Shown: positions 1-64,000 of the stretch, piece by piece
Layout: each line of letters opens with the position of its first letter
Numbering within the stretch: the stretch's first letter is position 1
Origin: Bacteroidales bacterium
GTDB taxonomy: Bacteria; Bacteroidota; Bacteroidia; Bacteroidales; F082
Reading direction: 5' to 3'
NCBI GenBank assembly: GCA_015493525.1
Contig: WGCY01000049.1
Coordinates: 1 to 64,000 of the forward strand
DNA length: 64,000 nt
Translations under genes and position numbers: made by a program
The notes under the pieces: generated by a model
Databases searched by the model: none
What the model was told of the DNA's origin: nothing
Seen by the model: only the letters and a program-made list of their open reading frames with translations

Positions 1-338
1 AGGCTTTGGGTAGCATTCCAGTGGCTGTGTTTTTCAGAGTAATCGGAAATGATGAGTGCCGAGATGTGCACCTGCTCCGACTCAAAATGGAGTAGCAGGT
101 TCTGGTCAACAATTTTTCCGGGTACACCATAATTACCAATGGAAGGATAGGTGAGTACGAGGATTTGTCCTTTGTAGGAAGGGTCGGTAAAACTTTCCGG
201 GTAGCCGGTCATGGCGGTGTTAAAAACAATTTCGCCGGCCACGGCATTTTCGTAGCCGAAAGAGTACCCCGAAAAGGTGTTCCCGTCTTCGAGTACCAAT
301 GTGGCCTGGCGGTAGCGGTTGCTTTTCATAATGTGCAT
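1..338 (-). CDS. carA: carbamoyl-phosphate synthase small subunit, partial
   Basis: This is the N-terminal ~112 residues of the glutamine-hydrolysing small subunit of carbamoyl-phosphate synthase, which feeds ammonia to CarB for arginine and pyrimidine synthesis. The gene runs off the left edge. The reverse-strand translation contains [35 protein letters not shown] and [11 protein letters not shown], which are hallmark N-terminal CarA segments. The catalytic class-I amidotransferase domain lies outside the window. Two in-frame ATGs are possible (338 MHIMKSN and 329 MKSN). A -7 element at 405-412 gives a leader of about 65 nt. mfd lies upstream on the same strand, separated by strong hairpins, so carA is probably transcribed on its own. 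The family call is secure; the exact start is not. Confidence 0.93.
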
Positions 339-404
339 TTTATGGGTTGAAAAGTGCCGGGCACCTGTCCCGCAGTTTTATATTAATTTTCTCATTCCGG
401 GGTT

Positions 405-412
405 CAAAGATA
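405..412 (-). promoter_or_regulatory. carA -7 promoter element
   Basis: The reverse strand reads TATCTTTG, a perfect match to the Bacteroidota -7 consensus TAnnTTTG, about 65 nt before the carA start. No clear -33 TTTG was found at the ideal distance. Confidence 0.55.
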
Positions 413-660
413 AACGGATTCTTACGGCTTGAAAAAGATTTTTCACCTGCCTATTAACAGGTTATAAACAGAAAGTTATTATTTGCTGGCAGTCAATATT
501 TTAAATTAAGCCGATAAGGAGTTCCCGTAAGGTTGTTTTTTGTTTCCGAAACCGATTGCGACAGCCCTTTTACTACGGTTTGAACGGTCTGAAAATTTGT
601 TTGCTATGCTGGTCGGATTTTCTCAATAAAATTTTCCCAAAGCGAATCCTGACTGGAAAA

Positions 661-702
661 TTAGCGTGAATTTTTCGATTATACCTGAAAAATTCACGCT
701 AA
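661..702. terminator. 16-bp perfect hairpin between mfd and carA
   Basis: TTAGCGTGAATTTTTC pairs perfectly with GAAAAATTCACGCTAA across a 10-nt loop. Short T runs follow on both strands. It probably terminates mfd transcription (minus strand). A second hairpin (701-726) abuts it directly. It could instead be a mobile palindrome. Confidence 0.6.
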
Positions 703-726
703 TTTTTCGATTGTATTCGAAAAATT
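701..726. repeat. second adjoining inverted repeat
   Basis: AATTTTTCGA and TCGAAAAATT form a 10-bp stem around a 6-nt loop. It overlaps the last two bases of the 661-702 hairpin, and its TTTTTCGA arm repeats the inner arm of that hairpin. The two can therefore form alternative pairings. Confidence 0.6.
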
Positions 727-743
727 CGTGTTTTTGTATTCCG

Positions 744-765
744 CTTCCGGCGTCCACGCCGGAAG
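744..765. repeat. REP-like hairpin, mfd 3' side
   Basis: CTTCCGGCG-TCCA-CGCCGGAAG is a perfect 9-bp stem with a 4-nt loop, preceded by TTGTATTCCG. A near-identical hairpin with a compensatory base-pair swap sits at 4231-4252 on the other side of mfd. Confidence 0.65.
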
Positions 766-774
766 AATTAAATT

Positions 775-3700
775 TTATATTTTCCCTGAAAAAGCTTGCT
801 GCAACACTTTTAGGTTTTCCAGTGCTTTTTTTACGCTGCCCACCTTTTCAAAAACCAGTGTCAATTTCTCCTTGCGTTCTTTTATTTCGCAGCAGTTGGG
901 ATGGCTTTTTATAGCTTCAATAATCTTACCGAACAGTTCCGACTGGAAAAAGTCTGTTTCTTCGCTGCCGGTGAAAACGCCTACCATTTTGCCAAATTTA
1001 AGAATCAGCTTTTTAAAGCCCAGATGTTGTGCCTGCCAACGTAAACGCAACGCATCCAGCAAATACTGTGTGGCCGGGGGCAATGGACCAAACCGGTCTT
1101 TTAGCTTTTGTTTGAAACCTTCCAATTCGTCTTCCGTTTTCAGGCTGTCTAACTCTTTGTAAAGCATAAGCCGTTCGGTGGCACTGGCCACATACTCCCC
1201 CGGGATAAAAATCTCCAAATCGGTTTCCAACTGACACTCTTTCACAAAATCGCGTTGTTTGTTTTCTTCGGCAAACAGATCCTGAAATTCCGTTTCTTTC
1301 AATTCCAACAGGGCTTCATCCAGGATTTTCTGGTACATCTCGATACCGATTTCGGAAATAAACCCGCTCTGCTCGGCACCGAGAATGTTGCCGGCTCCAC
1401 GGATATCCAAATCGCGCATGGCAATGTTAAATCCACTGCCGAGGTCGGCATAATCGGTAATGGCCTTCAGCCGTTTACGGGCGTCTTTGGGAAGTGATGC
1501 CAACGGAGGTGTGAGCAGGTAACAAAACGCCTTTTTGTTGGAACGTCCCACGCGTCCCCGTAGCTGGTGCAAATCGCTAAGGCCATAATTCTGCGCATCG
1601 TTGATGATGATGGTGTTGGCATTGGGGATATCCAGCCCCGACTCGATGATGGTGGTGGCCAGCAGCACGTCATAAAGTCCTTCCACGAAATCGAGCATGA
1701 TTTTTTCCAGCTTGCGGCCTTCCATTTGGCCATGAGCCACGGCAATCCGGGCATCCGGAACAAACTTTTTCAGCATATCGTGCACGTGAGTAATATTCTT
1801 CACCCGGTTATGAAGGAAGAAAACCTGTCCGCCCCGTGACAGTTCATACCGAATGGCCTCGCTGATGGTTCCCGGATTAAACGACCGTAGCTCGGTTTGC
1901 ACGGGATAACGGTTGGGCGGTGCCGTGTTGATGATAGAAAGGTCGCGGGCACCCATGAGCGAAAACTGCAATGTACGTGGAATGGGCGTGGCCGTCAGCG
2001 TAAGTGTGTCCACGTGTACTTTCATCTGCCGGATTTTTTCCTTGGCCGACACACCGAATTTCTGTTCTTCATCGATGATGAAAAGTCCGAGATTTTTAAA
2101 CGCCACATCTTTGCTCAGGAGGCGATGGGTGCCAATGAGGATGTCAATTTTTCCATCCTTCAACCGTTGCAGCGTTTCTTTCTGCTGTTTGGTGCTTTTA
2201 AACCGGTTGATGTAGTCGATAGTAACCGGGAAATTTTTCAGCCTTTCCGAAAAGGTTTTAAAATGCTGTAACGCCAGGATGGTGGTTGGCACCAGTACGG
2301 CCACCTGTTTGCTGTCGGCAGCAGCTTTGAAAGCGGCACGAATAGCGATTTCTGTCTTGCCAAAACCCACATCGCCACAGATAAGCCTGTCCATGGGATG
2401 TTCCTGCTCCATATCTATTTTTACAGCCTGTGTAGCTTTCAGCTGATCGGGGGTATCCTCATAGATAAAGCTGGCTTCCAACTCGTTCTGCATATAACTG
2501 TCCGGGTCGAAAGCATAACCCTTTACGGCTTTACGTTGGGCATAAAGCTTAATCAAATCGCGGGCAATGTCTTTTACTTTGGATTTGGTTTTGTTTTTCA
2601 GCCGGTTCCAGGCACCGGAACCCAACCGGTTAAGTTGCGGAGGTGTACCGTCTTTCCCGACATATTTGGTAATGCGGTGCAACGAGTGAATGTTGACGTA
2701 AAGAAGATCCCCATTTTTATAAAGCAGCCGAACTGCTTCTTGCTTTTTGCCATTGTTTTCAATGACCTGTAAACCATCGAATTTCCCAACACCATGATCG
2801 ATGTGTGTAACATAATCGCCCTTGCTCAGGTTGTAGAGCTCCTTGATGGAAATAGCCTCTTTTCGCCCGAAACCTTCACGCAAATGGAATTTGTGGTAAC
2901 GCTCGAAGAGCTGGTGGTCGGTATAACAAAGTATTTTCAGGTCGTGGTCGATAAACCCGGCAGTAAGACTGAGCACTACCGGTGAGAATTGTACGGGAGC
3001 TTCCGACGGGCTCATATCTTCAAAAATGGCATGTAGCCGATCGGTTTGTTTCGGGTTACCCGAAAAAATAAACGGCTGAAAACCTTCCTCGGTTTTCTGA
3101 CGCAGATTTTCGCTGAGCAGGTCAAACTTTTTGTTGAAAGCCGGTTGTGGAGATTGATGAAAAAGGAGTGTCTTCACCTTTTCAAAAAAAGAAGAAGAAG
3201 CAAATTCAAGCGTGTGCAGACCGGCTATTTTTTCCATAAAATGCTGGCCATCAATAAAAAGCTCTTCCGGTGGCAATCTGTGGCTGTTATCCGTTTCACC
3301 AAAAATGTTAAGGGCTCTCTCGTACTCGCTCACCAGCTGGTTATGAATAAGTTCCACATCGGTGAGCCACCAGGCAGTTCCGGCCGGTACATAATCAAAA
3401 AAGCTGATACGTTCTTCCTTCATCTGTCTGTCCTGCACATTGGGAAGCAACGTGATACGGTTCAGGTTTTGAAGCGAAAGCTGGTTGGAAGGGTCAAAAG
3501 TCCGGATGGATTCCACCGTATCGCCAAAAAATTCAATACGGTAAGGATGGTCGTTAGAATAGGAAAAAACATCCACGATGCCACCACGCAGGGCAAACTG
3601 TCCCGGCTCGGCCACAAAATCCGTCATCTCAAAATTAAATTCCATGAGCAGGTCGGTAAGGAAATCCTGTGAGATCTCTTCTCCCTGCCGGAGCTTCATC

Positions 3701-4149
3701 ATGTTTTTGTTGAGCCAGGTTTTGGTTATGACTTTTTCGGCCAATGCTTCCGGATAGGTTACCACGATGGTTTTCCGGTCGTTGTTCATAAAACGCTTCA
3801 GCACCTCCGTCCGCGAAAGCTCATAAGCTTTGTCCAGTTTCTCCGGTTCGTAAGGCCGCTTGTAGGTGGTGGGATAAAAAAGCACCCGTTTTTTATTGTG
3901 GTCCAGATCGTTATCGCCCAACAGGGCTTCCAGGTCGTTGTAAAAATAGGCAGCTTCTTCTTTTTCTGATAACACCACAAGGTGCTGCTGTTTCCCGGCT
4001 TTATCAAAAAGCGCGGCAAGGGTGATGGCGGTGGCCGATCCCATGAGGCCTTTCAGGTGAATATGTTTCACATCGGGACGCAGCACCTCCTCCAAAATCT
4101 TTATTTTGGGATGCTGTTGAAAAAGATGTAAAAAATCCGTTGCGTTCAC
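775..4149 (-). CDS. mfd: transcription-repair coupling factor Mfd
   Basis: Mfd is a DNA translocase that removes RNA polymerase stalled at lesions and recruits UvrA. The order seen is: a UvrB-like N-terminal region (ALRGGIVDVFSY); a CarD-like RNAP interaction domain (GDYVTHIDHGVGKFDGL); an SF2 helicase core with Walker A GDVGFGKTE, the DEEQ box in IIDEEQKFGV and GRVGRSNKKAF; then a TRCF C-terminal domain. The ORF track starts at 4293, but that extension runs through a REP-like hairpin and a perfect -7 element (TATCTTTG, 4171-4178). I therefore choose GTG at 4149 (preceded by AGGAG 4 nt upstream), giving 1124 residues, normal for the family. A different internal start is possible. The gene appears monocistronic. 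Confidence 0.95.
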   Translation of the reverse strand: MNATDFLHLFQQHPKIKILEEVLRPDVKHIHLKGLMGSATAITLAALFDKAGKQQHLVVLSEKEEAAYFYNDLEALLGDNDLDHNKKRVLFYPTTYKRPYEPEKLDKAYELSRTEVLKRFMNNDRKTIVVTYPEALAEKVITKTWLNKNMMKLRQGEEISQDFLTDLLMEFNFEMTDFVAEPGQFALRGGIVDVFSYSNDHPYRIEFFGDTVESIRTFDPSNQLSLQNLNRITLLPNVQDRQMKEERISFFDYVPAGTAWWLTDVELIHNQLVSEYERALNIFGETDNSHRLPPEELFIDGQHFMEKIAGLHTLEFASSSFFEKVKTLLFHQSPQPAFNKKFDLLSENLRQKTEEGFQPFIFSGNPKQTDRLHAIFEDMSPSEAPVQFSPVVLSLTAGFIDHDLKILCYTDHQLFERYHKFHLREGFGRKEAISIKELYNLSKGDYVTHIDHGVGKFDGLQVIENNGKKQEAVRLLYKNGDLLYVNIHSLHRITKYVGKDGTPPQLNRLGSGAWNRLKNKTKSKVKDIARDLIKLYAQRKAVKGYAFDPDSYMQNELEASFIYEDTPDQLKATQAVKIDMEQEHPMDRLICGDVGFGKTEIAIRAAFKAAADSKQVAVLVPTTILALQHFKTFSERLKNFPVTIDYINRFKSTKQQKETLQRLKDGKIDILIGTHRLLSKDVAFKNLGLFIIDEEQKFGVSAKEKIRQMKVHVDTLTLTATPIPRTLQFSLMGARDLSIINTAPPNRYPVQTELRSFNPGTISEAIRYELSRGGQVFFLHNRVKNITHVHDMLKKFVPDARIAVAHGQMEGRKLEKIMLDFVEGLYDVLLATTIIESGLDIPNANTIIINDAQNYGLSDLHQLRGRVGRSNKKAFCYLLTPPLASLPKDARKRLKAITDYADLGSGFNIAMRDLDIRGAGNILGAEQSGFISEIGIEMYQKILDEALLELKETEFQDLFAEENKQRDFVKECQLETDLEIFIPGEYVASATERLMLYKELDSLKTEDELEGFKQKLKDRFGPLPPATQYLLDALRLRWQAQHLGFKKLILKFGKMVGVFTGSEETDFFQSELFGKIIEAIKSHPNCCEIKERKEKLTLVFEKVGSVKKALENLKVLQQAFSGKI

Positions 4150-4170
4150 GGAACTCCTGTTTTTAGGCGG

Positions 4171-4178
4171 CAAAGATA
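4171..4178 (-). promoter_or_regulatory. mfd -7 promoter element
   Basis: The reverse strand reads TATCTTTG (TAnnTTTG consensus), 21 nt before the GTG start. It lies inside the ORF-track extension, which argues against the 4293 start. Confidence 0.6.
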
Positions 4179-4230
4179 TTGTTTTTCTTCCGGCTTCCGC
4201 TTCGGCCTCTGCAGAATATCCTTGTATCCG

Positions 4231-4252
4231 CTTCGGGCGTCCTCGCCCGAAG
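4231..4252. repeat. REP-like hairpin, mfd 5' side
   Basis: CTTCGGGCG-TCCT-CGCCCGAAG is a perfect 9-bp stem and 4-nt loop preceded by TTGTATCCG. It matches the 744-765 element in sequence and orientation. The fifth stem pair is C-G there and G-C here, a covariation typical of REP families. Confidence 0.65.
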
Positions 4253-4338
4253 TTTGGTTTAATCATGCCTGAAAGATGGCGTTGAAAAATCAAATGGCCG
4301 CCAGTAAGTATGTTTCCGGATTTATTGCGAAATTATAG

Positions 4339-4364
4339 ATAGAATTGTCTTTTCTATAATGCAA
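4339..4364. repeat. 26-bp direct repeat, left copy
   Basis: The repeat begins ATAGAATTGT, ends TATAATGCAA, and has a CTTTTC centre. The same 26 bp, with two substitutions (ATTTTA centre), occur at 5619-5644 in the same orientation. The pair brackets the AAA_14/DUF4143 gene. This copy has no -7 element next to it. Confidence 0.75.
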
Positions 4365-4423
4365 TTTTATGAATATTCTGTATGTTACAGAAGACGAAAG
4401 GATAAAAAATGAAAGGATTGGAG

Positions 4424-5620
4424 TTAATACAAAAAGCCAAACAACCACAGCGGAATTTTGTTTTTAAAACCATATTCGATATTGTCGGAAACTACGAAGG
4501 CATCTTTCAGGGCAGCAACCTGCTTTTTTATTTTGTTTTTTCCGCCCACTTCAAAAACCAGCTTATTGTCAATAATAAAATCGCCTTTCCGAGGCATTGC
4601 CACATGATGCCCCTGTAAAAGTTGACTGTAAAAAAAAGTTTCCCTGACTGTGCCGATATTTGTATTTTCCGGCTGTAAAGCATAAGACAGGTTTGCATTG
4701 TGCAGGTATATTTTGTCCGGTTTAGCCATTTTACTAAGCCCTTTGGTCCCGCTTTTCAACAATGCAACCAACCGTGCTTTTTCCAGGTAGTACAAAAACT
4801 TCAACAAAGTCTCCCTGGTAACACCTATTTTAATACTTAATTTACTGATGTTTGGCTGAAAAGGTACACTTTCACTGATTATCATCAGTAATTGCTTCAG
4901 CTTAACTATGGAAGAATAATCAATGGCAACGGAGGCGGGTAGGTCGGTTTCCAGCACCAGCCTGACAATCCTTTCCAAATGATCGGGATAATCTTCCTGA
5001 CCGGCTTCCAAAAAGAAGGGGTATGCCCCGTAATGATTATAATTGTTGAATTCTTTGACTGGTTTTATTTTTTTATTTATGGCGCGGGCTACTTCAATAT
5101 GGTTTTCGATAATTTCCCGAAGTGAGAAAACCCTGAATTTTATACCATACGAAATTTCAACAAATTCCCTTAATGAAAGTATCGGCAATTCATAGACCTT
5201 CGCCCTCCGGCTCAGGTCTGCTTCCCCTTTGTCTATTTCCAAAATGGAAGAACCCGTAAAGAAGATTTTCAATCCGGAATAATCATCGTATATATTCTTT
5301 ATTTCCCTTGACCAGTGCGGATATTTGTGCACTTCATCCAGAAAAAGGTATTTTCCTCCCGATTTCACAAATTCATCAGCCAGGTCAACCAATTTGTTTT
5401 CAGTAAAATAGATATTATCAAGGCTGACGTACAGTGCTTCATCTGTTAGTCCGAAATTTCCTTTGATATACTGTAACATCAAAGTTGTTTTCCCGGTCCC
5501 GCGAGCCCCCTTTATGCCTGTCAATCGTCTGTCCGGATTTATTTTATCAAAAAGGAATCGTTTAAAATCTGTTTTAACACCATCTACCTTTTTTATAGAC
5601 TTGGCCATTAACTTTTCCAT
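4424..5620 (-). CDS. AAA_14/DUF4143 family ATPase (copy 1)
   Basis: A 398-residue P-loop ATPase of the AAA_14 type with a C-terminal DUF4143-like region; its biological role is not established. Visible motifs are Walker A GARGTGKTT near residue 40, a Walker B-like LFLDEVHKY, a sensor-like FFTGSSILEI, and a nuclease-like VFEVGGKNK with EVGGK near the C-terminus. The ORF track start (5644) lies within the -7 element. The MEKL start at 5620 matches the MEKL start of the paralogue at 31208-32398, and both end in GFKNKIPLWLFGFLY. The gene stands alone between mfd and a GreA-like gene, with a divergent promoter region and flanking 26-bp direct repeats. That suggests a small self-contained cassette. 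Confidence 0.85.
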   Translation of the reverse strand: MEKLMAKSIKKVDGVKTDFKRFLFDKINPDRRLTGIKGARGTGKTTLMLQYIKGNFGLTDEALYVSLDNIYFTENKLVDLADEFVKSGGKYLFLDEVHKYPHWSREIKNIYDDYSGLKIFFTGSSILEIDKGEADLSRRAKVYELPILSLREFVEISYGIKFRVFSLREIIENHIEVARAINKKIKPVKEFNNYNHYGAYPFFLEAGQEDYPDHLERIVRLVLETDLPASVAIDYSSIVKLKQLLMIISESVPFQPNISKLSIKIGVTRETLLKFLYYLEKARLVALLKSGTKGLSKMAKPDKIYLHNANLSYALQPENTNIGTVRETFFYSQLLQGHHVAMPRKGDFIIDNKLVFEVGGKNKIKKQVAALKDAFVVSDNIEYGFKNKIPLWLFGFLY

Positions 5621-5644
5621 AGAATTGTATTTTATATAATGCAA
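5619..5644. repeat. 26-bp direct repeat, right copy (at ATPase start)
   Basis: Same orientation as 4339-4364 with two mismatches. It covers the stretch from the end of the -7 element (5642-5649) to the ATG of ATPase copy 1. It could be an operator in the initially transcribed region or one arm of a duplication. It contains an imperfect dyad (ATTGTAT / ATATAAT). Confidence 0.75.
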
Positions 5645-5649
5645 AAATA
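5642..5649 (-). promoter_or_regulatory. -7 element of ATPase copy 1
   Basis: The reverse strand reads TATTTTTG (TAnnTTTG). The ATG follows 21 nt downstream, and the intervening bases are the 26-bp repeat. Confidence 0.5.
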
Positions 5650-5710
5650 ATAAAAAAATGTTTTATTAACAATACAATTATGATTCTGTTTATTCTTTCA
5701 TGAAATTGTT

Positions 5711-5718
5711 TATCTTCG
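5711..5718 (+). promoter_or_regulatory. -7-like element for the GreA/B-like gene
   Basis: TATCTTCG differs by one base from TAnnTTTG and lies 18 nt before the ATG at 5737. Confidence 0.4.
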
Positions 5719-5736
5719 CTTTTTAATTTCCCCCAC

Positions 5737-6189
5737 ATGAGTAAAATGGAACTGAAAAAGAGGTTGCTGGAGGTGTGCATTGCCCGTCAGCAGGAGACGG
5801 CAGCGGAACTGCAGCACGAAGTAGACGAAACATTGCGGCTCTCCAACGAATACGGTGCGCCCAAAGACCGCTACGACCCTTACCGTACCAAGCTCATGAA
5901 CCAGAACAACCTGTTTGCCCAACAGTTGAAACAGGCCAACACCCTGCTGGTAACTTTACAAAAAATTCCTGTTGACAGGGAAATCAACACGGTGGAATTC
6001 GGTGCCATTGTCATCACCAACAAGCAAAAGATTTTTGTTTCAGTGGGCATGGGGAAAGTGGAACTGGACGGGGAGACCTATTATGCCGTTTCACCTCAGG
6101 TTCCCATTTTTCAGGCCATGCGCGGTAAAAAAGCAGGAGATACCTTTACTTTTAACGGACAGACTTTTCAGATAAAAGAGGTTTTTTAA
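5737..6189 (+). CDS. GreA/GreB-like transcription factor homologue
   Basis: A 150-residue protein of the short Gre-like type common in Bacteroidota. Residues 1-80 are strongly charged and probably coiled-coil (ELKKRLLEVCIARQQETAAEL), like the secondary-channel coiled coil of Gre factors. Residues 90-150 resemble the Gre C-terminal fold (FGAIVITNKQKIFVSVGMG, then VSPQVPIFQAMRGKKAGDTF). Such proteins are often labelled 3-oxoacyl-ACP synthase in databases; nothing here resembles a ketosynthase. The likely role is binding RNA polymerase in the cytoplasm, inferred from fold only. The gene is probably monocistronic and divergent from ATPase copy 1. Confidence 0.72.
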   Translation: MSKMELKKRLLEVCIARQQETAAELQHEVDETLRLSNEYGAPKDRYDPYRTKLMNQNNLFAQQLKQANTLLVTLQKIPVDREINTVEFGAIVITNKQKIFVSVGMGKVELDGETYYAVSPQVPIFQAMRGKKAGDTFTFNGQTFQIKEVF

Positions 6190-6197
6190 AAAATGGG

Positions 6198-6283
6198 GGT
6201 TCACGCAAAGTGCGCAAAACTTAAACCATTATAACAAAATGATTTGCGGCCTTTGCGGATGCTTTGCGCTTTTAGCGTGAACC
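6198..6283. repeat. imperfect palindromic intergenic repeat (TTCACGC type)
   Basis: The ends are GGTTCACGC and GCGTGAACC, with inner GCGCAAA and TTTGCGC arms. A related element with TTCACGCAGAGG at one end and CTTTGCGTGGGC at the other occupies 10077-10186. The remaining ~225 bp before the next gene hold a small GTCCC-GCA-GGGAC palindrome (6344-6356) and the promoter below. Confidence 0.6.
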
Positions 6284-6453
6284 TTCAAAAACTGTCTTTT
6301 TGAATACCTGTCTTTGTTAAGCTTGCTTTTTCCGGAGCTTAAAGTCCCGCAGGGACAATGCAAAAGCAGCCTCCAAATTCATATGGAGACGGAGCAAATT
6401 GTTCCCGTTTTGCTTATTTGTCCTCATTCCATATTTCTTAAATATTCATAAAG

Positions 6454-6487
6454 TTGTCCGTAAAAAAGCTCAAAATTTCTAACTTTG
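6454..6487 (+). promoter_or_regulatory. promoter of the acyl-CoA module
   Basis: TAACTTTG (6480-6487) is a perfect -7 element, with TTG at 6454-6456, 23 bp upstream. It lies 21 nt before the crotonase ATG. It probably drives the three genes through 10020. Confidence 0.6.
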
Positions 6488-6508
6488 GGTTTTTAAAAAT
6501 TATTACGC

Positions 6509-7285
6509 ATGGACAATAAAATATTACAGACAAAACTCGAGGATGGCATTTTACTGGTTACCATCAGCAGGCCCAAAGCCATGAACGCGCTGAACACACA
6601 GTTTTTCAACGAAATGGATGAGTTATTGGCTTCGATGAAAAACGATCCCGAAGTAAAGGTTATGGTGATTACCGGCGAAGGAAAAGCTTTTGTGGCCGGT
6701 GCCGACATTGCCGAAATGGTCAACAAAAACCTGGAAGAAGGGGAAGCGTTTTCGCGCCTCGGGCAGCATACTTTTCGAAGTCTCGAAAAATTACCCATCC
6801 CTGTTATAGCTGCCGTCAATGGTTTTGCCCTTGGTGGTGGCATGGAGCTGACCATGGCCTGCGATTTTCGCATTGCCAGTACCAAAGCCAAATTTGGTCA
6901 ACCTGAAGTAAATCTCGGCCTCATCCCCGGATACGCCGGAACCCAGCGGCTTTCACGCCTTACAGGTATGGGAAACGCCCTTTACCTGCTCATGACAGCC
7001 GATATGATTGGTGCTCAGGATGCTTTACGTATCGGGCTGGTGCAAAAAGTAGTGGAACAGGAATCTCTGATGGAAGAGGTGATGAAAATTGCTAAAAATA
7101 TTGCATCCAAAGGTCCGCAGGCTGTCAAAAACGTCAAAGATGTTGCCCGCCGAGGATATGAATTAAGTCTGGATGAAGGTGCTGACCTTGAAGCCCGCGC
7201 CTTTGGTTCGCTTTTCGGCGATAACAGCGAAGGAAGGGAAGGGATGCAAGCTTTCCTGGAAAAGAGAAAGCCGGAGTGGAAGTGA
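6509..7285 (+). CDS. enoyl-CoA hydratase / crotonase family protein
   Basis: A 258-residue crotonase-fold enzyme expected to hydrate a trans-2-enoyl-CoA such as crotonyl-CoA. Seen are the oxyanion-hole segments GKAFVAGADIAEM and NGFALGGGMELTMACDF and the catalytic segment FGQPEVNLGLIPGYAGTQRL, which carries the Glu expected near residue 134. Length is typical. The next two genes are a 3-hydroxyacyl-CoA dehydrogenase and a thiolase, so the three together interconvert enoyl-CoA and acetyl-CoA units, either oxidatively or in the butyrate direction. The sequence cannot decide the direction or chain length. A Bacteroidota-type repeat sits between this gene and the next, but no new promoter is visible. 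Confidence 0.9.
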   Translation: MDNKILQTKLEDGILLVTISRPKAMNALNTQFFNEMDELLASMKNDPEVKVMVITGEGKAFVAGADIAEMVNKNLEEGEAFSRLGQHTFRSLEKLPIPVIAAVNGFALGGGMELTMACDFRIASTKAKFGQPEVNLGLIPGYAGTQRLSRLTGMGNALYLLMTADMIGAQDALRIGLVQKVVEQESLMEEVMKIAKNIASKGPQAVKNVKDVARRGYELSLDEGADLEARAFGSLFGDNSEGREGMQAFLEKRKPEWK

Positions 7286-7290
7286 GGAGA

Positions 7291-7379
7291 TAAAAGTCGG
7301 AAGACGGAAGACAGAAGACCGAAGACCGAAGTCCGGAGTTTCATTTACGCTCATCTTCCGTCTTCTGACTTCCGACTTA
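7291..7379. repeat. GTCGGAAGACGGAAG inverted repeat
   Basis: AAGTCGGAAGACGGAAGAC is answered by CTTCCGTCTTCTGACTTCCGACTT after short degenerate GAAGACC units. It can fold into a long hairpin inside a probable operon and may attenuate downstream expression or stabilise the mRNA 3' end. Confidence 0.65.
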
Positions 7380-7415
7380 TAAAAAAAACAACATAACAAT
7401 TAAACAAATAAAAAC

Positions 7416-8759
7416 ATGACCTACGACGAAAGATTACAAAACGTTTCGGTGATGGGTGCCGCCGGCAAAATGGGCAGTGGTATTTTACTGCTGACTGCCG
7501 TTGAAATGGCCGACCGTTCACTGCTGCCGGAAAACAAAGGAAAGACCTTTGTCCTGAATGCTATTGATGTATCCGACGAAGGACTGGCAGGGCTAATGAA
7601 CTACCTGCGCGTTCAGGTACGGAAAATTGCCGAGAAAAAAGCAGTCTGGCTGCGAAAAATGTATGCCGACCGTGACGACCTTATCGAGAACTTCGATATT
7701 ATTGATGAATACATTTTTGACGTGATGAACATCGTCCGTCCCACCACAGCCATGGGTGCTGCTTACGGCTCTACCCTCGTTTTTGAAGCCGTGAACGAAA
7801 ACCGTGCACTGAAAGTGAAACTGTTTTCGGAAATCAAACAAAACAACAACAAAGATGTTTGGTTTTTCACCAACACCTCTTCCGTTCCCATTCATTTGAT
7901 TGACAAAGAGGCTAAATTGGAAGGTAAAGTCATCGGGTTTCATTTCTACAACCCTCCGGCTGTCCAGCGTCTCGTGGAGCTTATCCGCACCGACAATACC
8001 AAAGACGAACTTGTTGAGTTTGCTTATGCGTATGCCAAGAATTTGAGAAAAATTATCGTTCCATCCAACGATTTTGCCGGTTTTATTGGTAACGGTCACT
8101 TTATGCGCGATGGCTTGCATGGAATAAAAGAAGCCGAAGCGTTGGCCAAAGAGAAAAACATGCCGCTTTACAAAGCCATTTATATGATAAATAAAATCAC
8201 GCAGGAGTATCTCGTACGTCCCATGGGCATTTTCCAGCTCATGGATTATGTGGGCATCGATGTGATGCAGTTTATCCTGAACGTGATGGATCCCTTTGTG
8301 AAAGATGAAGACCTGCACAGTGATTTGTTGAATACTATGATGGAGCAGGGCGTCAAAGGCGGACAGTATTCCAGTGGAGCCCAGAAAGATGGTTTTCTGA
8401 AATACAAAGGCGGAAAACCGGTAGCCGTTTGGGATGTCCACAAACAGGAATATGTGGATATCGACAGCTTTAAAGACGAATGTGATGAGATGCTCGGCGA
8501 CCTTCCCGATTCGGCGGTAGCCTGGAAAGCTACGCTGCGCATGAAAAACAAAGACGAAGTCTTTACACGTTTTTTCAACGAACTGAAAACCATGAACACG
8601 CTGGGAGCACAAATCGCTATCAACTATGGCAAACGCTCCAAAGCCATTGGCGAAAAGCTGGTGAGCGACGAGGTAGCCCAAAGCAAAGATGACGTGAACA
8701 CGGTAATGCTTACCGGTTTTTTCCATGCCTATGGCCCCATCAATAATTATTTCGATTAA
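7416..8759 (+). CDS. 3-hydroxyacyl-CoA dehydrogenase family protein
   Basis: A 447-residue NAD-dependent dehydrogenase for the second oxidation step of beta-oxidation (or its reverse). The Rossmann glycine motif VMGAAGKMGSGI lies at residues 12-23. NTSSVPIH and GFHFYNPPAVQRLVELI are the conserved substrate- and cofactor-site segments of the HAD family, and GNGHFMRDG leads into the C-terminal helical domain. It is longer than the ~285-residue short-chain HAD, having an extended C-terminal region. It sits between the crotonase and the thiolase on the same strand. No -7 element is seen in the 130-bp gap, so it is probably co-transcribed with the crotonase. Confidence 0.88.
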   Translation: MTYDERLQNVSVMGAAGKMGSGILLLTAVEMADRSLLPENKGKTFVLNAIDVSDEGLAGLMNYLRVQVRKIAEKKAVWLRKMYADRDDLIENFDIIDEYIFDVMNIVRPTTAMGAAYGSTLVFEAVNENRALKVKLFSEIKQNNNKDVWFFTNTSSVPIHLIDKEAKLEGKVIGFHFYNPPAVQRLVELIRTDNTKDELVEFAYAYAKNLRKIIVPSNDFAGFIGNGHFMRDGLHGIKEAEALAKEKNMPLYKAIYMINKITQEYLVRPMGIFQLMDYVGIDVMQFILNVMDPFVKDEDLHSDLLNTMMEQGVKGGQYSSGAQKDGFLKYKGGKPVAVWDVHKQEYVDIDSFKDECDEMLGDLPDSAVAWKATLRMKNKDEVFTRFFNELKTMNTLGAQIAINYGKRSKAIGEKLVSDEVAQSKDDVNTVMLTGFFHAYGPINNYFD

Positions 8760-8772
8760 AAAATTCTGCATC

Positions 8773-10020
8773 ATGAAAAAGCTAAGAAGAAAAGTATATA
8801 TGACTGCCGGTTACAATACCGTTTCGCTGGGAACCGGCCGCAAGGAGTTTAACCCCAAAAAACCCCGTCCGGGAATTGAACATTATATCAAAGAAGCCGG
8901 ACAAGGAGTCCTGAAACAAATCGGCGGAGCCAAAAACGTGGATGAGTCGGTCATCGGAAACTTTATGGCCGGACGTTTTAACAAGCAAGGCCATGTTGAC
9001 GGGTTTATCCCAATGATTGACAAAGGCTTAAGTATGAAGCCCGCTGTTCATGTGGAAGGTGCCTGTGCCTCGGGTGGACTTTCGCTGGTAACCGGCATAC
9101 GTTCGGTACTGGCAGAAACCTCAGAAGTAGTTTTGTCTCTCGGTTTTGAAGTACAAAATACAGTTAAAGCCATTTATGGTGCCGATATTCTGGCCTTGGC
9201 CGGATGGTTTCAACGCCGCAAAGAGGGGCACGCCTACTTTTTCCCGGGACAGTTTAGCGACCGGGCAGGTGCTTATTACGAAAAATACGGCTATGAGCGT
9301 ACCCGCAAAGGGATGGCCCGTTGGTATGCCAATGCCATCGAAAATGCACGGCTTGACCCGACAGCCCAGGAATACCAGAATACCAATCCTGATCCTTATG
9401 CCACGGCTTTAAAAATGCAACCCAATGGCAAGTCTTTCGTTGATCACCTGACAGTGTTGGATTGCTCCAAAGTGTCGGATGCTGCTTCCGGAATTACCGT
9501 CTGTTCCGAAGAGGGACTGAAACGTATTGGTGTGGACAAGAAAGACGCTGTGGAAGTTATTGGGTTCGGCCATGCCGTTCGCGATATCACTTCTGATCCG
9601 ACAGATCTTACCGAACTGGAAACCATTAAATTCGCTGCCCATCAGGCTTTGGAAAACGCCGGTATTACCATTGACCAGGTGGGAACGGTGGAAACCCATG
9701 ACTGCTTCTCCATTGCCGGTATTCTGGCCGTGGAAGCCCTGGGGCTGGCAGCCAAAGGCGAAGGTGCCGACTACGTGGCTGCAGGCAAAACCGGCCGTAA
9801 CGGGGAAATGCCGTTTAATACAACCGGTGGACTGATTGGCTGGGGACATCCCACGGGCGGAACCGGTGTACATCAAGCCGTAACCATTTGGCAGCAGCTC
9901 ACAGGAAAAGCCGGAAAAGCCCAGATTGAGGTTTCTCCGGAGCGTCCTTACGGCCTGACCATCAACATGGGTGGCGATGACGTTACTGTTACTTCTGTCG
10001 TTTTCAAAAGAGGAGAGTAA
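8773..10020 (+). CDS. thiolase family protein (acetyl-CoA C-acyltransferase type)
   Basis: A 415-residue thiolase-fold enzyme, the third member of the acyl-CoA module. The nucleophile is expected in the first half at VEGACASGGLSL (GACASG). VETHDCFSIAGI, near the end of the second half, supplies the NExx/H-like loop as ETHDCF, and GWGHPTGGTGVHQ is the C-terminal Gly-His loop. The sequence is closer to the SCP-x-like thiolase group than to classical PhaA/AtoB (no NGGGIALGHP or CAGM motif). The ORF-track start at 8725 overlaps the upstream gene; ATG at 8773 (MKKLRRKVY) gives a 13-nt gap and is preferred. Condensing versus thiolytic direction cannot be told from sequence. Confidence 0.85.
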   Translation: MKKLRRKVYMTAGYNTVSLGTGRKEFNPKKPRPGIEHYIKEAGQGVLKQIGGAKNVDESVIGNFMAGRFNKQGHVDGFIPMIDKGLSMKPAVHVEGACASGGLSLVTGIRSVLAETSEVVLSLGFEVQNTVKAIYGADILALAGWFQRRKEGHAYFFPGQFSDRAGAYYEKYGYERTRKGMARWYANAIENARLDPTAQEYQNTNPDPYATALKMQPNGKSFVDHLTVLDCSKVSDAASGITVCSEEGLKRIGVDKKDAVEVIGFGHAVRDITSDPTDLTELETIKFAAHQALENAGITIDQVGTVETHDCFSIAGILAVEALGLAAKGEGADYVAAGKTGRNGEMPFNTTGGLIGWGHPTGGTGVHQAVTIWQQLTGKAGKAQIEVSPERPYGLTINMGGDDVTVTSVVFKRGE

Positions 10021-10076
10021 ATTTTCTTTTTTAATTAAGATGAAAGAGAGGCTGTTCAAAAAGGCAGCTTCTTATA

Positions 10077-10186
10077 GTTCACGCAGAGGCCGCCAAGAAT
10101 ACGCTAAGAACGCAAAAACACTTATATTTAGCTACTTAGCTTTGCGAATTTTGTATTAAATTTTGACGCACTTTGCGTGGGCTTTT
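10077..10186. repeat. TTCACGC-type palindromic intergenic repeat
   Basis: The element starts AGTTCACGCAGAGGCCGCC and ends GACGCACTTTGCGTGGGC. It shares its terminal words with the 6198-6283 repeat. The rest of the 10021-10234 gap shows no gene and no clear promoter. Confidence 0.5.
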
Positions 10187-10234
10187 CTTTTGATTACCCG
10201 CTTAATGAATGGATATTTATCCTAATCATGCATT

Positions 10235-11149
10235 ATGGATTATCAGAAAATTTTGGATGAGATAACTTCCCAAACTGCTTATTTACAAGGAAAAGGAGAA
10301 GTTGCTTCTTATATACCCGAGCTGGCAAAAGTGGATTCGCACCATTTTGGCATTTCATTGCATTTTCTCGAAGGAAATCATTTTCAGCTAGGTGATGCCG
10401 AAACCCGTTTTTCCATCCAGAGTATTGCCAAAGTTTTCTCACTAAGCATGGCCATCAGGTTGTTGGATGAAACTATTTTTGAGCGGGTGGGAGTTGAGCC
10501 TTCCGGGACGGCTTTTAACTCACTGTTACAGCTGGACTACGAGCAGGGCATCCCCCGTAACCCGTTTATCAATGCGGGGGCATTGGTAATTTCCGATATC
10601 CTTGTTTCTGAACTTGAGCAACCTAAACAGGCACTGTTGGCGTTTGTCCGTAAACTTTCGGCCAATCCTGAAATTGGATTTAATCCGGCCGTAGCTGCTT
10701 CTGAAAAATTACAGGGATACCGCAATACCGCCCTTGCCAACCTGCTAAAATCGCATGGCAACCTGCACAACGAAGTGGAAGAAGTGTTGGATTTTTACTT
10801 TCACCTTTGTTCCATCGAGATGAGTTGTAAGGAACTTTCACGAACTTTTCTGGTTTTTGCAAACCATGGGAAAATTCCCGGCACAAAAGAAGAAATTCTT
10901 TCCACAAGCCAGGCCAAAAGGCTGAATGCGCTCATGCAAACGTGTGGTTTTTATGACGAAGCCGGAGAGTTTAGTTTTACGGTAGGCCTTCCGGGAAAGA
11001 GTGGCGTGGGCGGTGGTATCGTGGCCATTCATCCCGAAAAATACAGTATCAGCGTGTGGAGCCCCAAACTGAATAAAAAAGGAAATTCTGTTCGGGGAAT
11101 GAAAGCACTGGAACTATTTACCACAAAATCAGGATTATCTGTCTTTTAA
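10235..11149 (+). CDS. glsA: glutaminase A
   Basis: A 304-residue serine-dependent glutaminase converting glutamine to glutamate and ammonia in the cytoplasm. The SxxK catalytic motif is in RFSIQSIAKVFSL near residues 65-70. GVEPSGTAFNSL, GIPRNPFINAGALV and PGKSGVGGGIVAI are further hallmark segments of the beta-lactamase-fold glutaminase family. Length is normal. The next gene, a glycerophosphodiesterase, starts only 10 bp downstream, so the two probably share a transcript. A glutamine synthetase is also in the window (40765-42267), so this cell holds both directions of the glutamine cycle. Confidence 0.95.
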   Translation: MDYQKILDEITSQTAYLQGKGEVASYIPELAKVDSHHFGISLHFLEGNHFQLGDAETRFSIQSIAKVFSLSMAIRLLDETIFERVGVEPSGTAFNSLLQLDYEQGIPRNPFINAGALVISDILVSELEQPKQALLAFVRKLSANPEIGFNPAVAASEKLQGYRNTALANLLKSHGNLHNEVEEVLDFYFHLCSIEMSCKELSRTFLVFANHGKIPGTKEEILSTSQAKRLNALMQTCGFYDEAGEFSFTVGLPGKSGVGGGIVAIHPEKYSISVWSPKLNKKGNSVRGMKALELFTTKSGLSVF

Positions 11150-11159
11150 AGTTTTAAAT

Positions 11160-11855
11160 ATGCTCATCATCGGACATCGCGGTGCCAGCGGAACAGCTCC
11201 CGAAAATACCTTGGCTTCTTTTGAAAAGGCCATCCACATGGGGGTAAAAATGGTTGAGCTCGATGTGCATCAATGTGCCAGCGGTGAGTTGGTGGTCATC
11301 CACGATGAAAAGATAAACAGGACGACAACGGAAAAAGGTTTCGTCGCAGAAAAAACACTGGAAGAATTAAAACGGGCAGATGCCGGAGAGGGGGAAAAGA
11401 TTCCTGCTTTGCGCGAAGTTTTGAACCTCGTAAACCGGCGGGCGAAAATCAACATTGAGCTGAAAGGTGCCGGCGTTGCCGTTCCCACTGCAGTTTTGCT
11501 CAACGAATACAGGGAAAACCATGGCTGGGAAATTGAGGACTTCTATATCTCATCGTTTGACCATCAGCAGCTGAGACAGTTTCGGAAACTGGATGATACC
11601 ACAAAAATCGGCATTCTTTATGATAGAAAACCACACGGTTTTGTTGAACTTTCGCAAGTGCTGCATGCTGCTTCTGTCAATATCTCCCTGCGCACGGTAA
11701 ACCCGCAATGGGTAAAAATGATACATGCCGGCAACCTGGAGGTATGGGTTTATACCGTAAATAAACTGTCGGATTTCAACCGGTTGAAACAGATGGGAGT
11801 GGATGCCGTTTTTACAAATTATCCGGAGAACTTTTTAGACGGAGAACCCGGGTAA
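11160..11855 (+). CDS. glycerophosphodiester phosphodiesterase
   Basis: A 231-residue GDPD TIM-barrel enzyme that hydrolyses glycerophosphodiesters to glycerol-3-phosphate and an alcohol. The N-terminal catalytic HRG is seen in IIGHRGASGTAPENT, with the metal-binding acid pair in VELDVHQ and the second His in LVVIHDE. The later KINIELKG segment completes the metal site. No signal peptide is seen, so it is probably cytoplasmic (UgpQ-like). It converges on glpK with a 6-bp gap. Its product is the substrate of GlpD, encoded on the opposite strand just beyond glpK, so the three genes form a functional neighbourhood. Confidence 0.92.
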   Translation: MLIIGHRGASGTAPENTLASFEKAIHMGVKMVELDVHQCASGELVVIHDEKINRTTTEKGFVAEKTLEELKRADAGEGEKIPALREVLNLVNRRAKINIELKGAGVAVPTAVLLNEYRENHGWEIEDFYISSFDHQQLRQFRKLDDTTKIGILYDRKPHGFVELSQVLHAASVNISLRTVNPQWVKMIHAGNLEVWVYTVNKLSDFNRLKQMGVDAVFTNYPENFLDGEPG

Positions 11856-11861
11856 CCCAGA

Positions 11862-13355
11862 TTAATGGTTTTGGTACAAAACCCGTGCGATGGCATCATG
11901 CCAGCTTGCAATTCCCTTTTCCACATCACGGGAACTTTTGACGGGTGCAAATGTTTTTTCAACCTGCCACTGGCTTTCTATTTCTGCCGTATCTTTCCAA
12001 AAACCGACGGCAAGACCGGCAAAATAGGCAGCCCCGAGTGATGTACTTTCCAGTACAGCAGGTCTTTGTACGTTGGTTTGCAAGACATCGGCCTGCATTT
12101 GCATAAGAAAATTGTTGGCTGCCGCACCCCCATCCACGTGCAGGTTTTCGATGACAAAACCGGCATCCTGTTGCATGGCTTTTATCACATCATAACTTTG
12201 GTAAGCTATAGCTTCGAGGGCAGCACGCGTAATGTGTGCCCGTGTGGTTCCGCGGGTTATACCGTAAAGCATTCCCCGTGCATCCTGATTCCAGTATGGT
12301 GCACCTAATCCCGTAAAGGCCGGAACAAAAAAGACGCCGTTGGTATCTTTTACCGAAAGGGCCAGCTTTTCACTCAAATCTGCTGATTTAATGAATTTCA
12401 TCCCATCACGAAGCCATTGGATGACTGCGCCACCCACAAAAACGCTTCCTTCCAGCGCATAGGTAGTCTGGTTGTTCAGCTGCCAGGCAACTGTTGAAAG
12501 CATTCTGTTATTGGAACGAACAGGTTTTGTCCCCGTATTGAGCATGATAAAACATCCGGTTCCGTATGTGTTTTTGGCCATTCCCTGATGAACACACATT
12601 TGACCGAAAAGTGCTGCCTGCTGGTCACCGGCCACGCCTGTGATGGGAATTTTTGTCGAGAAAATCAATCCGGAGGTATCGGTAAAATGGGTACTGTTGG
12701 ATTTTACTTCGGGAAGCATGGAAGCCGGAATGTCAAAAAGTTTTAACAAGTCATTGTCCCATTGCAGTGTGTGGATGTTAAAAAGCATGGTGCGTGAGGC
12801 GTTGGAGACATCGGTCAGATGGGCTTTGCCATTGCTGAGGTTCCACATGAGCCAGCTGTCCACGGTACCAAAAGCAAGTTCGCCGTTTTCGGCAGCTTTA
12901 CGGGCACCTGAAACGTTATCGAGAATCCATTTTACCTTGGTTGCCGAGAAATAAGCATCGATTTCCAATCCGGTTTTTTCCGTGATTTCGTTTTGAAGTC
13001 CCCGGCTTTTTAACGCATCGCAATAAGCAGCTGTCCGCCTGTCTTGCCAGACAATGGCGTTGTACACCGGCTTCCCGGTATTCCGGTCCCAGACGATGGT
13101 CGTCTCGCGTTGGTTGGTGATACCGATGGCGGCAATAACGTTATCATGGATATCCAACTGTGCCAAAGCCTCTGCTGCCACGCTGATTTGGGAACTGTAA
13201 ATTTCCATGGGGTCATGCTCCACAAATCCGGGTTTAGGGAAAAACTGCCGGAACTCTTTCTGCGCCGTGGACATTATTTTTCCTGCATGGTCATAAATGA
13301 TGGCACGCGAGCTGGTTGTTCCCTGGTCCAGTGCAAGAATGTATTTTTTTTCCAT
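11862..13355 (-). CDS. glpK: glycerol kinase
   Basis: A 497-residue FGGY-family kinase phosphorylating glycerol to sn-glycerol-3-phosphate. Visible are the N-terminal phosphate-binding [15 protein letters not shown], the family segment [13 protein letters not shown], the glycerol-site [25 protein letters not shown], and the C-terminal ATP-site [19 protein letters not shown]. Length is exactly that of bacterial GlpK. glpD lies 23 bp upstream on the same strand, so glpD-glpK form an operon. No aquaglyceroporin gene (glpF) is seen next to them. Confidence 0.97.
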
Positions 13356-13378
13356 GAAATGGGTATTTTAAAAACGGC

Positions 13379-14941
13379 CTATTCCAGAATGTAACCTTTG
13401 GCCAGAGCCGTATAATCTTCTATCTGTTCGCGGACCCAACGTCGCCGTAATCCCAGCTCTTCCGCCATTATTTTAGCCACGGCAGGAGCAGCTTTTATGC
13501 TGTTGCGCGCATCCAATAGCAAAAACCGGCTGCGGCGGGCCAGAAAATCCTCTACGGTACGTGCCATCTCCTCACGGACGGCCCAAACCACTTCGGCTTT
13601 GGTGTAAGGGAAACCTTCTACAAGTACTTCATTCATAGTTTTATCTGACAGGGCAAGGGCTTTTATTTTATCCCTGTCGGAGCCATAATAATGCAGTATG
13701 TCCGATTCATCAAAACTTTTCACATAGCCGTGAATAGGCATGTTGTCTGTAACTGATGCAGTTTCTTCAAGGCCGCCAATCAGGATGGCTTTTTCGATGA
13801 CATCTTCACCCATTTTCCGGTAAGTAGTCCACTTCCCTCCGGTGATGGTGAGCAGCCCTGTGGCAGAAATGGTAATTTTATGGCTCCTGGAGATTTCCTT
13901 GGTTTTTTCCCCTTCTTCTTCCGGTGCTGCCAGCGGACGAAGACCGGCATACACGCTACGCACATCCGATCGCTTGGGCGGATAGACCAGGTATTCACCG
14001 GCAGTATTCAGGATAAAGTCAATTTCCTCGGGAAGTGCTCTCGGCTCAAGGCTGATTTTATCCATCAGCGTGTCGGTAGTTCCCACCACTACCTTGTCAT
14101 GCCACGGAACAGCAAAAAGAACCCTTCCATCGGGAGTTTTGGGTATCATTATGGCAGCATCGCCCTGAAGAAATTTCCGGTCCAGGATAATGTGTACCCC
14201 TTGTGATGGGACAATGGTCTTTTTGGTTTCGGGATGATCCATTTGAATGATGCTGTCGGCAAAAACACCGGTGGCATTCACCACGGTTTTCCCCTTTATT
14301 TCATAGGTTTCATCGTTTTCTGTATCCAGCACCCTGACGCCGTCAACAAACCCCATCCTGTCTTTCAGAATATCTGTAACCCGGCAGTAATTCAGTGCTG
14401 TACCCCTGTTATCCTCCAGCGTTTGCGCCAGGCTTATGGCCAGGCGGGCATCATCAAACTGGCCATCGTAATAAATAACCCCACCGTTTAGCCCCTCTTT
14501 TTTCAGATTGGGGATGGCCCTGGTAACCTCTTCCGTGTTAATTCGCTCGGAAGGCCCCAGCCCCAGTTTGCCGGACATCATGTCGTAAACTTTCAGCCCG
14601 ATGGTGTAGAACGGGCCATCCCACCATTCGTAGGTAGGGATGATAAACGCCTGGTTACGTACCAGATGAGGTGCATTTTGGCGTAAAAGGCCACGTTCTT
14701 TCAATGCTTCAAGTACCAGTGAGACATCGCCCTGTGCCAGGTAGCGCACACCGCCGTGCACCAGTTTTGTACTCCGGCTGGAGGTTCCCTTGGCAAAATC
14801 GGCCTGTTCAAGCAGCAGGGTTTTGTAACCGCGCGTAGCCGCTTCCACAGCTGTCCCAAGCCCTGTGGCCCCTCCTCCGATAACAATGACATCCCAAAGA
14901 GGCGTGTTCTTTAGCTTTTCTAAGTTCAGATTTCTGTTCAT
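13379..14941 (-). CDS. glpD: aerobic-type glycerol-3-phosphate dehydrogenase (FAD)
   Basis: A 520-residue FAD enzyme oxidising glycerol-3-phosphate to dihydroxyacetone phosphate at the membrane with electron transfer to quinone. The FAD-binding GxGxxG is in VIVIGGGATGLGTA near residue 20. Family signatures follow: SSRSTKLVHGGVRYL, KTVVNATGVFADSI and TITGGKWTTYRKMGEDV. Length is normal. It is first in the glpD-glpK operon. The AT-rich upstream region contains TACTTTTA, a one-mismatch -7 candidate. With glpK and the GDPD it completes a route from glycerophosphodiester or glycerol to the triose pool. Confidence 0.96.
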   Translation of the reverse strand: MNRNLNLEKLKNTPLWDVIVIGGGATGLGTAVEAATRGYKTLLLEQADFAKGTSSRSTKLVHGGVRYLAQGDVSLVLEALKERGLLRQNAPHLVRNQAFIIPTYEWWDGPFYTIGLKVYDMMSGKLGLGPSERINTEEVTRAIPNLKKEGLNGGVIYYDGQFDDARLAISLAQTLEDNRGTALNYCRVTDILKDRMGFVDGVRVLDTENDETYEIKGKTVVNATGVFADSIIQMDHPETKKTIVPSQGVHIILDRKFLQGDAAIMIPKTPDGRVLFAVPWHDKVVVGTTDTLMDKISLEPRALPEEIDFILNTAGEYLVYPPKRSDVRSVYAGLRPLAAPEEEGEKTKEISRSHKITISATGLLTITGGKWTTYRKMGEDVIEKAILIGGLEETASVTDNMPIHGYVKSFDESDILHYYGSDRDKIKALALSDKTMNEVLVEGFPYTKAEVVWAVREEMARTVEDFLARRSRFLLLDARNSIKAAPAVAKIMAEELGLRRRWVREQIEDYTALAKGYILE

Positions 14942-15027
14942 AATTTTGGAATAACAGGAATAAAGAGTAAAAGTATAAAATTTAGGTTAGCCGGATTTGT
15001 CCGGAAGAAAATAAAAGTTGTGGAAAC

Positions 15028-15720
15028 CTATTCTCCAGTGTTCAGCCCTTTTTCTTTCATGAGCCGGCGGATAATGGCAGCAACGTCTTCTGCATTTTCC
15101 CAGGTAAGGAAGTGGCTTCCATCCTTAATGACAAAATCGGTGGAGGCTTTGTGAATGGGCATGATACGGTCAGCTGTACCGTTAATTTTAAAAAGATTCT
15201 CGGGCCTTTTCCTGTTCTGCCAGTGAACAATTTTATCCACTGCCCATCGGACAAAATCGGGGTCGGCATCGGTGATGATTTCATTAAACAAATTCCTCTG
15301 TTCAGGTTTATTCAGGCTGAACAGATAGTACTTCAGCCGATTGGGCTTGTTCAGCGCGGATTTTGGAATAAGCTGATGCAGGTTAAGCCCTCCTGCTATC
15401 CGGTAAATCAGAGGCAGCTCTTTGCGTGTGGAAGCACTGGAAATAAGAATACTAAGTGCCGGGCGGATAAATTTGTTGATTTCTGTAACCACCAGCCCGC
15501 CAAACGAAAGGCCAACGAGCACGTCGCCATCGTTTATCCTGTATTTTTCTGTCAACTGCCGGCAGTAAGCTGTCAGGGATTCCCGTTTTTCCGGTTTCAG
15601 CCAGTCAATAGGTATCTGCTGTAAAGAAGTTTTTATTTTAAGGTTTGAGAAGGCCCTTTTGTCAGCACCAAGGCCGGGAAAGAAAAAAATCCGGGGAAGC
15701 TTTTGTTGATTATTCATCAT
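15028..15720 (-). CDS. alpha/beta hydrolase
   Basis: A 230-residue alpha/beta-hydrolase-fold protein of unknown substrate. Near the N-terminus is FFFPGLGADKRAF, an oxyanion-type loop. The nucleophile elbow is VLVGLSFGGLV (G-L-S-F-G) near residue 70, and the probable catalytic His is in IKDGSHFLTW near the C-terminus. No signal peptide. Its start overlaps the rsmD stop by 11 bp, so it is co-transcribed with rsmD and DUF3822. That conserved-looking cluster does not itself reveal a function. Confidence 0.75.
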   Translation of the reverse strand: MMNNQQKLPRIFFFPGLGADKRAFSNLKIKTSLQQIPIDWLKPEKRESLTAYCRQLTEKYRINDGDVLVGLSFGGLVVTEINKFIRPALSILISSASTRKELPLIYRIAGGLNLHQLIPKSALNKPNRLKYYLFSLNKPEQRNLFNEIITDADPDFVRWAVDKIVHWQNRKRPENLFKINGTADRIMPIHKASTDFVIKDGSHFLTWENAEDVAAIIRRLMKEKGLNTGE

Positions 15721-16255
15721 GGATAAAATGAAAAAAGCTAAAATTTACTTTTCCGTATTTGCGATGGCCGTGAAAAAAAGGCTGATCTGAGAAATCAATT
15801 TCTTTGGGATGCTCTATCACCAGCCATCCGTTTTCACTTAACAGGCCATTCTCAAAAACCTGATGGCTAATGTCTTCAAAATCATCCATGTTATAGGGCG
15901 GGTCGGCAAAAACAAGGCTGTATTTTCCTGGGTTTTGCCTGATAAACCTAAAGCTGTCGGCCTGCCTAACCTGTAAGTTTGATATTTGGAAATCGCTGGC
16001 TGCCTGCCGAATCCATTCTGCGCAATTTCGGTTTTGATCCACAGCAGTTACTTCTTTGCAACCCCGTGAAATCATTTCAAGGGAAACGGCACCTGTTCCC
16101 GAGAAAAGATCCAAGGCGACGGTTTCCCGAAATTCAATGAGGTTGTTTAAAATATTGAATAAGCTCTCTCTTGCTCTGTCGGTGGTGGGACGAACCGGCA
16201 GGTTGGCCGGAGGGTTTATCCTCCGGCTTTTGTATTTACCAGCTATAATTCGCAT
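15710..16255 (-). CDS. rsmD: 16S rRNA (guanine(966)-N(2))-methyltransferase RsmD
   Basis: A 181-residue SAM-dependent methyltransferase expected to modify G966 of 16S rRNA in the 30S subunit. The N-terminal family signature MRIIAGKYKSRRI is followed by RPTTDRARESLFNIL, the SAM motif I ALDLFSGTGAVSLE, and the catalytic motif IV in VFADPPYN. Length is typical. It overlaps the hydrolase downstream and the DUF3822 gene upstream by about 10 bp each, indicating translational coupling. Confidence 0.95.
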   Translation of the reverse strand: MRIIAGKYKSRRINPPANLPVRPTTDRARESLFNILNNLIEFRETVALDLFSGTGAVSLEMISRGCKEVTAVDQNRNCAEWIRQAASDFQISNLQVRQADSFRFIRQNPGKYSLVFADPPYNMDDFEDISHQVFENGLLSENGWLVIEHPKEIDFSDQPFFHGHRKYGKVNFSFFHFIHDE

Positions 16256-17115
16256 TGCAGCACATTAAATAATGTATAATATTTGTGTCGGCGAACGTTA
16301 TCAAGGAGGTAAGCGTATAAAAAGTTTTTATTCTCTTCAACAAACTCTATCCGTCTGACATATTGATAAATAAGGTGATAACTCTCTTCTTCTTTATCGA
16401 TGTTTCCCATAACAATCAGCCGTACTTCTTCGGGATTCAGCGAGAGTTGTTCCATGGCAGAAAGCAGGAAATAAGCGAAGTCCTCTTTGGTGCGGAACGA
16501 AAAGCTGTTGGCATAAAAAAGACGGTTTTCCTTAAAATAAACCAAATCGAAACTTTCGTCATGTACATCCAGAAAAAGGCCCTTTTCATCTAAATTGTTC
16601 TTAAAATTGACGGTAAGGCTTTCTATGAGAGCAGAAGTGTAATGGACAATCTTTGCGTTTGGCCACAATTCTTTTACCTTTTCTGAAAACCTCCCGGGAA
16701 GATAATAGATGTTGGCCGAGCCTGTATTTTTCAATTTGTCACAGGCTATTCGATGGTTCTCCTGAAAAGGATGGTTGAAGTTAAGGTACAGCTCTTTGTT
16801 TTCTTCATTGAAAAGGGGAAGTGGGACCAGGGTATTGAAACTATTTTGAATGAGGCAGTAAAAAGCCTTATAGGGAAAGGCAAGCCAAGGTAACTCATTC
16901 AGGATTAATTCAAAAACAGTTGTCAAATCAGCAGGTGTACTTCTTTTGTCCAACACGTAGTGTTGCAACCCCACAAACTTATTCTTATCAGGGTTGTATA
17001 TGGAAAAAGCAAAGCCATGCAGGTTTATCTGCATGGCCATGATATACGAACGTGTATGTGATGTTTTAAAGGATCTGTCGAGGTAACTGATATGTGGCTT
17101 AATACTATAAGGCAT
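16243..17115 (-). CDS. DUF3822 family protein
   Basis: A 290-residue protein of the DUF3822 family, which in Bacteroidota is usually found directly before rsmD; its function is unknown. The fold is thought to be related to actin/ASKHA-type proteins (recollection, not shown here). Segments consistent with the family are ISYLDRSFKTSHTRSYIMAMQ at the N-terminus and GLFLDVHDESFDLVYFKENRL in the middle. No membrane segment. Its 3' end overlaps rsmD by 13 bp, arguing for a linked function or expression. Confidence 0.8.
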   Translation of the reverse strand: MPYSIKPHISYLDRSFKTSHTRSYIMAMQINLHGFAFSIYNPDKNKFVGLQHYVLDKRSTPADLTTVFELILNELPWLAFPYKAFYCLIQNSFNTLVPLPLFNEENKELYLNFNHPFQENHRIACDKLKNTGSANIYYLPGRFSEKVKELWPNAKIVHYTSALIESLTVNFKNNLDEKGLFLDVHDESFDLVYFKENRLFYANSFSFRTKEDFAYFLLSAMEQLSLNPEEVRLIVMGNIDKEEESYHLIYQYVRRIEFVEENKNFLYAYLLDNVRRHKYYTLFNVLQCEL

Positions 17116-17125
17116 AAGCCGTGTA

Positions 17126-17725
17126 TTATTCCCAGTTGCCGTCAGTAGAAGGTTCGGTCATAGAGCCAACTTTCAGGCCGGCATATTTTTTCAGCTCTTT
17201 TCGACTGGCACTCAGGTTGACGATAAGCTGTTCATCCATACCTTTCAAATACGTTGAAAAAGGGGCCTTAACTTCAAAAACGTTCACATTGACGCCTCCT
17301 TTTTTTATTACGCCTGCTTTCAACTGGAATTTTTTACCACCGGAAAACGGAATAATATCAATGTGATGATAATCAACGTTTTTTTGTCCCCGGAACAAAG
17401 AGTCAGCGACCTTCACATAACCTACCGTATCGTTAATGGTAAGCGTATAGGTTGTATCGTTGGGGTCGGGAATCATTCTTACCACAGGAATCTGGGCACT
17501 GTCCATAAAATGGATGAGGGTATCAAACGAACCGGTATATTCGTTGTTCAGTTGCTTGTAAATAAACTCTGCCGAACGAATATCTTTAAGATACTGAATG
17601 ACAACTTTTTCACGTGCCCTTTTTTGCTTATTAAAATTCACCGGCTGCATGATACTTGCATAAGTATAGTAAGCTAAAATTGCGGCTATTACGATCAAAA
17701 TAATTTGAAAGATTGTTTTTTTCAT
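17126..17725 (-). CDS. membrane-anchored hypothetical protein
   Basis: A 199-residue protein I cannot assign. The N-terminus MKKTIFQIILIVIAAILAYYTYASI is a single membrane anchor or uncleaved signal, and the remainder is extracytoplasmic with no cysteines. It contains YLKDIRSAEFIYKQLNNEYTGSF, a pattern reminiscent of pseudopilin-like N-terminal helices, and then a beta-rich region. The ORF-track start (17746) overlaps the -7 element TAAATTTG (17744-17751), so I use ATG 17725. It is first in the run leading to DUF3822, rsmD and the hydrolase, with gaps of about 10 bp or less. Confidence 0.7.
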   Translation of the reverse strand: MKKTIFQIILIVIAAILAYYTYASIMQPVNFNKQKRAREKVVIQYLKDIRSAEFIYKQLNNEYTGSFDTLIHFMDSAQIPVVRMIPDPNDTTYTLTINDTVGYVKVADSLFRGQKNVDYHHIDIIPFSGGKKFQLKAGVIKKGGVNVNVFEVKAPFSTYLKGMDEQLIVNLSASRKELKKYAGLKVGSMTEPSTDGNWE

Positions 17726-17743
17726 ATCATAAAAATTTACGGA

Positions 17744-17751
17744 CAAATTTA
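17744..17751 (-). promoter_or_regulatory. -7 element for the 17126-17725 / DUF3822 / rsmD run
   Basis: The reverse strand reads TAAATTTG (TAnnTTTG), 18 nt before ATG 17725. Confidence 0.55.
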
Positions 17752-17832
17752 TAACTTTTTACCATTCCCAAGAGAAATTTTCTGCAAAGAAAACCATTTT
17801 TTTATTTAGATGCAATATACAAATATAACGAA

Positions 17833-18282
17833 CTACAAATCAGTATAATCCGGTATGTTCCGGAGAAAATGATAACGCTGTTTTTCATAATCCATTTTGC
17901 AACAATAATGTAACAGTCCGTTGCTAATGATAAGGTAATGGGCATGAAGTGCCAGGTTATAGGCTGCTACCTGGTCAAAAACGGCCTGACTTAATTTCAC
18001 TTCGGGGGCCTTAAATTCAAGAAGGAGGGCCGGTGTCCCATCCCGGTTAAAAACAACAGCATCAAATCGCTTCGGCATTCCATTTATCATCAGGCTTTTT
18101 TCAACACTTATCAGCGAAGCCGGGTAATGTTTTTTGCTACACAAAAAATGCAGAAAATGCTGGCGTACCCACTCTTCGGGTGTCAGGCGGACATATTTTC
18201 CCCGAAATGTATCGAAGATGTCCTCCCCTTTTCCTTCGTTTTTCCTGATTTTTACTTCGTAAGCCGGCAGGTTGAGTTGCAT
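17833..18282 (-). CDS. HsdR N-terminal-like PD-(D/E)XK nuclease domain protein
   Basis: A 149-residue stand-alone protein resembling the N-terminal nuclease domain of type I restriction subunit R. The catalytic core is visible as KRFDAVVFNRDGTPALLLEFKAP, giving the D...E-x-K arrangement, followed by QVAAYNLALHAHYLIISNG. No helicase, specificity or methylase gene is present, so it is not a type I R-M system; such orphan proteins are common in Bacteroidota and of unknown role. The ORF-track start (18351) reads into the tandem-repeat array; MQLNLPAYEVKI at 18282 fits the family start. A weak -7 (TACTTTTA) lies at 18306-18313. Confidence 0.8.
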   Translation of the reverse strand: MQLNLPAYEVKIRKNEGKGEDIFDTFRGKYVRLTPEEWVRQHFLHFLCSKKHYPASLISVEKSLMINGMPKRFDAVVFNRDGTPALLLEFKAPEVKLSQAVFDQVAAYNLALHAHYLIISNGLLHYCCKMDYEKQRYHFLRNIPDYTDL

Positions 18283-18326
18283 TCTTTTCAGTTTCAATTG
18301 AAAGTGTAAAAGTAGGGATAATTGAG

Positions 18327-18480
18327 CATTGGTCAAGCGGGAGTCAAACAATGGTCAAGCGGTGGTCAAGCAATTGTCAGGCAGTTGTCAGGCGATGGTC
18401 AGGCAATTGTTAAACAATGGTCAAACAATGGTCAAACAATGGTCAATCAGTGGTCAAGCAGTGGTCAAACAATGGTCAGA
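18327..18480. repeat. degenerate 11-bp tandem repeat array
   Basis: About 14 units of roughly AACAATGGTCA / GGCAGTTGTCA follow each other on the plus strand with an 11-bp period. The complement (TGACaaYtGYY) is the same word family as the arrays at 54841-54942 and 56346-56675, here in the opposite orientation. Plus-strand ORFs at 18322 and 18329 translate the repeat (WSNNGQTMVNQWSSSGQ) and are not credible genes. Confidence 0.8.
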
Positions 18481-18493
18481 AGGTGGCTGGTTT

Positions 18494-18670
18494 GTGGCAG
18501 GGATGGAAGCGGCATCCGGTGGCAGACGGGGGCTTTGGTTTTTGCTGACAGGCGGAGGCTGAGGCACGAAGACCCCGTACTGGCATTGCAAAACCTGCCG
18601 CCGGCAACAGCGATACAGCGGACAGCCCGGTACGGTTCGCGTGGGCTTTGCGCGTGGGAACCGTAGCCAC
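18494..18670 (+). ncRNA. candidate structured RNA upstream of prfB
   Basis: Nested pairings are visible. An outer GTGGC (18494-18498) pairs with GCCAC (18666-18670). Inside are CCGGTGGCAG (18516-18525) with CTGCCGCCGG (18595-18604, one U-G wobble on this strand) and ACGGGGGCTT (18526-18535) with AAGACCCCGT (18569-18578). A 3' hairpin pairs TACGGTTC (18631-18638) with GAACCGTA (18658-18665). Unpaired GGGATGGAAGCGGCATCC and GATACAGCGGACAGCCC resemble a recurrent Bacteroidota intergenic RNA motif that I recall from flavobacterial genomes (possibly Flavo-1; unverified). Strand is inferred from the wobble pair. It ends about 70 nt before the prfB -7 element, so it looks like a separate small RNA rather than a prfB leader. 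Confidence 0.6.
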
Positions 18671-18738
18671 CCAATAAAATAAGTACCCGAATACGCCCCA
18701 AACCACGCATTGTTTTCACGGGCAAGCCACAATCTTTT

Positions 18739-18746
18739 TACTTTTG
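18739..18746 (+). promoter_or_regulatory. prfB -7 promoter element
   Basis: TACTTTTG matches TAnnTTTG exactly and lies 16 nt before the prfB ATG. Confidence 0.6.
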
Positions 18747-18762
18747 CAGGAAAAGAAAGCTT

Positions 18763-19864
18763 ATGTACACAACAGAAGCCATGAAAGACCTGTCGGAACG
18801 ACTCGCGGCCTTGAGGGGGTACCTTTGACGTGGACCGCACGTTGATGGAAATTGGAGAAGAAGAAGAGAAAACACAGTCGCCTGATTTTTGGAATGACCC
18901 GAAAAAAGCGGAAGTGCTGTTGCGGCAGATTAAAGCCAAAAAGAACCGCATGGAGGCTTTCGCCAAAGCTGAAGAAGCTTTTAATGACGTAAAAGTTTTG
19001 GAAGAGTTTTTTCAGGAAGGGGAGGTTTCGCATGAGGAAATGGATAAACAGTTTGGCACAGCGTTAAAGCAGGTAGAAGAGCTGGAGTTTCTGCAGATGC
19101 TAGGGGAAAAAGAAGATAGCCTAAACGCCATTTTGAAAATTAACCCGGGTGCCGGCGGTACGGAAAGCCAGGATTGGGCAGAGATGCTCATGCGCATGTA
19201 CATCCGTTATGGTGAGCGTAAAGGTTTCAAAGTGAAGGAACTGGACTTTCAGGAAGGTGATGTGGCCGGTATCAAATCGGTGTCGCTGGAGTTTGAAGGG
19301 GATTTTGCTTTCGGCTACCTGAAAGGGGAAAACGGCGTTCACCGGCTGGTAAGGCTTTCGCCTTTTGATTCGGCCAACCGTCGCCACACCTCTTTTGCCT
19401 CGGTATATGTCTATCCCGTGGTGGACGATTCCATAGAAATTGCCGTGAACCCGGCGGACATCAGCTGGGATACTTTCCGCAGCAGCGGCCCCGGCGGACA
19501 GAATGTGAACAAGGTGGAAACGGCTGTTCGCCTGCGGCATGAGCCTTCGGGACTGGTCATCGAATGCCAGGAAACCCGCTCACAACAACAAAACCGCGAA
19601 AAAGCACTCCAGATGCTGCGATCACAGTTGTACGAAATTGAAATGCGGAAAAAGCAGGAAGCCCGGGCGAAAATTGAAGCCGGCAAGAAAAAAATAGAAT
19701 GGGGTTCGCAAATCCGATCCTATGTTCTGCATCCTTATAAGTTGATAAAAGATGTGCGTACGGGATATGAATCTTCCAACGTGCAGGCAGTTTTGGATGG
19801 GGAATTGGATGGTTTTATTAAAGCTTATCTGATGATGAGCGGCGGGGATAAAGAGGAAGAATAA
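18763..19864 (+). CDS. prfB: peptide chain release factor 2 (programmed +1 frameshift)
   Basis: RF2 terminates translation at UGA and UAA. The reading frame begins at ATG 18763 ([21 protein letters not shown]) and hits an in-frame TGA at 18826-18828 within AGGGGGTACCTTTGAC, the classical RF2 autoregulatory slippery site (CTT followed by TGA C, with an SD-like AGGGGG just upstream). A +1 shift after CTT continues as [13 protein letters not shown] to 19864, giving 366 residues. The stop-recognition SPF motif is at residues 199-201 ([10 protein letters not shown]) and the catalytic GGQ at 244-246 ([10 protein letters not shown]). The 45-residue spacing matches known RF2. The ORF track shows only the shifted frame from GTG 18830. 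The frameshift is expected to sense RF2 shortage. Confidence 0.96.
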
Positions 19865-20012
19865 ATGTTGCAATGGCACAACGGGTGCTGTGTTGTTAGG
19901 CAGGGCACAAGCGGATGCTTGCGCCAGGTAGTTGCATTATATAGCGGATGCTGCGCCATATAGTGCTTGCACCGGAAACACCAATTAGAACCCATTATAA
20001 ATTAGCTTGCCG
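19865..20012. repeat. intergenic region with GCACAAGC-type hairpin
   Basis: The gap after prfB contains GCACAAGC-GGAT-GCTTGCGC (19905-19924, one mismatch) and a related TATAGCGGATGCTGCGCCATATA palindrome. It may double as the prfB terminator. No gene is visible. Confidence 0.45.
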
Positions 20013-20045
20013 TTGATTATTTTTTCATAGGATTCTGTAATTTTG
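20013..20045 (+). promoter_or_regulatory. arsC-fumC promoter
   Basis: TTG (20013-20015) and TAATTTTG (20038-20045) are separated by 22 bp. Both match the Bacteroidota -33/-7 pattern, 22 nt before the arsC-like ATG. Confidence 0.6.
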
Positions 20046-20067
20046 ATTGTTCTAAAAAACAGTTAAG

Positions 20068-20409
20068 ATGGTTACCATTTATCACAACCCGCGGTGCAAA
20101 AAATCACGTGCCGGATTGCAGTTTTTGCAAAACAAAACAGCCGATTTTAAAATTGTAGAATACCTTAAAAATCCCCTTACCGAAGCCGAATTAAAAGACA
20201 TTTTAATGCGGCTGAACAAAAAACCGCAGGAGATGGTGCGGACACAGGAAGCGGTTTACAAACAGAATTTTAAAGGCAAAAATTTTACCGATGAGGAGTG
20301 GGTAAAGATAATGATTGAGAACCCAAAACTTATCAAACGTCCCATCGTGGTGAAGGGAAGCAAAGCCGTGTGGGGCGACCCGGCCGAAGAAATTGAAAAA
20401 TTATTTTAA
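20068..20409 (+). CDS. ArsC/Spx family protein, arsenate reductase-like
   Basis: A 113-residue thioredoxin-fold protein of the ArsC family. The N-terminal IYHNPRCKKSRAGLQFL carries the single catalytic Cys of glutaredoxin-linked arsenate reductases, and the C-terminal IKRPIVVKGSKAVWGDP holds the family's conserved R-P-I segment. There is no second CXXC Cys as in Spx, and no ars operon genes (arsB, arsR, acr3) are nearby. Arsenate reduction is therefore plausible but not supported by context; a general thiol-redox role is possible. It shares a promoter with fumC, which starts 29 bp downstream. Confidence 0.82.
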   Translation: MVTIYHNPRCKKSRAGLQFLQNKTADFKIVEYLKNPLTEAELKDILMRLNKKPQEMVRTQEAVYKQNFKGKNFTDEEWVKIMIENPKLIKRPIVVKGSKAVWGDPAEEIEKLF

Positions 20410-20438
20410 AATATTAATCTAACATAAATCATAAAACC

Positions 20439-21824
20439 ATGGAATACAGAATAGAACATGACACTTTGGGTGAAGTAAAAGTTGCCGCCGACAAATATTG
20501 GGGCGCACAGACCCAACGGTCAAAAATGAATTTTCAAATTGGCCCCGCCGCCTCCATGCCACGGGAAATTATTGACGCTTTTGCTTACCTTAAAAAAGCA
20601 GCAGCACTCACCAATGCCGACCTCGGTGTACTGGATGATGAAAAAGCCAAGCTGATAGCACAAGTGTGCGATGAAATCCTTGCCGGGAAATTATACGACA
20701 ATTTTCCGTTGGTCATCTGGCAAACCGGTTCCGGAACACAGTCCAATATGAACGTGAACGAAGTGATTGCCAACCGCGGACACGTAATAAAAGGTGGAAA
20801 ACTGACCGACGAAAAGAAATTTCTGCATCCCAATGACGATGCCAATAAATCACAGTCGTCCAACGATACTTTTCCTACGGCCATGCATATTGCCGCTTAC
20901 AAAATACTTATGGAAGTTACCATTCCGGGCGTAAAACATCTGCGTGATGTGTTGGCAAAGAAATCCGAAGAGTTTAAAGACTATGTCAAGACAGGACGTA
21001 CCCACTGGATGGATGCCACACCGTTGACACTGGGACAGGAGTTTTCGGGATACGTTTCGCAACTGGATCACGGGTTGAAAGCTTTGGAAGCTACGCTGGG
21101 CCACCTGACAGAGCTGGCTTTGGGCGGAACAGCTGTGGGAACAGGCCTGAACACCCCAAAAGGCTATGCTGAAAAAGTAGCTGAGAAAATTGCCGAGCTG
21201 ACAGGATTTCCTTTTGTTACTGCTCCCAATAAATTTGAAGCGTTGTCTGCCCACGATGCCGTAGTGGAAACTTCAGGTGCCTTGAAACAGCTGGCAGTAA
21301 GCCTGATGCATATCTCCAACAACGTCCGTTATCTTGCCTCGGGGCCTCGATGCAGCATTGGCGAAGTGAACCTTCCGGCAAACGAACCCGGCTCTTCGAT
21401 CATGCCGGGAAAAGTAAATCCCACGCAAAATGAGGCCTTGACCATGGTTTGTGCCCAGGTGATTGGCAACGATGTGGCCATTACCACAGGCGGTATGCAG
21501 GGACATTTTCAGCTGAATGTATTTAAGCCGGTGATGATTGCTAATTTGTTGCAGTCGGCACGTCTGCTGGGCGATGCTTGTGTTTCGTTTGCCGACAAAG
21601 CCATTGCCGGTGCCCAGGCCAACCTGAAAAACCTCCAGTTTAACCTGGAAAACTCGCTTATGCTGGTTACCGCATTGAACACGCACATTGGCTACGAGAA
21701 ATCAGCCAAAATTGCCAAAAAAGCCCATGCCGAAGGAACCACTTTGCGTGAAGCTGCCCTGGCTCTCGGTTTCGTTACCGATGAAGAATTTAACGAATGG
21801 GTTGACCCGAAGAAAATGATCTGA
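20439..21824 (+). CDS. fumC: fumarate hydratase class II
   Basis: A 461-residue iron-independent fumarase interconverting fumarate and L-malate in the TCA cycle. Visible are YWGAQTQRS near the N-terminus, [40 protein letters not shown], and the superfamily signature [20 protein letters not shown], which holds the catalytic loop Ser. Length and motifs match FumC rather than aspartase (ERDRMRIE-like segments are absent). It is co-directional with arsC and followed by a strong bidirectional terminator. Confidence 0.96.
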
Positions 21825-21845
21825 CAAAATGCCTGAAAAGTAAAA

Positions 21846-21885
21846 GGTGCCTGAAGTACTTGATGCATTTCAGGCACTTTTTTTA
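21846..21885. terminator. bidirectional terminator after fumC
   Basis: TGCCTGAA and TTCAGGCA pair around a 13-nt loop, followed by CTTTTTTT on the plus strand. The convergent membrane-protein gene stops at 21883. Confidence 0.85.
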
Positions 21886-22326
21886 TCTGTATGCCAGATA
21901 AAAGCCCATGGAGGCGAGGGTGGCAAGGGTAGCCCATCCGTAATAAATCATGGCGTATTTGTATTTGGCATGATGGCTGATGGATTTGCTCGTGAAGATT
22001 TTTCCAATCTGGGCCAGAATCAGGGCAAACAACATAACACTGAAATGCTCAATGGACCAAAACCGTAACGACAAAATGCGGTTTACATCCGCTACTGATG
22101 TAATGGCGTATTTGTTGGCCGGTTCCATAAAAAAGTAGAGCAGGAATCCCAAAATAAGTCCGAGATACAGCAACAGGATAAAACTGTTTTCCAGATAGAT
22201 ACAGGTTTTCCCGTACAGTTCCTTTTTTAGAAAAAAGCCTCGCGTAACCCTTACCGTGAGGACGATAGAGATGACCACAAACAAAACGCTGGTCCAAATA
22301 TGGATGTTCAGGACAAGGTGATACAT
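21883..22326 (-). CDS. four-helix membrane protein of unknown function
   Basis: A 147-residue integral membrane protein with about four transmembrane segments: near residues 5-27 (HIWTSVLFVVISIVLTV), 44-66 (FILLLYLGLILGFLLYFF), 88-108 (FSVMLFALILAQIG) and 122-144. His residues occur near helix ends (NIHIW, IEHFSVM, SHHAKYK), which could suit haem or metal binding, but this is speculation. The ORF track begins at 22353; that extension covers the -7 element TATTTTTG (22343-22350), so I use ATG 22326. Monocistronic. Confidence 0.75.
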   Translation of the reverse strand: MYHLVLNIHIWTSVLFVVISIVLTVRVTRGFFLKKELYGKTCIYLENSFILLLYLGLILGFLLYFFMEPANKYAITSVADVNRILSLRFWSIEHFSVMLFALILAQIGKIFTSKSISHHAKYKYAMIYYGWATLATLASMGFYLAYR

Positions 22327-22342
22327 GATTTTTTTGTTGCTC

Positions 22343-22350
22343 CAAAAATA
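22343..22350 (-). promoter_or_regulatory. -7 element of the four-helix membrane protein
   Basis: The reverse strand reads TATTTTTG, 16 nt before ATG 22326. Confidence 0.55.
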
Positions 22351-22362
22351 CACATAGATGGC

Positions 22363-22470
22363 TTACGAAAACCTGAACGGGAGATGCTTTGCGGATATTT
22401 GCATTGGCTTTAAGAAATCTTCCGACAATATTTCTCCGGGGTGTATGTTGTCTAATCTTTCCATGGTCAT
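22363..22470 (-). pseudogene. higA: HigA-type antitoxin remnant
   Basis: The reverse strand encodes MTMERLDNIHPGEILSEDFLK then PMQISA before diverging and stopping after 35 residues. The segment IHPGEILSEDFLKPMQIS is the N-terminus of HigA-family antitoxins (about 100 residues when intact). The helix-turn-helix and C-terminus are gone. The start codon overlaps the stop of the HigB remnant (TAATG), the usual higB-higA arrangement. Confidence 0.75.
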
Positions 22471-22541
22471 TATTTATGATAGTCTAAAATCGTTACTTCA
22501 TATAAATTGTTGTTTTGCCAAATAAAGATAAGCAATTTATT
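22470..22541 (-). pseudogene. higB: HigB-type toxin remnant
   Basis: The reverse strand reads LLIFIWQNNNLYEVTILDYHK followed by a stop, matching the C-terminal RICFxW...YxVEIxDYH segment of RelE/HigB toxins. An in-frame stop lies just upstream, and only ~23 codons of the ~90-100 expected are recognisable. The remaining AT-rich bases up to 22650 hold a short AAAACAAC-AG-GTTGTTTT palindrome (22573-22590) and no further coding signal I can identify. Confidence 0.72.
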
Positions 22542-22650
22542 TTAAACAGATAGAATTGTTTGAATTTATTGTAAAACAACAGGTTGTTTTTACTGGTTGA
22601 AACTATCTATAATCGATTGTTTTGTATATATTCAATGATTTTCTTACTTT

Positions 22651-24021
22651 TTAAATAGTCTTCGAATACATGGCCTCCGATGTTTTCAGCAACGGGTCAA
22701 AAGCCATGGCGATGTTGCGGACAATGAAGAACCCCTCTTTGTGAACAGTTATCTCATTCCCGTTAATACTGATAAGGTCGTCCCGCAGAAACTCGGCTAA
22801 CTTCTCCGGCTGAAAAGCCACAATCTCCTTTACCTCGCTTGCCGTTTTACCAAACTGCCGGCCAATTTCCGCAAAATCCATCCGTCCGTTGCACATGATT
22901 TCAGCGATCACTTCGCGCACCACGAGGTTGTCATCAGTCATAAGATAAGCTTTGTCCGGGGCCAGTCCGTTGGCTTCAATTTCCTGTACGTATTGCCCTG
23001 ATGTCTTGACATTTTGCACGTAACCACCCCACAATTGCGTAATCGATGAGCTGCCAAAACCATAAACCTGCCCGGTAGTTTCGCGGGTGGCATAACCCTG
23101 AAAGTTGCGGTGTAAGGTTTTATTTTTTAAGGCTGATGTCAAATCATCGTCTGCTTTGGCATAATGGTCCATCCCTATGGCAACGTATCCGGCTTCGGTA
23201 AGCAGTTTATGGCCTGTTTCAAACATTTGAAGTTTCTCGTCCGGAGTGGGCAGGCCACGTTTTTCCAGAATTTTCTGGGCCGCTTTCACCCACGGCACAT
23301 GGGCATACGAAAAAGTGGCCAACCTGTCGGGCGAGACTTCAATGGTTTTCTGAATATTAAGGGCAAAACTCTCTTTGGTTTGCCCCGGAAGGCCGTATAT
23401 CAAATCCAGGTTTACGCCACGGAAACCTTTTTCTTTCAGATAGTTGACCAAATCTTTAATTGGATATTTGGAAGGTGCACGGTTTACCAGCTTCAGTACC
23501 TCTTCATCAAAATCCTGCACCCCGAGGCTTAAACGGTTAAAACCGATGGCCGCTAACCGGTCGATGTCTTCATATTCGAGATAAGCCGGATGACATTCCA
23601 TGGCAATTTCCGGTTTCTCAATAAATTGAAAATGCTTTTGAAAAGTGCCCATAATTTCCTCCACATAATCCAAATTGATGGAATTTGGTGTCCCTCCTCC
23701 CCAATGTATCTGGCTGACTTTCCGGTTTTTGTCAAGATATTTCGCCACATTTTCAATTTCGGTTATCACAGCACGCACATAACGCCGGATGACTTCTTCT
23801 TTTTGTGAGATACCGGTATTGCAACCGCAAAAATGGCACAGCCGCGGACAAAAGGGAATGTGAACATAAAACGACATATTTTGAGGCTTGTCGTCATTGG
23901 AGCGGATAAGCTGTTCGACGTATTGCTCCGTGGTAAAGCCGCTTTTGAAAAAAGTAGCCGGCGGGTAGCTGGTGTAGCGCGGGCCGGGCTTGTTGTATTT
24001 TTTGAATATATCGAGGTTCAT
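22651..24021 (-). CDS. hemN: oxygen-independent coproporphyrinogen III oxidase
   Basis: A 456-residue radical-SAM enzyme that decarboxylates coproporphyrinogen III to protoporphyrinogen IX without oxygen. The iron-sulphur motif is VHIPFCPRLCHFCGCNT (CxxxCxxC plus the HemN-specific extra Cys). KPGPRYTSYPPATFF is the diagnostic N-terminal HemN segment, which separates it from HemW. HWGGGTPNSI and RLSLGVQDFDEEVLKLVNR follow. The ORF-track start (24126) reads through a repeat; MNLDIFKKYNKPGPRY at 24021 is the family start. It is last in the haem block, separated from hemE by 132 bp of repeat. Confidence 0.95.
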   Translation of the reverse strand: MNLDIFKKYNKPGPRYTSYPPATFFKSGFTTEQYVEQLIRSNDDKPQNMSFYVHIPFCPRLCHFCGCNTGISQKEEVIRRYVRAVITEIENVAKYLDKNRKVSQIHWGGGTPNSINLDYVEEIMGTFQKHFQFIEKPEIAMECHPAYLEYEDIDRLAAIGFNRLSLGVQDFDEEVLKLVNRAPSKYPIKDLVNYLKEKGFRGVNLDLIYGLPGQTKESFALNIQKTIEVSPDRLATFSYAHVPWVKAAQKILEKRGLPTPDEKLQMFETGHKLLTEAGYVAIGMDHYAKADDDLTSALKNKTLHRNFQGYATRETTGQVYGFGSSSITQLWGGYVQNVKTSGQYVQEIEANGLAPDKAYLMTDDNLVVREVIAEIMCNGRMDFAEIGRQFGKTASEVKEIVAFQPEKLAEFLRDDLISINGNEITVHKEGFFIVRNIAMAFDPLLKTSEAMYSKTI

Positions 24022-24153
24022 CTTATTTTGTTTTTCTTCTTTGTGTTTCTTTGTGCTTCTTCGTGATGCACTTTGTGCCCCTTGGTGGTTTCTTCTTTTT
24101 ACCATGAAGGCGAACGAAGGATGCACAAAGTTTCACCAGGTTATTTTAATCAA

Positions 24154-25176
24154 TTACCATTTCTGTTCCTTTATCCAGTCGGTTACAAAACGGGCATTCT
24201 CAAAAGGTGTTCCGGGCAGGAAGCCGTGCCCGAGGTTGAAAATCCAGTTTTGATGTTTCCGTCCGAATTCCAAATATTTTTCCAATTCATGTTCAATGAC
24301 TTTTTTGTCAGCAAACAAAAGCCTGGGGTCCAGGTTTCCCTGCAAGCCGATACGGTCATCCAAAATTTCTCTCGCCCTGTCCATGGGTGTCAGCCAGTCC
24401 ACACTGATGAAATCGGCATGTTGCGGGCCAAGCATTTGCAGTCCATCGCCCATCCCTTTCGGGAAAAAGATAAACGGGATGCCTTCATCACGAACCGCCT
24501 GTGCAATTTTCTCCACCGAAGGAAGAAAAACCTGGCGGTAAAAATCGTTGGGAACCAACCCTGCATTGGTTTCAAAAAGCTGAAAGGCTTCGATACCGTG
24601 CCGGATTTGATTTCTGACATAATTCAACGTCATCTCCGTAACAGCATCTACCAGCGGCAACAAATCCTTCGGATGGGCAAACATCCATTTTACCGCATCC
24701 GAAAAGTCGGAACGGCTGCCCAGTCCCTGCAGCATAAAACTCAGCACGGTGAGCGGTGCCCCGCAAAATCCAATCAACGGCGTATTCTTAGGACGAACTC
24801 TTTTGACCTGCTCAATGGCTTCATAAATGTATTCCAGTTTTTCCGGATGCGGATCCATCCTTTTTACCGGATTATCAAACTGCTTGAGTGGTTTTTCAAA
24901 AACAGGCCCCTGATGGGTGAAATCGAGTCCCATGCCCAAAGCGTAAGGAATCACCAGAATATCGGAAAACAAAATAGCAGCATCTACGCCCAGATCATGA
25001 ACAGGCAACAAAGTAACTTCTGCTGCCAGCTCCGGACTTTTCATAAGCTGCCAGAAAGTGTATTTCTCTTTGATTTTCAGATAGGAAGGCAATACACGGC
25101 CTGCCTGTCGCATGTACCAAACCGGAGGCCGCGGTGTGGGTTTTCCTTTTAATGTATCTAAAAATAGTGAAGTCAT
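24154..25176 (-). CDS. hemE: uroporphyrinogen decarboxylase
   Basis: A 340-residue cytoplasmic enzyme decarboxylating the four acetate side chains of uroporphyrinogen III. The signatures are RPPVWYMRQAGRVLPSY near residue 18 (substrate-binding Arg residues), ILFSDILVIPYALG, and GFCGAPLTVLSFML. Length is normal. It lies between hemL and hemN on the same strand; the 183-bp gap to hemL holds REP-like palindromes. Confidence 0.97.
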   Translation of the reverse strand: MTSLFLDTLKGKPTPRPPVWYMRQAGRVLPSYLKIKEKYTFWQLMKSPELAAEVTLLPVHDLGVDAAILFSDILVIPYALGMGLDFTHQGPVFEKPLKQFDNPVKRMDPHPEKLEYIYEAIEQVKRVRPKNTPLIGFCGAPLTVLSFMLQGLGSRSDFSDAVKWMFAHPKDLLPLVDAVTEMTLNYVRNQIRHGIEAFQLFETNAGLVPNDFYRQVFLPSVEKIAQAVRDEGIPFIFFPKGMGDGLQMLGPQHADFISVDWLTPMDRAREILDDRIGLQGNLDPRLLFADKKVIEHELEKYLEFGRKHQNWIFNLGHGFLPGTPFENARFVTDWIKEQKW

Positions 25177-25248
25177 CTTTATCTGTCTCTTTGGTTTTTA
25201 ACTTTTGTGTTCTCTGGTGCTATACTTAACATTTTAATTCTTAATGCT

Positions 25249-25333
25249 GGTCGGGATTTGCAATCCCGACCTATAGGGCAAGGGATTTTAAATCCCTGAA
25301 CTTTTAACATTCGGGTTACAAACCCAAATGAGC
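25249..25333. repeat. cluster of three REP-like palindromes (hemE-hemL gap)
   Basis: GGTCGGGATT-TGC-AATCCCGACC (25249-25271, perfect) is followed by AGGGATT-TTA-AATCCCT (25281-25297) and GGGTT-ACA-AACCC (25313-25325) within ATTCGGGTTACAAACCC plus AAATGAGC. The last one has a direct covarying partner at 26706-26730 on the other side of hemL. Confidence 0.7.
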
Positions 25334-25359
25334 CAGGGTTAGCATCAGGTCGCACGCAG

Positions 25360-26661
25360 CTATTCCCTTTCTTTCATTTTTATCAAAGCCTCCCTGTTGG
25401 CTTTAATGGCATAATCGATGTCGGCATCCGTATGGGCATCCGATACAAAACCAGTTTCAAACTGCGAAGGTGCCAGATAAATACCGTTTTCCAGTGAAAG
25501 ACTGAAATATTCGGCAAACTTTTTCGTGTCGGAAGCTACTGCCTCATCATAAGAGGTAACCTGCTGTCCATCATTGAAAAACAGTGTCAGCATAGAACCT
25601 ATCTGGTTTACCAATGCTTTGGTGCCGGTGTCGGCAATATTTTTCCGGAAACCGTCGGCCAGTTTTATGGCTTTCTGTTCCAGATGGCTGTAAATCTGCG
25701 GATTGTCGTTGAGGATATTCAATGCTGTGAGTCCGGCTGCCATGGCCAGCGGATTCCCCGAAAGGGTCCCAGCCTGATAAACAGGTCCGTCCGGTGCCAG
25801 CGTTTCCATGATTTCCCTCTTTCCGCCGTAAGCACCTACCGGCAGTCCGCCACCAATGATTTTTCCCATGGTGGTCAGGTCGGGATCAATGCCGAAAAGT
25901 GCCTGGGCACCGCCTCGCGACAAGCGAAATCCGGTAATCACCTCATCAAAAATGAGCAATGCACCGTATTTTCGTGTAATCTCACGCAAGCCTTCGAGAA
26001 AACCTTTCTGCGGAAGCACCAGTCCCATGTTGCCGGCAACCGGCTCCACAATAATGGCGGCAATTTTATCTCCGGTTTTGGCAAACAAATCTTCCACAGC
26101 CTGCAAGTCGTTGTAAGGTGCTGCCAACGTGTTTTTGGCCGTGGCTTTGGTAACACCCGGGCTGTTGGGAACGCCGAAAGTCATGGCCCCTGAGCCGGCA
26201 TTGATGAGAAAACTGTCGGCATGACCGTGGTAATTTCCCACGAACTTCAGTACCAGCTCACGTCCGGTAAAAGCCCTTGCCAGCCGTAAAGCACTCATGG
26301 TGGCTTCGGTTCCGGAGTTGACCATGCGCACACTCTCCACCGAGGGCATCATCTCGATAATCCGCTCTGCCATTTGCGTTTCTATCACTGTGGGAGCACC
26401 AAAAGATGTCCCTTTTTCCGCCGTCTTTTTGATGGCTTCCACAATTTCTTCTCTGGCATGTCCTAAAATCAATGGCCCCCAGGAGGAGACGAAATCGATG
26501 TACTCGTTGCCATCGATATCAAAAATCCGGGCACCTTTGGCATGGTCTATCAGTACCGGCGGGATGCCCACGCTTTTGTAGGCCCGCACCGGTGAATTTA
26601 CACCTCCGGGAATGGTCTTCCGTGCTCTTTCAAATTCCTGAATGCTGTTTTGATGGTTCAT
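25360..26661 (-). CDS. hemL: glutamate-1-semialdehyde 2,1-aminomutase
   Basis: A 433-residue PLP enzyme converting glutamate-1-semialdehyde to 5-aminolevulinate, the second committed step of the C5 haem pathway. The family segments are [47 protein letters not shown], and the PLP-lysine loop [18 protein letters not shown]. The cofactor Asp is in [11 protein letters not shown]. Length is normal. Both flanking gaps contain REP-like palindromes, so it may have its own transcript or be a differentially stabilised segment of the hem mRNA. Confidence 0.97.
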
Positions 26662-26678
26662 CTATTTTGTTTTTTATC

Positions 26679-26730
26679 CGGATTACAAATCCGTTTTTCA
26701 TTTACATTCGGATTGCAAATCCGAATGAGC
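26679..26730. repeat. REP-like palindromes (hemL-hemB gap)
   Basis: CGGATT-ACA-AATCCG (26679-26693) and ATTCGGATT-GCA-AATCCGAAT (26706-26726), the latter followed by GAGC. The remaining ~240 bp to hemB hold an inverted GCGTGCGAC word shared with the hemE side (GTCGCACGC) and an AAAGTACGGCACAAAG-type repeat (reverse strand) near 26920-26950, and no gene. Confidence 0.7.
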
Positions 26731-26970
26731 TGTATATATTTTCTATTTATCCGTTTAATTCTGATCCGCATAGGGCAGGAAATGTGGGAAGCGTGCGACG
26801 CGAGAATCTGCGGTGAAAATAATTGCTATTTCCAACTACCAAGACCCTCACGGCAATTTCCACGCACAAGGCTTACACCAATTGCCTCAGGGTTGAACGA
26901 TAAAAAAACTAATTCCCTGGTGTTCTTTGTGCCGTACTTTGTGCCCTTTGTGGTTATTTCTCTCGTTTAT

Positions 26971-27942
26971 CTATTGCAATTTTTCGGCAAAATGTTTGGC
27001 ATGATAAGTCAGGATCATGTCGGTACCGGCACGCTTGATGGAAGTCAGGATTTCTTTAACAATCCGGTCTTCGTCAATCCAGCCTTTTTCGGCAGCTGCT
27101 TTTACCATGGCAAATTCTCCACTCACATTGTAAGCGGCAATGGGCATATTGAAACGGTCTTTGGCACGCTGGATGACATCGAGGTAACTCAACGCCGGTT
27201 TTATCATGATGATATCGGCACCTTCGGCAATATCAAACTCCAGCTCACGAATGGCTTCGTTGGTATTGGCCGGATTCATCTGGTAAGAATTGCGGTTGCC
27301 AAATTGCGGGGCACTTTCGGCGGCATCACGAAAAGGGCCGTAAAAAGCGGAAGCATATTTTGCAGAATAGGCCAGGATAGGCATCATGTAATAGCCTTCG
27401 GCATCCAGTCCCTGACGGATTTTCAACACGCGGCCATCCATCATATCGCTGGGGGCAACCATGTCCACACCGTGACGGGCAAAAGTGATAGACTGGGCTA
27501 CAAGTGAATTGAATGTCAGGTCATTGTCCACATCGCCATCCACTACAACACCGCAGTGGCCGTGGGTGGTATATTCGCAATTGCAAACGTCGGCAATGAC
27601 GAACATGCCGGGAACCTCTTTTCTTATGGCATCGATGGCGCGGGGAATGATGGCATCGTCGTGGGCGGCAATCATACCGGTATCATCTTTTTCTTCGGGA
27701 ATACCAAACAGGATAATGGCACGGATACCCACGTCCATCAGCGATTTACACTCTTCGACCAACACGTCAATAGACATTTGGAAGTTACCGGGCATGGATT
27801 TAATGGGATTTTTTACGTTGGTGCCCGGGCAGGCAAACAACGGCATAATCAAGTCGTCAACAGTTACTCTTGTTTCGGTTACCATGTCGCGCAAAACCGG
27901 GTTTTGGCGCAATCTTCTTAATCTTGTCAGTGGAAAACTCAT
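26971..27942 (-). CDS. hemB: delta-aminolevulinic acid dehydratase (porphobilinogen synthase)
   Basis: A 323-residue enzyme joining two 5-aminolevulinates into porphobilinogen. The cysteine-rich DVCNCEYTTHGHCG indicates the zinc-dependent type. Schiff-base lysines are expected in GPFRDAAES-adjacent and IMIKPALSYLD segments (the latter holds the conserved K-P). Length is typical. hemD lies 12 bp upstream on the same strand, so the two are co-transcribed. Confidence 0.97.
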   Translation of the reverse strand: MSFPLTRLRRLRQNPVLRDMVTETRVTVDDLIMPLFACPGTNVKNPIKSMPGNFQMSIDVLVEECKSLMDVGIRAIILFGIPEEKDDTGMIAAHDDAIIPRAIDAIRKEVPGMFVIADVCNCEYTTHGHCGVVVDGDVDNDLTFNSLVAQSITFARHGVDMVAPSDMMDGRVLKIRQGLDAEGYYMMPILAYSAKYASAFYGPFRDAAESAPQFGNRNSYQMNPANTNEAIRELEFDIAEGADIIMIKPALSYLDVIQRAKDRFNMPIAAYNVSGEFAMVKAAAEKGWIDEDRIVKEILTSIKRAGTDMILTYHAKHFAEKLQ

Positions 27943-27954
27943 TGTTTTATGTTT

Positions 27955-28740
27955 TTAATGAAAATATTGTTTGATTTCGTGCAACAGGCCTTCGGTTCCC
28001 GGTTTTTTTGCGGTAAGCACAAAAGCCTGCGTAGTTTTTAAAATGGCCTGTGTTGTGATGTTGCCAATGGAGACCATCCGCAAACGGGCGTTTGTTTTCT
28101 TCTTTTGATAAATGTCGTAGAAACGGGCAAAAGCCGACGGGCTGCTGAACACCAACACACCGTATTGGCCATCCCTGATTTTTTGCATAAGCCCGGCATC
28201 ATATTCCCTTACGGGAAGCGTACTGTAAACATTGATACGTTGCACGGAAGCCTGTGGCAACAGTTCATGCTGTAAAAAATCAGAAGCCAGGTTTCCCAGT
28301 GCCAGCAGAACATTTTCGCCGCCACGGAGTACATTTTGTTTCAGATAAACGGCAAAATCACGGGAGGTATTTCCCGGTTGGATAAAATCAGCTTTGCGGT
28401 AACGCGCTTCAAGTGTTGCGGCGGTTCCTTTGCCAATGACGGCAGTTTTCGTTTTTTCAGAAAGTGCCTGCCCGGACTGTTGTAATAAATTAAAAAATGC
28501 TTTTACCCCATTACGACTGGTAAAAATAAGTAAATCAATGTTTTGCAAACTGTCGAATACACTCCTGGTTTCACTGTTCAGTTTCTCTGTTTCGGTATAA
28601 ATCATGGGCATGTTGAAAAACCTCAAGTCCGTGCCCCGGAGTGCTTTTTGCAATTCGGCAGCACGCTCAACGGGTTGCATACTTATGACGGTACGTTCCG
28701 CAGGGGCAATATTTTCGGGTTTACCTTTCAAGGCCTGCAA
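27955..28740 (-). CDS. hemD: uroporphyrinogen-III synthase
   Basis: A 261-residue enzyme that closes hydroxymethylbilane to uroporphyrinogen III with inversion of ring D. The family is poorly conserved. The call rests on LIFTSRNGVKAFFNLL, KTAVIGKGTAATLE and GVLVFSSPSAFARF, which recall the HemD two-domain pattern, and on its position overlapping hemC by 20 bp and preceding hemB by 12 bp. The N-terminus may be slightly different because the ORF overlaps hemC. Confidence 0.9.
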   Translation of the reverse strand: MQALKGKPENIAPAERTVISMQPVERAAELQKALRGTDLRFFNMPMIYTETEKLNSETRSVFDSLQNIDLLIFTSRNGVKAFFNLLQQSGQALSEKTKTAVIGKGTAATLEARYRKADFIQPGNTSRDFAVYLKQNVLRGGENVLLALGNLASDFLQHELLPQASVQRINVYSTLPVREYDAGLMQKIRDGQYGVLVFSSPSAFARFYDIYQKKKTNARLRMVSIGNITTQAILKTTQAFVLTAKKPGTEGLLHEIKQYFH

Positions 28741-29650
28741 TGATTTTGAGTGCCCCGCGTTCGAGAAAAGAGGTGGCGAGGTGACGGGCAGTTTCTACCG
28801 CAGCGGCTTCAGAAAAAGCACATTGTACACTTTCGGATAAATACTGTTTTCCATCCGGCGAAAGTACCATGCCGTTGATGGTCATCTGCTCACCGTTGGT
28901 TTCCGAATAACAGGCAATGGGCACCTGACAACCGCCCTGGATGGTTTCCAGAAAAGTATATTCTGCCCGGCCCCTGATCCAGGTTTCTTTGTGGCTGACC
29001 TGCAACAGAAGTTCATCGATAAAAGTGTCGTTTTCGCGGTTTTCGATGGCAATAATTCCCTGGGCAGGCGGTGGCATTATCAGGGATGGATTGACCAATT
29101 CAGAGATGTTTTCATCCAGTCCGAGCCGTTGCAAACCGGTGGCAGCCATGATCATGGCATCACAATAACCCGATTTCCATTTTTTGACACGCGTATCCAC
29201 GTTTCCGCGAATATCTACGATGTGAAAGCGTGGATTTATCTTTAACAATTGTGCCCTGCGGCGCACGCTGGAAGTGGCGATAATATCCCCTTCCGTTAAT
29301 TCCGATAATTTCCGGCCTCCCGTACTCACCAGTGCTTCACGGGGCTCTCCTCTTTCCAGCATGGCACCGAGTTTCAATCCTTCCGGGAAAAGGGTGGGTA
29401 AATCTTTCATACTGTGCACGGCCATATCAATACGGCCATCCAACAGTGCCAATTCAATTTCCTTGGTAAACAGGCCCTTGTCACCGATTTTAGAAAGTGC
29501 CACATCCAGAATTTTATCCCCTTTTGTACGGATAATTTCCAAATCAAAAGTATGTTCCGGAAAAAGCTTTTCCAATTCGTCTTTGGTACGATTTGCCTGA
29601 TACAGCGCAAGTTTGCTGCCCCGGGTACCTATTTTAACCGTTCTGCCCAT
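28721..29650 (-). CDS. hemC: hydroxymethylbilane synthase (porphobilinogen deaminase)
   Basis: A 309-residue enzyme polymerising four porphobilinogens. The N-terminal VKIGTRGSKLALYQA, the substrate-binding arginine segment IATSSVRRRAQLL, and VDIRGNVDTRVKKW are diagnostic. The dipyrromethane cofactor Cys lies in ETIQGGCQVPIACYSE. Length is normal. It starts 5 bp after the hemA stop and overlaps hemD. Confidence 0.97.
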   Translation of the reverse strand: MGRTVKIGTRGSKLALYQANRTKDELEKLFPEHTFDLEIIRTKGDKILDVALSKIGDKGLFTKEIELALLDGRIDMAVHSMKDLPTLFPEGLKLGAMLERGEPREALVSTGGRKLSELTEGDIIATSSVRRRAQLLKINPRFHIVDIRGNVDTRVKKWKSGYCDAMIMAATGLQRLGLDENISELVNPSLIMPPPAQGIIAIENRENDTFIDELLLQVSHKETWIRGRAEYTFLETIQGGCQVPIACYSETNGEQMTINGMVLSPDGKQYLSESVQCAFSEAAAVETARHLATSFLERGALKIIAGLER

Positions 29651-29655
29651 GATGT

Positions 29656-30909
29656 TTACAGTTCAAAAAATTCTTCGGCCATGGCGATAAAATCTTTTTT
29701 GTCGGCCGCTTTGGAAAGTTCCTTCAGGTTTTTGATAAAAACCCGTGCGAACTTCTCTGTGATATGGTTGGAGTACTCAGCAAGCAGTTTATCCTCTTTT
29801 ATGGAATGGATTTTTTTAAACTCGTCCATTTCTGTTTTGTTGAGCAATTGGAAGTTCTCTTTTATCTTTAAAATAGTGGGCACCAATTCCTGTTCGTTTT
29901 TCCAGGAGACAAAAAGATTTTTGGCACGGGAAATAATTTCCATGGCAGCCGAAATCTCTTTCAATCTTTTATGGTTGGTGCTTTTTACGATTTTTGTAAG
30001 ATCATCGATGGTAAACAATTCAATACCTTCCAGCTTACCAATTTTCTCTTCGATATTGCGGGGAACAGAAAGATCAAAAAACAATTGTATTTGAACGCGG
30101 GTTCTGTTTTTCAACGCTTTTTTTACAGCTTCCAGCTTCATCAGCGGTTCCGGCGAATCGGTGGCTATAAAGATGATATCACTGTCAGCAAGGTAATTGT
30201 CCACCTCAGTCAGCGCAATACTTTTTCCCCCATGAAGTTGCGAAAGTTCTTCGGCTTTGGCATAAGTACGGTTGGCAATATGCAAGGATTTGAAGGTGGA
30301 TTTACGGAGGCTGTTGAGCACCAACTGCCCCGTTTGTCCAGCACCAACCAACATTACATTTTGGTTGCTCAAATCAGGGAAACGTTGATGACACAAATTA
30401 ACTGCTGCCGAGCTGGCCGAAGCCGAGCCACGACTGATTTCTGTTTGGGTACGGACTTTTTTACCTGTCTCCAGTGCTTTGGCAAACAAACGATTCAGGA
30501 TTTTATCGGTACTTTTAATTTCTTTTGCAAATTGAAATGCCTCTTTTACCTGACCAATAATCTGGTCTTCCCCCACAATGAGTGAATCGATGCCTGATAC
30601 CACTTTGAAAAGATGTAAAACGGCCTGATCGTTTGTTTTAATGTAAAAATAGGGTTTCAGGATTTTGGTATAATTTTTCTGAGCCGAAAGAACATGAAAA
30701 ATTTCCTCTAAGGCATCGCCGTTATGATTTTGCGGTGCATGGTAATAAATTTCTGTCCGGTTACAAGTGGAGATAACCACCACGCCCTGGATTTTCTCCG
30801 TTTTTAACAACTGTTCGGTGAAAGTGGCAATCTCCTCTTTGGAAAAGGCAAACCGCTCACGAATTTCCAAATCGGCTGATTTATAACTAATTCCTACAAG
30901 ACCTGTCAT
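29656..30909 (-). CDS. hemA: glutamyl-tRNA reductase
   Basis: A 417-residue NADPH enzyme reducing glutamyl-tRNA(Glu) to glutamate-1-semialdehyde, the first step of the C5 pathway. The catalytic Cys is in VVISTCNRTEIYYH near residue 50. GQVKEAFQFAK and GSASASSAAVNLCHQ are family segments, and the NADPH-binding VMLVGAGQTGQLVL follows. It is the first gene of the hemA-C-D-B(-L-E-N) block; a -7 element lies at 30929-30936. hemH and protoporphyrinogen oxidase genes are not in the window. Confidence 0.96.
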   Translation of the reverse strand: MTGLVGISYKSADLEIRERFAFSKEEIATFTEQLLKTEKIQGVVVISTCNRTEIYYHAPQNHNGDALEEIFHVLSAQKNYTKILKPYFYIKTNDQAVLHLFKVVSGIDSLIVGEDQIIGQVKEAFQFAKEIKSTDKILNRLFAKALETGKKVRTQTEISRGSASASSAAVNLCHQRFPDLSNQNVMLVGAGQTGQLVLNSLRKSTFKSLHIANRTYAKAEELSQLHGGKSIALTEVDNYLADSDIIFIATDSPEPLMKLEAVKKALKNRTRVQIQLFFDLSVPRNIEEKIGKLEGIELFTIDDLTKIVKSTNHKRLKEISAAMEIISRAKNLFVSWKNEQELVPTILKIKENFQLLNKTEMDEFKKIHSIKEDKLLAEYSNHITEKFARVFIKNLKELSKAADKKDFIAMAEEFFEL

Positions 30910-30928
30910 TTTTTTCCTTTTATAGAGG

Positions 30929-30936
30929 CAAAATTA
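30929..30936 (-). promoter_or_regulatory. -7 element of the hem block
   Basis: The reverse strand reads TAATTTTG, 19 nt before the hemA ATG. The rest of 30910-31207 shows no gene, tRNA or repeat that I can recognise. Confidence 0.5.
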
Positions 30937-31207
30937 CCGTTCAAATCTGTAGGAATTCTGAAAATTATAAGATAAAGCGTGTGAAAAGTGCAGTTTGGAA
31001 AAATTTAAAATAGCAGCCCTATTAAAGGACTGAATACCACACCAAGTCCCGGTAATTTGGCTTTATAATTTTTGAAACAGAACATCGGTTTTTATCATTT
31101 GTAGTTTCGGATATTCATGGTTTCCATTATGTCAAATGAATATTTTCTACATTCGCTAATAAATTGAAATGGCATATAAGAACTTCATGGAAAATATTTT
31201 TCTCGAA

Positions 31208-32398
31208 TTAATATAAGAATCCAAATAGCCAAAGTGGGATTTTGTTCTTAAAACCATATTCCATGTCATCCAAAGCAAGATAAGCGTTGTCAACAGATTT
31301 AATTTGATCCAACGTTTTGGACTTACCACCAACCTCAAAAATAAACTTCCCATTTACCAGAAAATCACCTGTTTTGGGATAAGCAATCCTATACCCGACA
31401 GACAACTGATTTAAAAAGAAGGTTTCGCGAATAGTTCCTCTGCCTGCATTATCCTGAAAAACATATACTAAATTTGAATTACTGAAATATATCTTGTCCG
31501 GTTTTCTCAGTAAAGTATGTCCGATACCTTCCGTCGTAAGAAATTTGATAACTCCCGCTTTGTTCAGTAACGTGAGGTATTTCACGAGGACATCTCTGGT
31601 TGTCTGCAACTTTCGGCTTAATTCACTGATATTTACTTTAAACGGTGTAGCAGAAGCCATCATTAAAAGTAATTTTTTCAATTTAATCCTACTTTCAAAA
31701 GTGATATTTTCAATGGCAGGTATATCACTGTCAATCACCGTGTTAATAACAGCTTCCAGTTTGTCAAAATATTTATCAACCCCTTCCAGCACAAAAGGAT
31801 AGGCACCCGAATAAAGATATTCCCTAAAAAGTTTGACACTTTTTATCTTTGCATTGATATCCATTGACAGAGGCTCGTGATGATTAAGAATATCTGAAAG
31901 TTGAAACGCGGAAAAATTTGTTTTGTAAGCCAAATTTAAATATTCACGAAATGAAAGTTCAGGCAGATCGTACACGGAAGCCCTCCTACCCAAATCAGCC
32001 TGGTTGATATAGAAGGCCAAAGCCGAAGAACCGGTAACAATCATTTGTAAATCAGGATAAAAGTCATAAATATTCTTTAGTTCTTCCGACCATCCTTTGT
32101 ACCGGTGAACCTCATCAAGAAACAGGAAACGCCCACCATCCATCACAAATTTTTCTACCATATCAGACAATGTGTTGGCAGAAAAGTAGATGTCATTTAG
32201 GGATACATAGAGTGTCTCCGAGTAATCTGTAAAGGTGGTTTTGATATATTGTAGCAGTAACGTTGTTTTTCCTGTACCACGTTGCCCCTTGATAATAATA
32301 AGGCGATTTTGCCAGTTTATTTTGTCAAACAGAAATCTTTTTGATGAGACCTGAACTGAGTTGAGCAACCTAAAATATTTAACTTTCAATTTTTCCAT
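31208..32398 (-). CDS. AAA_14/DUF4143 family ATPase (copy 2)
   Basis: A 396-residue paralogue of the 4424-5620 gene, function unknown. Walker A is KGQRGTGKTTLLLQYIK, the Walker B-like strand RFLFLDEVHRYKGW, the sensor IVTGSSALAF, and the C-terminal nuclease-like segment FIFEVGGKSK. The last 15 residues (GFKNKIPLWLFGFLY) are identical to copy 1, while the middle is much more diverged. I use MEKL at 32398; the ORF-track start (32413) lies upstream of the -7 element, which overlaps the extension. It is downstream of a two-component system, separated by 99 bp of repeated GGTTACAACC-like words. Confidence 0.85.
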   Translation of the reverse strand: MEKLKVKYFRLLNSVQVSSKRFLFDKINWQNRLIIIKGQRGTGKTTLLLQYIKTTFTDYSETLYVSLNDIYFSANTLSDMVEKFVMDGGRFLFLDEVHRYKGWSEELKNIYDFYPDLQMIVTGSSALAFYINQADLGRRASVYDLPELSFREYLNLAYKTNFSAFQLSDILNHHEPLSMDINAKIKSVKLFREYLYSGAYPFVLEGVDKYFDKLEAVINTVIDSDIPAIENITFESRIKLKKLLLMMASATPFKVNISELSRKLQTTRDVLVKYLTLLNKAGVIKFLTTEGIGHTLLRKPDKIYFSNSNLVYVFQDNAGRGTIRETFFLNQLSVGYRIAYPKTGDFLVNGKFIFEVGGKSKTLDQIKSVDNAYLALDDMEYGFKNKIPLWLFGFLY

Positions 32399-32402
32399 AA
32401 GG

Positions 32403-32410
32403 CAAAAATA
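32403..32410 (-). promoter_or_regulatory. -7 element of ATPase copy 2 (near-leaderless)
   Basis: The reverse strand reads TATTTTTG and the ATG follows after only CCTT. Transcription should start at or just before the start codon. Confidence 0.55.
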
Positions 32411-32416
32411 CATATT

Positions 32417-32496
32417 TTTAGGTTACGACATGCAATTTATAGATTTTTTTGTATGTTACAACCTAAATTAATTAATAATATCTTTAGGTTACAACC
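32417..32496. repeat. three TTTAGGTTAC-type operator-like repeats
   Basis: TTTAGGTTACGACAT (32417-32431) and ATGTTACAACCTAAA (32453-32467) face each other with a 21-bp spacer. A third direct copy, TTTAGGTTACAACC, is at 32483-32496, touching the kinase stop. They sit immediately upstream of the ATPase -7 element, a position fit for a regulator. Confidence 0.7.
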
Positions 32497-32497
32497 T

Positions 32498-33751
32498 TCA
32501 AAATCGAATTTCAATTTGGTGAACTCCTTCATGATACTTGTATTGGATGTGCATGTTGTAATGCACTACAATCTTTTTTACAATGGACAGGCCAATGCCC
32601 ATAAATCCTTTATCTGAAGCCCGTGAGAATTGTTCGAACAGCTCCCCCGTGGGCACATGTGGGTCATTCCCTGAATTTTCTATAACCATCTCCTCCAATG
32701 TCAGTCGGATACGGACAAAACCATTTTCAACATTATGAAGAACGGCATTTTTTATCAGGTTAGTAACAAGAATACCCGCCAAATCTTTATCCATCACTAC
32801 TTTAGGCTCACCCGCAAAAGATGTTTGAAGTGTTATGTTCCGCGAGGCCATAAGCCCTTCAAAATTTTCAATTTGCTTTTGTATCAACGCCTTAACATCG
32901 ATGTCTGTTTTATTAAAGAATTGATTTTTATCGATGCGGGCAATCAATCCCAGGCTGCGTACGATACCCGAAAGCCGGTTGGTAGCCGAGTAAATAGAAC
33001 CTGCCAGTTCATACTGTTTTTTATTCAGCGATTCCTGGAAAAGCAGTTCCGTTTTGTTTTTTATCACGGCCATTGGCGTTTGTACCTCATGCGAAAGGTT
33101 TCCGGTAAACTCTTTTACTGCTTCATAATCCTGGACGATTTTATCCGTCATTCGCGTCAACTCCTCATTGAGTTGGTTAAACTCGATGATTTCGGAAGGT
33201 TGAAAAGGTTCTTTTTGCGGATTATCCAAACGAAATTCCTGCATGGTGTGTAAAGTGTCGAAAAAATCTGCCCATACTTTTCCAAAGAAATGCCGGTTAA
33301 GAACATAAGCCAACACAAGAAACAAAATTAACATGAGGGTGATAATCAACGCAATTTTTTCAATGAGATAATTGGAGGTAATCAACGACTTGTAAATGCG
33401 GACACGGTAAAAACATCCATCACTTTTTACGGTGGTACTTAACTGGCGATAAGGCATATATGCCTTGACACTCCGGTTATAAAGGATGGTGTCTTTCAAG
33501 CGAAAAGTTGCAGGTTCCGGTTGGTTTACTTTTTCAATATCGATGGGTTCAGTAGCAATAAAAGCAACGTTCTCCAGCGAATCAAGTTGCCGAATGTTGT
33601 TATAAAAATAATGTATGCGGCTGTACAGGTCGGCATCCACTTCGTGTTCCACCAGGTTCTGCATAATCTTGTAAAGGCCAATGCCGCCGGCAAAAAATAC
33701 CACCAACGAAACGGTAACAAAATAGAGCGTGGTTTTGGTAAGAAGTTTCAT
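32498..33751 (-). CDS. sensor histidine kinase
   Basis: A 417-residue membrane kinase pairing with the adjacent response regulator. An N-terminal membrane helix (VSLVVFFAGGIGLYKI, about residues 15-30) and a second (IALIITLMLILFLVLAYVL, about 132-150) enclose a ~100-residue periplasmic sensor region. The phospho-acceptor His is in NLSHEVQTPMAVIKN, the N-box is LVTNLIKNAVLHN, and GFMGIGLSIVKKIV is the G-box. Only a short linker rather than a clear HAMP follows TM2. Its start overlaps the response-regulator stop by 4 bp (ATGA). The signal is unknown. Confidence 0.9.
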   Translation of the reverse strand: MKLLTKTTLYFVTVSLVVFFAGGIGLYKIMQNLVEHEVDADLYSRIHYFYNNIRQLDSLENVAFIATEPIDIEKVNQPEPATFRLKDTILYNRSVKAYMPYRQLSTTVKSDGCFYRVRIYKSLITSNYLIEKIALIITLMLILFLVLAYVLNRHFFGKVWADFFDTLHTMQEFRLDNPQKEPFQPSEIIEFNQLNEELTRMTDKIVQDYEAVKEFTGNLSHEVQTPMAVIKNKTELLFQESLNKKQYELAGSIYSATNRLSGIVRSLGLIARIDKNQFFNKTDIDVKALIQKQIENFEGLMASRNITLQTSFAGEPKVVMDKDLAGILVTNLIKNAVLHNVENGFVRIRLTLEEMVIENSGNDPHVPTGELFEQFSRASDKGFMGIGLSIVKKIVVHYNMHIQYKYHEGVHQIEIRF

Positions 33752-34425
33752 TCTTTTTCAAATTTATAACCCACCCCGTAAATAGTCTTTATGTAATCTC
33801 CGGCTCCTTTTTCCCGGAGTTTTTTTCGCAGATTTTTTATCTGGGCATACACGAAATCAAAAGAGTAGGAGAAATCGGAGTCATCGCCCCAAAGCTGCCC
33901 TGCCAGGCTCTCTTTGGCAATGACACGTCCGGCGTTGGAAACAAAAAACAGCAACAGTTCAAATTCTTTTTTTGTCAACTCTATGGGCTGCCCTTTAACC
34001 AGTACCTGAAAACTGTCAGGAAAAACCTGCAAATCTCCCTGGACGATGGAATTGCTGCCCTGAAACTGCATTCGGCGGATAAGCGACTTGATACGGGCGT
34101 TCAGTTCGGCCAGGTTAAACGGCTTGACAAGATAATCATCGGCACCAAACTCCAGTGCTTTCACCCGGTCGGTAATGGCATCGCGGGCCGTAATAACAAT
34201 AATGCCGCTGGGCTTCTTCAATCGCCTGGCTTCTTTTATTAAATCCAACCCGCTGCCATCGGGCAGGTTGATGTCGATGAGCAGGCAGTCGTATTCAAAC
34301 GACTGTATCTTATCCAAAGCACTGCCAAAGTCAAAAGCTTGTTCACACAGGTAACCTTCCGGTGCGAGATACGCCATAATAGATTCCTGAATCTCGTAAT
34401 CATCTTCGACAATAAGCAGTTTCAT
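33748..34425 (-). CDS. OmpR-family response regulator
   Basis: A 225-residue regulator with a receiver domain (MKLLIVEDDYEI with the acidic pair, phosphorylatable Asp in DCLLIDINLPDGSGLD, Lys in GADDYLVKPFNLAEL) and a C-terminal winged-helix DNA-binding domain ending KNLRKKLREKGAGDYIKTIYGVGYKF. The ORF-track start at 34461 covers the -7 element; MKLLIVEDD at 34425 is the natural start. The -7 TACCTTTG ends 6 nt before the ATG, implying a nearly leaderless mRNA. It is co-transcribed with the kinase. Confidence 0.93.
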   Translation of the reverse strand: MKLLIVEDDYEIQESIMAYLAPEGYLCEQAFDFGSALDKIQSFEYDCLLIDINLPDGSGLDLIKEARRLKKPSGIIVITARDAITDRVKALEFGADDYLVKPFNLAELNARIKSLIRRMQFQGSNSIVQGDLQVFPDSFQVLVKGQPIELTKKEFELLLFFVSNAGRVIAKESLAGQLWGDDSDFSYSFDFVYAQIKNLRKKLREKGAGDYIKTIYGVGYKFEKE

Positions 34426-34431
34426 AGTCTG

Positions 34432-34439
34432 CAAAGGTA
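34432..34439 (-). promoter_or_regulatory. -7 element of the two-component system (near-leaderless)
   Basis: The reverse strand reads TACCTTTG, then CAGACT, then ATG. Confidence 0.55.
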
Positions 34440-34593
34440 ACGGTTTGGGAAATAATAGCAAATCTCAAAAAAGCAGCTTCTTCGAACGCCTGCCTGTCCG
34501 GCTGGACGGACTTTCCGTTATAATTGCCCCGGTCCTGCCGGCCATTGGTAGCCGTACGGGACATACTGGTATTCATTTATGGGCACAAAAAAG

Positions 34594-34666
34594 AGCCTCC
34601 CATGGGACTCGAACCCACGACCTGCTCATTACGAGTGAGCTGCTCTACCAGCTGAGCTAAGGAGGC
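34594..34666 (-). tRNA. tRNA-Thr (anticodon CGU)
   Basis: The reverse strand folds as a complete 73-nt cloverleaf: acceptor GCCTCCT with GGGAGGC (one U-G pair), D arm GCTC-AGCTGGTA-GAGC, anticodon arm GCTCA-CTCGTAA-TGAGC with anticodon CGT (codon ACG), and T arm GTGGG-TTCGAGT-CCCAT. The CCA end is not encoded. It stands alone between the two-component system and the TPR gene. Confidence 0.97.
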
Positions 34667-34774
34667 ATTGTTTTCGCTTTGCAGCGAAATGCGGCTGCAA
34701 AGATAAAAGAAAGATGCAAACAGGCCATCGCACAAAGTCAAATTGCTAAAAAAGGTATTTAAAAATTTTTAACA

Positions 34775-34803
34775 TTTGCAAAATACAGGAATTTATTATC
34801 TTG
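34775..34803 (+). promoter_or_regulatory. promoter of the TPR protein gene
   Basis: TTTG (34775-34778) and TATCTTG (34797-34803) are spaced by 18 bp, 40 nt before the ATG. The last base of the -7 (C for G) departs from consensus. Confidence 0.5.
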
Positions 34804-34843
34804 CGGCACTTTTTATTTTTAATTTTAAAATTTACTGAAAAAG

Positions 34844-35809
34844 ATGAAAACAGTGTTTAAATCCGCTCTTCTCGTGGGGCTACTGATGTTTGGACTGGGA
34901 CTGTATGCCCAATCCGTTGCCGATGCCGGTGAAAAATTTAATGAAGGAACGGCACAATACAAAGCCAAAGCTTTCGGACAAGCTGCAAAACTATACGAGC
35001 AAGCTCTGGAAATGTGTAAAATGGCCGGGTCTGCTGCTGCCGATTTGAAGCCTCAGGTCGAATCACAACTTACCAATTCCTATTTCTGGGACGGTATCTC
35101 ACTGTACAAAAGAAGAGAATTTGACCAGGCCATTGCCCAGTTGAAAAAAGCGAAAGCCATGGCTGCTTCCATAAAGAATGAAAAAATAAAAGGTTATGCA
35201 CATCTTTATATTGCCAGGGTCTATTCTTCCAAAGGCCTGTCATTTATCAGAGAGAAAAAATATGCAGAAGCCGCCACTCAGTTTGCCAATGCATTAAAAG
35301 AAAAACCGGATTGTTACAACGCCTATTATGGAAAAGTTATTTTGGCCAAATCGCAAAAAGATATGACCGCCATGATGTCGGCAGTTGACCAGCTGGGAAA
35401 ATTTGCTGTCTCCAGTGCCAAGGCCACCCAAAAATATAACGCAGCCAAACAGATAGCTTTCAATGCTTTGCTGAATAATGGTGCCGAACAATTGCAAAAA
35501 TCCCATACGGCAAAAGCCCTTGAATCCCTGAATAATGCAAAGAAATACGGAACAGCCAATGCCGACCTGTTTTACTATATGGCACTGGCCAATGTAAACC
35601 TGAAAAAATGGGATAGTGCCATTGCTGCTGCCAAAAAAGCCCTTTCCATGCAAAGTTCCGATAAATCAGATATCTATTTTACACTCGGGCAGGCTTATCA
35701 GGGCAAAGGGGATAAAGCTGCTGCCTGTGGTGCTTTTAAACATGTCGTGAAAGGCCCCAATGTAAAAGCCGCCCAATATCAGAGAAAACAGGTATTGAAA
35801 TGTAAATAA
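34844..35809 (+). CDS. secreted/periplasmic TPR-repeat protein
   Basis: A 321-residue exported protein. Residues 1-22 (MKTVFKSALLVGLLMFGLGLYAQ) form a signal peptide cut after A-Q. At least five tetratricopeptide-like helical pairs follow, for example FGQAAKLYEQALEMCKMAG, FDQAIAQLKKAKAMAASI, YAEAATQFANALKEKPDCYNAYYG and KWDSAIAAAKKALSM. Such proteins act as scaffolds; no partner is indicated by the neighbours. It is monocistronic, between tRNA-Thr and a convergent aldolase gene, and ends at a bidirectional terminator. Confidence 0.85.
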   Translation: MKTVFKSALLVGLLMFGLGLYAQSVADAGEKFNEGTAQYKAKAFGQAAKLYEQALEMCKMAGSAAADLKPQVESQLTNSYFWDGISLYKRREFDQAIAQLKKAKAMAASIKNEKIKGYAHLYIARVYSSKGLSFIREKKYAEAATQFANALKEKPDCYNAYYGKVILAKSQKDMTAMMSAVDQLGKFAVSSAKATQKYNAAKQIAFNALLNNGAEQLQKSHTAKALESLNNAKKYGTANADLFYYMALANVNLKKWDSAIAAAKKALSMQSSDKSDIYFTLGQAYQGKGDKAAACGAFKHVVKGPNVKAAQYQRKQVLKCK

Positions 35810-35825
35810 CCTGAGGGTGGAAAAC

Positions 35826-35864
35826 AAATAAAAAAAGATGCCTTTTGGCACCTTTTTTTATTTG
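35826..35864. terminator. bidirectional terminator
   Basis: AAAAAAAGATGCC-TTTT-GGCACCTTTTTTT forms an A/T-flanked hairpin between the convergent TPR and aldolase genes (aldolase stop at 35858). Confidence 0.7.
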
Positions 35865-36523
35865 TTTTTTTCTTCCAGTTTAGAATATTTTTTCAGGTAA
35901 ACCTGATGCAGGATGACAGCAGAGAATTTGGGCACCGATTGGGCACCGCCAAGAAATTCTGCTTCAATAAAGGCTTTACAGGCTTTTTCCAATACTTCCG
36001 ACACCACAAAGGCCTCATCGAGCGTACGCCCGATACAAACGGCACCATGGTTGGCCAACAGTGCAGCTTGTCTGCCTTTTAGGGCCTTTACGGCGTACCT
36101 GGCAAATTTTTTTGTACCGGCAAGCGTATATTTCGAAACCCTCACCGAGGGCCCGATAATCTGAACCATGTCATCAATAATGGGGGGTACTTCACGCCGG
36201 GCCACGGCCACAGTGGTGGCATTCATTTGGTGGGTATGGATAACGGCTTTCGCCTCTTTTCGCTGCTTATAAATTTCGGCATGAAGGTGATATTCGGAGG
36301 AGGGTTTGATTTTTCCTTCGTAAGTCAGTGTGTGGTAATTCATGAGCACAATTTCTTCGGGTTTCAGGCTCTCGTAAGTCCGCCCACTGGGCGTGATGAG
36401 CATATTTTGCGCATCCACGCGTACGCTGATGTTCCCCCAACTGCGTGTGATTAGCTTCTCGTGTACCAGCCGCAAGCCGGCTTCTATAATACGCTTACAC
36501 TCCTCTTTATATTCCATGTTCAT
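35858..36523 (-). CDS. class II aldolase/adducin family protein
   Basis: A 221-residue zinc aldolase-fold protein resembling L-fuculose-phosphate or related sugar-phosphate aldolases. SWGNISVRV is the phosphate-binding segment, the zinc His ligands are in SEYHLHAEIY, IHTHQMNATT and LLANHGAVCIG, and MLITPSGRTYESL is also conserved. Glu in SSEYHLH is the likely catalytic acid. Substrate cannot be chosen from sequence; no sugar kinase or isomerase is adjacent. The first two in-frame ATGs (36523, 36517) are both possible starts. Confidence 0.85.
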   Translation of the reverse strand: MNMEYKEECKRIIEAGLRLVHEKLITRSWGNISVRVDAQNMLITPSGRTYESLKPEEIVLMNYHTLTYEGKIKPSSEYHLHAEIYKQRKEAKAVIHTHQMNATTVAVARREVPPIIDDMVQIIGPSVRVSKYTLAGTKKFARYAVKALKGRQAALLANHGAVCIGRTLDEAFVVSEVLEKACKAFIEAEFLGGAQSVPKFSAVILHQVYLKKYSKLEEKNK

Positions 36524-36609
36524 TCTGTTTCCAGCCAGTTTTCAATAATAGGTAATGACGCGACTATTTTTTGCAAAGGTAAGAAAGAGAAAGGAAATTG
36601 ATTTTTCAA

Positions 36610-36617
36610 TATCTTTG
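36610..36617 (+). promoter_or_regulatory. -7 element of methylmalonyl-CoA epimerase
   Basis: TATCTTTG matches TAnnTTTG, 27 nt before ATG 36645. The ORF-track start (36555) lies upstream of it. Confidence 0.6.
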
Positions 36618-36644
36618 AAGCATCAACAACAAAAATATTCTCCA

Positions 36645-37061
36645 ATGGAACTTACACATATTGAACATATTGGCATTGCCGTAAAAAACCTGGAACAGGC
36701 CATAAAATATTATGAGGACGTTTTGGGACTGAAATGCTATGCCATAGAAGAGGTAAAAGACCAAAAGGTGAAGACGGCTTTTTTTCAAATCGGGAAAACA
36801 AAATTAGAGTTGCTGGAAAGTACCGACCCGAAAGGGCCGGTGGGGCAATTTATCGAAAAAAAGGGCGAGGGGATTCATCACCTGGCTTTTGCCGTTCAAA
36901 ATATTGAGCAGGCGTTGGAAGAAGCTGAAGACAAAGGCCTCCGGCTGATTGATCAAAATCCCCGCAAAGGAGCGGAAGGACTTGATATTGCCTTTCTGCA
37001 TCCCAAATCAACCTTTGGGGTACTGACTGAATTTTGCGAAAATAAAAGCGAAGAAGGATAG
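36645..37061 (+). CDS. mce: methylmalonyl-CoA epimerase
   Basis: A 138-residue vicinal-oxygen-chelate enzyme interconverting the 2R and 2S forms of methylmalonyl-CoA, linking propionyl-CoA to succinyl-CoA metabolism. The metal His is in [20 protein letters not shown], family segments are [20 protein letters not shown] and GIHHLAFAV (second His), and the final Glu ligand is in GVLTEFCE. Length is normal. Methylmalonyl-CoA mutase and carboxylase genes are not in the window. Confidence 0.93.
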
Positions 37062-37109
37062 TGCGGTATTATTTTTATCTTTTTCGCACAGCAACGGATA
37101 TAATTTTCT

Positions 37110-37117
37110 TATTTTTG
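37110..37117 (+). promoter_or_regulatory. -7 element of udk
   Basis: TATTTTTG, 22 nt before the uridine kinase ATG. Confidence 0.55.
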
Positions 37118-37139
37118 AATAAATTAAAAAAATAATTTC

Positions 37140-37766
37140 ATGCTTATAATTGGTATTGCAGGGGGCAGTGGCTCCGGAAAAACAACGGTGGTAAATAAAA
37201 TTGTAGAAGCTCTGCCCAAAGACTCCGTGGCTGTTGTCTCACAGGATTCTTATTATTACGATAACGGCGATTTAAGTCCGGAGGAAAAACTGAAAATCAA
37301 TTTTGACCATCCCAATTCCATAGAATGGCCTTTGTTAATAAAACATATTCAAATGTTGCAGGAAGGAAAAGACATTGAAATGCCCATCTATTCCTATGTA
37401 ACCTGTGCCCGTGCTTCTGAAACGCAGAAAGTCAGGCCCAAAGAAGTTATTATTGTGGAAGGGATTTTGATTATGTCCAATGCGAAACTCCGTAAGCTAC
37501 TTGATATAAAGCTGTTTGTTTCTACAGACAGCGATGAGCGTTTAATGCGTATCATTCGGCGCGACATACAACAAAGGGGCAGAAATTATGACGATGCGCT
37601 GACCCATTATGCCACCTTTGTAAAACCCATGCACCAACAATTTATTGAGCCTACCAAGCTTTTTGCCGATGTGATTATTCCGCAGGGAGGAGAAAACAAA
37701 GTAGCTATTGATATGGTCGTTTCAAGGATAAAACTAAACCTGAAAGAGCAGGGATACGAGGTATAG
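37140..37766 (+). CDS. udk: uridine kinase
   Basis: A 208-residue kinase phosphorylating uridine and cytidine to the monophosphates (pyrimidine salvage). The P-loop is IGIAGGSGSGKTTVV at residues 4-18. SQDSYYYDN and NFDHPNSIEW are substrate-site segments, and VEGILIMSNAKLR with RIIRRDIQQRGR completes the NK-type kinase core. Length is normal. It has its own -7 element; the next gene, DUF1289, also has one. Confidence 0.95.
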   Translation: MLIIGIAGGSGSGKTTVVNKIVEALPKDSVAVVSQDSYYYDNGDLSPEEKLKINFDHPNSIEWPLLIKHIQMLQEGKDIEMPIYSYVTCARASETQKVRPKEVIIVEGILIMSNAKLRKLLDIKLFVSTDSDERLMRIIRRDIQQRGRNYDDALTHYATFVKPMHQQFIEPTKLFADVIIPQGGENKVAIDMVVSRIKLNLKEQGYEV

Positions 37767-37785
37767 GCCGGTCAATGAATTTTGT

Positions 37786-37793
37786 TATTTTTG
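37786..37793 (+). promoter_or_regulatory. -7 element of the DUF1289 gene
   Basis: TATTTTTG, 43 nt before ATG 37837 and 20 nt after the udk stop. Confidence 0.5.
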
Positions 37794-37836
37794 CCCACCC
37801 GAAAATTATCTGCAATTTCACAAACACTCCCCGTTT

Positions 37837-38043
37837 ATGCCAACAAAGAAAAATACCATAAAAAACCCCTGTATCCACGTTTGTACCCTCGATGAAGAAA
37901 AGATTTGTATCGGCTGCCACCGTAGTGCAGAAGAGATAAGAGGCTGGTTTACTATGACCGATGAGCAGAAACTGACCGTACTGGCCAACAGCAATGAACG
38001 CCGCAGGAAAAAAGATGCCAACCAATATGACCACTACGTTTAA
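37837..38043 (+). CDS. DUF1289 domain protein (small Cys-rich)
   Basis: A 68-residue protein of the DUF1289 family, function unknown. The pattern NPCIHVCTLDEEKICIGCHRS carries four Cys (C-x3-C-x8-C-x2-C), probably binding a metal, followed by the family's EEIRGWFTMTDEQK. It has no membrane segment. Gene spacing and the private -7 element suggest independent expression. Confidence 0.88.
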   Translation: MPTKKNTIKNPCIHVCTLDEEKICIGCHRSAEEIRGWFTMTDEQKLTVLANSNERRRKKDANQYDHYV

Positions 38044-38156
38044 GCACTTTTCTAAATACTTTCCGATTTCGTAATACATCTCTCTGATTACGACAAAATT
38101 CTGCCTGCAATAAAAGGTACTATTTTATAAATAACTGTTTATTATATTATTATAAA

Positions 38157-38168
38157 ATTGTGCACAAT
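38157..38168. promoter_or_regulatory. perfect 12-bp palindrome upstream of the zinc-ribbon gene
   Basis: ATTGTGCACAAT is a perfect palindrome 35 bp before the ATG, preceded by TTTTATAA / TTATAAAA inverted words (about 38123-38155). No consensus -7 element is clear here. It may be an operator. The rest of 38044-38202 holds nothing recognisable. Confidence 0.4.
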
Positions 38169-38202
38169 ATTTGCTGTTGGTTAAAAACAAAAAGAGAACA
38201 CA

Positions 38203-38523
38203 ATGTTAATTGTAGCCATTGGAATTTATTTAGTCATTACTTTTATACTGACGGCAATAGGTATTGAGCGACAAAACGAAGCATTGAAAATGTTTCTCAT
38301 GGGTTTGGTTCTTACCCCTGCTTACGGCCTTTCCCTTTTGATAAAAGAACGGCGCAAATCGATGAAGATTCAATATTATTATTGTGAAGAATGCCATTAC
38401 ATTTTCCCTGTAAAACTCAAACATTGTCCTGTGTGCCACGAAAAAGGGAAAAAAGTTAAATTGATAAAATTTGAAAACCCCCATAAGCTAACAAAACTCT
38501 ATAAACAGCTATCCCTTGCTTAA
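38203..38523 (+). CDS. membrane protein with zinc-ribbon-like tail
   Basis: A 106-residue protein that I do not recognise as a named family. Residues 1-18 (VAIGIYLVITFILTAIG) and about 28-46 (MFLMGLVLTPAYGLSLLI) are membrane helices. The C-terminal half contains YYYCEECHYIFPVKLKHCPVC, a CxxC-CxxC zinc ribbon, then a basic tail (KKVKLIKFENPHKLTK). It is probably a small membrane-tethered adaptor or nucleic-acid-contacting protein (inference only). It is followed by a strong terminator. Confidence 0.72.
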   Translation: MLIVAIGIYLVITFILTAIGIERQNEALKMFLMGLVLTPAYGLSLLIKERRKSMKIQYYYCEECHYIFPVKLKHCPVCHEKGKKVKLIKFENPHKLTKLYKQLSLA

Positions 38524-38525
38524 AA

Positions 38526-38555
38526 AAATTGCCCCAATGGGGCAATTTTTTTTTG
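38526..38555 (+). terminator. rho-independent terminator
   Basis: AAATTGCCCC-AAT-GGGGCAATTT followed by a run of T, just after the zinc-ribbon gene stop. Confidence 0.9.
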
Positions 38556-38621
38556 CCTTTCCTTTTCCCGTACCTATTGAAAATGTTTAAGGTTAACCTG
38601 TTGTTTTTTGAATATAGAACA

Positions 38622-38654
38622 TTGTAAATCATTTTTTAAAAATGATTACTTTTG
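38622..38654 (+). promoter_or_regulatory. ferritin promoter with palindromic spacer
   Basis: TTG (38622-38624) and TACTTTTG (38647-38654) form a -33/-7 pair with a 22-bp spacer. The spacer contains a perfect palindrome ATCATTTTT-T-AAAAATGAT at 38628-38646, ideally placed for a repressor to block polymerase. The ATCATT/AATGAT half-sites recall Fur-type boxes, but the arrangement differs. Confidence 0.65.
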
Positions 38655-38676
38655 ATAAAATTTAAATGGGAATGTT

Positions 38677-39189
38677 ATGATGAACAAAAATGTAGAAACC
38701 GCATTAAACAAACAGGTTCAAAAAGAAGAATTTTCATCCCGTCTATACCTTGCTATGGCTATCTGGTGCGAAGTAAACGGCTATCCGGGGGCTGCTGCCT
38801 TTTTATACGAACACACCAACGAAGAACGTATGCACCAGATGAAAATGATTCATTACACAAACGAGCGTGGCGGAAAAGCCGCCTTGTTTGAATTGGAAGC
38901 CCCCAAAGCTGATTTTGATTCTCTCGAAGATGTTTTCTCGCAGGTATTGGCACATGAAGAGTTTATAACCAACTCCATCAACACGCTTTATGGCCTTACC
39001 GTGGCAGAAAAAGACTATACCACAGGTAATTTTCTTCAGTGGTACATCACCGAGCAGGTGGAAGAAGAGAGTACTATGCGTACTATCCTCGATAAAATCA
39101 AGCTGGTGGGAAAGGACAAAGCCGGCATGTTCCATATTGACAAAGAGTTGGAAGCAATGGCACAAAGTAGTACCGCCGGTACTGCCTGA
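38677..39189 (+). CDS. ftnA: ferritin
   Basis: A 170-residue non-haem bacterial ferritin that oxidises and stores iron in a 24-mer shell. Ferroxidase ligands are visible: QKEEFSSRLYLAMAIWCEVNGY (first Glu), EHTNEERMHQMKMIHY (ExxH pair), and GNFLQWYITEQVEEESTM (helix-D Glu and Gln). Length is normal. The two tandem ATGs (38677, 38680) are equivalent candidates. It is monocistronic with a palindrome in its promoter. Confidence 0.95.
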   Translation: MMNKNVETALNKQVQKEEFSSRLYLAMAIWCEVNGYPGAAAFLYEHTNEERMHQMKMIHYTNERGGKAALFELEAPKADFDSLEDVFSQVLAHEEFITNSINTLYGLTVAEKDYTTGNFLQWYITEQVEEESTMRTILDKIKLVGKDKAGMFHIDKELEAMAQSSTAGTA

Positions 39190-39223
39190 TGCACTTCGGA
39201 TGCAAAAGACCTGCTGACCTGAG

Positions 39224-39787
39224 TTATTCGTTGTCTTCCATGGCCCGGGCCAGTTTATGGTACCAGCTGTCCCCGAACTTTCTTATGAGCGGACTTTTCA
39301 GGTATTTGTATAAAGGCAGATTTTCCTGTTTCCCTTTTAAAAGGGCTGCTTTGCAGATAGGCCAACGGTCGTAGTTTACAGCAATGTGATGTTTTAGCTT
39401 TGTCAGCCTTACCGGATACAAATGGCAGGAGATGGGTTTTTGAAAACTGATTTTCCCCTCCAGCCAGGCCTTTTCAATGGCACAATAACTGATGCCGTTT
39501 TCAAAATAAACAAAAGCGCATTCCCGGTCGTTAACTAATGGGGTAACATACTCTCCATCAATATCATAATCAAATACACCGGTTTTTTCCACTACCTCAA
39601 GCCCCTTTGGGGCCATATAGGGTTTTATCTCTTCGAGAGCATCTTCCAATAGGGCTATTTCTTCCTCTTCCAGGGGTGCCCCGGCATCACCTTCTACGCA
39701 GCAGTCGCCTTTGCACTGCGACAAATCACAGGAAAAATTGATGCTTTTCAGCTCTTCCGAAACCAATGTATCATCAACTAAAATCAT
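39224..39787 (-). CDS. DUF3109 family Cys-rich protein
   Basis: A 187-residue protein of the DUF3109 family, function unknown but related to YkgJ-type metal-cluster proteins. The Cys motifs are INFSCDLSQCKGDCCVEGDAG near residue 20 and later ECAFVYFENGISYCAIEKAW, then SCHLYPVRL and WPICKAAL, typical of a metal cluster site. The ORF-track start (39835) overlaps the patatin stop and a -7 element; MILVDDTLVSEE at 39787 is preferred. The -7 element TACTTTTG ends 4 nt before the ATG. Confidence 0.85.
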   Translation of the reverse strand: MILVDDTLVSEELKSINFSCDLSQCKGDCCVEGDAGAPLEEEEIALLEDALEEIKPYMAPKGLEVVEKTGVFDYDIDGEYVTPLVNDRECAFVYFENGISYCAIEKAWLEGKISFQKPISCHLYPVRLTKLKHHIAVNYDRWPICKAALLKGKQENLPLYKYLKSPLIRKFGDSWYHKLARAMEDNE

Positions 39788-39791
39788 GCTG

Positions 39792-39799
39792 CAAAAGTA
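39792..39799 (-). promoter_or_regulatory. -7 element of the DUF3109 gene (near-leaderless)
   Basis: The reverse strand reads TACTTTTG, then CAGC, then ATG. Confidence 0.6.
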
Positions 39800-39831
39800 A
39801 ACAATCGACAAACAAGCCCGGCATGGAAATA

Positions 39832-40677
39832 TCAAGCCAGCCGGAAAATTCCCGAAACTTTCTTGAAAGATCTTTTTAATTGAGAAGTTATGGGATGCGC
39901 GGCAGCTTTTTCATCTTTTTCTAAATGTTCTACAAGCTGCAACCCTTCCTGATACCCTATATCGAAAATTTCCTTTGCTTTGTTGAAATCAAGTGTTGTA
40001 TAACGGCGGGTTCCGGGAGGGTCCACAACGTAATCACAGTAACCAAGTTCATCACGGATTGTGTTGTAAATGGCGAGGTGATATGAACGTGCCGCAATAT
40101 CTTTCATACGGCCGAAATTATTCTTTTCGGCAATATGGTTTACATGTACTCCAATGAGTTTATCACACTTATCTTTCAAAATTTGTGCTGCCATGTTTTT
40201 TGTCAGGCCCCCATCTACATAATAAATACCATCAATAATTACAGGGCTGAAAAGCAGTGGGATAGACCCGGAGGCGATGGTGAATTCAATAAATTTTCCT
40301 TCTGATCTTATTTCGTTGTACCCACTGTTGAGGTTGGTAACCGAAAGAAAAGTAGGTATTTTCAAGATACTGAAATCATCCTTTGGTGCCAGTTCCCTGA
40401 AAATATTTGCCACTTTCTGCATATTGAAGATGCCCAACCTGCGCATATTAATATTGTTCAGGTGAACCGGTTTTATTTCATTTTTTATAATGGAGAGCAT
40501 TTCCAACACGGGAATTCCCAGTCCGTAACCGACAGCCACCATAGCCCCCATGCTTGTTCCGGAAATTACGGAAGGGTGAAAGCCTCTCTCTTCCATGGCA
40601 TATAAAATGCCCAGATGTGCAATGCCTCTGGCACCACCACCACTTAATGCCAATCCGTACGATGGTTTCTTTTTCAT
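39832..40677 (-). CDS. patatin-like phospholipase
   Basis: A 281-residue serine lipid hydrolase with a Ser-Asp dyad. The oxyanion loop is LALSGGGARGIAHLGIL near residue 10, the nucleophile is in VISGTSMGAMVAVGY (G-T-S-M-G), and the Asp is in YVDGGLTKNM. There is no signal peptide and no clear membrane helix, so it is probably cytoplasmic (a RssA-like small patatin). It lies upstream of the DUF3109 gene with a 44-bp gap. Confidence 0.92.
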   Translation of the reverse strand: MKKKPSYGLALSGGGARGIAHLGILYAMEERGFHPSVISGTSMGAMVAVGYGLGIPVLEMLSIIKNEIKPVHLNNINMRRLGIFNMQKVANIFRELAPKDDFSILKIPTFLSVTNLNSGYNEIRSEGKFIEFTIASGSIPLLFSPVIIDGIYYVDGGLTKNMAAQILKDKCDKLIGVHVNHIAEKNNFGRMKDIAARSYHLAIYNTIRDELGYCDYVVDPPGTRRYTTLDFNKAKEIFDIGYQEGLQLVEHLEKDEKAAAHPITSQLKRSFKKVSGIFRLA

Positions 40678-40764
40678 ACCAATGGGAAGAAAATTAGTTT
40701 CCCAAAGATAAAAAAAACAAAAGACAATTCCTGAATTTATTTTAAAATGGGACGGTACGGCTTC

Positions 40765-42267
40765 TCATCCGCAATGGAAATAACGCGTAACCAGTTGCAT
40801 TACCTTTTCCTCATCGTTTTCAATCTCTTCCCGCAGATGCTCATCGCGAAAAGCTTTCAGAAAATCAATCAGATAATTCAACAGGCCTTCCGGGAACACG
40901 TTATATTTTGTGTAAACGGCCTTCTGTTTCTCCAGCATTTTTGCAGAAGCCACACAAGATGTGGGAAGATGTCCCAGCTCTTTTTGTGCTGCTTTATTTT
41001 CGTCTTTAAAGATATCGATGTCCACATAGGTATTTTTGGCCACCTGCAAGGGGTTTTTCAACTCGAAGCCATGACGTGCCGCTACCGTAATACCTGCCAG
41101 CAAAAGATACACATCCGCCGAGCCATCGGCATTGCGGATTTCGATGGTTTGTTTGTTGGAGAAATCGGTTTTCTTCGCCTCTTCAAGCGGGTTAACCTTG
41201 TGAACCATATTCATGGGGCGGGTCCATCCCAATGGCACACGTACCAGCACCGAACGGTTGCGGTCGCCCCAGCAAACGTTGGTGGGTGCTTCCTGATGGG
41301 GGACCAGCCGAAAATAGGATGTCGGGTTCATGTTACCGAATGCCGTGAGCGACGGTGCCATTTCCATGTATCCGGCAATGGTTGTTTTGGCAACATTGCT
41401 CAGAACACCTTCTTTAATCATCAGGTTTTTGCCGTCTTTCATCACGCGGCTGTGTATGTGCAGGCCGCTACCGGCTTTTCCCACTGTAATTTTGGGTGAG
41501 AAGGTAACCGTAACGCCATGGCGTGCAGCCAGCGTGCGGATAATCCATTTGGCTATAACAAGCTGGTCAGCAGCATCTTCCACATTGACCGGCAAAAATT
41601 CAATTTCGTTTTGTTCATAAACCAATCCATCGCGTGAGAAATTTCCCACCTCCGAATGTCCGTATTTTATATTCCCCCCCGATTCGGCAATCAGTTTCAT
41701 GGCTTCGGTACGAAAAGCGGCCCATTTTGAAAAAGGCGATGACTCGTGGTAAGCTTTTTGGTCTTCTGCCTTAAACAGCCCGTCATCTTCGCTTATGATA
41801 TAATATTCCAGCTCGCCCATGGCTTCAAAAGAGTAACCTGTTTTGTCTTTGAATGCCTGATGGGCTTTTTTCAAAATGTACTCCGGTGCACTTTCCACAG
41901 GGTTTCCCGTACTGTCGTAAAAAGCACAAAGAATATTGAGTGTGGGGATTTCAGAAAACGGGTCCAGAAAAGCCGTTTTAAACCGGGGGATCACATACAA
42001 ATCGCTGGATGCGGCTTCCACAAAAGGGAACAGGCTGGAGCCATCCACACGCTCCCCGGCCGTAAGCAGGTTATCCAGATGCTGGCGGCTGCCAATAATA
42101 AAGTTCAGCGTTTTGAGCCTTCCATCCCAGCCCACATACCTGAAGTTGATCATTTCAATATCGTAATCCTCAATGAACCGGATGAGGTCTTCTTTTGTCA
42201 GCCGGTCTGCCGGTTTATTCAGATACTGAACCACCGGATTCGGGTTCATGGCTATTTTCTTGTCCAT
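40765..42267 (-). CDS. glnA: glutamine synthetase
   Basis: A 500-residue GlnA-type enzyme making glutamine from glutamate, ammonia and ATP. Metal and substrate segments are AMGELEYYIISEDD, GHSEVGNFSRDGLVYEQNEIEFLP, SPKITVGKAGSGLHIHS, and the ATP and glutamate site EAPTNVCWGDRNRSVLVRVP. The C-terminus lacks an obvious adenylylation-loop Tyr motif that I can place. Length is slightly above the 440-470 of classical GSI, as in other Bacteroidota. A -7 element lies at 42288-42295 (TATGTTTG on the reverse strand). Confidence 0.92.
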   Translation of the reverse strand: MDKKIAMNPNPVVQYLNKPADRLTKEDLIRFIEDYDIEMINFRYVGWDGRLKTLNFIIGSRQHLDNLLTAGERVDGSSLFPFVEAASSDLYVIPRFKTAFLDPFSEIPTLNILCAFYDSTGNPVESAPEYILKKAHQAFKDKTGYSFEAMGELEYYIISEDDGLFKAEDQKAYHESSPFSKWAAFRTEAMKLIAESGGNIKYGHSEVGNFSRDGLVYEQNEIEFLPVNVEDAADQLVIAKWIIRTLAARHGVTVTFSPKITVGKAGSGLHIHSRVMKDGKNLMIKEGVLSNVAKTTIAGYMEMAPSLTAFGNMNPTSYFRLVPHQEAPTNVCWGDRNRSVLVRVPLGWTRPMNMVHKVNPLEEAKKTDFSNKQTIEIRNADGSADVYLLLAGITVAARHGFELKNPLQVAKNTYVDIDIFKDENKAAQKELGHLPTSCVASAKMLEKQKAVYTKYNVFPEGLLNYLIDFLKAFRDEHLREEIENDEEKVMQLVTRYFHCG

Positions 42268-42287
42268 TTATTTCGAAATTTGATGTA

Positions 42288-42295
42288 CAAACATA
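42288..42295 (-). promoter_or_regulatory. -7 element of glnA
   Basis: The reverse strand reads TATGTTTG (TAnnTTTG), 20 nt before the glnA ATG. Confidence 0.5.
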
Positions 42296-42413
42296 GGGAT
42301 ATTTTAGCTTCTCCCCCTGTATTAAATGCTTATTAAAGACGCTAACGGATTCTTTTCCCCCTGAAAAAACAGAAAATATTGGCTGCATCTTCATTATTTA
42401 GAATATTTCTTGT

Positions 42414-42421
42414 TAATTTTG
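42414..42421 (+). promoter_or_regulatory. -7 element of the 42443 membrane protein
   Basis: TAATTTTG, 21 nt before ATG 42443. Confidence 0.55.
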
Positions 42422-42442
42422 CGCCCTTAACAAAAGAACTTT

Positions 42443-42727
42443 ATGCAAGAATATATCAACCTTGGGATTGTAACCCTGATTACTTTTTTCTTTAACATGC
42501 CCTGGGGTTACTGGCGTGCTTCGGTAAAGAAATTTTCATGGAAATGGTTTCTTGCCGTACACCTGCCCATTCCGGTTATCGTTTTCCTGCGTTTTTATTT
42601 TAAACTGGGTTTTCAGCTTTATACCTATCCATTCTTGGTGGGTGCTTTTTTTCTCGGACAATTTGTGGGTGCCCGATATTATAAAAAACGAAAAATAGTT
42701 GTCCCGGAGATGGAAGCAGAAGAGTAA
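42443..42727 (+). CDS. small three-helix membrane protein
   Basis: A 94-residue integral membrane protein that I cannot name. Hydrophobic segments lie at about 5-25 (LGIVTLITFFFNMPWGYW), 35-52 (FLAVHLPIPVIVFLRFYF) and 60-77 (YPFLVGAFFLGQFVGARYY), followed by a short basic then acidic tail. Start choice follows the -7 element 21 nt upstream. It is the only gene in its run; the following secreted-protein gene has its own promoter. Confidence 0.75.
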   Translation: MQEYINLGIVTLITFFFNMPWGYWRASVKKFSWKWFLAVHLPIPVIVFLRFYFKLGFQLYTYPFLVGAFFLGQFVGARYYKKRKIVVPEMEAEE

Positions 42728-42796
42728 AAATTCTTTAAACTCTCTTAAAAAATCTGAATTAACGGCTTAAAGAAGCCGGAATCCCGTTGTATTCTT

Positions 42797-42804
42797 TACT
42801 TTTG
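42797..42804 (+). promoter_or_regulatory. -7 element of the secreted EEP-fold gene
   Basis: TACTTTTG, 15 nt before ATG 42820. Confidence 0.6.
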
Positions 42805-42819
42805 CCAAAATTTTAGCGA

Positions 42820-44115
42820 ATGAAAAGATTCTTACTCGGATTGTTTATTGTTTTTGGCTTTTACACTGTCAAAGCACAGGATACCATTACTTTCCTGCAA
42901 TATAACCTGTTGAATTACGGGAATTTTACCAGTTATTGTCCTTCAAATATCAACAATGTGGCAAGAAAGACCGGTTACATTGGCGTTATTGTCCATTACA
43001 TTAAACCCGACATCTTTACGGTGAACGAAATGACCGGGACACGCAGTTACCATGATTACCTGCTGAACAACGGGCTGAACAGCGATGGTGTGAAAATGTA
43101 TGCCAAAGCCTCCGATACGCTTGCCCCCAAGGATGCTTACCTTGTCAATGTGCTGTATTACAATAAGAACAAGTTAGGGGAAGCCGGCCATGTGGTGGCA
43201 CAAACCTATATACGCGATGTGGATATTTTTAAGTTATACTACAAATCGGCCAACCTGAATGAGGGGGATACGACTTTTATCTATTGCGTGGTGGCACACC
43301 TGAAGGCCGGAGGGGACTATAACGGCAGCACTTCCAACCAGGATAAGCGAAAGATTATGGCCAAAAATACCATGGATTACATTGCTGCCCACCATCCGGA
43401 TGAAAATTACCTGCTCATGGGCGATTTTAATTTATATTCAGATCAGGAACCTGCATTTCAGGAATTTATCAACTACAGAACAGCGAGCATCCGCTTTAAC
43501 GATCCGGTCAACCAGATTGGAGACTGGCATAACAATTACGATTACCGAATGGTCCAAAGCCAAAGCACGCACACGGCAGATAACGGATGTGCCTCTTCGG
43601 GAGGGCTGGACGACCGGTTTGATTTTATCCTGCTTTCCAATAATGTAAAACAGGGCAACAAAAAAGTAAAATATGTTTCCGGCTCGTTTCATGTGGTGGG
43701 ACAGGATGGGAAACATTTCAATAAATCACTGCTCGATGACCCGACGAACACTACCGTTCCGGCCAATGTTTTAAATGCTTTGTACCAGAACTCGGACCAT
43801 CTTCCAGTAACTTTAAAGGTAACGGTTAACCAGCCTACGGGCATTCCGCAGGTTCATTCCGATGTGGAGCAACTGAGTTTTACCAATCCCGTAACCCATG
43901 TCCTGAACCTTAAAATAAAAGCCGGTAAAGCCATTCCTTTGAAAATGGAGGTGTATTCACTGGTTGGGAAACGCGTTATGGGGCACACTATTTCAGCAAG
44001 AAAAGGCAGCTCCCGCCAATCGCTGGACATCAGCAGCCTGCCGAACGGGCTCTATATCCTGCGTTTTACCGAGCCAAACGGATACAATTTCAGTCGAAAA
44101 TTGCTGAAATATTAA
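42820..44115 (+). CDS. secreted endonuclease/exonuclease/phosphatase-fold protein with T9SS sorting domain
   Basis: A 431-residue exported protein. Residues 1-19 (MKRFLLGLFIVFGFYTVKAQ) are a signal peptide. The EEP (DNase I-like) fold spans about 24-345: metal Glu in FTVNEMTG, catalytic LLMGDFNLYSD, GLDDRFDFILL, and the C-terminal SDHLPVTLKV. Residues from about 350 onward (LSFTNPVTHVLNLKIKAGK to LPNGLYILRF then NGYNFSRKLLKY) are a type A C-terminal sorting domain of the type IX secretion system, so it should be surface-attached or released. It could act on extracellular nucleic acid or phosphodiesters; substrate unknown. The SprA gene at the right edge encodes the matching translocon. Confidence 0.88.
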   Translation: MKRFLLGLFIVFGFYTVKAQDTITFLQYNLLNYGNFTSYCPSNINNVARKTGYIGVIVHYIKPDIFTVNEMTGTRSYHDYLLNNGLNSDGVKMYAKASDTLAPKDAYLVNVLYYNKNKLGEAGHVVAQTYIRDVDIFKLYYKSANLNEGDTTFIYCVVAHLKAGGDYNGSTSNQDKRKIMAKNTMDYIAAHHPDENYLLMGDFNLYSDQEPAFQEFINYRTASIRFNDPVNQIGDWHNNYDYRMVQSQSTHTADNGCASSGGLDDRFDFILLSNNVKQGNKKVKYVSGSFHVVGQDGKHFNKSLLDDPTNTTVPANVLNALYQNSDHLPVTLKVTVNQPTGIPQVHSDVEQLSFTNPVTHVLNLKIKAGKAIPLKMEVYSLVGKRVMGHTISARKGSSRQSLDISSLPNGLYILRFTEPNGYNFSRKLLKY

Positions 44116-44203
44116 TTTAAGCTACTGAGTAGTAACAACAGGGTTGCTTTTCCCAATCCTTATGCGTATTTTTACCTTTCGTTACCACATCAGATTTTAC
44201 AAG

Positions 44204-45940
44204 ATGGCTAAAATTAAAAAGAAAACAGCGCGTATTCTCGGATTTATTGCCCTTTTGATTATTATATTTGTTATTGCCTTCAACAGCATTGTTGCAAATA
44301 TAATTGAACATAAGATCGATGCCTTTCTCAAGAATGAACAACTAAAACATTACCACATTGTCTACAAAAGGGCCGGTTTTAATTTTTTAAACCGTTCGGT
44401 CAGCCTGATTCAGTTCGGGTACCTTCCTGATTCCGCTTTCCTTGACAGTCTCGACAAGGCAAACCTGAACACCATGGTTCCCAGGATATCTGTTGGCAGG
44501 ATAACGATCTCCGGAATTGATTTCAGGGAATTGATAAAAAGCCGGCATCTTATTATTCAAAAAATAACGGTCAAATCATCCGACATAAAAATGTACAAGT
44601 TTAACGGGAAGTTATCCGTTACAAAAAAGGGGACAAAACAGGATGTTTCTATCAAAGATTCTGTTAAACTTGTCGGGCTAAAAGGACTTTCTGTGAACGC
44701 CATTATTTTCAAAAACGCCCAATTCGAAATCTATAACTATAAACAGAAAAAATACACACTGGCCAGTAAAAACATTACTATTTCCATGCATGGGCTGACC
44801 CTTGACCCGGGCCCATACAACAACAACTATTTTTATCCTGTGCTACTTAATGCTACCCTGCTGGCAAAAAATAATGTATTGGAATTGGGAAATAAATTGT
44901 ATGGAATTCAATTTCAACAGCTTATTGTTGATTTAAAAGGTCAATCGCTGACATTCAGGAAATTTCATTACAAACCACTCTATTCCAAAAAAGCTTTTTC
45001 CAACCATATTCGGTTTCAAAAAGAACGGTTCGACATGAAAGCCAGGGAAATAACTTTTTCGGGAGCAGAGTTTTATCGGTATTTAATGGAAAACGAGATA
45101 CACATTAAAAAAATAACCATTTCGAATGGCTTGATTGACCTGTATCGTGATAAACGGGTACCTTTTAATCATAAGCAGCGGCCACTTTTGCCAAACCAAA
45201 CACTCAAGAGGTTAAAAGGAAAACTTAAGATTGATACCGTGCGGATAAATAATACCCGGTTTGACTATGGCGAAATAACCGGTGCGAAAAGGAAACCTTT
45301 GTCCGTTTACTTTACAAACCTGTCGGGAACCATTACGGGAATCTCCAATTTCCCCTACTTATGGCGCAGAAAAAATTTAAACATGTCAATAACCGGAAAG
45401 TTAATGAAAAAGGCCCCGTTTCGTGTACAATTTCTTTTCCCGCTGGCTGCCAAGAGTGATACATTCTCGTTCAATGGGACAGTCTCCGGGCCGGTACCGT
45501 TTACCATTTTTAACCCGGCCATCTATCCTGCTGCCGGACTGCGGTTTACAAATGGCACGCTGAACAAAATCTCTTTTCATGGAAACGCCAATCCTTCCTA
45601 TGCTTCCGGAACCATGACCATGCTTTACCAAAACATGACTTTTCAGGCCATGAAGAAAAAGGATAAAAATACTGCCAATAAATTTGTCAGTTGGGGAATA
45701 AACTCATTCGTACGAAAAAACAATCCCCAAAAAGGAGAAAAAAAAGAGGCAAAAACTGTTACTATGTTCTTCCAGCGTGATATAGAAAAAGGGTTTGGGA
45801 ACTTTTTCTGGAAAACACTTTTCAGCGGGATGAAAGCCACCATGATTCCCAGTATCAACAACATAAACCGAAAGAACATGCAATCGATATCACAAACCGG
45901 ATCAGGTAAATCAAAAACAAAGACCGGGAAGAAAGAATAA
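44204..45940 (+). CDS. AsmA-like/DUF748-type membrane-anchored protein
   Basis: A 578-residue protein with one N-terminal membrane helix (ILGFIALLIIIFVIAFNSIVA, about residues 11-31) and a long beta-rich periplasmic part (for example LKGLSVNAIIFKNAQFEIYNY and RISVGRITISGIDFRELIK), resembling the AsmA superfamily that bridges inner and outer membranes in lipid transport. The C-terminus is strongly basic (KTKTGKKE). The ORF-track start (44144) is replaced by ATG 44204 (MAKIKKKTARIL), because TACCTTTC (a one-mismatch -7) lies just upstream. It converges on the EF-G2 gene. Family assignment is tentative. Confidence 0.6.
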   Translation: MAKIKKKTARILGFIALLIIIFVIAFNSIVANIIEHKIDAFLKNEQLKHYHIVYKRAGFNFLNRSVSLIQFGYLPDSAFLDSLDKANLNTMVPRISVGRITISGIDFRELIKSRHLIIQKITVKSSDIKMYKFNGKLSVTKKGTKQDVSIKDSVKLVGLKGLSVNAIIFKNAQFEIYNYKQKKYTLASKNITISMHGLTLDPGPYNNNYFYPVLLNATLLAKNNVLELGNKLYGIQFQQLIVDLKGQSLTFRKFHYKPLYSKKAFSNHIRFQKERFDMKAREITFSGAEFYRYLMENEIHIKKITISNGLIDLYRDKRVPFNHKQRPLLPNQTLKRLKGKLKIDTVRINNTRFDYGEITGAKRKPLSVYFTNLSGTITGISNFPYLWRRKNLNMSITGKLMKKAPFRVQFLFPLAAKSDTFSFNGTVSGPVPFTIFNPAIYPAAGLRFTNGTLNKISFHGNANPSYASGTMTMLYQNMTFQAMKKKDKNTANKFVSWGINSFVRKNNPQKGEKKEAKTVTMFFQRDIEKGFGNFFWKTLFSGMKATMIPSINNINRKNMQSISQTGSGKSKTKTGKKE

Positions 45941-45958
45941 GCCTTAAATCCCGAACTA

Positions 45959-48094
45959 TTAGTCTTCTTCGTCCTGTGAAGCTTCGTATTCTTTCAACAA
46001 TTTTTCCTGAACATCGCTGGGAACCTGCTGGTATTGGTCAAAAGCCATGGAGAAAACACCTCTTCCGGAAGTAATGGAACTCAGGGAAGTAGCATATCTT
46101 GCCATTTCGGCACCCGGGACTTTGGCACGGATAATCTGGTTTTTGCCTTTGCTTCCCATGCCCATGATCATACCCCTGCGGCCTTGCAAATCAGTCATTA
46201 CGGCACCCATCATGTCTTCAGGGACAATAATCTCCACATCGTAAACAGGCTCCATAATTTTCGGGCCTGCATCTTTAAAGGCCATACTAAAAGCATTTCG
46301 CCCGGCCAGTTTAAAGGAAATCTCATTGGAATCCACCGGGTGCATTTTCCCATCGTAAACATAGACAATAATGTCGCGGGCATACGATCCGGTAAGCGGG
46401 CCTTCGGTCATACGCTCCATAATCCCTTTCATAATGGCCGGCATAAAACGGGCATCGATGGCCCCGCCCACAATACAGTTATTAAAAATAAGCTTTCCAC
46501 CCCAGGGGAGGTCGTGTTCTTCGGTACCCCGAACCGGGAAATCAGTGGGTTTTTTATAATCTTCCACATAAGGCTGAATGCGCATGTGCACTTCGCCAAA
46601 CTGTCCGGAACCACCCGATTGTTTTTTGTGGCGGTAGCTGGCATCGGCAATTTTGGTAATGGTTTCACGATAGGGAACTTTCGGGACAAAAATTTCCACT
46701 TCGAGGCCATTGGCTTTGGTGAGGTACCATTTTACCGTATTTATATGAAACTCGCCCTGACTTTTAATCAGTAACTGCTTCAGCTCACGTGAAAACTCAA
46801 TGCCGAGACTGGGATCTGTTTTGTGCATCTCATTGAGCAAAGCCCCCAGTTTTTCATCGTCCGCCGAGTTAACCGCTTTTATGGCAACCGTGTACAATGG
46901 ATTAGGCAGGGCAAAAAGCTCAAAACCGGCTTCTGCATTTTTCGGGTCACACAAAGAATCACCGGTTTGCACATCTTTCAGCTTGATGGTCGATACGATG
47001 TCACCGGCAACGGCTTTCTCAACTTTATCGCGGTTTTTCCCGTTCAAAACAAACAGCTGGGTAATCCGTTCTTTATTTCCGGTACGCGGGTTGATGAGGT
47101 CAAGGCCTTCGGAAATTTCCCCTCCGTAAACTTTAAAAAAGGAGACTTCACCAAGGTGCTGCTCGATGGATGTTTTGAAAATAAACAAGGCTACCGGTTC
47201 TTCTACCGAACAGTGAAATTCTTTTCCATTTGTTGCCTTACGGGCAGGCATATCATCCGGTGCAGGGCACGATTTACTGATAAAGTCCAACAAGCGGGCA
47301 ACACCGATACCGTGTTTGGCAGAAGAGACCATAACGGGGAAAATGGCGCGGGTGATAAGTCCCAGGCGCAGGCCTTCGCGCATCTCTTCAATGGTGAGCG
47401 TGTCATTCTCAAAATATTTTTCCATGAGGGCTTCATCCCCCTCGGCAGCATTTTCAATCAGTTTCAAATGTAACTCTTCTGCTTTGGCCATTTCACTTTC
47501 CGGAATGTCAGAAACTTCAGGTTCGCCACCACCTTTTTTATATTTCATCTGTTTCATCAACACGAGGTCAATAATGGTATCAAAATCTTCCCCGGCATTG
47601 ACGGGATATTGAACGATGGTAACTTTATCCCCAAAATAGTCTTTTATGGAATTGACCGCATCATCAAAATTGGCCGTATGATGGTCTATTTGGTTCATAA
47701 CAAAAACAACCGGGCTGTTGGCGGCAACCGTTTGCCTCCAGGCCGTTTCGGTGGTGGCTTCCACGCCTGCCTGTGCATTAACAAGAAGCATGGCCGTATC
47801 TGCAACATTCAGTGCGGCAATGGTTTCGCCCACATAATCAGCGAATCCGGGAACATCAAGTAAATTTATTTTTTTGTTGTCGTAAAAAGTGTGGAGCAGG
47901 GCCGAATGCACAGAATGTTCTCTTTCCTGTTCGATGGTTTTGTAGTCGGAAGCTGTATTTTTATCTTCTATGGTCCCTTTCCGGTTAATTGTTTTTCCTT
48001 CCAGTAACATGGCTTCGGCCATGGTTGTTTTCCCCGATTTAGCCCCTCCGATGAGTGCTACGTTTCTAATCTCACTTGTCTTGTAAACCTTCAT
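45959..48094 (-). CDS. EF-G paralogue (EF-G2 type) lacking the catalytic His
   Basis: A 711-residue translational GTPase with all five EF-G domains, but a divergent G domain. The P-loop is LIGGAKSGKTTMAEAM (G16-T23). Switch I, normally RGITI, reads EREHSVHSAL. The DxPGH motif is DVPGFADY, with Phe84 replacing the catalytic His, and the G4 motif is NQID instead of NKxD. Domains III-V are intact (SGGSGQFGEVHMRIQPY, IPFIMAGI-like MPAIMKGIMERM, YDVEIIVPEDMMGAVMTDL). In Bacteroides thetaiotaomicron a paralogue called EF-G2 has been reported to support translocation without GTP hydrolysis under carbon limitation (recollection). A -7 element 150 nt upstream gives a ~145-nt leader. The housekeeping fusA is not in the window. 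Confidence 0.9.
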   Translation of the reverse strand: MKVYKTSEIRNVALIGGAKSGKTTMAEAMLLEGKTINRKGTIEDKNTASDYKTIEQEREHSVHSALLHTFYDNKKINLLDVPGFADYVGETIAALNVADTAMLLVNAQAGVEATTETAWRQTVAANSPVVFVMNQIDHHTANFDDAVNSIKDYFGDKVTIVQYPVNAGEDFDTIIDLVLMKQMKYKKGGGEPEVSDIPESEMAKAEELHLKLIENAAEGDEALMEKYFENDTLTIEEMREGLRLGLITRAIFPVMVSSAKHGIGVARLLDFISKSCPAPDDMPARKATNGKEFHCSVEEPVALFIFKTSIEQHLGEVSFFKVYGGEISEGLDLINPRTGNKERITQLFVLNGKNRDKVEKAVAGDIVSTIKLKDVQTGDSLCDPKNAEAGFELFALPNPLYTVAIKAVNSADDEKLGALLNEMHKTDPSLGIEFSRELKQLLIKSQGEFHINTVKWYLTKANGLEVEIFVPKVPYRETITKIADASYRHKKQSGGSGQFGEVHMRIQPYVEDYKKPTDFPVRGTEEHDLPWGGKLIFNNCIVGGAIDARFMPAIMKGIMERMTEGPLTGSYARDIIVYVYDGKMHPVDSNEISFKLAGRNAFSMAFKDAGPKIMEPVYDVEIIVPEDMMGAVMTDLQGRRGMIMGMGSKGKNQIIRAKVPGAEMARYATSLSSITSGRGVFSMAFDQYQQVPSDVQEKLLKEYEASQDEED

Positions 48095-48244
48095 ATGTTC
48101 TTGCTTTTAAATCGAATAGTTTTAGTATTGCTGTAAAATAATGTTACGTTTATTATTAAATCCATCCTGATTTCTTCGTCGAAACATCCCGGCATTTCCA
48201 CAAAAGGGAAACACGTCTGTTTTTGCTGAATCTTATCAGGCCGA

Positions 48245-48252
48245 CAAATGTA
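48245..48252 (-). promoter_or_regulatory. -7 element of the EF-G2 gene
   Basis: The reverse strand reads TACATTTG. Transcription would start near 48240, leaving a ~145-nt 5' leader to ATG 48094. The rest of the 48095-48361 gap contains no other recognisable feature. Confidence 0.5.
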
Positions 48253-48361
48253 AAAAAAATCAAATTAGTAATGAACTACTGTTTTTAAATTAACGTTAAA
48301 GTTCATTATTTGTAACAGTTAAAAATTAAAGGAGGTTTTTCACCAGGGCCATCTTTGCCTC

Positions 48362-50530
48362 TTACATCACAAACCGCCAGATGAGTTTAACCTGAATGGT
48401 GGTATATTTTGTGTCAAACTTGTGCTGCTGTGTATCGTATCCCTGGTTGACCACAAAATAAAGATTGGTGCCCGGTTTTGGAATCCAGTTAACCCGAAAA
48501 TTCATAAGCATCTCATTCTGTTCATTGTTCCACTGGGCAAAAACAGAGCCGAATAAATCGGGGTTAACGGCAAAATCGACACGGCTGCTCAATTCGTGGA
48601 CCACAAAATCGCCTCCAGGCAAAAAGACGTTCTGATGGGTATAATTGGCATTAAAACGAAGGTGTTTCGACACCTGCCAGTTGACAGAACCGGAGAGTAC
48701 GGTGCGGTTTCCATCATAAAAGCCGCCCCAGTTTGAAAAGAATTCCGCATAGACTTTTCGTCCGCGGTAAGTGGCAAACTGCAACTCCCAGTCTGTAAAC
48801 CAATATTCGCCCTGCGGAATAATAATGTTACCGTAAATATTAAAATCTTCGGTGAGGTTTTCTGCTTTCCGCTGGATATTAAATTCAAAATATTCTCCAC
48901 TGCGGGTAGTAAAGCCCAAAGGCCTGAATTCCGACCAAAACGACTGTAATTTATGGGTAACATCGTCCACATACCAGTTAAAGTCAAAGAGCTTAAAGAC
49001 AAATTGCTGAATAAAATGGAGGTGTCTTTTAGGCCGCGGTTTGATCCTCAAATCGGCATTATACATTTGGTAAGCCCGTCTGCGTTGGTAACCCACTTCC
49101 GGATTGAAGCCTTCGCCCGAGCGGTCCCATACGGCTGAGAAATCGATGAAATCGTTGGGATAATCAAAAAACAGCCGGCTGGCAAGGCCTGTTTTCTGTG
49201 TCCGGTCAGAAGTATAACTTTGCGCCAGTGCACCGCCAAAAGAGATATTTTTATCCCCGTGGAAATGGGAGTTAAAATAATTAAAATCAGCACCGTACAC
49301 AAAATTTTGATGGCCGGGTTCCAATTTACTCACGGCAATTATCCCCACACTCGATTCTTTCAAAACATCCTGTTTCACCCTGACAACCGAGTAGTTGGTA
49401 GCCGGAAGCGTATCTTTTCGGGCTGTTTCGATACTCATGGCACCGATGGAAGTATTTCCGGTTTTTCCCATGACCCGGGCACCGGCAATAATCGGGACAA
49501 TGGAGTTATCGGGGGCCAGGCCAATCCTTCGCGAATAAAACGGTTGTGTGCTGTGTCCCAAGCCGAAGTTAAAATAGTTTTTCCCTTCCAGAAAAAACTC
49601 TCGTTTTTCAGGATAATAAAGCGAAAACCGCGTAAGGTTTACCTGCATTTGATCCGATTCCACCTGGGCAAAATCTGTATTTATGGTCAAATTCAGTTTC
49701 AGTGTGGGAGAAATCAGGTAATTTACATCACCGCCCACATTCCATTTGAACTGAGGTTTTTCATCTTTTTTCATCTCCAGGCCGGTGATGCCATAAGGTT
49801 TTAACTCAATGAGCGATGTTTTGCTTTTTCCGGAAATCCCTGTCAGGAAGCCCGCATTGGAAACTTGTCTTATGTCCGAATTTCTCGACCATCCCTGCCA
49901 GTCGTCCTGTTCGCGTTTGCGCCGGATATTTCGTTCAAAATTGATACCCCAGACCTGTTTTTTCCCTTTGGTAAACCGCAGCGTCGAAAACGGAATTTCA
50001 AATTCGGCAAACCATCCCTGTGCCGTGCGGGTAGTTTTCACATTCCAGACGCCATCCCATGAGGCGTTGTTACTTTGCCCGTTTTGCGAAACGAGTATGT
50101 CTGTACGTGCTGCATTTGGGTTGGTAATAAACAGATATCCATTGCGTTTATCCCCGTAGGTATCAATAACAACCTGAAAATTATCGTCTGTTCCCGGATT
50201 AAAATCACGTTTCATCTGACTGGCAACAATTTTATCCGGATGGTCATCGTAACACCATACTCCCACGTAAAGATTTTTGGCATCATACAAAACGGCCACC
50301 TCCGTACGTTCAGTGGTCGGTTGGCCTTCGTGCAACTCGCGCTGGGTAAAGTTAGAAACCTTTCGGGCCTGTTGCCAGGCGGGTTCGTCCAACTGTCCGT
50401 CCAGTTTGACAGGTTGCTGAATTGGCAAAGCATGTATCGTATCAGGTTGCGAATGTTGTGCAGAGACCTGTCCTGCAGAGAACAGAAATACCATGCCAAA
50501 AAACAAAACAGCCTTAAATGAAGAAAACAT
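48362..50530 (-). CDS. DUF5916 outer-membrane protein with CBM9-like N-terminal domain
   Basis: A 722-residue exported protein. Residues 1-24 (MFSSFKAVLFFGMVFLFSAGQVSAQ) are a signal peptide. Residues ~38-210 form a CBM9-like domain (VKLDGQLDEPAWQQARKV, VAVLYDAKNLYVGVWCYDD, FQVVIDTYGDKRNGYLF), followed by a DUF5916 beta-barrel-like region (INTDFAQVESDQMQVNLTRF, FPEKREFFLEGKNYFNFG-type YYPEKREFFLEG) and a C-terminal Phe-containing strand (IQVKLIWRFVM). It is predicted to sit in the outer membrane; whether it binds sugar or another ligand is unknown. A -7 element lies at 50554-50561. Confidence 0.88.
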   Translation of the reverse strand: MFSSFKAVLFFGMVFLFSAGQVSAQHSQPDTIHALPIQQPVKLDGQLDEPAWQQARKVSNFTQRELHEGQPTTERTEVAVLYDAKNLYVGVWCYDDHPDKIVASQMKRDFNPGTDDNFQVVIDTYGDKRNGYLFITNPNAARTDILVSQNGQSNNASWDGVWNVKTTRTAQGWFAEFEIPFSTLRFTKGKKQVWGINFERNIRRKREQDDWQGWSRNSDIRQVSNAGFLTGISGKSKTSLIELKPYGITGLEMKKDEKPQFKWNVGGDVNYLISPTLKLNLTINTDFAQVESDQMQVNLTRFSLYYPEKREFFLEGKNYFNFGLGHSTQPFYSRRIGLAPDNSIVPIIAGARVMGKTGNTSIGAMSIETARKDTLPATNYSVVRVKQDVLKESSVGIIAVSKLEPGHQNFVYGADFNYFNSHFHGDKNISFGGALAQSYTSDRTQKTGLASRLFFDYPNDFIDFSAVWDRSGEGFNPEVGYQRRRAYQMYNADLRIKPRPKRHLHFIQQFVFKLFDFNWYVDDVTHKLQSFWSEFRPLGFTTRSGEYFEFNIQRKAENLTEDFNIYGNIIIPQGEYWFTDWELQFATYRGRKVYAEFFSNWGGFYDGNRTVLSGSVNWQVSKHLRFNANYTHQNVFLPGGDFVVHELSSRVDFAVNPDLFGSVFAQWNNEQNEMLMNFRVNWIPKPGTNLYFVVNQGYDTQQHKFDTKYTTIQVKLIWRFVM

Positions 50531-50553
50531 ACTTCCCCGGAATTTTAGAAAAG

Positions 50554-50561
50554 CAAAATTA
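50554..50561 (-). promoter_or_regulatory. -7 element of the DUF5916 gene
   Basis: The reverse strand reads TAATTTTG, 23 nt before the DUF5916 ATG. Confidence 0.55.
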
Positions 50562-50637
50562 TAACATTGGCCTTTAAGGGCTTGTTTTACAAGCTAATTT
50601 AGTATTAATCCAGATTATTGACAACTCAAGACAGGAG

Positions 50638-52440
50638 CTACACCGTAATCCCCATTTTTTTCATAAGGAAGGTGGCATTCAGGTTTTGTGAAACGCCCTC
50701 TTTCAACCGGTAGTCAAACTGCAACTGGTCCTGTTCTATTTCAACTTCAAAGCGTTTGTTGATAACATTTTCGGGGAAATCTGCTGCCAGTTCGCCCAGG
50801 GTCAGGTCGTGCGTGGCAATAAGACCGGAAGCACCGAAACGGACAAACTGCCGGAGCAGGGCTTTGGAACCTTTTTGTTTGTCTTTGGAATTGGTACCCC
50901 GCAAAATCTCGTCGAGAATGATAAACAGCTTCTCCCCTTTCTCCAGCCGGACAATCATCTCTTTCAGCCTTTTCAACTCGGCGAAGAAATAAGATTCGCC
51001 ATCCTGTAACGAATCGGACATCTTGATACCGGTGAAAAGCTGTACCGGTGTGAAAACAAAACTGTCCGCCAAAACGGGGGCACCGGTCATGGCCAGCACA
51101 TAATTGATGCCGATGGTCCGCAGATAAGTACTTTTCCCGGCCATGTTGGCCCCTGTAACCACATGAAACCGGCCCCAGCCATCGATATCTACCGGATTGC
51201 CCACACACACTGCCGGGTCTAAAAACGGATGTTTCAGGTTTTTTCCCTTCACCCGAAAATCATCGGTAACAACCCGGGGAAACACGGCATCCGGATGTTG
51301 GAAAGCAAATCCGGCAAGTGAACAGAGTTCATCCACCTGTGCCAGCGTTTCCATCCACAGCGAAAGTGTTCGTCCGTATTGTCTTTTCCATTTTTCCAAA
51401 CGAATGCTTTGGCGGATGTCCCACAGAAAAAAGATGTTCAGAAAAAATCCGGCAACCATATTCAACCGATAGTCAAAAGCTTTTGAGATAACGGACAGCT
51501 TATGGACGGCCCTGAAGGCAGAAGTCTCACCTGCTACAAGCGTTTCCACCGCCTCTTTCATAATCTTGCAGCTAAATTCTTTCTCTTCTGTTTTTTCAAA
51601 AAGAGCAGCGTACTGCTCCAACAAGGCAGTCCTTTTGCCCAAATGTTCATACACTTTGTTGATTTGCGTCAGCTTGGGCCCCAGCACAGCCAATGGCAAC
51701 AACAAAAAAATCAAAAAGCCGCCAAAGGACAGCATGCCAAAAAGATTGAGGGCCAGAAGGCCAAGCCCCAGCAACGGGGTAACAACCAGCAACATCCTGT
51801 AAACAGGCTTGTTAAAAACCGTCTCCGTTGTCTTTGCCCAGTGCATTAAGCCGGCTGCCTTGTTTCTGTCTTTTTCTCCCGTGTTTCCCAGGGCCTGAAA
51901 AGCCTGCCGCCAGCGGGGCATTCCGGAAAGTTCGGCAATGGCTTCCTGCCGTGCTGTTATTTGCTTTTTTTGTTTCAACGGATACAACAATGTGAGTGCA
52001 AGATGTTCTCGGCCAATCTGTGTAGCACAGCGGTCAAGCAACTGAAAAAGCGACCGCTTCCCGAAAATATCAAGGTCTGCAACAAACGGATGGCTTGTCT
52101 CCATAAATTCCTGACAATCCGGCTGGTGTGAGGTGTCGCGCTTCAGCAGGCGCAGTTCATTTTCGTTGATTTGCAACAGGCTTTCCACCCATTTTTTCTG
52201 TTTGAAAAGGCGGATATGCCGGAAGACGAAAAAGCCAAACAACGAAAAGCCGGCAATGGCCACCACCAACAAACCGCTCAGTGAATGCCCGGCTGTGAGG
52301 TAGATGCCAATTACGGTAAGCAGGAACATCGAAATACGCAACGAAGCCACCCGCCGTATCTGCCGCTGCACCTGAGAGAGTTGCCGGCTGTATTGCCGAA
52401 CCTGTTCCTTAAAAAACTGTTGGGGATGTTGTTCTGCCAT
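50638..52440 (-). CDS. membrane-anchored MutS-family ATPase
   Basis: A 600-residue protein with the MutS C-terminal ATPase: Walker A VVTGANMAGKSTYLRTIG, Walker B LFIILDEILRGTNSKDKQ, and a D-loop/His segment GLIATHDLTLGELA. Unlike MutS1 it has hydrophobic helices near the N-terminus (SMFLLTVIGIYLTAG, LLVVAIAGFSLFGFFVF, about residues 36-75) and again at about 210-255 (LLVVTPLLGLGLLALNLFG, FLIFLLLPLAVLG), and no mismatch-binding domain, so it is not a classical mismatch-repair protein. Such membrane MutS-like proteins are common in Bacteroidota, function unknown. ATG 52440 (MAEQHPQQFF) is chosen over the track start 52497. Confidence 0.85.
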   Translation of the reverse strand: MAEQHPQQFFKEQVRQYSRQLSQVQRQIRRVASLRISMFLLTVIGIYLTAGHSLSGLLVVAIAGFSLFGFFVFRHIRLFKQKKWVESLLQINENELRLLKRDTSHQPDCQEFMETSHPFVADLDIFGKRSLFQLLDRCATQIGREHLALTLLYPLKQKKQITARQEAIAELSGMPRWRQAFQALGNTGEKDRNKAAGLMHWAKTTETVFNKPVYRMLLVVTPLLGLGLLALNLFGMLSFGGFLIFLLLPLAVLGPKLTQINKVYEHLGKRTALLEQYAALFEKTEEKEFSCKIMKEAVETLVAGETSAFRAVHKLSVISKAFDYRLNMVAGFFLNIFFLWDIRQSIRLEKWKRQYGRTLSLWMETLAQVDELCSLAGFAFQHPDAVFPRVVTDDFRVKGKNLKHPFLDPAVCVGNPVDIDGWGRFHVVTGANMAGKSTYLRTIGINYVLAMTGAPVLADSFVFTPVQLFTGIKMSDSLQDGESYFFAELKRLKEMIVRLEKGEKLFIILDEILRGTNSKDKQKGSKALLRQFVRFGASGLIATHDLTLGELAADFPENVINKRFEVEIEQDQLQFDYRLKEGVSQNLNATFLMKKMGITV

Positions 52441-52486
52441 GGAAGAAATTTGTCTGCAAAATAACAGAATTATCCCATACCAACCC

Positions 52487-52569
52487 GCTTCGGGCATCCC
52501 GTACCGAAAATTTGGCGTTCAGGTATCCCCCATTCGTTTCGGGCATTTCCGCTTTAACTATGCCCGAAA
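52487..52569. repeat. REP-like relict sequences in the MutS-like / exporter gap
   Basis: CCGCTTCGGGCATCCCGTACCGAA resembles the mfd-flanking REP-like hairpins but is degenerate. TTTCGGGCAT (52537-52546) and ATGCCCGAAA (52560-52569) form a perfect 10-bp stem with a 13-nt loop. The remaining ~200 bp to 52776 hold a reverse-strand open stretch (ORF 52409-52762) of unrecognisable content and no clear promoter. Confidence 0.55.
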
Positions 52570-52776
52570 TCGCACACTTGTGTAGGGAAGCCGAACACTT
52601 TACTCTTTCGGAAAAGAATGTACTTCCGGTAATAAATCTTGTCAAATGGTGATTATCAGCCAGTTCAAGATACCGGCACAGTTCATGACACGAATACTTC
52701 ACTATAAAAATGAAGAATAGCTTATGAGGATTACAGGCAAAAAACAGACAAGCCCATTCCAAAAATATATTAAGAA

Positions 52777-53508
52777 ATGATCAAGCTCGATAATATTCAT
52801 AAATCGTATCAGATGGGGAAAAACAACCTCCATGTTTTGAAAGGTATTCATTTGCATATCCGTGAGGGAGAGCTGGTTTCCATTATGGGATCTTCCGGAT
52901 CGGGAAAATCCACTTTGCTGAACATCCTCGGGATTCTCGACAGCTACGATGAGGGGAAATATCTCCTCGACAAAACCCTTATGGAAGGGCTGAACGAAAA
53001 AAAGGCGGCTTTTTACCGCAACAAAATGCTGGGGTTTGTTTTTCAGTCGTTCAACCTGATTCCTTTTAAAAACGCCATGGAAAATGTGGCGTTGCCTTTG
53101 TATTATCAAAAAGTTCCCCGCAAAAAGCGAAACAAAATAGCCCTGGAATATTTGGAAAAAATGGGACTCAGGCCCTGGGCCGAACATCTGCCCAACGAGC
53201 TTTCAGGCGGACAAAAACAGCGGCTGGCCATTGCCCGGGCCCTGATCTCGAACCCCAAAGTCATTCTTGCTGATGAGCCCACCGGTGCGCTTGACTCCAA
53301 AACATCCATGGAGGTCATGGAGCTGCTCCGCCAAATCAACGGCGAGGGAATTACCATGATTATTGTTACCCACGAACAGGATATTGCCGAGCAGACCGAC
53401 CGCATCATACACCTGAAAGATGGCCGTATAGAAAATGATGCCAGCGACTCCGAAGAGAGACAAAAAGTTTTTGAAACACTGGAAAAAGAAGAGGCATTAC
53501 AGGCATGA
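52777..53508 (+). CDS. ABC transporter ATP-binding protein (MacB/LolD-like)
   Basis: A 243-residue ATPase of the lipoprotein/macrolide exporter class. Walker A is MGSSGSGKSTLLNILG near residue 40, the Q-loop is FVFQSFNLIP, the signature LSGGQKQRLAIARAL, Walker B VILADEPTGALDS and the H-loop IIVTHEQDI. Its stop overlaps the following permease start by 4 bp (ATGA). With the two permeases and the HlyD-type adaptor it forms a MacAB-like tripartite exporter, although in classical macAB the adaptor comes first. The outer-membrane channel is not in the window. Substrate unknown. Confidence 0.93.
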   Translation: MIKLDNIHKSYQMGKNNLHVLKGIHLHIREGELVSIMGSSGSGKSTLLNILGILDSYDEGKYLLDKTLMEGLNEKKAAFYRNKMLGFVFQSFNLIPFKNAMENVALPLYYQKVPRKKRNKIALEYLEKMGLRPWAEHLPNELSGGQKQRLAIARALISNPKVILADEPTGALDSKTSMEVMELLRQINGEGITMIIVTHEQDIAEQTDRIIHLKDGRIENDASDSEERQKVFETLEKEEALQA

Positions 53509-54740
53509 TTATCGACAGAGATAAATGGCAGGAGATATTCAGTACCATCAACAAAAACAAGTTGCGTACTTTTCTAACAGGGTTCAGCGTGGCCTGGGGA
53601 ATCTTTATGCTGATTATTTTGTTGGGTTCAGGCCGTGGTTTGCAAAACGGTGTGCAACATCAGTTTGCCGACGATGCCACCAACAGTCTGTGGATCTATC
53701 AGGGGCTGACTACCAAACCTTTCCATGGGATGAATGCCGGACGGAAAATTCAGTTTACCAATACCGATTATACGCGTACAAAGCGGCTCGACAAACATAT
53801 CGACCACATTTCGGGACACTATTATGTGGGGAGCAAAACCATCAGCTACCAGTTCAATTACGGCTCCTACGATATCCGTGCGGTAAATCCCGGACACAAA
53901 TACATTGAGAATACCGACATTACCAAAGGTCGTTTTCTGAACCGCCTCGACATGGAACATTTCAGCAAAGTGGTGGTCATAGGTGATATTGTGCGCAAAG
54001 ACCTTTTTAAAAACGGTGAAAACCCGTTGGGAAAATATGTCAAAGTTGGTGATATTCCGTTTAAGGTGATTGGCGTTTTTAAAGATGCCGGCGGCAACGG
54101 TGAGATGCGAAAAGTCTATATTCCGGTAAGCACGGCACAAAGGGTCTTTAACGGAGGTAACAGGTTGAACCAGATTATGTTTACTGTCGGGAATGCCACA
54201 CTGGGCCAGACCAAGCAGATTGAAAAAGAGGTGCGTACAGAATTTGCCAAAGTGCACCATTTCGACCCCGCCGACCGTCGTGCCATCCGTATTTCAAACA
54301 ACCTCGATGAACACCAAAAGGTAATGAACCTCTTTCTTGGTATCCGGATTTTCATCTGGATTATCGGTATTGGTACCATCATTGCCGGCATTGTGGGTGT
54401 GAGCAATATTATGATGATTGTGGTGAAAGAACGTACCAAAGAAATTGGCATCCGCAAAGCACTCGGGGCTACGCCCAAATCTATTGTCGGGTTGATTTTG
54501 CTGGAATCGGTAATTATCACCAGCATGGCCGGTTACATTGGACTTATGGCCGGCGTGGGCCTGCTGGAACTGATAAACAAATACATGCCGCCTTCCGACT
54601 TTTTCAGAAATCCCGAAGCCAACCTCTCCATTGCCCTGACAGCCATGGTCCTGTTGGTAATTGCCGGAGCCATTGCCGGATTTATCCCGGCCAAAAAAGC
54701 CGCCTCCATAAAACCCATTGAAGCTTTGCGGGACGAATGA
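53505..54740 (+). CDS. MacB-like ABC transporter permease (copy 1)
   Basis: A 411-residue inner-membrane permease of the MacB_PCD/FtsX type. An N-terminal helix (FLTGFSVAWGIFMLIILLGSG, about residues 22-42) is followed by a ~240-residue periplasmic domain (YYVGSKTISYQFNYGSYDIRAV onward) and three helices in the C-terminal FtsX domain, with the coupling segment VVKERTKEIGIRKALGATP and GAIAGFIPAKKAASIKPIEALR. The next gene is a close paralogue, so the working transporter may be a heterodimer of permeases rather than a MacB homodimer. The 249-bp gap after it holds a composite repeat. Confidence 0.92.
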   Translation: MIIDRDKWQEIFSTINKNKLRTFLTGFSVAWGIFMLIILLGSGRGLQNGVQHQFADDATNSLWIYQGLTTKPFHGMNAGRKIQFTNTDYTRTKRLDKHIDHISGHYYVGSKTISYQFNYGSYDIRAVNPGHKYIENTDITKGRFLNRLDMEHFSKVVVIGDIVRKDLFKNGENPLGKYVKVGDIPFKVIGVFKDAGGNGEMRKVYIPVSTAQRVFNGGNRLNQIMFTVGNATLGQTKQIEKEVRTEFAKVHHFDPADRRAIRISNNLDEHQKVMNLFLGIRIFIWIIGIGTIIAGIVGVSNIMMIVVKERTKEIGIRKALGATPKSIVGLILLESVIITSMAGYIGLMAGVGLLELINKYMPPSDFFRNPEANLSIALTAMVLLVIAGAIAGFIPAKKAASIKPIEALRDE

Positions 54741-54989
54741 GGAACGAGGAACGAGGAATGAAAAATGAAGAATGAAGAATGAAGAAGGGATGAGGAGACG
54801 AAGAGAAATTGAGAAGTTGAAAAATGAAAAATAGAAAGATTGACAACCGTTTAACAATGAATGACAACTGTTTGACAATGAATGACAATTGCCCGACAAC
54901 TGTCTGACAATGAATGACAATTGCCTGACAACCGTCTGACAACACAGCGAATGACAAATTAACAAATGACGAAATGACCATTACCAACC
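54741..54989 (+). repeat. composite purine-rich plus 10/11-bp repeat (copy 1)
   Basis: Three blocks lie between the permease genes. Block A (54741-54840) is purine-rich, GAGGAACGAGGAATGAAAAATGAAG-like. Block B (54841-54942) alternates TGACAATGAA and TGACAAYYGYY words in a 10+11-bp rhythm. Block C (54943-54975) reads ACACAGCGAATGACAAATTAAC. The A-B-C unit occurs twice more in the next gap. The reverse-strand ORF at 54294 that crosses it is a translation of the repeat. Confidence 0.85.
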
Positions 54990-56258
54990 ATGAAGATATT
55001 TGATTTAGACAACTGGCAGGAGATTTGGACAGCGTTGAAAAAGAATCCGGTGAGAACTTTTTTCACGGCTTTCGGCGTATTTTGGGGCATCTTCATGTTG
55101 GTGGTTATGCTTGGGTCGGGAAAAGGGCTGCAAAATGCCGTTTATCAGGGTTTTGGCGACTTTGCTACCAACAGCTTTTTCATGTGGGCACAAAAGACAT
55201 CCATGCCTTACCAGGGATTCAAAAGGGGCAGAAGTTTCAATTTTACCAACAGCGACATTGAAGCCATAAAAAAGAATGTTTCTGAAGTGAAACTGGTGGC
55301 CCCCCGGCTTCAGGGTGGTGGTTACCGTGGTGCCAGCAATGTGGTACGCGGAAAAGAATCAGGGGGTTACACCATTTATGGCGACTATCCCGATTTTATG
55401 AAAATAGACCCTGTTGACATACTCTCCGGTCGTTTCATCAACCTGAACGATGTGCGCAAATACCGCAAGGTAGCAGTCATTGGCAAAGATGTGGTGAACG
55501 GACTTTTCAAAAACGGCGAAAAACCCATCGGGAAATATATTCGTGTACAGGGAGTCTATTTTGAGGTCATCGGAACTTTTAAATCAAAGAAAAAGGGCGG
55601 GCGGGCTGACCGCGACAACAACAGTATTTTCCTGCCGTTTTCCAGTATGCAACGGACCTTTAACTACGGAAACAAAGTTTTCTGGTTTGCCATCACCTCG
55701 CAGGACAATGTGCCTGCTTCCGTTACCGAGGCAAAAGTAATTGCCCTTATGAAAAAAATCCATCACATCAACCCCAAAGACACACAGGCCATTGGCCATT
55801 TTAATGTGGAGAAAGAGTTTAAAAAAATGTCGGGATTGTTTACCGGTATCAACGGCCTCATATGGATTGTAGGCGTGGGAACATTGCTGGCCGGTATTAT
55901 TGGCGTTTCCAATATTATGTTGATTATTGTGAAAGAGCGTACCCGCGAAATAGGCGTAAAACGCGCCCTCGGTGCCACACCCATGAACATTATTTCGCAG
56001 ATTATCCTGGAGTCGGTAACTCTCACTACCGTAGCTGGTTATGTGGGACTGGTGGTGGGTGTCAGCCTGCTTTCGCTCATCGATAAAATTATGGTGAAAA
56101 GCGGTGCCAGTTCGCAGTTCTTTCTGCACCCGGAAGTCAATTTCCATGTGGCATTGACCGCTTTGGGCGTATTGGTAATTTCCGGCATCCTGGCAGGGCT
56201 AATCCCGGCCAAACGTGCCGTAAGCATAAAGCCGGTGGAGGCATTAAGGGACGAGTGA
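54990..56258 (+). CDS. MacB-like ABC transporter permease (copy 2)
   Basis: A 422-residue paralogue of the preceding permease. The N-terminal helix is FFTAFGFWGIFMLVVMLGSGKG-like (TAFGVFWGIFMLVVMLG, residues ~22-42). A periplasmic domain holds LVAPRLQGGGYRGASNVVRG and SGRFINLNDVRKYRKVAVIG. The C-terminal FtsX helices carry IVKERTREIGVKRALGATP and SGILAGLIPAKRAVSIKPVEALR. The two copies differ enough (insertion SKKKGGRADRDNN near residue 200) to suggest specialised halves. It is separated from the adaptor gene by 471 bp that is almost all composite repeat. Confidence 0.92.
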   Translation: MKIFDLDNWQEIWTALKKNPVRTFFTAFGVFWGIFMLVVMLGSGKGLQNAVYQGFGDFATNSFFMWAQKTSMPYQGFKRGRSFNFTNSDIEAIKKNVSEVKLVAPRLQGGGYRGASNVVRGKESGGYTIYGDYPDFMKIDPVDILSGRFINLNDVRKYRKVAVIGKDVVNGLFKNGEKPIGKYIRVQGVYFEVIGTFKSKKKGGRADRDNNSIFLPFSSMQRTFNYGNKVFWFAITSQDNVPASVTEAKVIALMKKIHHINPKDTQAIGHFNVEKEFKKMSGLFTGINGLIWIVGVGTLLAGIIGVSNIMLIIVKERTREIGVKRALGATPMNIISQIILESVTLTTVAGYVGLVVGVSLLSLIDKIMVKSGASSQFFLHPEVNFHVALTALGVLVISGILAGLIPAKRAVSIKPVEALRDE

Positions 56259-56700
56259 GGAATGAGGAACGATGAATGAAGAATAGACGAAGAGATGAAG
56301 AGATGAAGAGACGAAGAGAAGTTGAGAAATGAAAAATAGAAAGATAGACAAACTATTCAACAATGAATGACAATTGCCTGACAATGAATGACAATGAATA
56401 ACAACTGCCTGACAATGAATAACAACCGTTTAATAATGAATGACAACCGTCTGACAGCGCAGCAAATGACAAATTAACAAATGATGAAGAAACAAAGGGA
56501 CGAAGAGAAATTGAGAAGTTGAGAAATGCGAGATAAAAATATTGACAACTGTTCAACGATGAATGACAATGATTGACAACCGTCTGACAATGATTGACAA
56601 CCGTCTGACAATGATTGACAACCGTTTGACAATGAATGACAACTGTTTGACAATTGCCTGACAACCGTCTGACAGCACAGCAAATGACAAATTATCAAAA
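56259..56700 (+). repeat. composite repeat, two tandem A-B-C units (copies 2 and 3)
   Basis: Unit 2 is A (56259-56345), B (56346-56456), C (56457-56483). Unit 3 is A (56484-56541), B (56542-56675), C (56676-56700). Within unit 3 the 21-bp period TGACAATGAT + TGACAACCGTC occurs three times in a row without mismatch apart from the last base (56564-56584, 56585-56605, 56606-56626). C blocks share CAGCAAATGACAAATTA. Confidence 0.85.
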
Positions 56701-56729
56701 TAGTATAAAACAATAAAATAGCACAAAAC

Positions 56730-57812
56730 ATGAAGACGTTTTTTAAAATTCTAGTGATTATTATCATTTTGGGTGTTTTCGGATATACCCTTTACTACTT
56801 GTGGGACAAATCAAAAGAGAAACCCGTCGTTTACAAAACAGAAACACCGTTTGTTACCAATATTATCAAGAAGACCGTAGCCACAGGTTCGGTGGTCCCC
56901 CGAAAAGAGATTGATATCAAACCTGTTGTTTCCGGCATCATTTCTTCCCTCTATGTGCAGGAAGGCCAAATGGTGAAGAAAGGAGATTTGATTGCCAAAA
57001 TCCGGCTGATTCCCAATATGATCAACCTGAACAACGCCGTTTCGCGGGTTGACCAAGCTAAAATTAACCTGAAAGAAGCCAAGCGCAATTACGACCGTCA
57101 GCACGAGCTGCTGGTAAAAGGGGTAATTGCCCAGTCTGATTTTGATGCTGTGGAGACCAAATACAGCATTGCCCAGGAAGAGTTGCAAACGGCAAAAGAA
57201 AACCTGCAACTCATCAAAGAAGGACAAATCAAGAAAAAAGGTGCGCCTACCAACACGCTGGTCCGCTCTACCATTTCGGGTATGGTGCTGGACATACCGG
57301 TAGAAATCGGCAATCAGGTCATAGAAGCCAATAACTTCAACGCGGGAACTACCATCGCCACCGTGGCCGATATGAACGACATGATTTTCAAAGGAAAAAT
57401 CGATGAAACGGAAGTGGGAAAAATAAGGGTAGGTATGCCGCTGATTCTTACTATCGGGGCCATCGACAATGCCAAATTTGATGCTGTTCTTACCAAAATC
57501 GCCCCCAAAGGTGTGGAGGAAAACGGTGCCATTCAGTTTGAGATACAGGCCGATGTAAAATTAAAGAAAAATCAGTTTATCCGATCGGGGTACAGTGCCA
57601 ATGCCGATATTGTGTTGCAACGTGCCGATAAGGTGCTGGCCGTACCGGAAGGGTTGTTACATTTTGAAGGCGACTCGACCACTTACGTGGAAGTGGAAAC
57701 CGCCCCGCAGGTATTTAAAAAACAGGTAATAAAAACGGGAATATCAGATGGTATTAACATTCAGGTACTCTCCGGTCTGAAAAAAGGCACAAAGATAAAA
57801 GTGCCGAAATAG
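56730..57812 (+). CDS. HlyD/MacA-type periplasmic adaptor protein
   Basis: A 360-residue membrane-fusion protein. It has an N-terminal membrane anchor (FFKILVIIIILGVFGYTLYYLW, residues 3-24). A lipoyl/barrel-sandwich half-motif KPVVSGIISSLYVQEGQMVKKGD is followed by a coiled-coil hairpin (residues ~90-165; VDQAKINLKEAKRNYDRQ, YSIAQEELQTAKENLQL), the second half-motif STISGMVLDIPVEIGNQV, and a beta-barrel end. It couples the ABC permeases to an outer-membrane channel. It is last in the exporter run; no separate -7 element is clear in the repeat-rich gap. Confidence 0.92.
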   Translation: MKTFFKILVIIIILGVFGYTLYYLWDKSKEKPVVYKTETPFVTNIIKKTVATGSVVPRKEIDIKPVVSGIISSLYVQEGQMVKKGDLIAKIRLIPNMINLNNAVSRVDQAKINLKEAKRNYDRQHELLVKGVIAQSDFDAVETKYSIAQEELQTAKENLQLIKEGQIKKKGAPTNTLVRSTISGMVLDIPVEIGNQVIEANNFNAGTTIATVADMNDMIFKGKIDETEVGKIRVGMPLILTIGAIDNAKFDAVLTKIAPKGVEENGAIQFEIQADVKLKKNQFIRSGYSANADIVLQRADKVLAVPEGLLHFEGDSTTYVEVETAPQVFKKQVIKTGISDGINIQVLSGLKKGTKIKVPK

Positions 57813-57945
57813 GCGGCTGTCCGCATGGGCTGTCCATTTTAGACAAATTACCGTCCAAAAACGAACACTCTTCTTTTCGCCTGTTTTTGAATAATGAAAC
57901 AACTGTTTGCAATTCAGTATATTCCGTTTTGTGGAACAATTTGTG

Positions 57946-57953
57946 TAAATTTG
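57946..57953 (+). promoter_or_regulatory. -7 element of the S46 peptidase gene
   Basis: TAAATTTG, 37 nt before ATG 57991. The rest of the 57813-57990 gap shows nothing else. Confidence 0.55.
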
Positions 57954-57990
57954 TAAAGATTTTTTAAATGTCTCACCAATTAAATTTAAA

Positions 57991-60249
57991 ATGAAAAAAA
58001 TTTCCTACTTTCTGGTAGCCGTGTTCATTTCTATCGGTTTCCAGGTAAAAGCGCACGAAGGCATGTGGATTCCCATGCTTTTGCGACAAAATTTTGCTGA
58101 AATGCAGCGTATGGGATTGAAACTTACTCCCGAACAAATCTACAGCGTGAACCATTCCAGCCTGAAAGATGCCATTGCCGGCCTTTCCAACAGTCCCAAT
58201 CCGCAAGGTTTTTTCTGTACATCCGAGATTGTCTCCAGCCAGGGATTGCTCTTTACCAACCACCATTGCGGCTTTGAGTCGGTGCAGAAACACAGTTCGG
58301 TGAAACACGACTATCTGAAAGATGGCTTTTGGGCCATGAGTCAAAAGGAAGAACTCCCCAACAAAGGGCTTACCGCTTCTATTTTGGTACGTATGGCCGA
58401 TGTTACCGACAGCATTGTCCCAAAGCTCTCCGATACCATGAGCCGGCAACAGCGTTCGGCTATTGCTATGCCCATTATTAGCCGGCTGAAAAAAGCCAAT
58501 TCTGAAAACGGCAAATACAATGTGGTCATCAAACCCTATTTTGAAGGCAACAAATATTACATGTTGGTTTATATCGTTTACCGCGATGTCCGCCTGGTGG
58601 GTGCCCCGCCCTCATCCATTGGAAAATTCGGTGGCGATACCGACAACTGGATGTGGCCCCGCCAAACAGGGGATTTTACCATTTTCCGTATTTACACCGC
58701 ACCGGATGGTTCACCGGCTACCTATTCCGAAAAGAACATACCCCTAAAGCCAAAATACCACCTGCCCATATCACTCAACGGGATAAAAGAGGGGGATTTT
58801 GCCATGGTCTGGGGATTCCCCGGAAGTACCAACCGTTACATGACGGCTCCGGAACTGGAATTCAGAATGGAACACTATTTCCCACCTTTGATTGAAGCTT
58901 TTGGCAAGAAACTGGAAGTATGGAAAAAACACATGAATGCCAATCCCGATGTGCAAATTAAATATGCTTCCAACTATGCCATGATTGCCAACAGCTGGAA
59001 ATATTTTATCGGCCAGATGAGGGGCGTTAAAAAACAGCATGTCGTTGCCAAAAAAGCAGCTTTTGATAAAAGGTTTGCCCAATGGGTAAGCGAAAGCCCC
59101 GAACGCCAGGCCAAATACGGCGATGCATTAAAAGACATGACCGATGCTTTTGCTGCCGAATCCAAAACCATTGAGCCTTTGATTTATGCCAGCATCACCG
59201 GTGCGCAGGGTGCTGAGCTGCTGGGATTTGCACAAAAATACAGTGGGATCGAAGGCCTGCTGAAACAGGCAAAAGAGACCAAAGACAAGGCCCAAAAGGC
59301 CAAAAAAATGGAACGGGCCAAAAAAATGGCTTCTGCCATGGAAGAGAAACTTCAAAAATCATACAAAGATTACGACATGGCCACCGACCGGGATGTTTTT
59401 GCCGCCATGACAAAAATGTTTTTTGAGAAAGTCCCGGAAAACCTGCATCCCGAATACCTTGACAAGATGGTGAAAAAATACAAAAACAATTTTGATGCTT
59501 TTGCCAGTTATGTATTTGAAAAATCTCATTTCAGCACCGAAGCCAAAGCCAAAGCTTTCCTTGCCAATCCCACGTTGAAAGAGATCGAAAAAGACCCGGC
59601 ATTTATCCTGTCGCAAGCTTACATGGCCAAGCTCATGGATGCTTCTTCGGGCTACCGGGCAGCCTCCGGAAAACTGGCCGAAGGCAAAAGGCTGTTTATG
59701 GAAGGTATCATGCAAATGGAACCCCACAAAGCCTTTTATCCCGATGCCAACTCCACTTTGCGGTACAGTTACGGAAAAGTGGAAGGCTACTATCCGCAGG
59801 ATGGCATCCACGACCTGTTCCAGACACATCTGTATGGTGTCATGCAAAAAGAGGACTCCACAAATCCTGAATTTATCGTTCCCAAAAAACTGAAAGAGCT
59901 TTATGAAAAGAAAGATTACGGCCCTTACGGACAGGATGGGAAACAGGATGTTAACTTCCTGACTACAAATGATATAACGGGAGGAAACTCTGGAAGTCCC
60001 GTAATCAATGGTAACGGCGAGCTCATCGGGCTGGCATTTGATGGTAACTGGGAAGCCATGAGCGGCGACATTGCTTATATCCCCAAATTACAACGTACCA
60101 TCGTGGTGGACATTCGTTACATACTGTTTGTCATTGATAAATATGCCGGCGATACCCGCCTGATTGACGAGATGACGCTTCACAAAGCCATGCCGCAGCC
60201 TGACCGTGTGGAAGCTGCCACAACACCTGCTGCCGTTCCCGGCAAATAA
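57991..60249 (+). CDS. S46 family dipeptidyl peptidase, DPP7-type
   Basis: A 752-residue periplasmic serine exopeptidase releasing dipeptides for uptake. Residues 1-21 (MKKISYFLVAVFISIGFQVKA) form a signal peptide. The chymotrypsin-like core has LFTNHHCGFESV (catalytic His at 91/92), and GGNSGSPVINGNGELIGLAFDGNW with nucleophile Ser667. The residue 18 positions after the nucleophile is Gly685. In the family, Gly there is the hydrophobic-P1 DPP7 type, whereas Arg marks the acidic-P1 DPP11 type (recollection of Porphyromonas enzymes). Length is typical. Monocistronic, ending at a strong terminator. Confidence 0.95.
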   Translation: MKKISYFLVAVFISIGFQVKAHEGMWIPMLLRQNFAEMQRMGLKLTPEQIYSVNHSSLKDAIAGLSNSPNPQGFFCTSEIVSSQGLLFTNHHCGFESVQKHSSVKHDYLKDGFWAMSQKEELPNKGLTASILVRMADVTDSIVPKLSDTMSRQQRSAIAMPIISRLKKANSENGKYNVVIKPYFEGNKYYMLVYIVYRDVRLVGAPPSSIGKFGGDTDNWMWPRQTGDFTIFRIYTAPDGSPATYSEKNIPLKPKYHLPISLNGIKEGDFAMVWGFPGSTNRYMTAPELEFRMEHYFPPLIEAFGKKLEVWKKHMNANPDVQIKYASNYAMIANSWKYFIGQMRGVKKQHVVAKKAAFDKRFAQWVSESPERQAKYGDALKDMTDAFAAESKTIEPLIYASITGAQGAELLGFAQKYSGIEGLLKQAKETKDKAQKAKKMERAKKMASAMEEKLQKSYKDYDMATDRDVFAAMTKMFFEKVPENLHPEYLDKMVKKYKNNFDAFASYVFEKSHFSTEAKAKAFLANPTLKEIEKDPAFILSQAYMAKLMDASSGYRAASGKLAEGKRLFMEGIMQMEPHKAFYPDANSTLRYSYGKVEGYYPQDGIHDLFQTHLYGVMQKEDSTNPEFIVPKKLKELYEKKDYGPYGQDGKQDVNFLTTNDITGGNSGSPVINGNGELIGLAFDGNWEAMSGDIAYIPKLQRTIVVDIRYILFVIDKYAGDTRLIDEMTLHKAMPQPDRVEAATTPAAVPGK

Positions 60250-60277
60250 ACGCTGAAACGGTTTTACTTTTTTTAAT

Positions 60278-60325
60278 AAAAAAAAACAGCCTTCCAAATA
60301 AATACCGGAAGGCTGTTTTATTTTA
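60278..60325. terminator. bidirectional terminator after the S46 peptidase
   Basis: AAAACAGCCTTCC and GGAAGGCTGTTTT form a 13-bp stem with an 11-nt loop, flanked by A and T runs, between the convergent S46 and thiL genes. Confidence 0.92.
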
Positions 60326-60356
60326 GAAACCCGAGTTCGGGATAGTTTACATCAGT

Positions 60357-61397
60357 TTAACTTTTTAAGGCATCCCAGCCCTGTGCTTTCAGTTCGACAA
60401 CCTGATTATCGGGAGTTATTAAATGGTTGCCTTCTGAGATGTCTGTTGCGTATCCAATCAGGCTAACCCCTGGCAAATCTTTTATCTTTTCATAATCCGC
60501 CTGGGCCACAGTGAAAAGCAATTCATAATCTTCGCCTCCGTTCAAGGCTGCAAGAGCGGGAATAAGGTTAAATTCACGGGCAGTATCAAACGTGTTTTGG
60601 TCAATGGGGATTCTTTCTTCATAAATGGTAATGCCGATACCTGAAGCTTTGGCAATATGCAAGGCCTCGGAAGCCAGGCCATCGGAAATATCTATCATGG
60701 CCGTGGGGACAACCTCTTTTTCGCTCAGCTTTTTTATCATATCCGTACGTGCTTCCGGTTTCAGCTGCCTTTCCAGGATGTATTCCTTTCCTGCCATTTC
60801 GGGTTGCATGTCCGGATTGGCCTGAAAAACTTTCTTCTCACGTTCCAACAACAGCAGGCCCATATAGGCACCGCCCAGATCGCCCGTAACACAAAGAATA
60901 TCACCCTGTTTTGTCCCTTTGCGGTAAGCAATCTTATCTTTTCCCACTTCGCCCAGCACCGTAATGGAGATAAAAAGTCCGTGTACACTGCTGGTGGTAT
61001 CGCCGCCTACAAAATCCACATGATACCTGTCGCAGGCCTTTTTTATCCCGGCATAGAACGCTTCGAGGGCTTCCAGCGTGTATTTGGACGAAACGCCGAT
61101 ACCGACAACAATCTGTGTCGGGATCCCGTTCATGGCGGCCATATCCGAGAAATTGACAACAGCCGATTTATACCCGAGGTGCATCAACGGCGTATAGGAC
61201 ATATCAAAATGAACCCCTTCGATGAGCAAATCGGTGGACACAAGTGTGTACTTTTTGCCCCCCGTATCCATGACGGCAGCATCGTCGCCTACCCCGGCAA
61301 CCGTGGACTTTTGCGACAGTTTTATATCTTTCGTCAGCCGGTCGATTAGCCCAAATTCGCCCAACGCGGCAATATCGGTTAGTTTCTTTTCATCCAT
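60357..61397 (-). CDS. thiL: thiamine-monophosphate kinase
   Basis: A 346-residue ATP-dependent kinase making thiamine pyrophosphate from thiamine monophosphate. The family segments are VAGVGDDAAVMDTGGKKYTLVSTDLLIEGVHF, VNFSDMAAMNGIPTQIVVGIG, GGDTTSSVHGLFISITVLG (metal Asp residues), IDISDGLASEALHIAK and LNGGEDYELLFTV. Length is normal. A -7 element lies at 61412-61419. It is divergent from ruvA; no other thiamine gene is near. Confidence 0.96.
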   Translation of the reverse strand: MDEKKLTDIAALGEFGLIDRLTKDIKLSQKSTVAGVGDDAAVMDTGGKKYTLVSTDLLIEGVHFDMSYTPLMHLGYKSAVVNFSDMAAMNGIPTQIVVGIGVSSKYTLEALEAFYAGIKKACDRYHVDFVGGDTTSSVHGLFISITVLGEVGKDKIAYRKGTKQGDILCVTGDLGGAYMGLLLLEREKKVFQANPDMQPEMAGKEYILERQLKPEARTDMIKKLSEKEVVPTAMIDISDGLASEALHIAKASGIGITIYEERIPIDQNTFDTAREFNLIPALAALNGGEDYELLFTVAQADYEKIKDLPGVSLIGYATDISEGNHLITPDNQVVELKAQGWDALKS

Positions 61398-61411
61398 GTC
61401 AATTTTTTTTG

Positions 61412-61419
61412 CAAAAGTA
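61412..61419 (-). promoter_or_regulatory. -7 element of thiL
   Basis: The reverse strand reads TACTTTTG, 14 nt before the thiL ATG. Confidence 0.55.
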
Positions 61420-61497
61420 ACAAAACAGTCTTTTGTAAGTTGAACCTACATTTAGCCTAAATATTACATTTCTGCACCCGCCGTAAGGGATAAATTG

Positions 61498-61505
61498 TAT
61501 TTTTG
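61498..61505 (+). promoter_or_regulatory. -7 element of ruvA-sprA
   Basis: TATTTTTG, 38 nt before the ruvA ATG. No separate promoter is seen before sprA. Confidence 0.55.
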
Positions 61506-61543
61506 TTTTTTATGCGCTTTTAAAAACAAAACAAATCAGCGGT

Positions 61544-62125
61544 ATGTACGAGTATTTCAGCGGGAAATTAGCAGAGAAAAATCCGACTTTTGTTATCATG
61601 GACATCCAGGGAATCGGTTATCTGATAAACATTTCGCTTAACACTTTTGAAAAAATCAAAGAGAAGGAAACGGCAAAACTTTTCATCCATTTTGTGGTGC
61701 GTGAAGATGCACAGATTTTATACGGATTTGCCGATGAAAACGAACGCTTTTTGTTCCGCGCATTGATTTCAGTTTCGGGGGTGGGTGCCAACACCGCCCG
61801 GCTGGTTCTTTCTTCCCTGACAACGGATGAAGCCTACAACGCCATATCGGGAGGGGATGCCGCTGTATTGCAAAGTGTCAAGGGCATTGGTGCAAAAACA
61901 GCCCAGCGCATTGTAGTTGACCTGAAAGACAAACTGATAAAACAGGGATTTATTCCCGATAAAATTGGCCTTTCTCACAATACAATGAAAAATGAAGCGT
62001 TATCAGGATTGTTAATCCTTGGTTTTAATAAAACCACCGCCTCAAAAGTACTGGATAAAGTATTAAAACAATCGGCTTTTGACAGTGTTGAGGCTTTGAT
62101 AAAAGAGGCTTTGAAAAATTTATAG
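61544..62125 (+). CDS. ruvA: Holliday junction branch migration protein RuvA
   Basis: A 193-residue subunit that binds four-way junctions and loads the RuvB motor. It has an N-terminal OB fold (MYEYFSGKLAEKNPTFVIMDIQGIGY), helix-hairpin-helix motifs (LISVSGVGANTARLVLSSL and LQSVKGIGAKTAQRIVVDLKDKL), and a C-terminal RuvB-binding helical domain (ALSGLLILGFNKTTASKVLDKVL). Length is normal. sprA follows after 45 bp, a gene order recurrent in Bacteroidota. Confidence 0.97.
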   Translation: MYEYFSGKLAEKNPTFVIMDIQGIGYLINISLNTFEKIKEKETAKLFIHFVVREDAQILYGFADENERFLFRALISVSGVGANTARLVLSSLTTDEAYNAISGGDAAVLQSVKGIGAKTAQRIVVDLKDKLIKQGFIPDKIGLSHNTMKNEALSGLLILGFNKTTASKVLDKVLKQSAFDSVEALIKEALKNL

Positions 62126-62170
62126 ATACAAAAGGGCCTTTAACGGCTTCGGTTTGCTAAAAAAAATAAG

Positions 62171-64000
62171 TTGAGGGATATTGATTTTTACTTCTCGTGG
62201 AAACTATTTTTCGTTTTGGCTGTATCGGCAGTTGCCCTGCTGACAGTAAACCCCGTTATTGCCCAAACAGCCGACAGCCTCTCCGCAGATACGCTGCACC
62301 AACAGCTCATCTACCCTTTTCGGGACATGACCGGAAACCCTTATTTGGACACCCTCAACCAAAGCCCGTTATTCCTCAGGAACCCTGACAACATCAAAAA
62401 AGAAATCATCTACAACCCCAAAACCAATTCGTACGAATTTGTTACCAAAGTAGGTAATTTTGAATACCGTACGCCCACTACCCTAAATTTTGAAGATTAT
62501 CAGCATCTGGAAATGAAAAAGGGGATTGAGAAATACTGGCAGCAGAATACACAAACAAAAGGGACAAACAAGGGGAAAAGGCTTATTCCCAAACTTTTCA
62601 TAAAAGGAAAGGCTTTTGAGCAGATTTTCGGTAGCAATGCCATTGACATACGGCCGCAAGGCTCGGCAGAAATCAGTTTTGGCGTACTCTCCAACTTTCG
62701 CGATGACCCGGCTTTGGATGTGCGTCAGCGGCACACCACCAACTTCGACTTCAACGAGAAAATCCAAATGAACGTAACGGCAAAAATAGGTACAAAACTC
62801 ACTTTTAAAGCCGCTTACAACACCGAATCTTCTTTTAGTTTTGAGAACCAGTTGAAGCTGAGGTACCATGGCAGCAAAGACGATATTATCCAGAGTATAG
62901 AAGCCGGAAACGTAAGCCTGCCGCTCAACTCAACACTCATCACCGGGGCACAAAGCCTGTTTGGGGTAAAGACAAAACTACAGTTTGGCAAAACTACCGT
63001 TACAGCTGTTTTCTCACAACAGCAAAGCGAAACAAAAAATATCTCCGTGCAAAACGGTGCACAGCAAAACAGCTTTAAGCTAACGCCCCTCGATTACGAA
63101 GACAACCGCCATTTCTTTATCAGTCAGTTTTTCCGCGATCATTACGAAAAAGCACTGAGTACGTTGCCCATCATTTCTTCGGACATAAACATTACCAAAA
63201 TTGAAGTTTGGGTTACCAACATTGGGCCGGCCACCGAAGAAAACCGTAACATCATCGCCTTCACCGACCTTGCCGAAGGAAAACAAAAAGAAATTTACAA
63301 CAAATATGTCCATCCGAACCCCAACGGCGTTATTCCCACAAACAACTCCAACAACCTGATCCAGCGAATGGACACTGCCCAGTTGCGCAACATCAACACC
63401 GTCTCCTCGTACCTCACCGGCGACCCGCTGGGCATAGGAAGAAACAATTATTTTGTCTCCGGCCAGGATTTTGTAAAACTCGAAAATGCACGGCGGTTGA
63501 AATCTTCGGAATATACCGTGAACAAAAAACTGGGATTTATCTCACTAAACACTTCCCTCAACCAGGACCAGGTGCTTGCCGTGGCCGTCCAGTATACGGT
63601 CATTGGCCACGACAGCGTTTTTCAAATCGGTGAATTTTCGGACCAGGGCATTACTTCTCCCAAAAACCTGATTGTTAAGCTACTGAAAAGCAATACCCTC
63701 AACACGCACATGCCCATGTGGAACCTGATGATGAAAAATGTTTATTCCATTGGTGCCTACCAGGTCCAGAAAGATGGTTTTATTTTAAACGTTCTCTATT
63801 CCGGCAACAACCGGGATGTGCCCACCGGGTATTTTACCGAAGGCCCGTCCAAAGTAAAAGGGGTTCCCCTGATTCATGTGTTGGGATTGGACAATTTAGA
63901 CCAACAGCTGAACCCGATTCCGGGGGGAGATGGCTTTTTTGATTTCATCGACGGGGCGGCCACACAGGGAGGTACCTTTCAGGCCAGCAACGGTCGTTTG
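62171..64000 (+). CDS. sprA: T9SS outer-membrane translocon SprA, N-terminal part
   Basis: An open frame runs from an in-frame stop (62141) to the right edge with no stop, so the ORF track omits it. About 610 of the ~2300-2500 residues expected for SprA are present. The only plausible start is TTG 62171 (LRDIDFYFSWKLFFVLA); the signal peptide ends VNPVIAQ. Recognisable are DMTGNPYLDTLNQSPLFL, PKTNSYEFVTKVG, IDIRPQGSAEISFG, and NFDFNEKIQMNVTAKIGTKL, all typical of the SprA N-terminal repeats. SprA forms the giant type IX secretion channel in the outer membrane. It is co-transcribed with ruvA. An unannotated upstream GTG or ATG start was not found. Confidence 0.93.
   Translation, partial: MRDIDFYFSWKLFFVLAVSAVALLTVNPVIAQTADSLSADTLHQQLIYPFRDMTGNPYLDTLNQSPLFLRNPDNIKKEIIYNPKTNSYEFVTKVGNFEYRTPTTLNFEDYQHLEMKKGIEKYWQQNTQTKGTNKGKRLIPKLFIKGKAFEQIFGSNAIDIRPQGSAEISFGVLSNFRDDPALDVRQRHTTNFDFNEKIQMNVTAKIGTKLTFKAAYNTESSFSFENQLKLRYHGSKDDIIQSIEAGNVSLPLNSTLITGAQSLFGVKTKLQFGKTTVTAVFSQQQSETKNISVQNGAQQNSFKLTPLDYEDNRHFFISQFFRDHYEKALSTLPIISSDINITKIEVWVTNIGPATEENRNIIAFTDLAEGKQKEIYNKYVHPNPNGVIPTNNSNNLIQRMDTAQLRNINTVSSYLTGDPLGIGRNNYFVSGQDFVKLENARRLKSSEYTVNKKLGFISLNTSLNQDQVLAVAVQYTVIGHDSVFQIGEFSDQGITSPKNLIVKLLKSNTLNTHMPMWNLMMKNVYSIGAYQVQKDGFILNVLYSGNNRDVPTGYFTEGPSKVKGVPLIHVLGLDNLDQQLNPIPGGDGFFDFIDGAATQGGTFQASNGRL

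Follow-up and report, generated by a model that had tools for sequence, protein, structure and literature searches.

The element at positions 18494-18670 (+ strand) of the window, by which we mean the whole 64-kb stretch of Bacteroidales DNA analysed here, is, as judged from its sequence and predicted pairing, a long-form relative of the Flavo-1 RNA, although its Rfam score, taken by itself, would not admit it to that family. It is one of many dispersed copies whose hairpin tips seem to have passed from one copy to another in the course of evolution, a behaviour that we report as new: at a syntenic site in different species the frame of the element persists while the tip it carries is unrelated. 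The reading that we lean towards is of a chromosomal Flavo-1-type repeat of long form that is kept as a folded RNA and receives new tips by gene conversion. Flavo-1 has been without an assigned function since 2010, and any model of its function must now explain the long form, stems that vary freely at near-constant length, a preference for positions upstream of translation-gene promoters in the source genome, and tip exchange, four properties open to testing in a relative that grows in culture.

Fold and parts of the window element

The first-pass annotation had proposed a candidate structured RNA at 18494-18670, and this is borne out for one strand: the + strand folds at -82.5 kcal/mol, as compared to -69.3 +/- 4.1 for shuffled sequences (z -3.20; 0 of 200 shuffles equal it), whereas the reverse strand of the same interval folds no better than its shuffles (z 0.13). 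The limits proposed there coincide with an outer helix, GTGGC:GCCAC, that we found by comparison of copies. This helix, P0, covaries across copies; its 5' strand GTGGC (18494-18498, +) pairs with its 3' strand GCCAC (18666-18670, +), after which comes CC. Both purine-rich strands quoted in the annotation are present and form the conserved core. The 5' core strand GGGATGGAAGCGGCATCC (18500-18517, +), with the first 3x3 G.A internal loop (GAA), consists of near-invariant columns in the two alignments described below (A1 and A2) and matches the 5' half of the Flavo-1 model; the 3' core strand GATACAGCGGACAGCCC (18612-18628, +), which occurs once within the 64-kb window, is placed by its Flavo-1 match and by alignment, and sets a GGA to face the 5' GAA. 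Between them lies the hairpin tip of ~95 nt (18518-18611, +), the part exchanged between copies, with its apical GAGGCACGAAGA region, as delimited by covariance model search. A 3' tail hairpin, GTACGGTTC...GAACCGTA (18630-18665, +), is predicted by the fold and proves optional and variable when the tails of other copies are compared. There is no T run 3' of the stem of the kind that marks an intrinsic terminator. An 11-base tandem repeat, AGCAATGGTCA, in 14 copies (18325-18478), separates the left-hand gene from the element; it is absent from the same site in the genus relative G011 (L033, L103), and similar TGACAA/TGGTCA arrays are found in the window at 54841-54943 and 56359-56674 and also beside element copies L168, L170 and L180.

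Relationship to Flavo-1

No family reached its cut-off in an Rfam search at the window locus, and a direct Rfam search of the element's own genome missed the element, with one weak match elsewhere; control genomes also gave matches. A permissive search of 501 bases around the element returned Flavo-1 (RF01705) as its sole match, at 27.4 bits (E 0.0011) against a gathering cut-off of 42 bits, with none of the other Rfam families within E 10. This match spans the full model (positions 1-76 of 76), reproduces its pairs and loops, and has a long insertion. The placement with Flavo-1 has further grounds in a covariance model, R1, from which the window copy was withheld: R1 recovers that copy at 63 bits (E 1.5e-10 within the window), and its hits in distant genomes coincide with those of Flavo-1. 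Two of these, both of long form, stand at or over the Flavo-1 cut-off (L139, 63.6 bits; L155, 42.0 bits) and serve as intermediates that link the window copy to accepted members, and several other distant R1 hits fall just under it. The first-pass annotation had thus named the right family for testing, but the score of the window copy misses the cut-off; and its alternative of a known family or a new one resolves into neither, the element being a sub-cut-off long form of Flavo-1 rather than a cut-off member or a novel family. Its mention of similar strands, with inner stems that vary, between the genes of other Bacteroidota agrees with the copies that we found there.

Element and family share their core strands, internal-loop pattern, occurrence in Bacteroidota, intergenic location and many copies. 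The Rfam model is 76 positions long and its inner part is short and variable, whereas the long form carries a structured tip with conserved motifs of its own, plus P0. Flavo-1 was listed as a likely RNA that is not cis-regulatory by Weinberg et al. 2010 (PMC2864571), and a study that mapped transcripts in Flavobacterium psychrophilum threw no light on what it does (PMC9723704). A limited literature search, with most subscription journals outside its reach, found nothing on long-form Flavo-1 or on tip exchange.

Covariation, folding strand and architecture

We collected 42 distinct copies by their two core strands, nearly all of equal core length. The all-copy MAFFT alignment, A1, misaligned the tip and yielded only 7 pairs; the tip was resolved in A2, a structural alignment of 14 of the 42 copies that leaves out the window copy. 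Compensatory changes on both sides are found at 27 of the 40 pairs in A2, 89% of whose cells pair as compared to 33-47% with slid partners, and its covariation score was reached by 0 of 500 shuffles; the absence of covariation across homologues, which the annotation had named as grounds for refutation, is therefore not what we see. P0 covaries as well: 48 of the 75 copies with a 5' strand other than GCGGC pair with their own tail, versus 5.7 after shuffling (maximum 14). Single mismatches in tips are G.T in 95 cases and A.C in 31, composition predicting fewer G.T, and this excess identifies the + (sense) strand as the folding strand. It favours RNA and speaks against a double-stranded cruciform, and would be compatible with single-stranded DNA too. 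On these comparisons, the predicted folding of the sense strand is under selection.

Copies share a predicted order of parts that runs inward from P0 (5 bp) through GGG:CCC and UG:CA, a 3x3 loop, GC:GC and a second loop to the tip. The 3x3 loop is commonly GNA facing GGA, the latter in 131 of 161 copies. Many tips contain a further loop of like kind, AUGUG-NA-GC facing GC-GAA-ACA (the strict 5' pattern in 52/161), and an apical GAC..GGAA motif is found in 125/161; the window subfamily has a helix in place of the second G.A loop. Core length is 131-137 nt in 142 of the 161 copies, so that the full rod, newly described here from its predicted pairing, is near-constant in length with freely varying stems. 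The two G.A loops lie ~32 nt apart per strand, near three turns of A-form helix, and this spacing could explain how stems vary while core length hardly does. Among phylum-level R1 matches, mainly from genus g41 of family f23, lengths fall into classes of ~58-62, 67-71, 87-96 and 131-137 nt, separated by gaps; each step comes close to a whole number of helical turns per strand, and shared descent of subfamilies would yield classes too.

Distribution

BLAST in related genomes identifies the window element as a dispersed repeat. R1 finds 20 copies in the source genome, 3-70 per genome across the genus, and matches in 37 of 119 family genomes and 30 of 396 phylum genomes; the genomes compared are mostly metagenome assemblies, with G004 alone a single contig. 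A pattern scan for the long form retrieved records from Bacteroidales, Cryomorphaceae, other Flavobacteriales, Sediminibacterium and Chitinophaga. The exact long-form pattern gave 25 matches among 84,980 species, 10 of them from one Cryomorphaceae MAG (coassembly_bin.80: L115, L120, L123, L124, L127-L130, L134 and L136), in which an independent expansion is probable. Phage and plasmid records gave no match to the element, and viral contigs gave no long-form match; a single short-form pattern match (L330 2806-2848, -) lies on a contig that IMG/VR lists as viral and that could be host DNA. With ORFs called crudely, copies are almost all intergenic. The 42 copies in G004 lie across the genome in both orientations. 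Two copies, one of them weak, fall within C1 ~1.78-2.72 Mb of this genome, near the probable terminus, versus ~40 in the remaining chromosome.

Apparent tip exchange between frames

We divided 161 copies into 5' frame, tip and 3' part and compared syntenic sites across species. Tips at such sites are either 0.90-0.99 identical (5 pairs) or at the background of unrelated copies (33 pairs), and which of the two applies is independent of flank divergence. In the 33 background-tip pairs the 5' frame is still above background (p 4e-6), as are tails cut at P0 (p 0.003, over the 12 pairs open to this test), both p-values being optimistic since pairs that share a site or genome are not independent; we relied on these two measures because the outer3 measure takes in some flank. 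At the serS site, for example, G000 and G011 have a tip identity of 0.51 and a tail identity of 0.88, and at the rpmG site, where G000, G011, G004, G008 and G002 have an unusual TCG tail in common, the 5' frame is at 0.96 and the tip at 0.68. The far-side gene is also conserved at several syntenic sites; genome rearrangement was considered as a source of new tips and is ruled out where both neighbours are syntenic. Conversely, one tip can be found in three different frames: L228, L300 and L232 of G004 have tips 0.92-0.96 identical, while the tail of L300 is at 0.43-0.54 to the others, and this single-contig genome supports the within-genome part of the exchange. The tip of the window copy is 0.99 identical to that of its G011 ortholog and 0.91 identical to that of the G002 copy at zapA. 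The point at which similarity changes falls inside the loop of the core, with GGCAGC on one side and GACTA on the other. At the shared sites of prfA, rpsP and prfB (the last in G004) the frame differs as well, which suggests either that whole-element replacement occurs or that the insertions were independent. If upheld in long-read genomes, tip exchange would be an unusual concerted evolution of non-coding RNA.

Genomic context and alternative explanations

The annotation had placed the element upstream of prfB and, should the family prove a known one, tied its interest to this neighbour. The gene (release factor 2; 18763-19864, +; PCRF and RF-1 domains) lies outside the element and contains an in-frame CTT TGA C programmed frameshift site (18823-18829) with AGGGGG upstream; the mechanical ORF list begins prfB at 18830, just past this site. 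A cis-regulatory 5' leader controlling release factor 2 would fit the position and orientation of the element in the window, and copies also lie upstream of prfB in G011 and G004 and of prfA in four genus genomes. However, 8 of the 11 genus genomes have no copy at prfB, and among the three that do, those of G000 and G011 are orthologous whereas that of G004 is unrelated and belongs to another subfamily. The element is moreover separated from prfB by TACTTTTG (18739-18746, +), a match to the Bacteroidota promoter box TAnnTTTG that is conserved ahead of prfB whether or not a genome has the element there and is probably the prfB promoter. Because of this downstream promoter, the many genomes without a copy, and the dispersal of the 20 source-genome copies at unrelated genes, the link to prfB is not specific; the element is not a conserved leader of the gene, we regard a leader role at this locus as very improbable, and any effect on prfB would be indirect.

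Across copies, promoter boxes cluster 40-120 nt past the core in the sense direction, and counted per flank cluster 58 copies point toward a promoter and 36 away (p 0.04). Copies in the source genome are often found upstream of the promoters of translation genes, a new and suggestive association: 9 of 20 precede such genes, versus 4 of 70 (p 1e-4, with Pfam used) in a background of promoter-bearing genes sampled from another genome, G004, with gene classes begun by eye; in the wider set the figure is 13 of 58 clusters (p 0.008). We call this preference suggestive because the classification is partly by eye and the background comes from a different genome. A control element upstream of growth and translation promoters, acting as an insulator against read-through or as a local regulator and kept by selection, is a serious rival to our gene-conversion reading, though one that we still hold to be the less expected; several sites do remain occupied despite a changed tip. 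Against it, the copies favour one orientation only slightly, no single gene carries a copy consistently and clean empty sites occur, and in published mapping Flavo-1 hits lie in either orientation and many are untranscribed (PMC9723704).

The same clean empty sites, together with the hairpin form, the dispersal over the chromosome and the 126 flank clusters into which 152 copies fall, would fit a miniature mobile element, with an HUH (Y1, RAYT-like) or other transposase recognising the folded strand and new tips representing fresh insertions. But kept frames with new tips would be unexpected from fresh insertions, and G004 shows no replication-strand bias (about 22:20). Three genomes with 27, 13 and 9 copies (G112, G116 and G122, partial genomes being a caveat) lack any Y1_Tnp match, and G001 has 70 copies but just two weak matches. 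A Y1 transposase is not needed for the element; the link to HUH transposases was rejected on finding Y1_Tnp number uncorrelated with copy number, and we think mobility of this kind distinctly unlikely. Production of a separate small regulatory RNA from each copy, in keeping with the selected sense-strand folding and with the filing of Flavo-1 as an sRNA in Rfam, is improbable: no promoter stands out upstream of copies, no terminator follows the stem, and, the tip being variable, no seed sequence for base pairing is conserved.

For the preferred reading, a long-form Flavo-1-type repeat with tips replaced by gene conversion, we can outline a possible mechanism. The conserved core would be recognised by a partner in the cell, probably an RNA-binding protein, while the stems would serve as spacers, because of which their length would be fixed and their sequence free. 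An extruded tip might be broken by a hairpin-cutting nuclease such as SbcCD and the break repaired from another copy, to which the ~20-nt core strands would provide homology, resulting in gene conversion of the tip; with ~20 nt of homology per side, this route is not established here. More speculative, and in our estimation unlikely, is a dedicated system that moves tips between fixed RNA frames, the frame being a receptor at chosen sites and the tip a mobile, structure-preserving cassette. It would, if true, be a new kind of mobile unit, set by RNA structure and not by terminal repeats or a reading frame.

Comparison with known systems

REP elements, BIMEs and their RAYT transposases offer a parallel in that they too are short, structured, dispersed, intergenic and chromosomal; yet REPs measure 20-40 nt as compared to ~175 nt for the element, whose copy number is not tied to Y1 transposases and whose folding is strand-specific. 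Integron attC sites likewise combine a conserved imperfect basal stem with variable terminal structure and strand-specific folding, but they stand in one-orientation cassette arrays, whereas the element is dispersed in both orientations, as seen in G004. The rod-like 6S RNA is similar in length and has internal loops; the element differs in being multi-copy and has no Rfam 6S match at the window locus. A sub-threshold 6S-Flavo match (32 bits, cut-off 85) does occur in G002, at L034 2521-2654, downstream of zapA as assigned by eye, and is possibly the 6S RNA of the genus.
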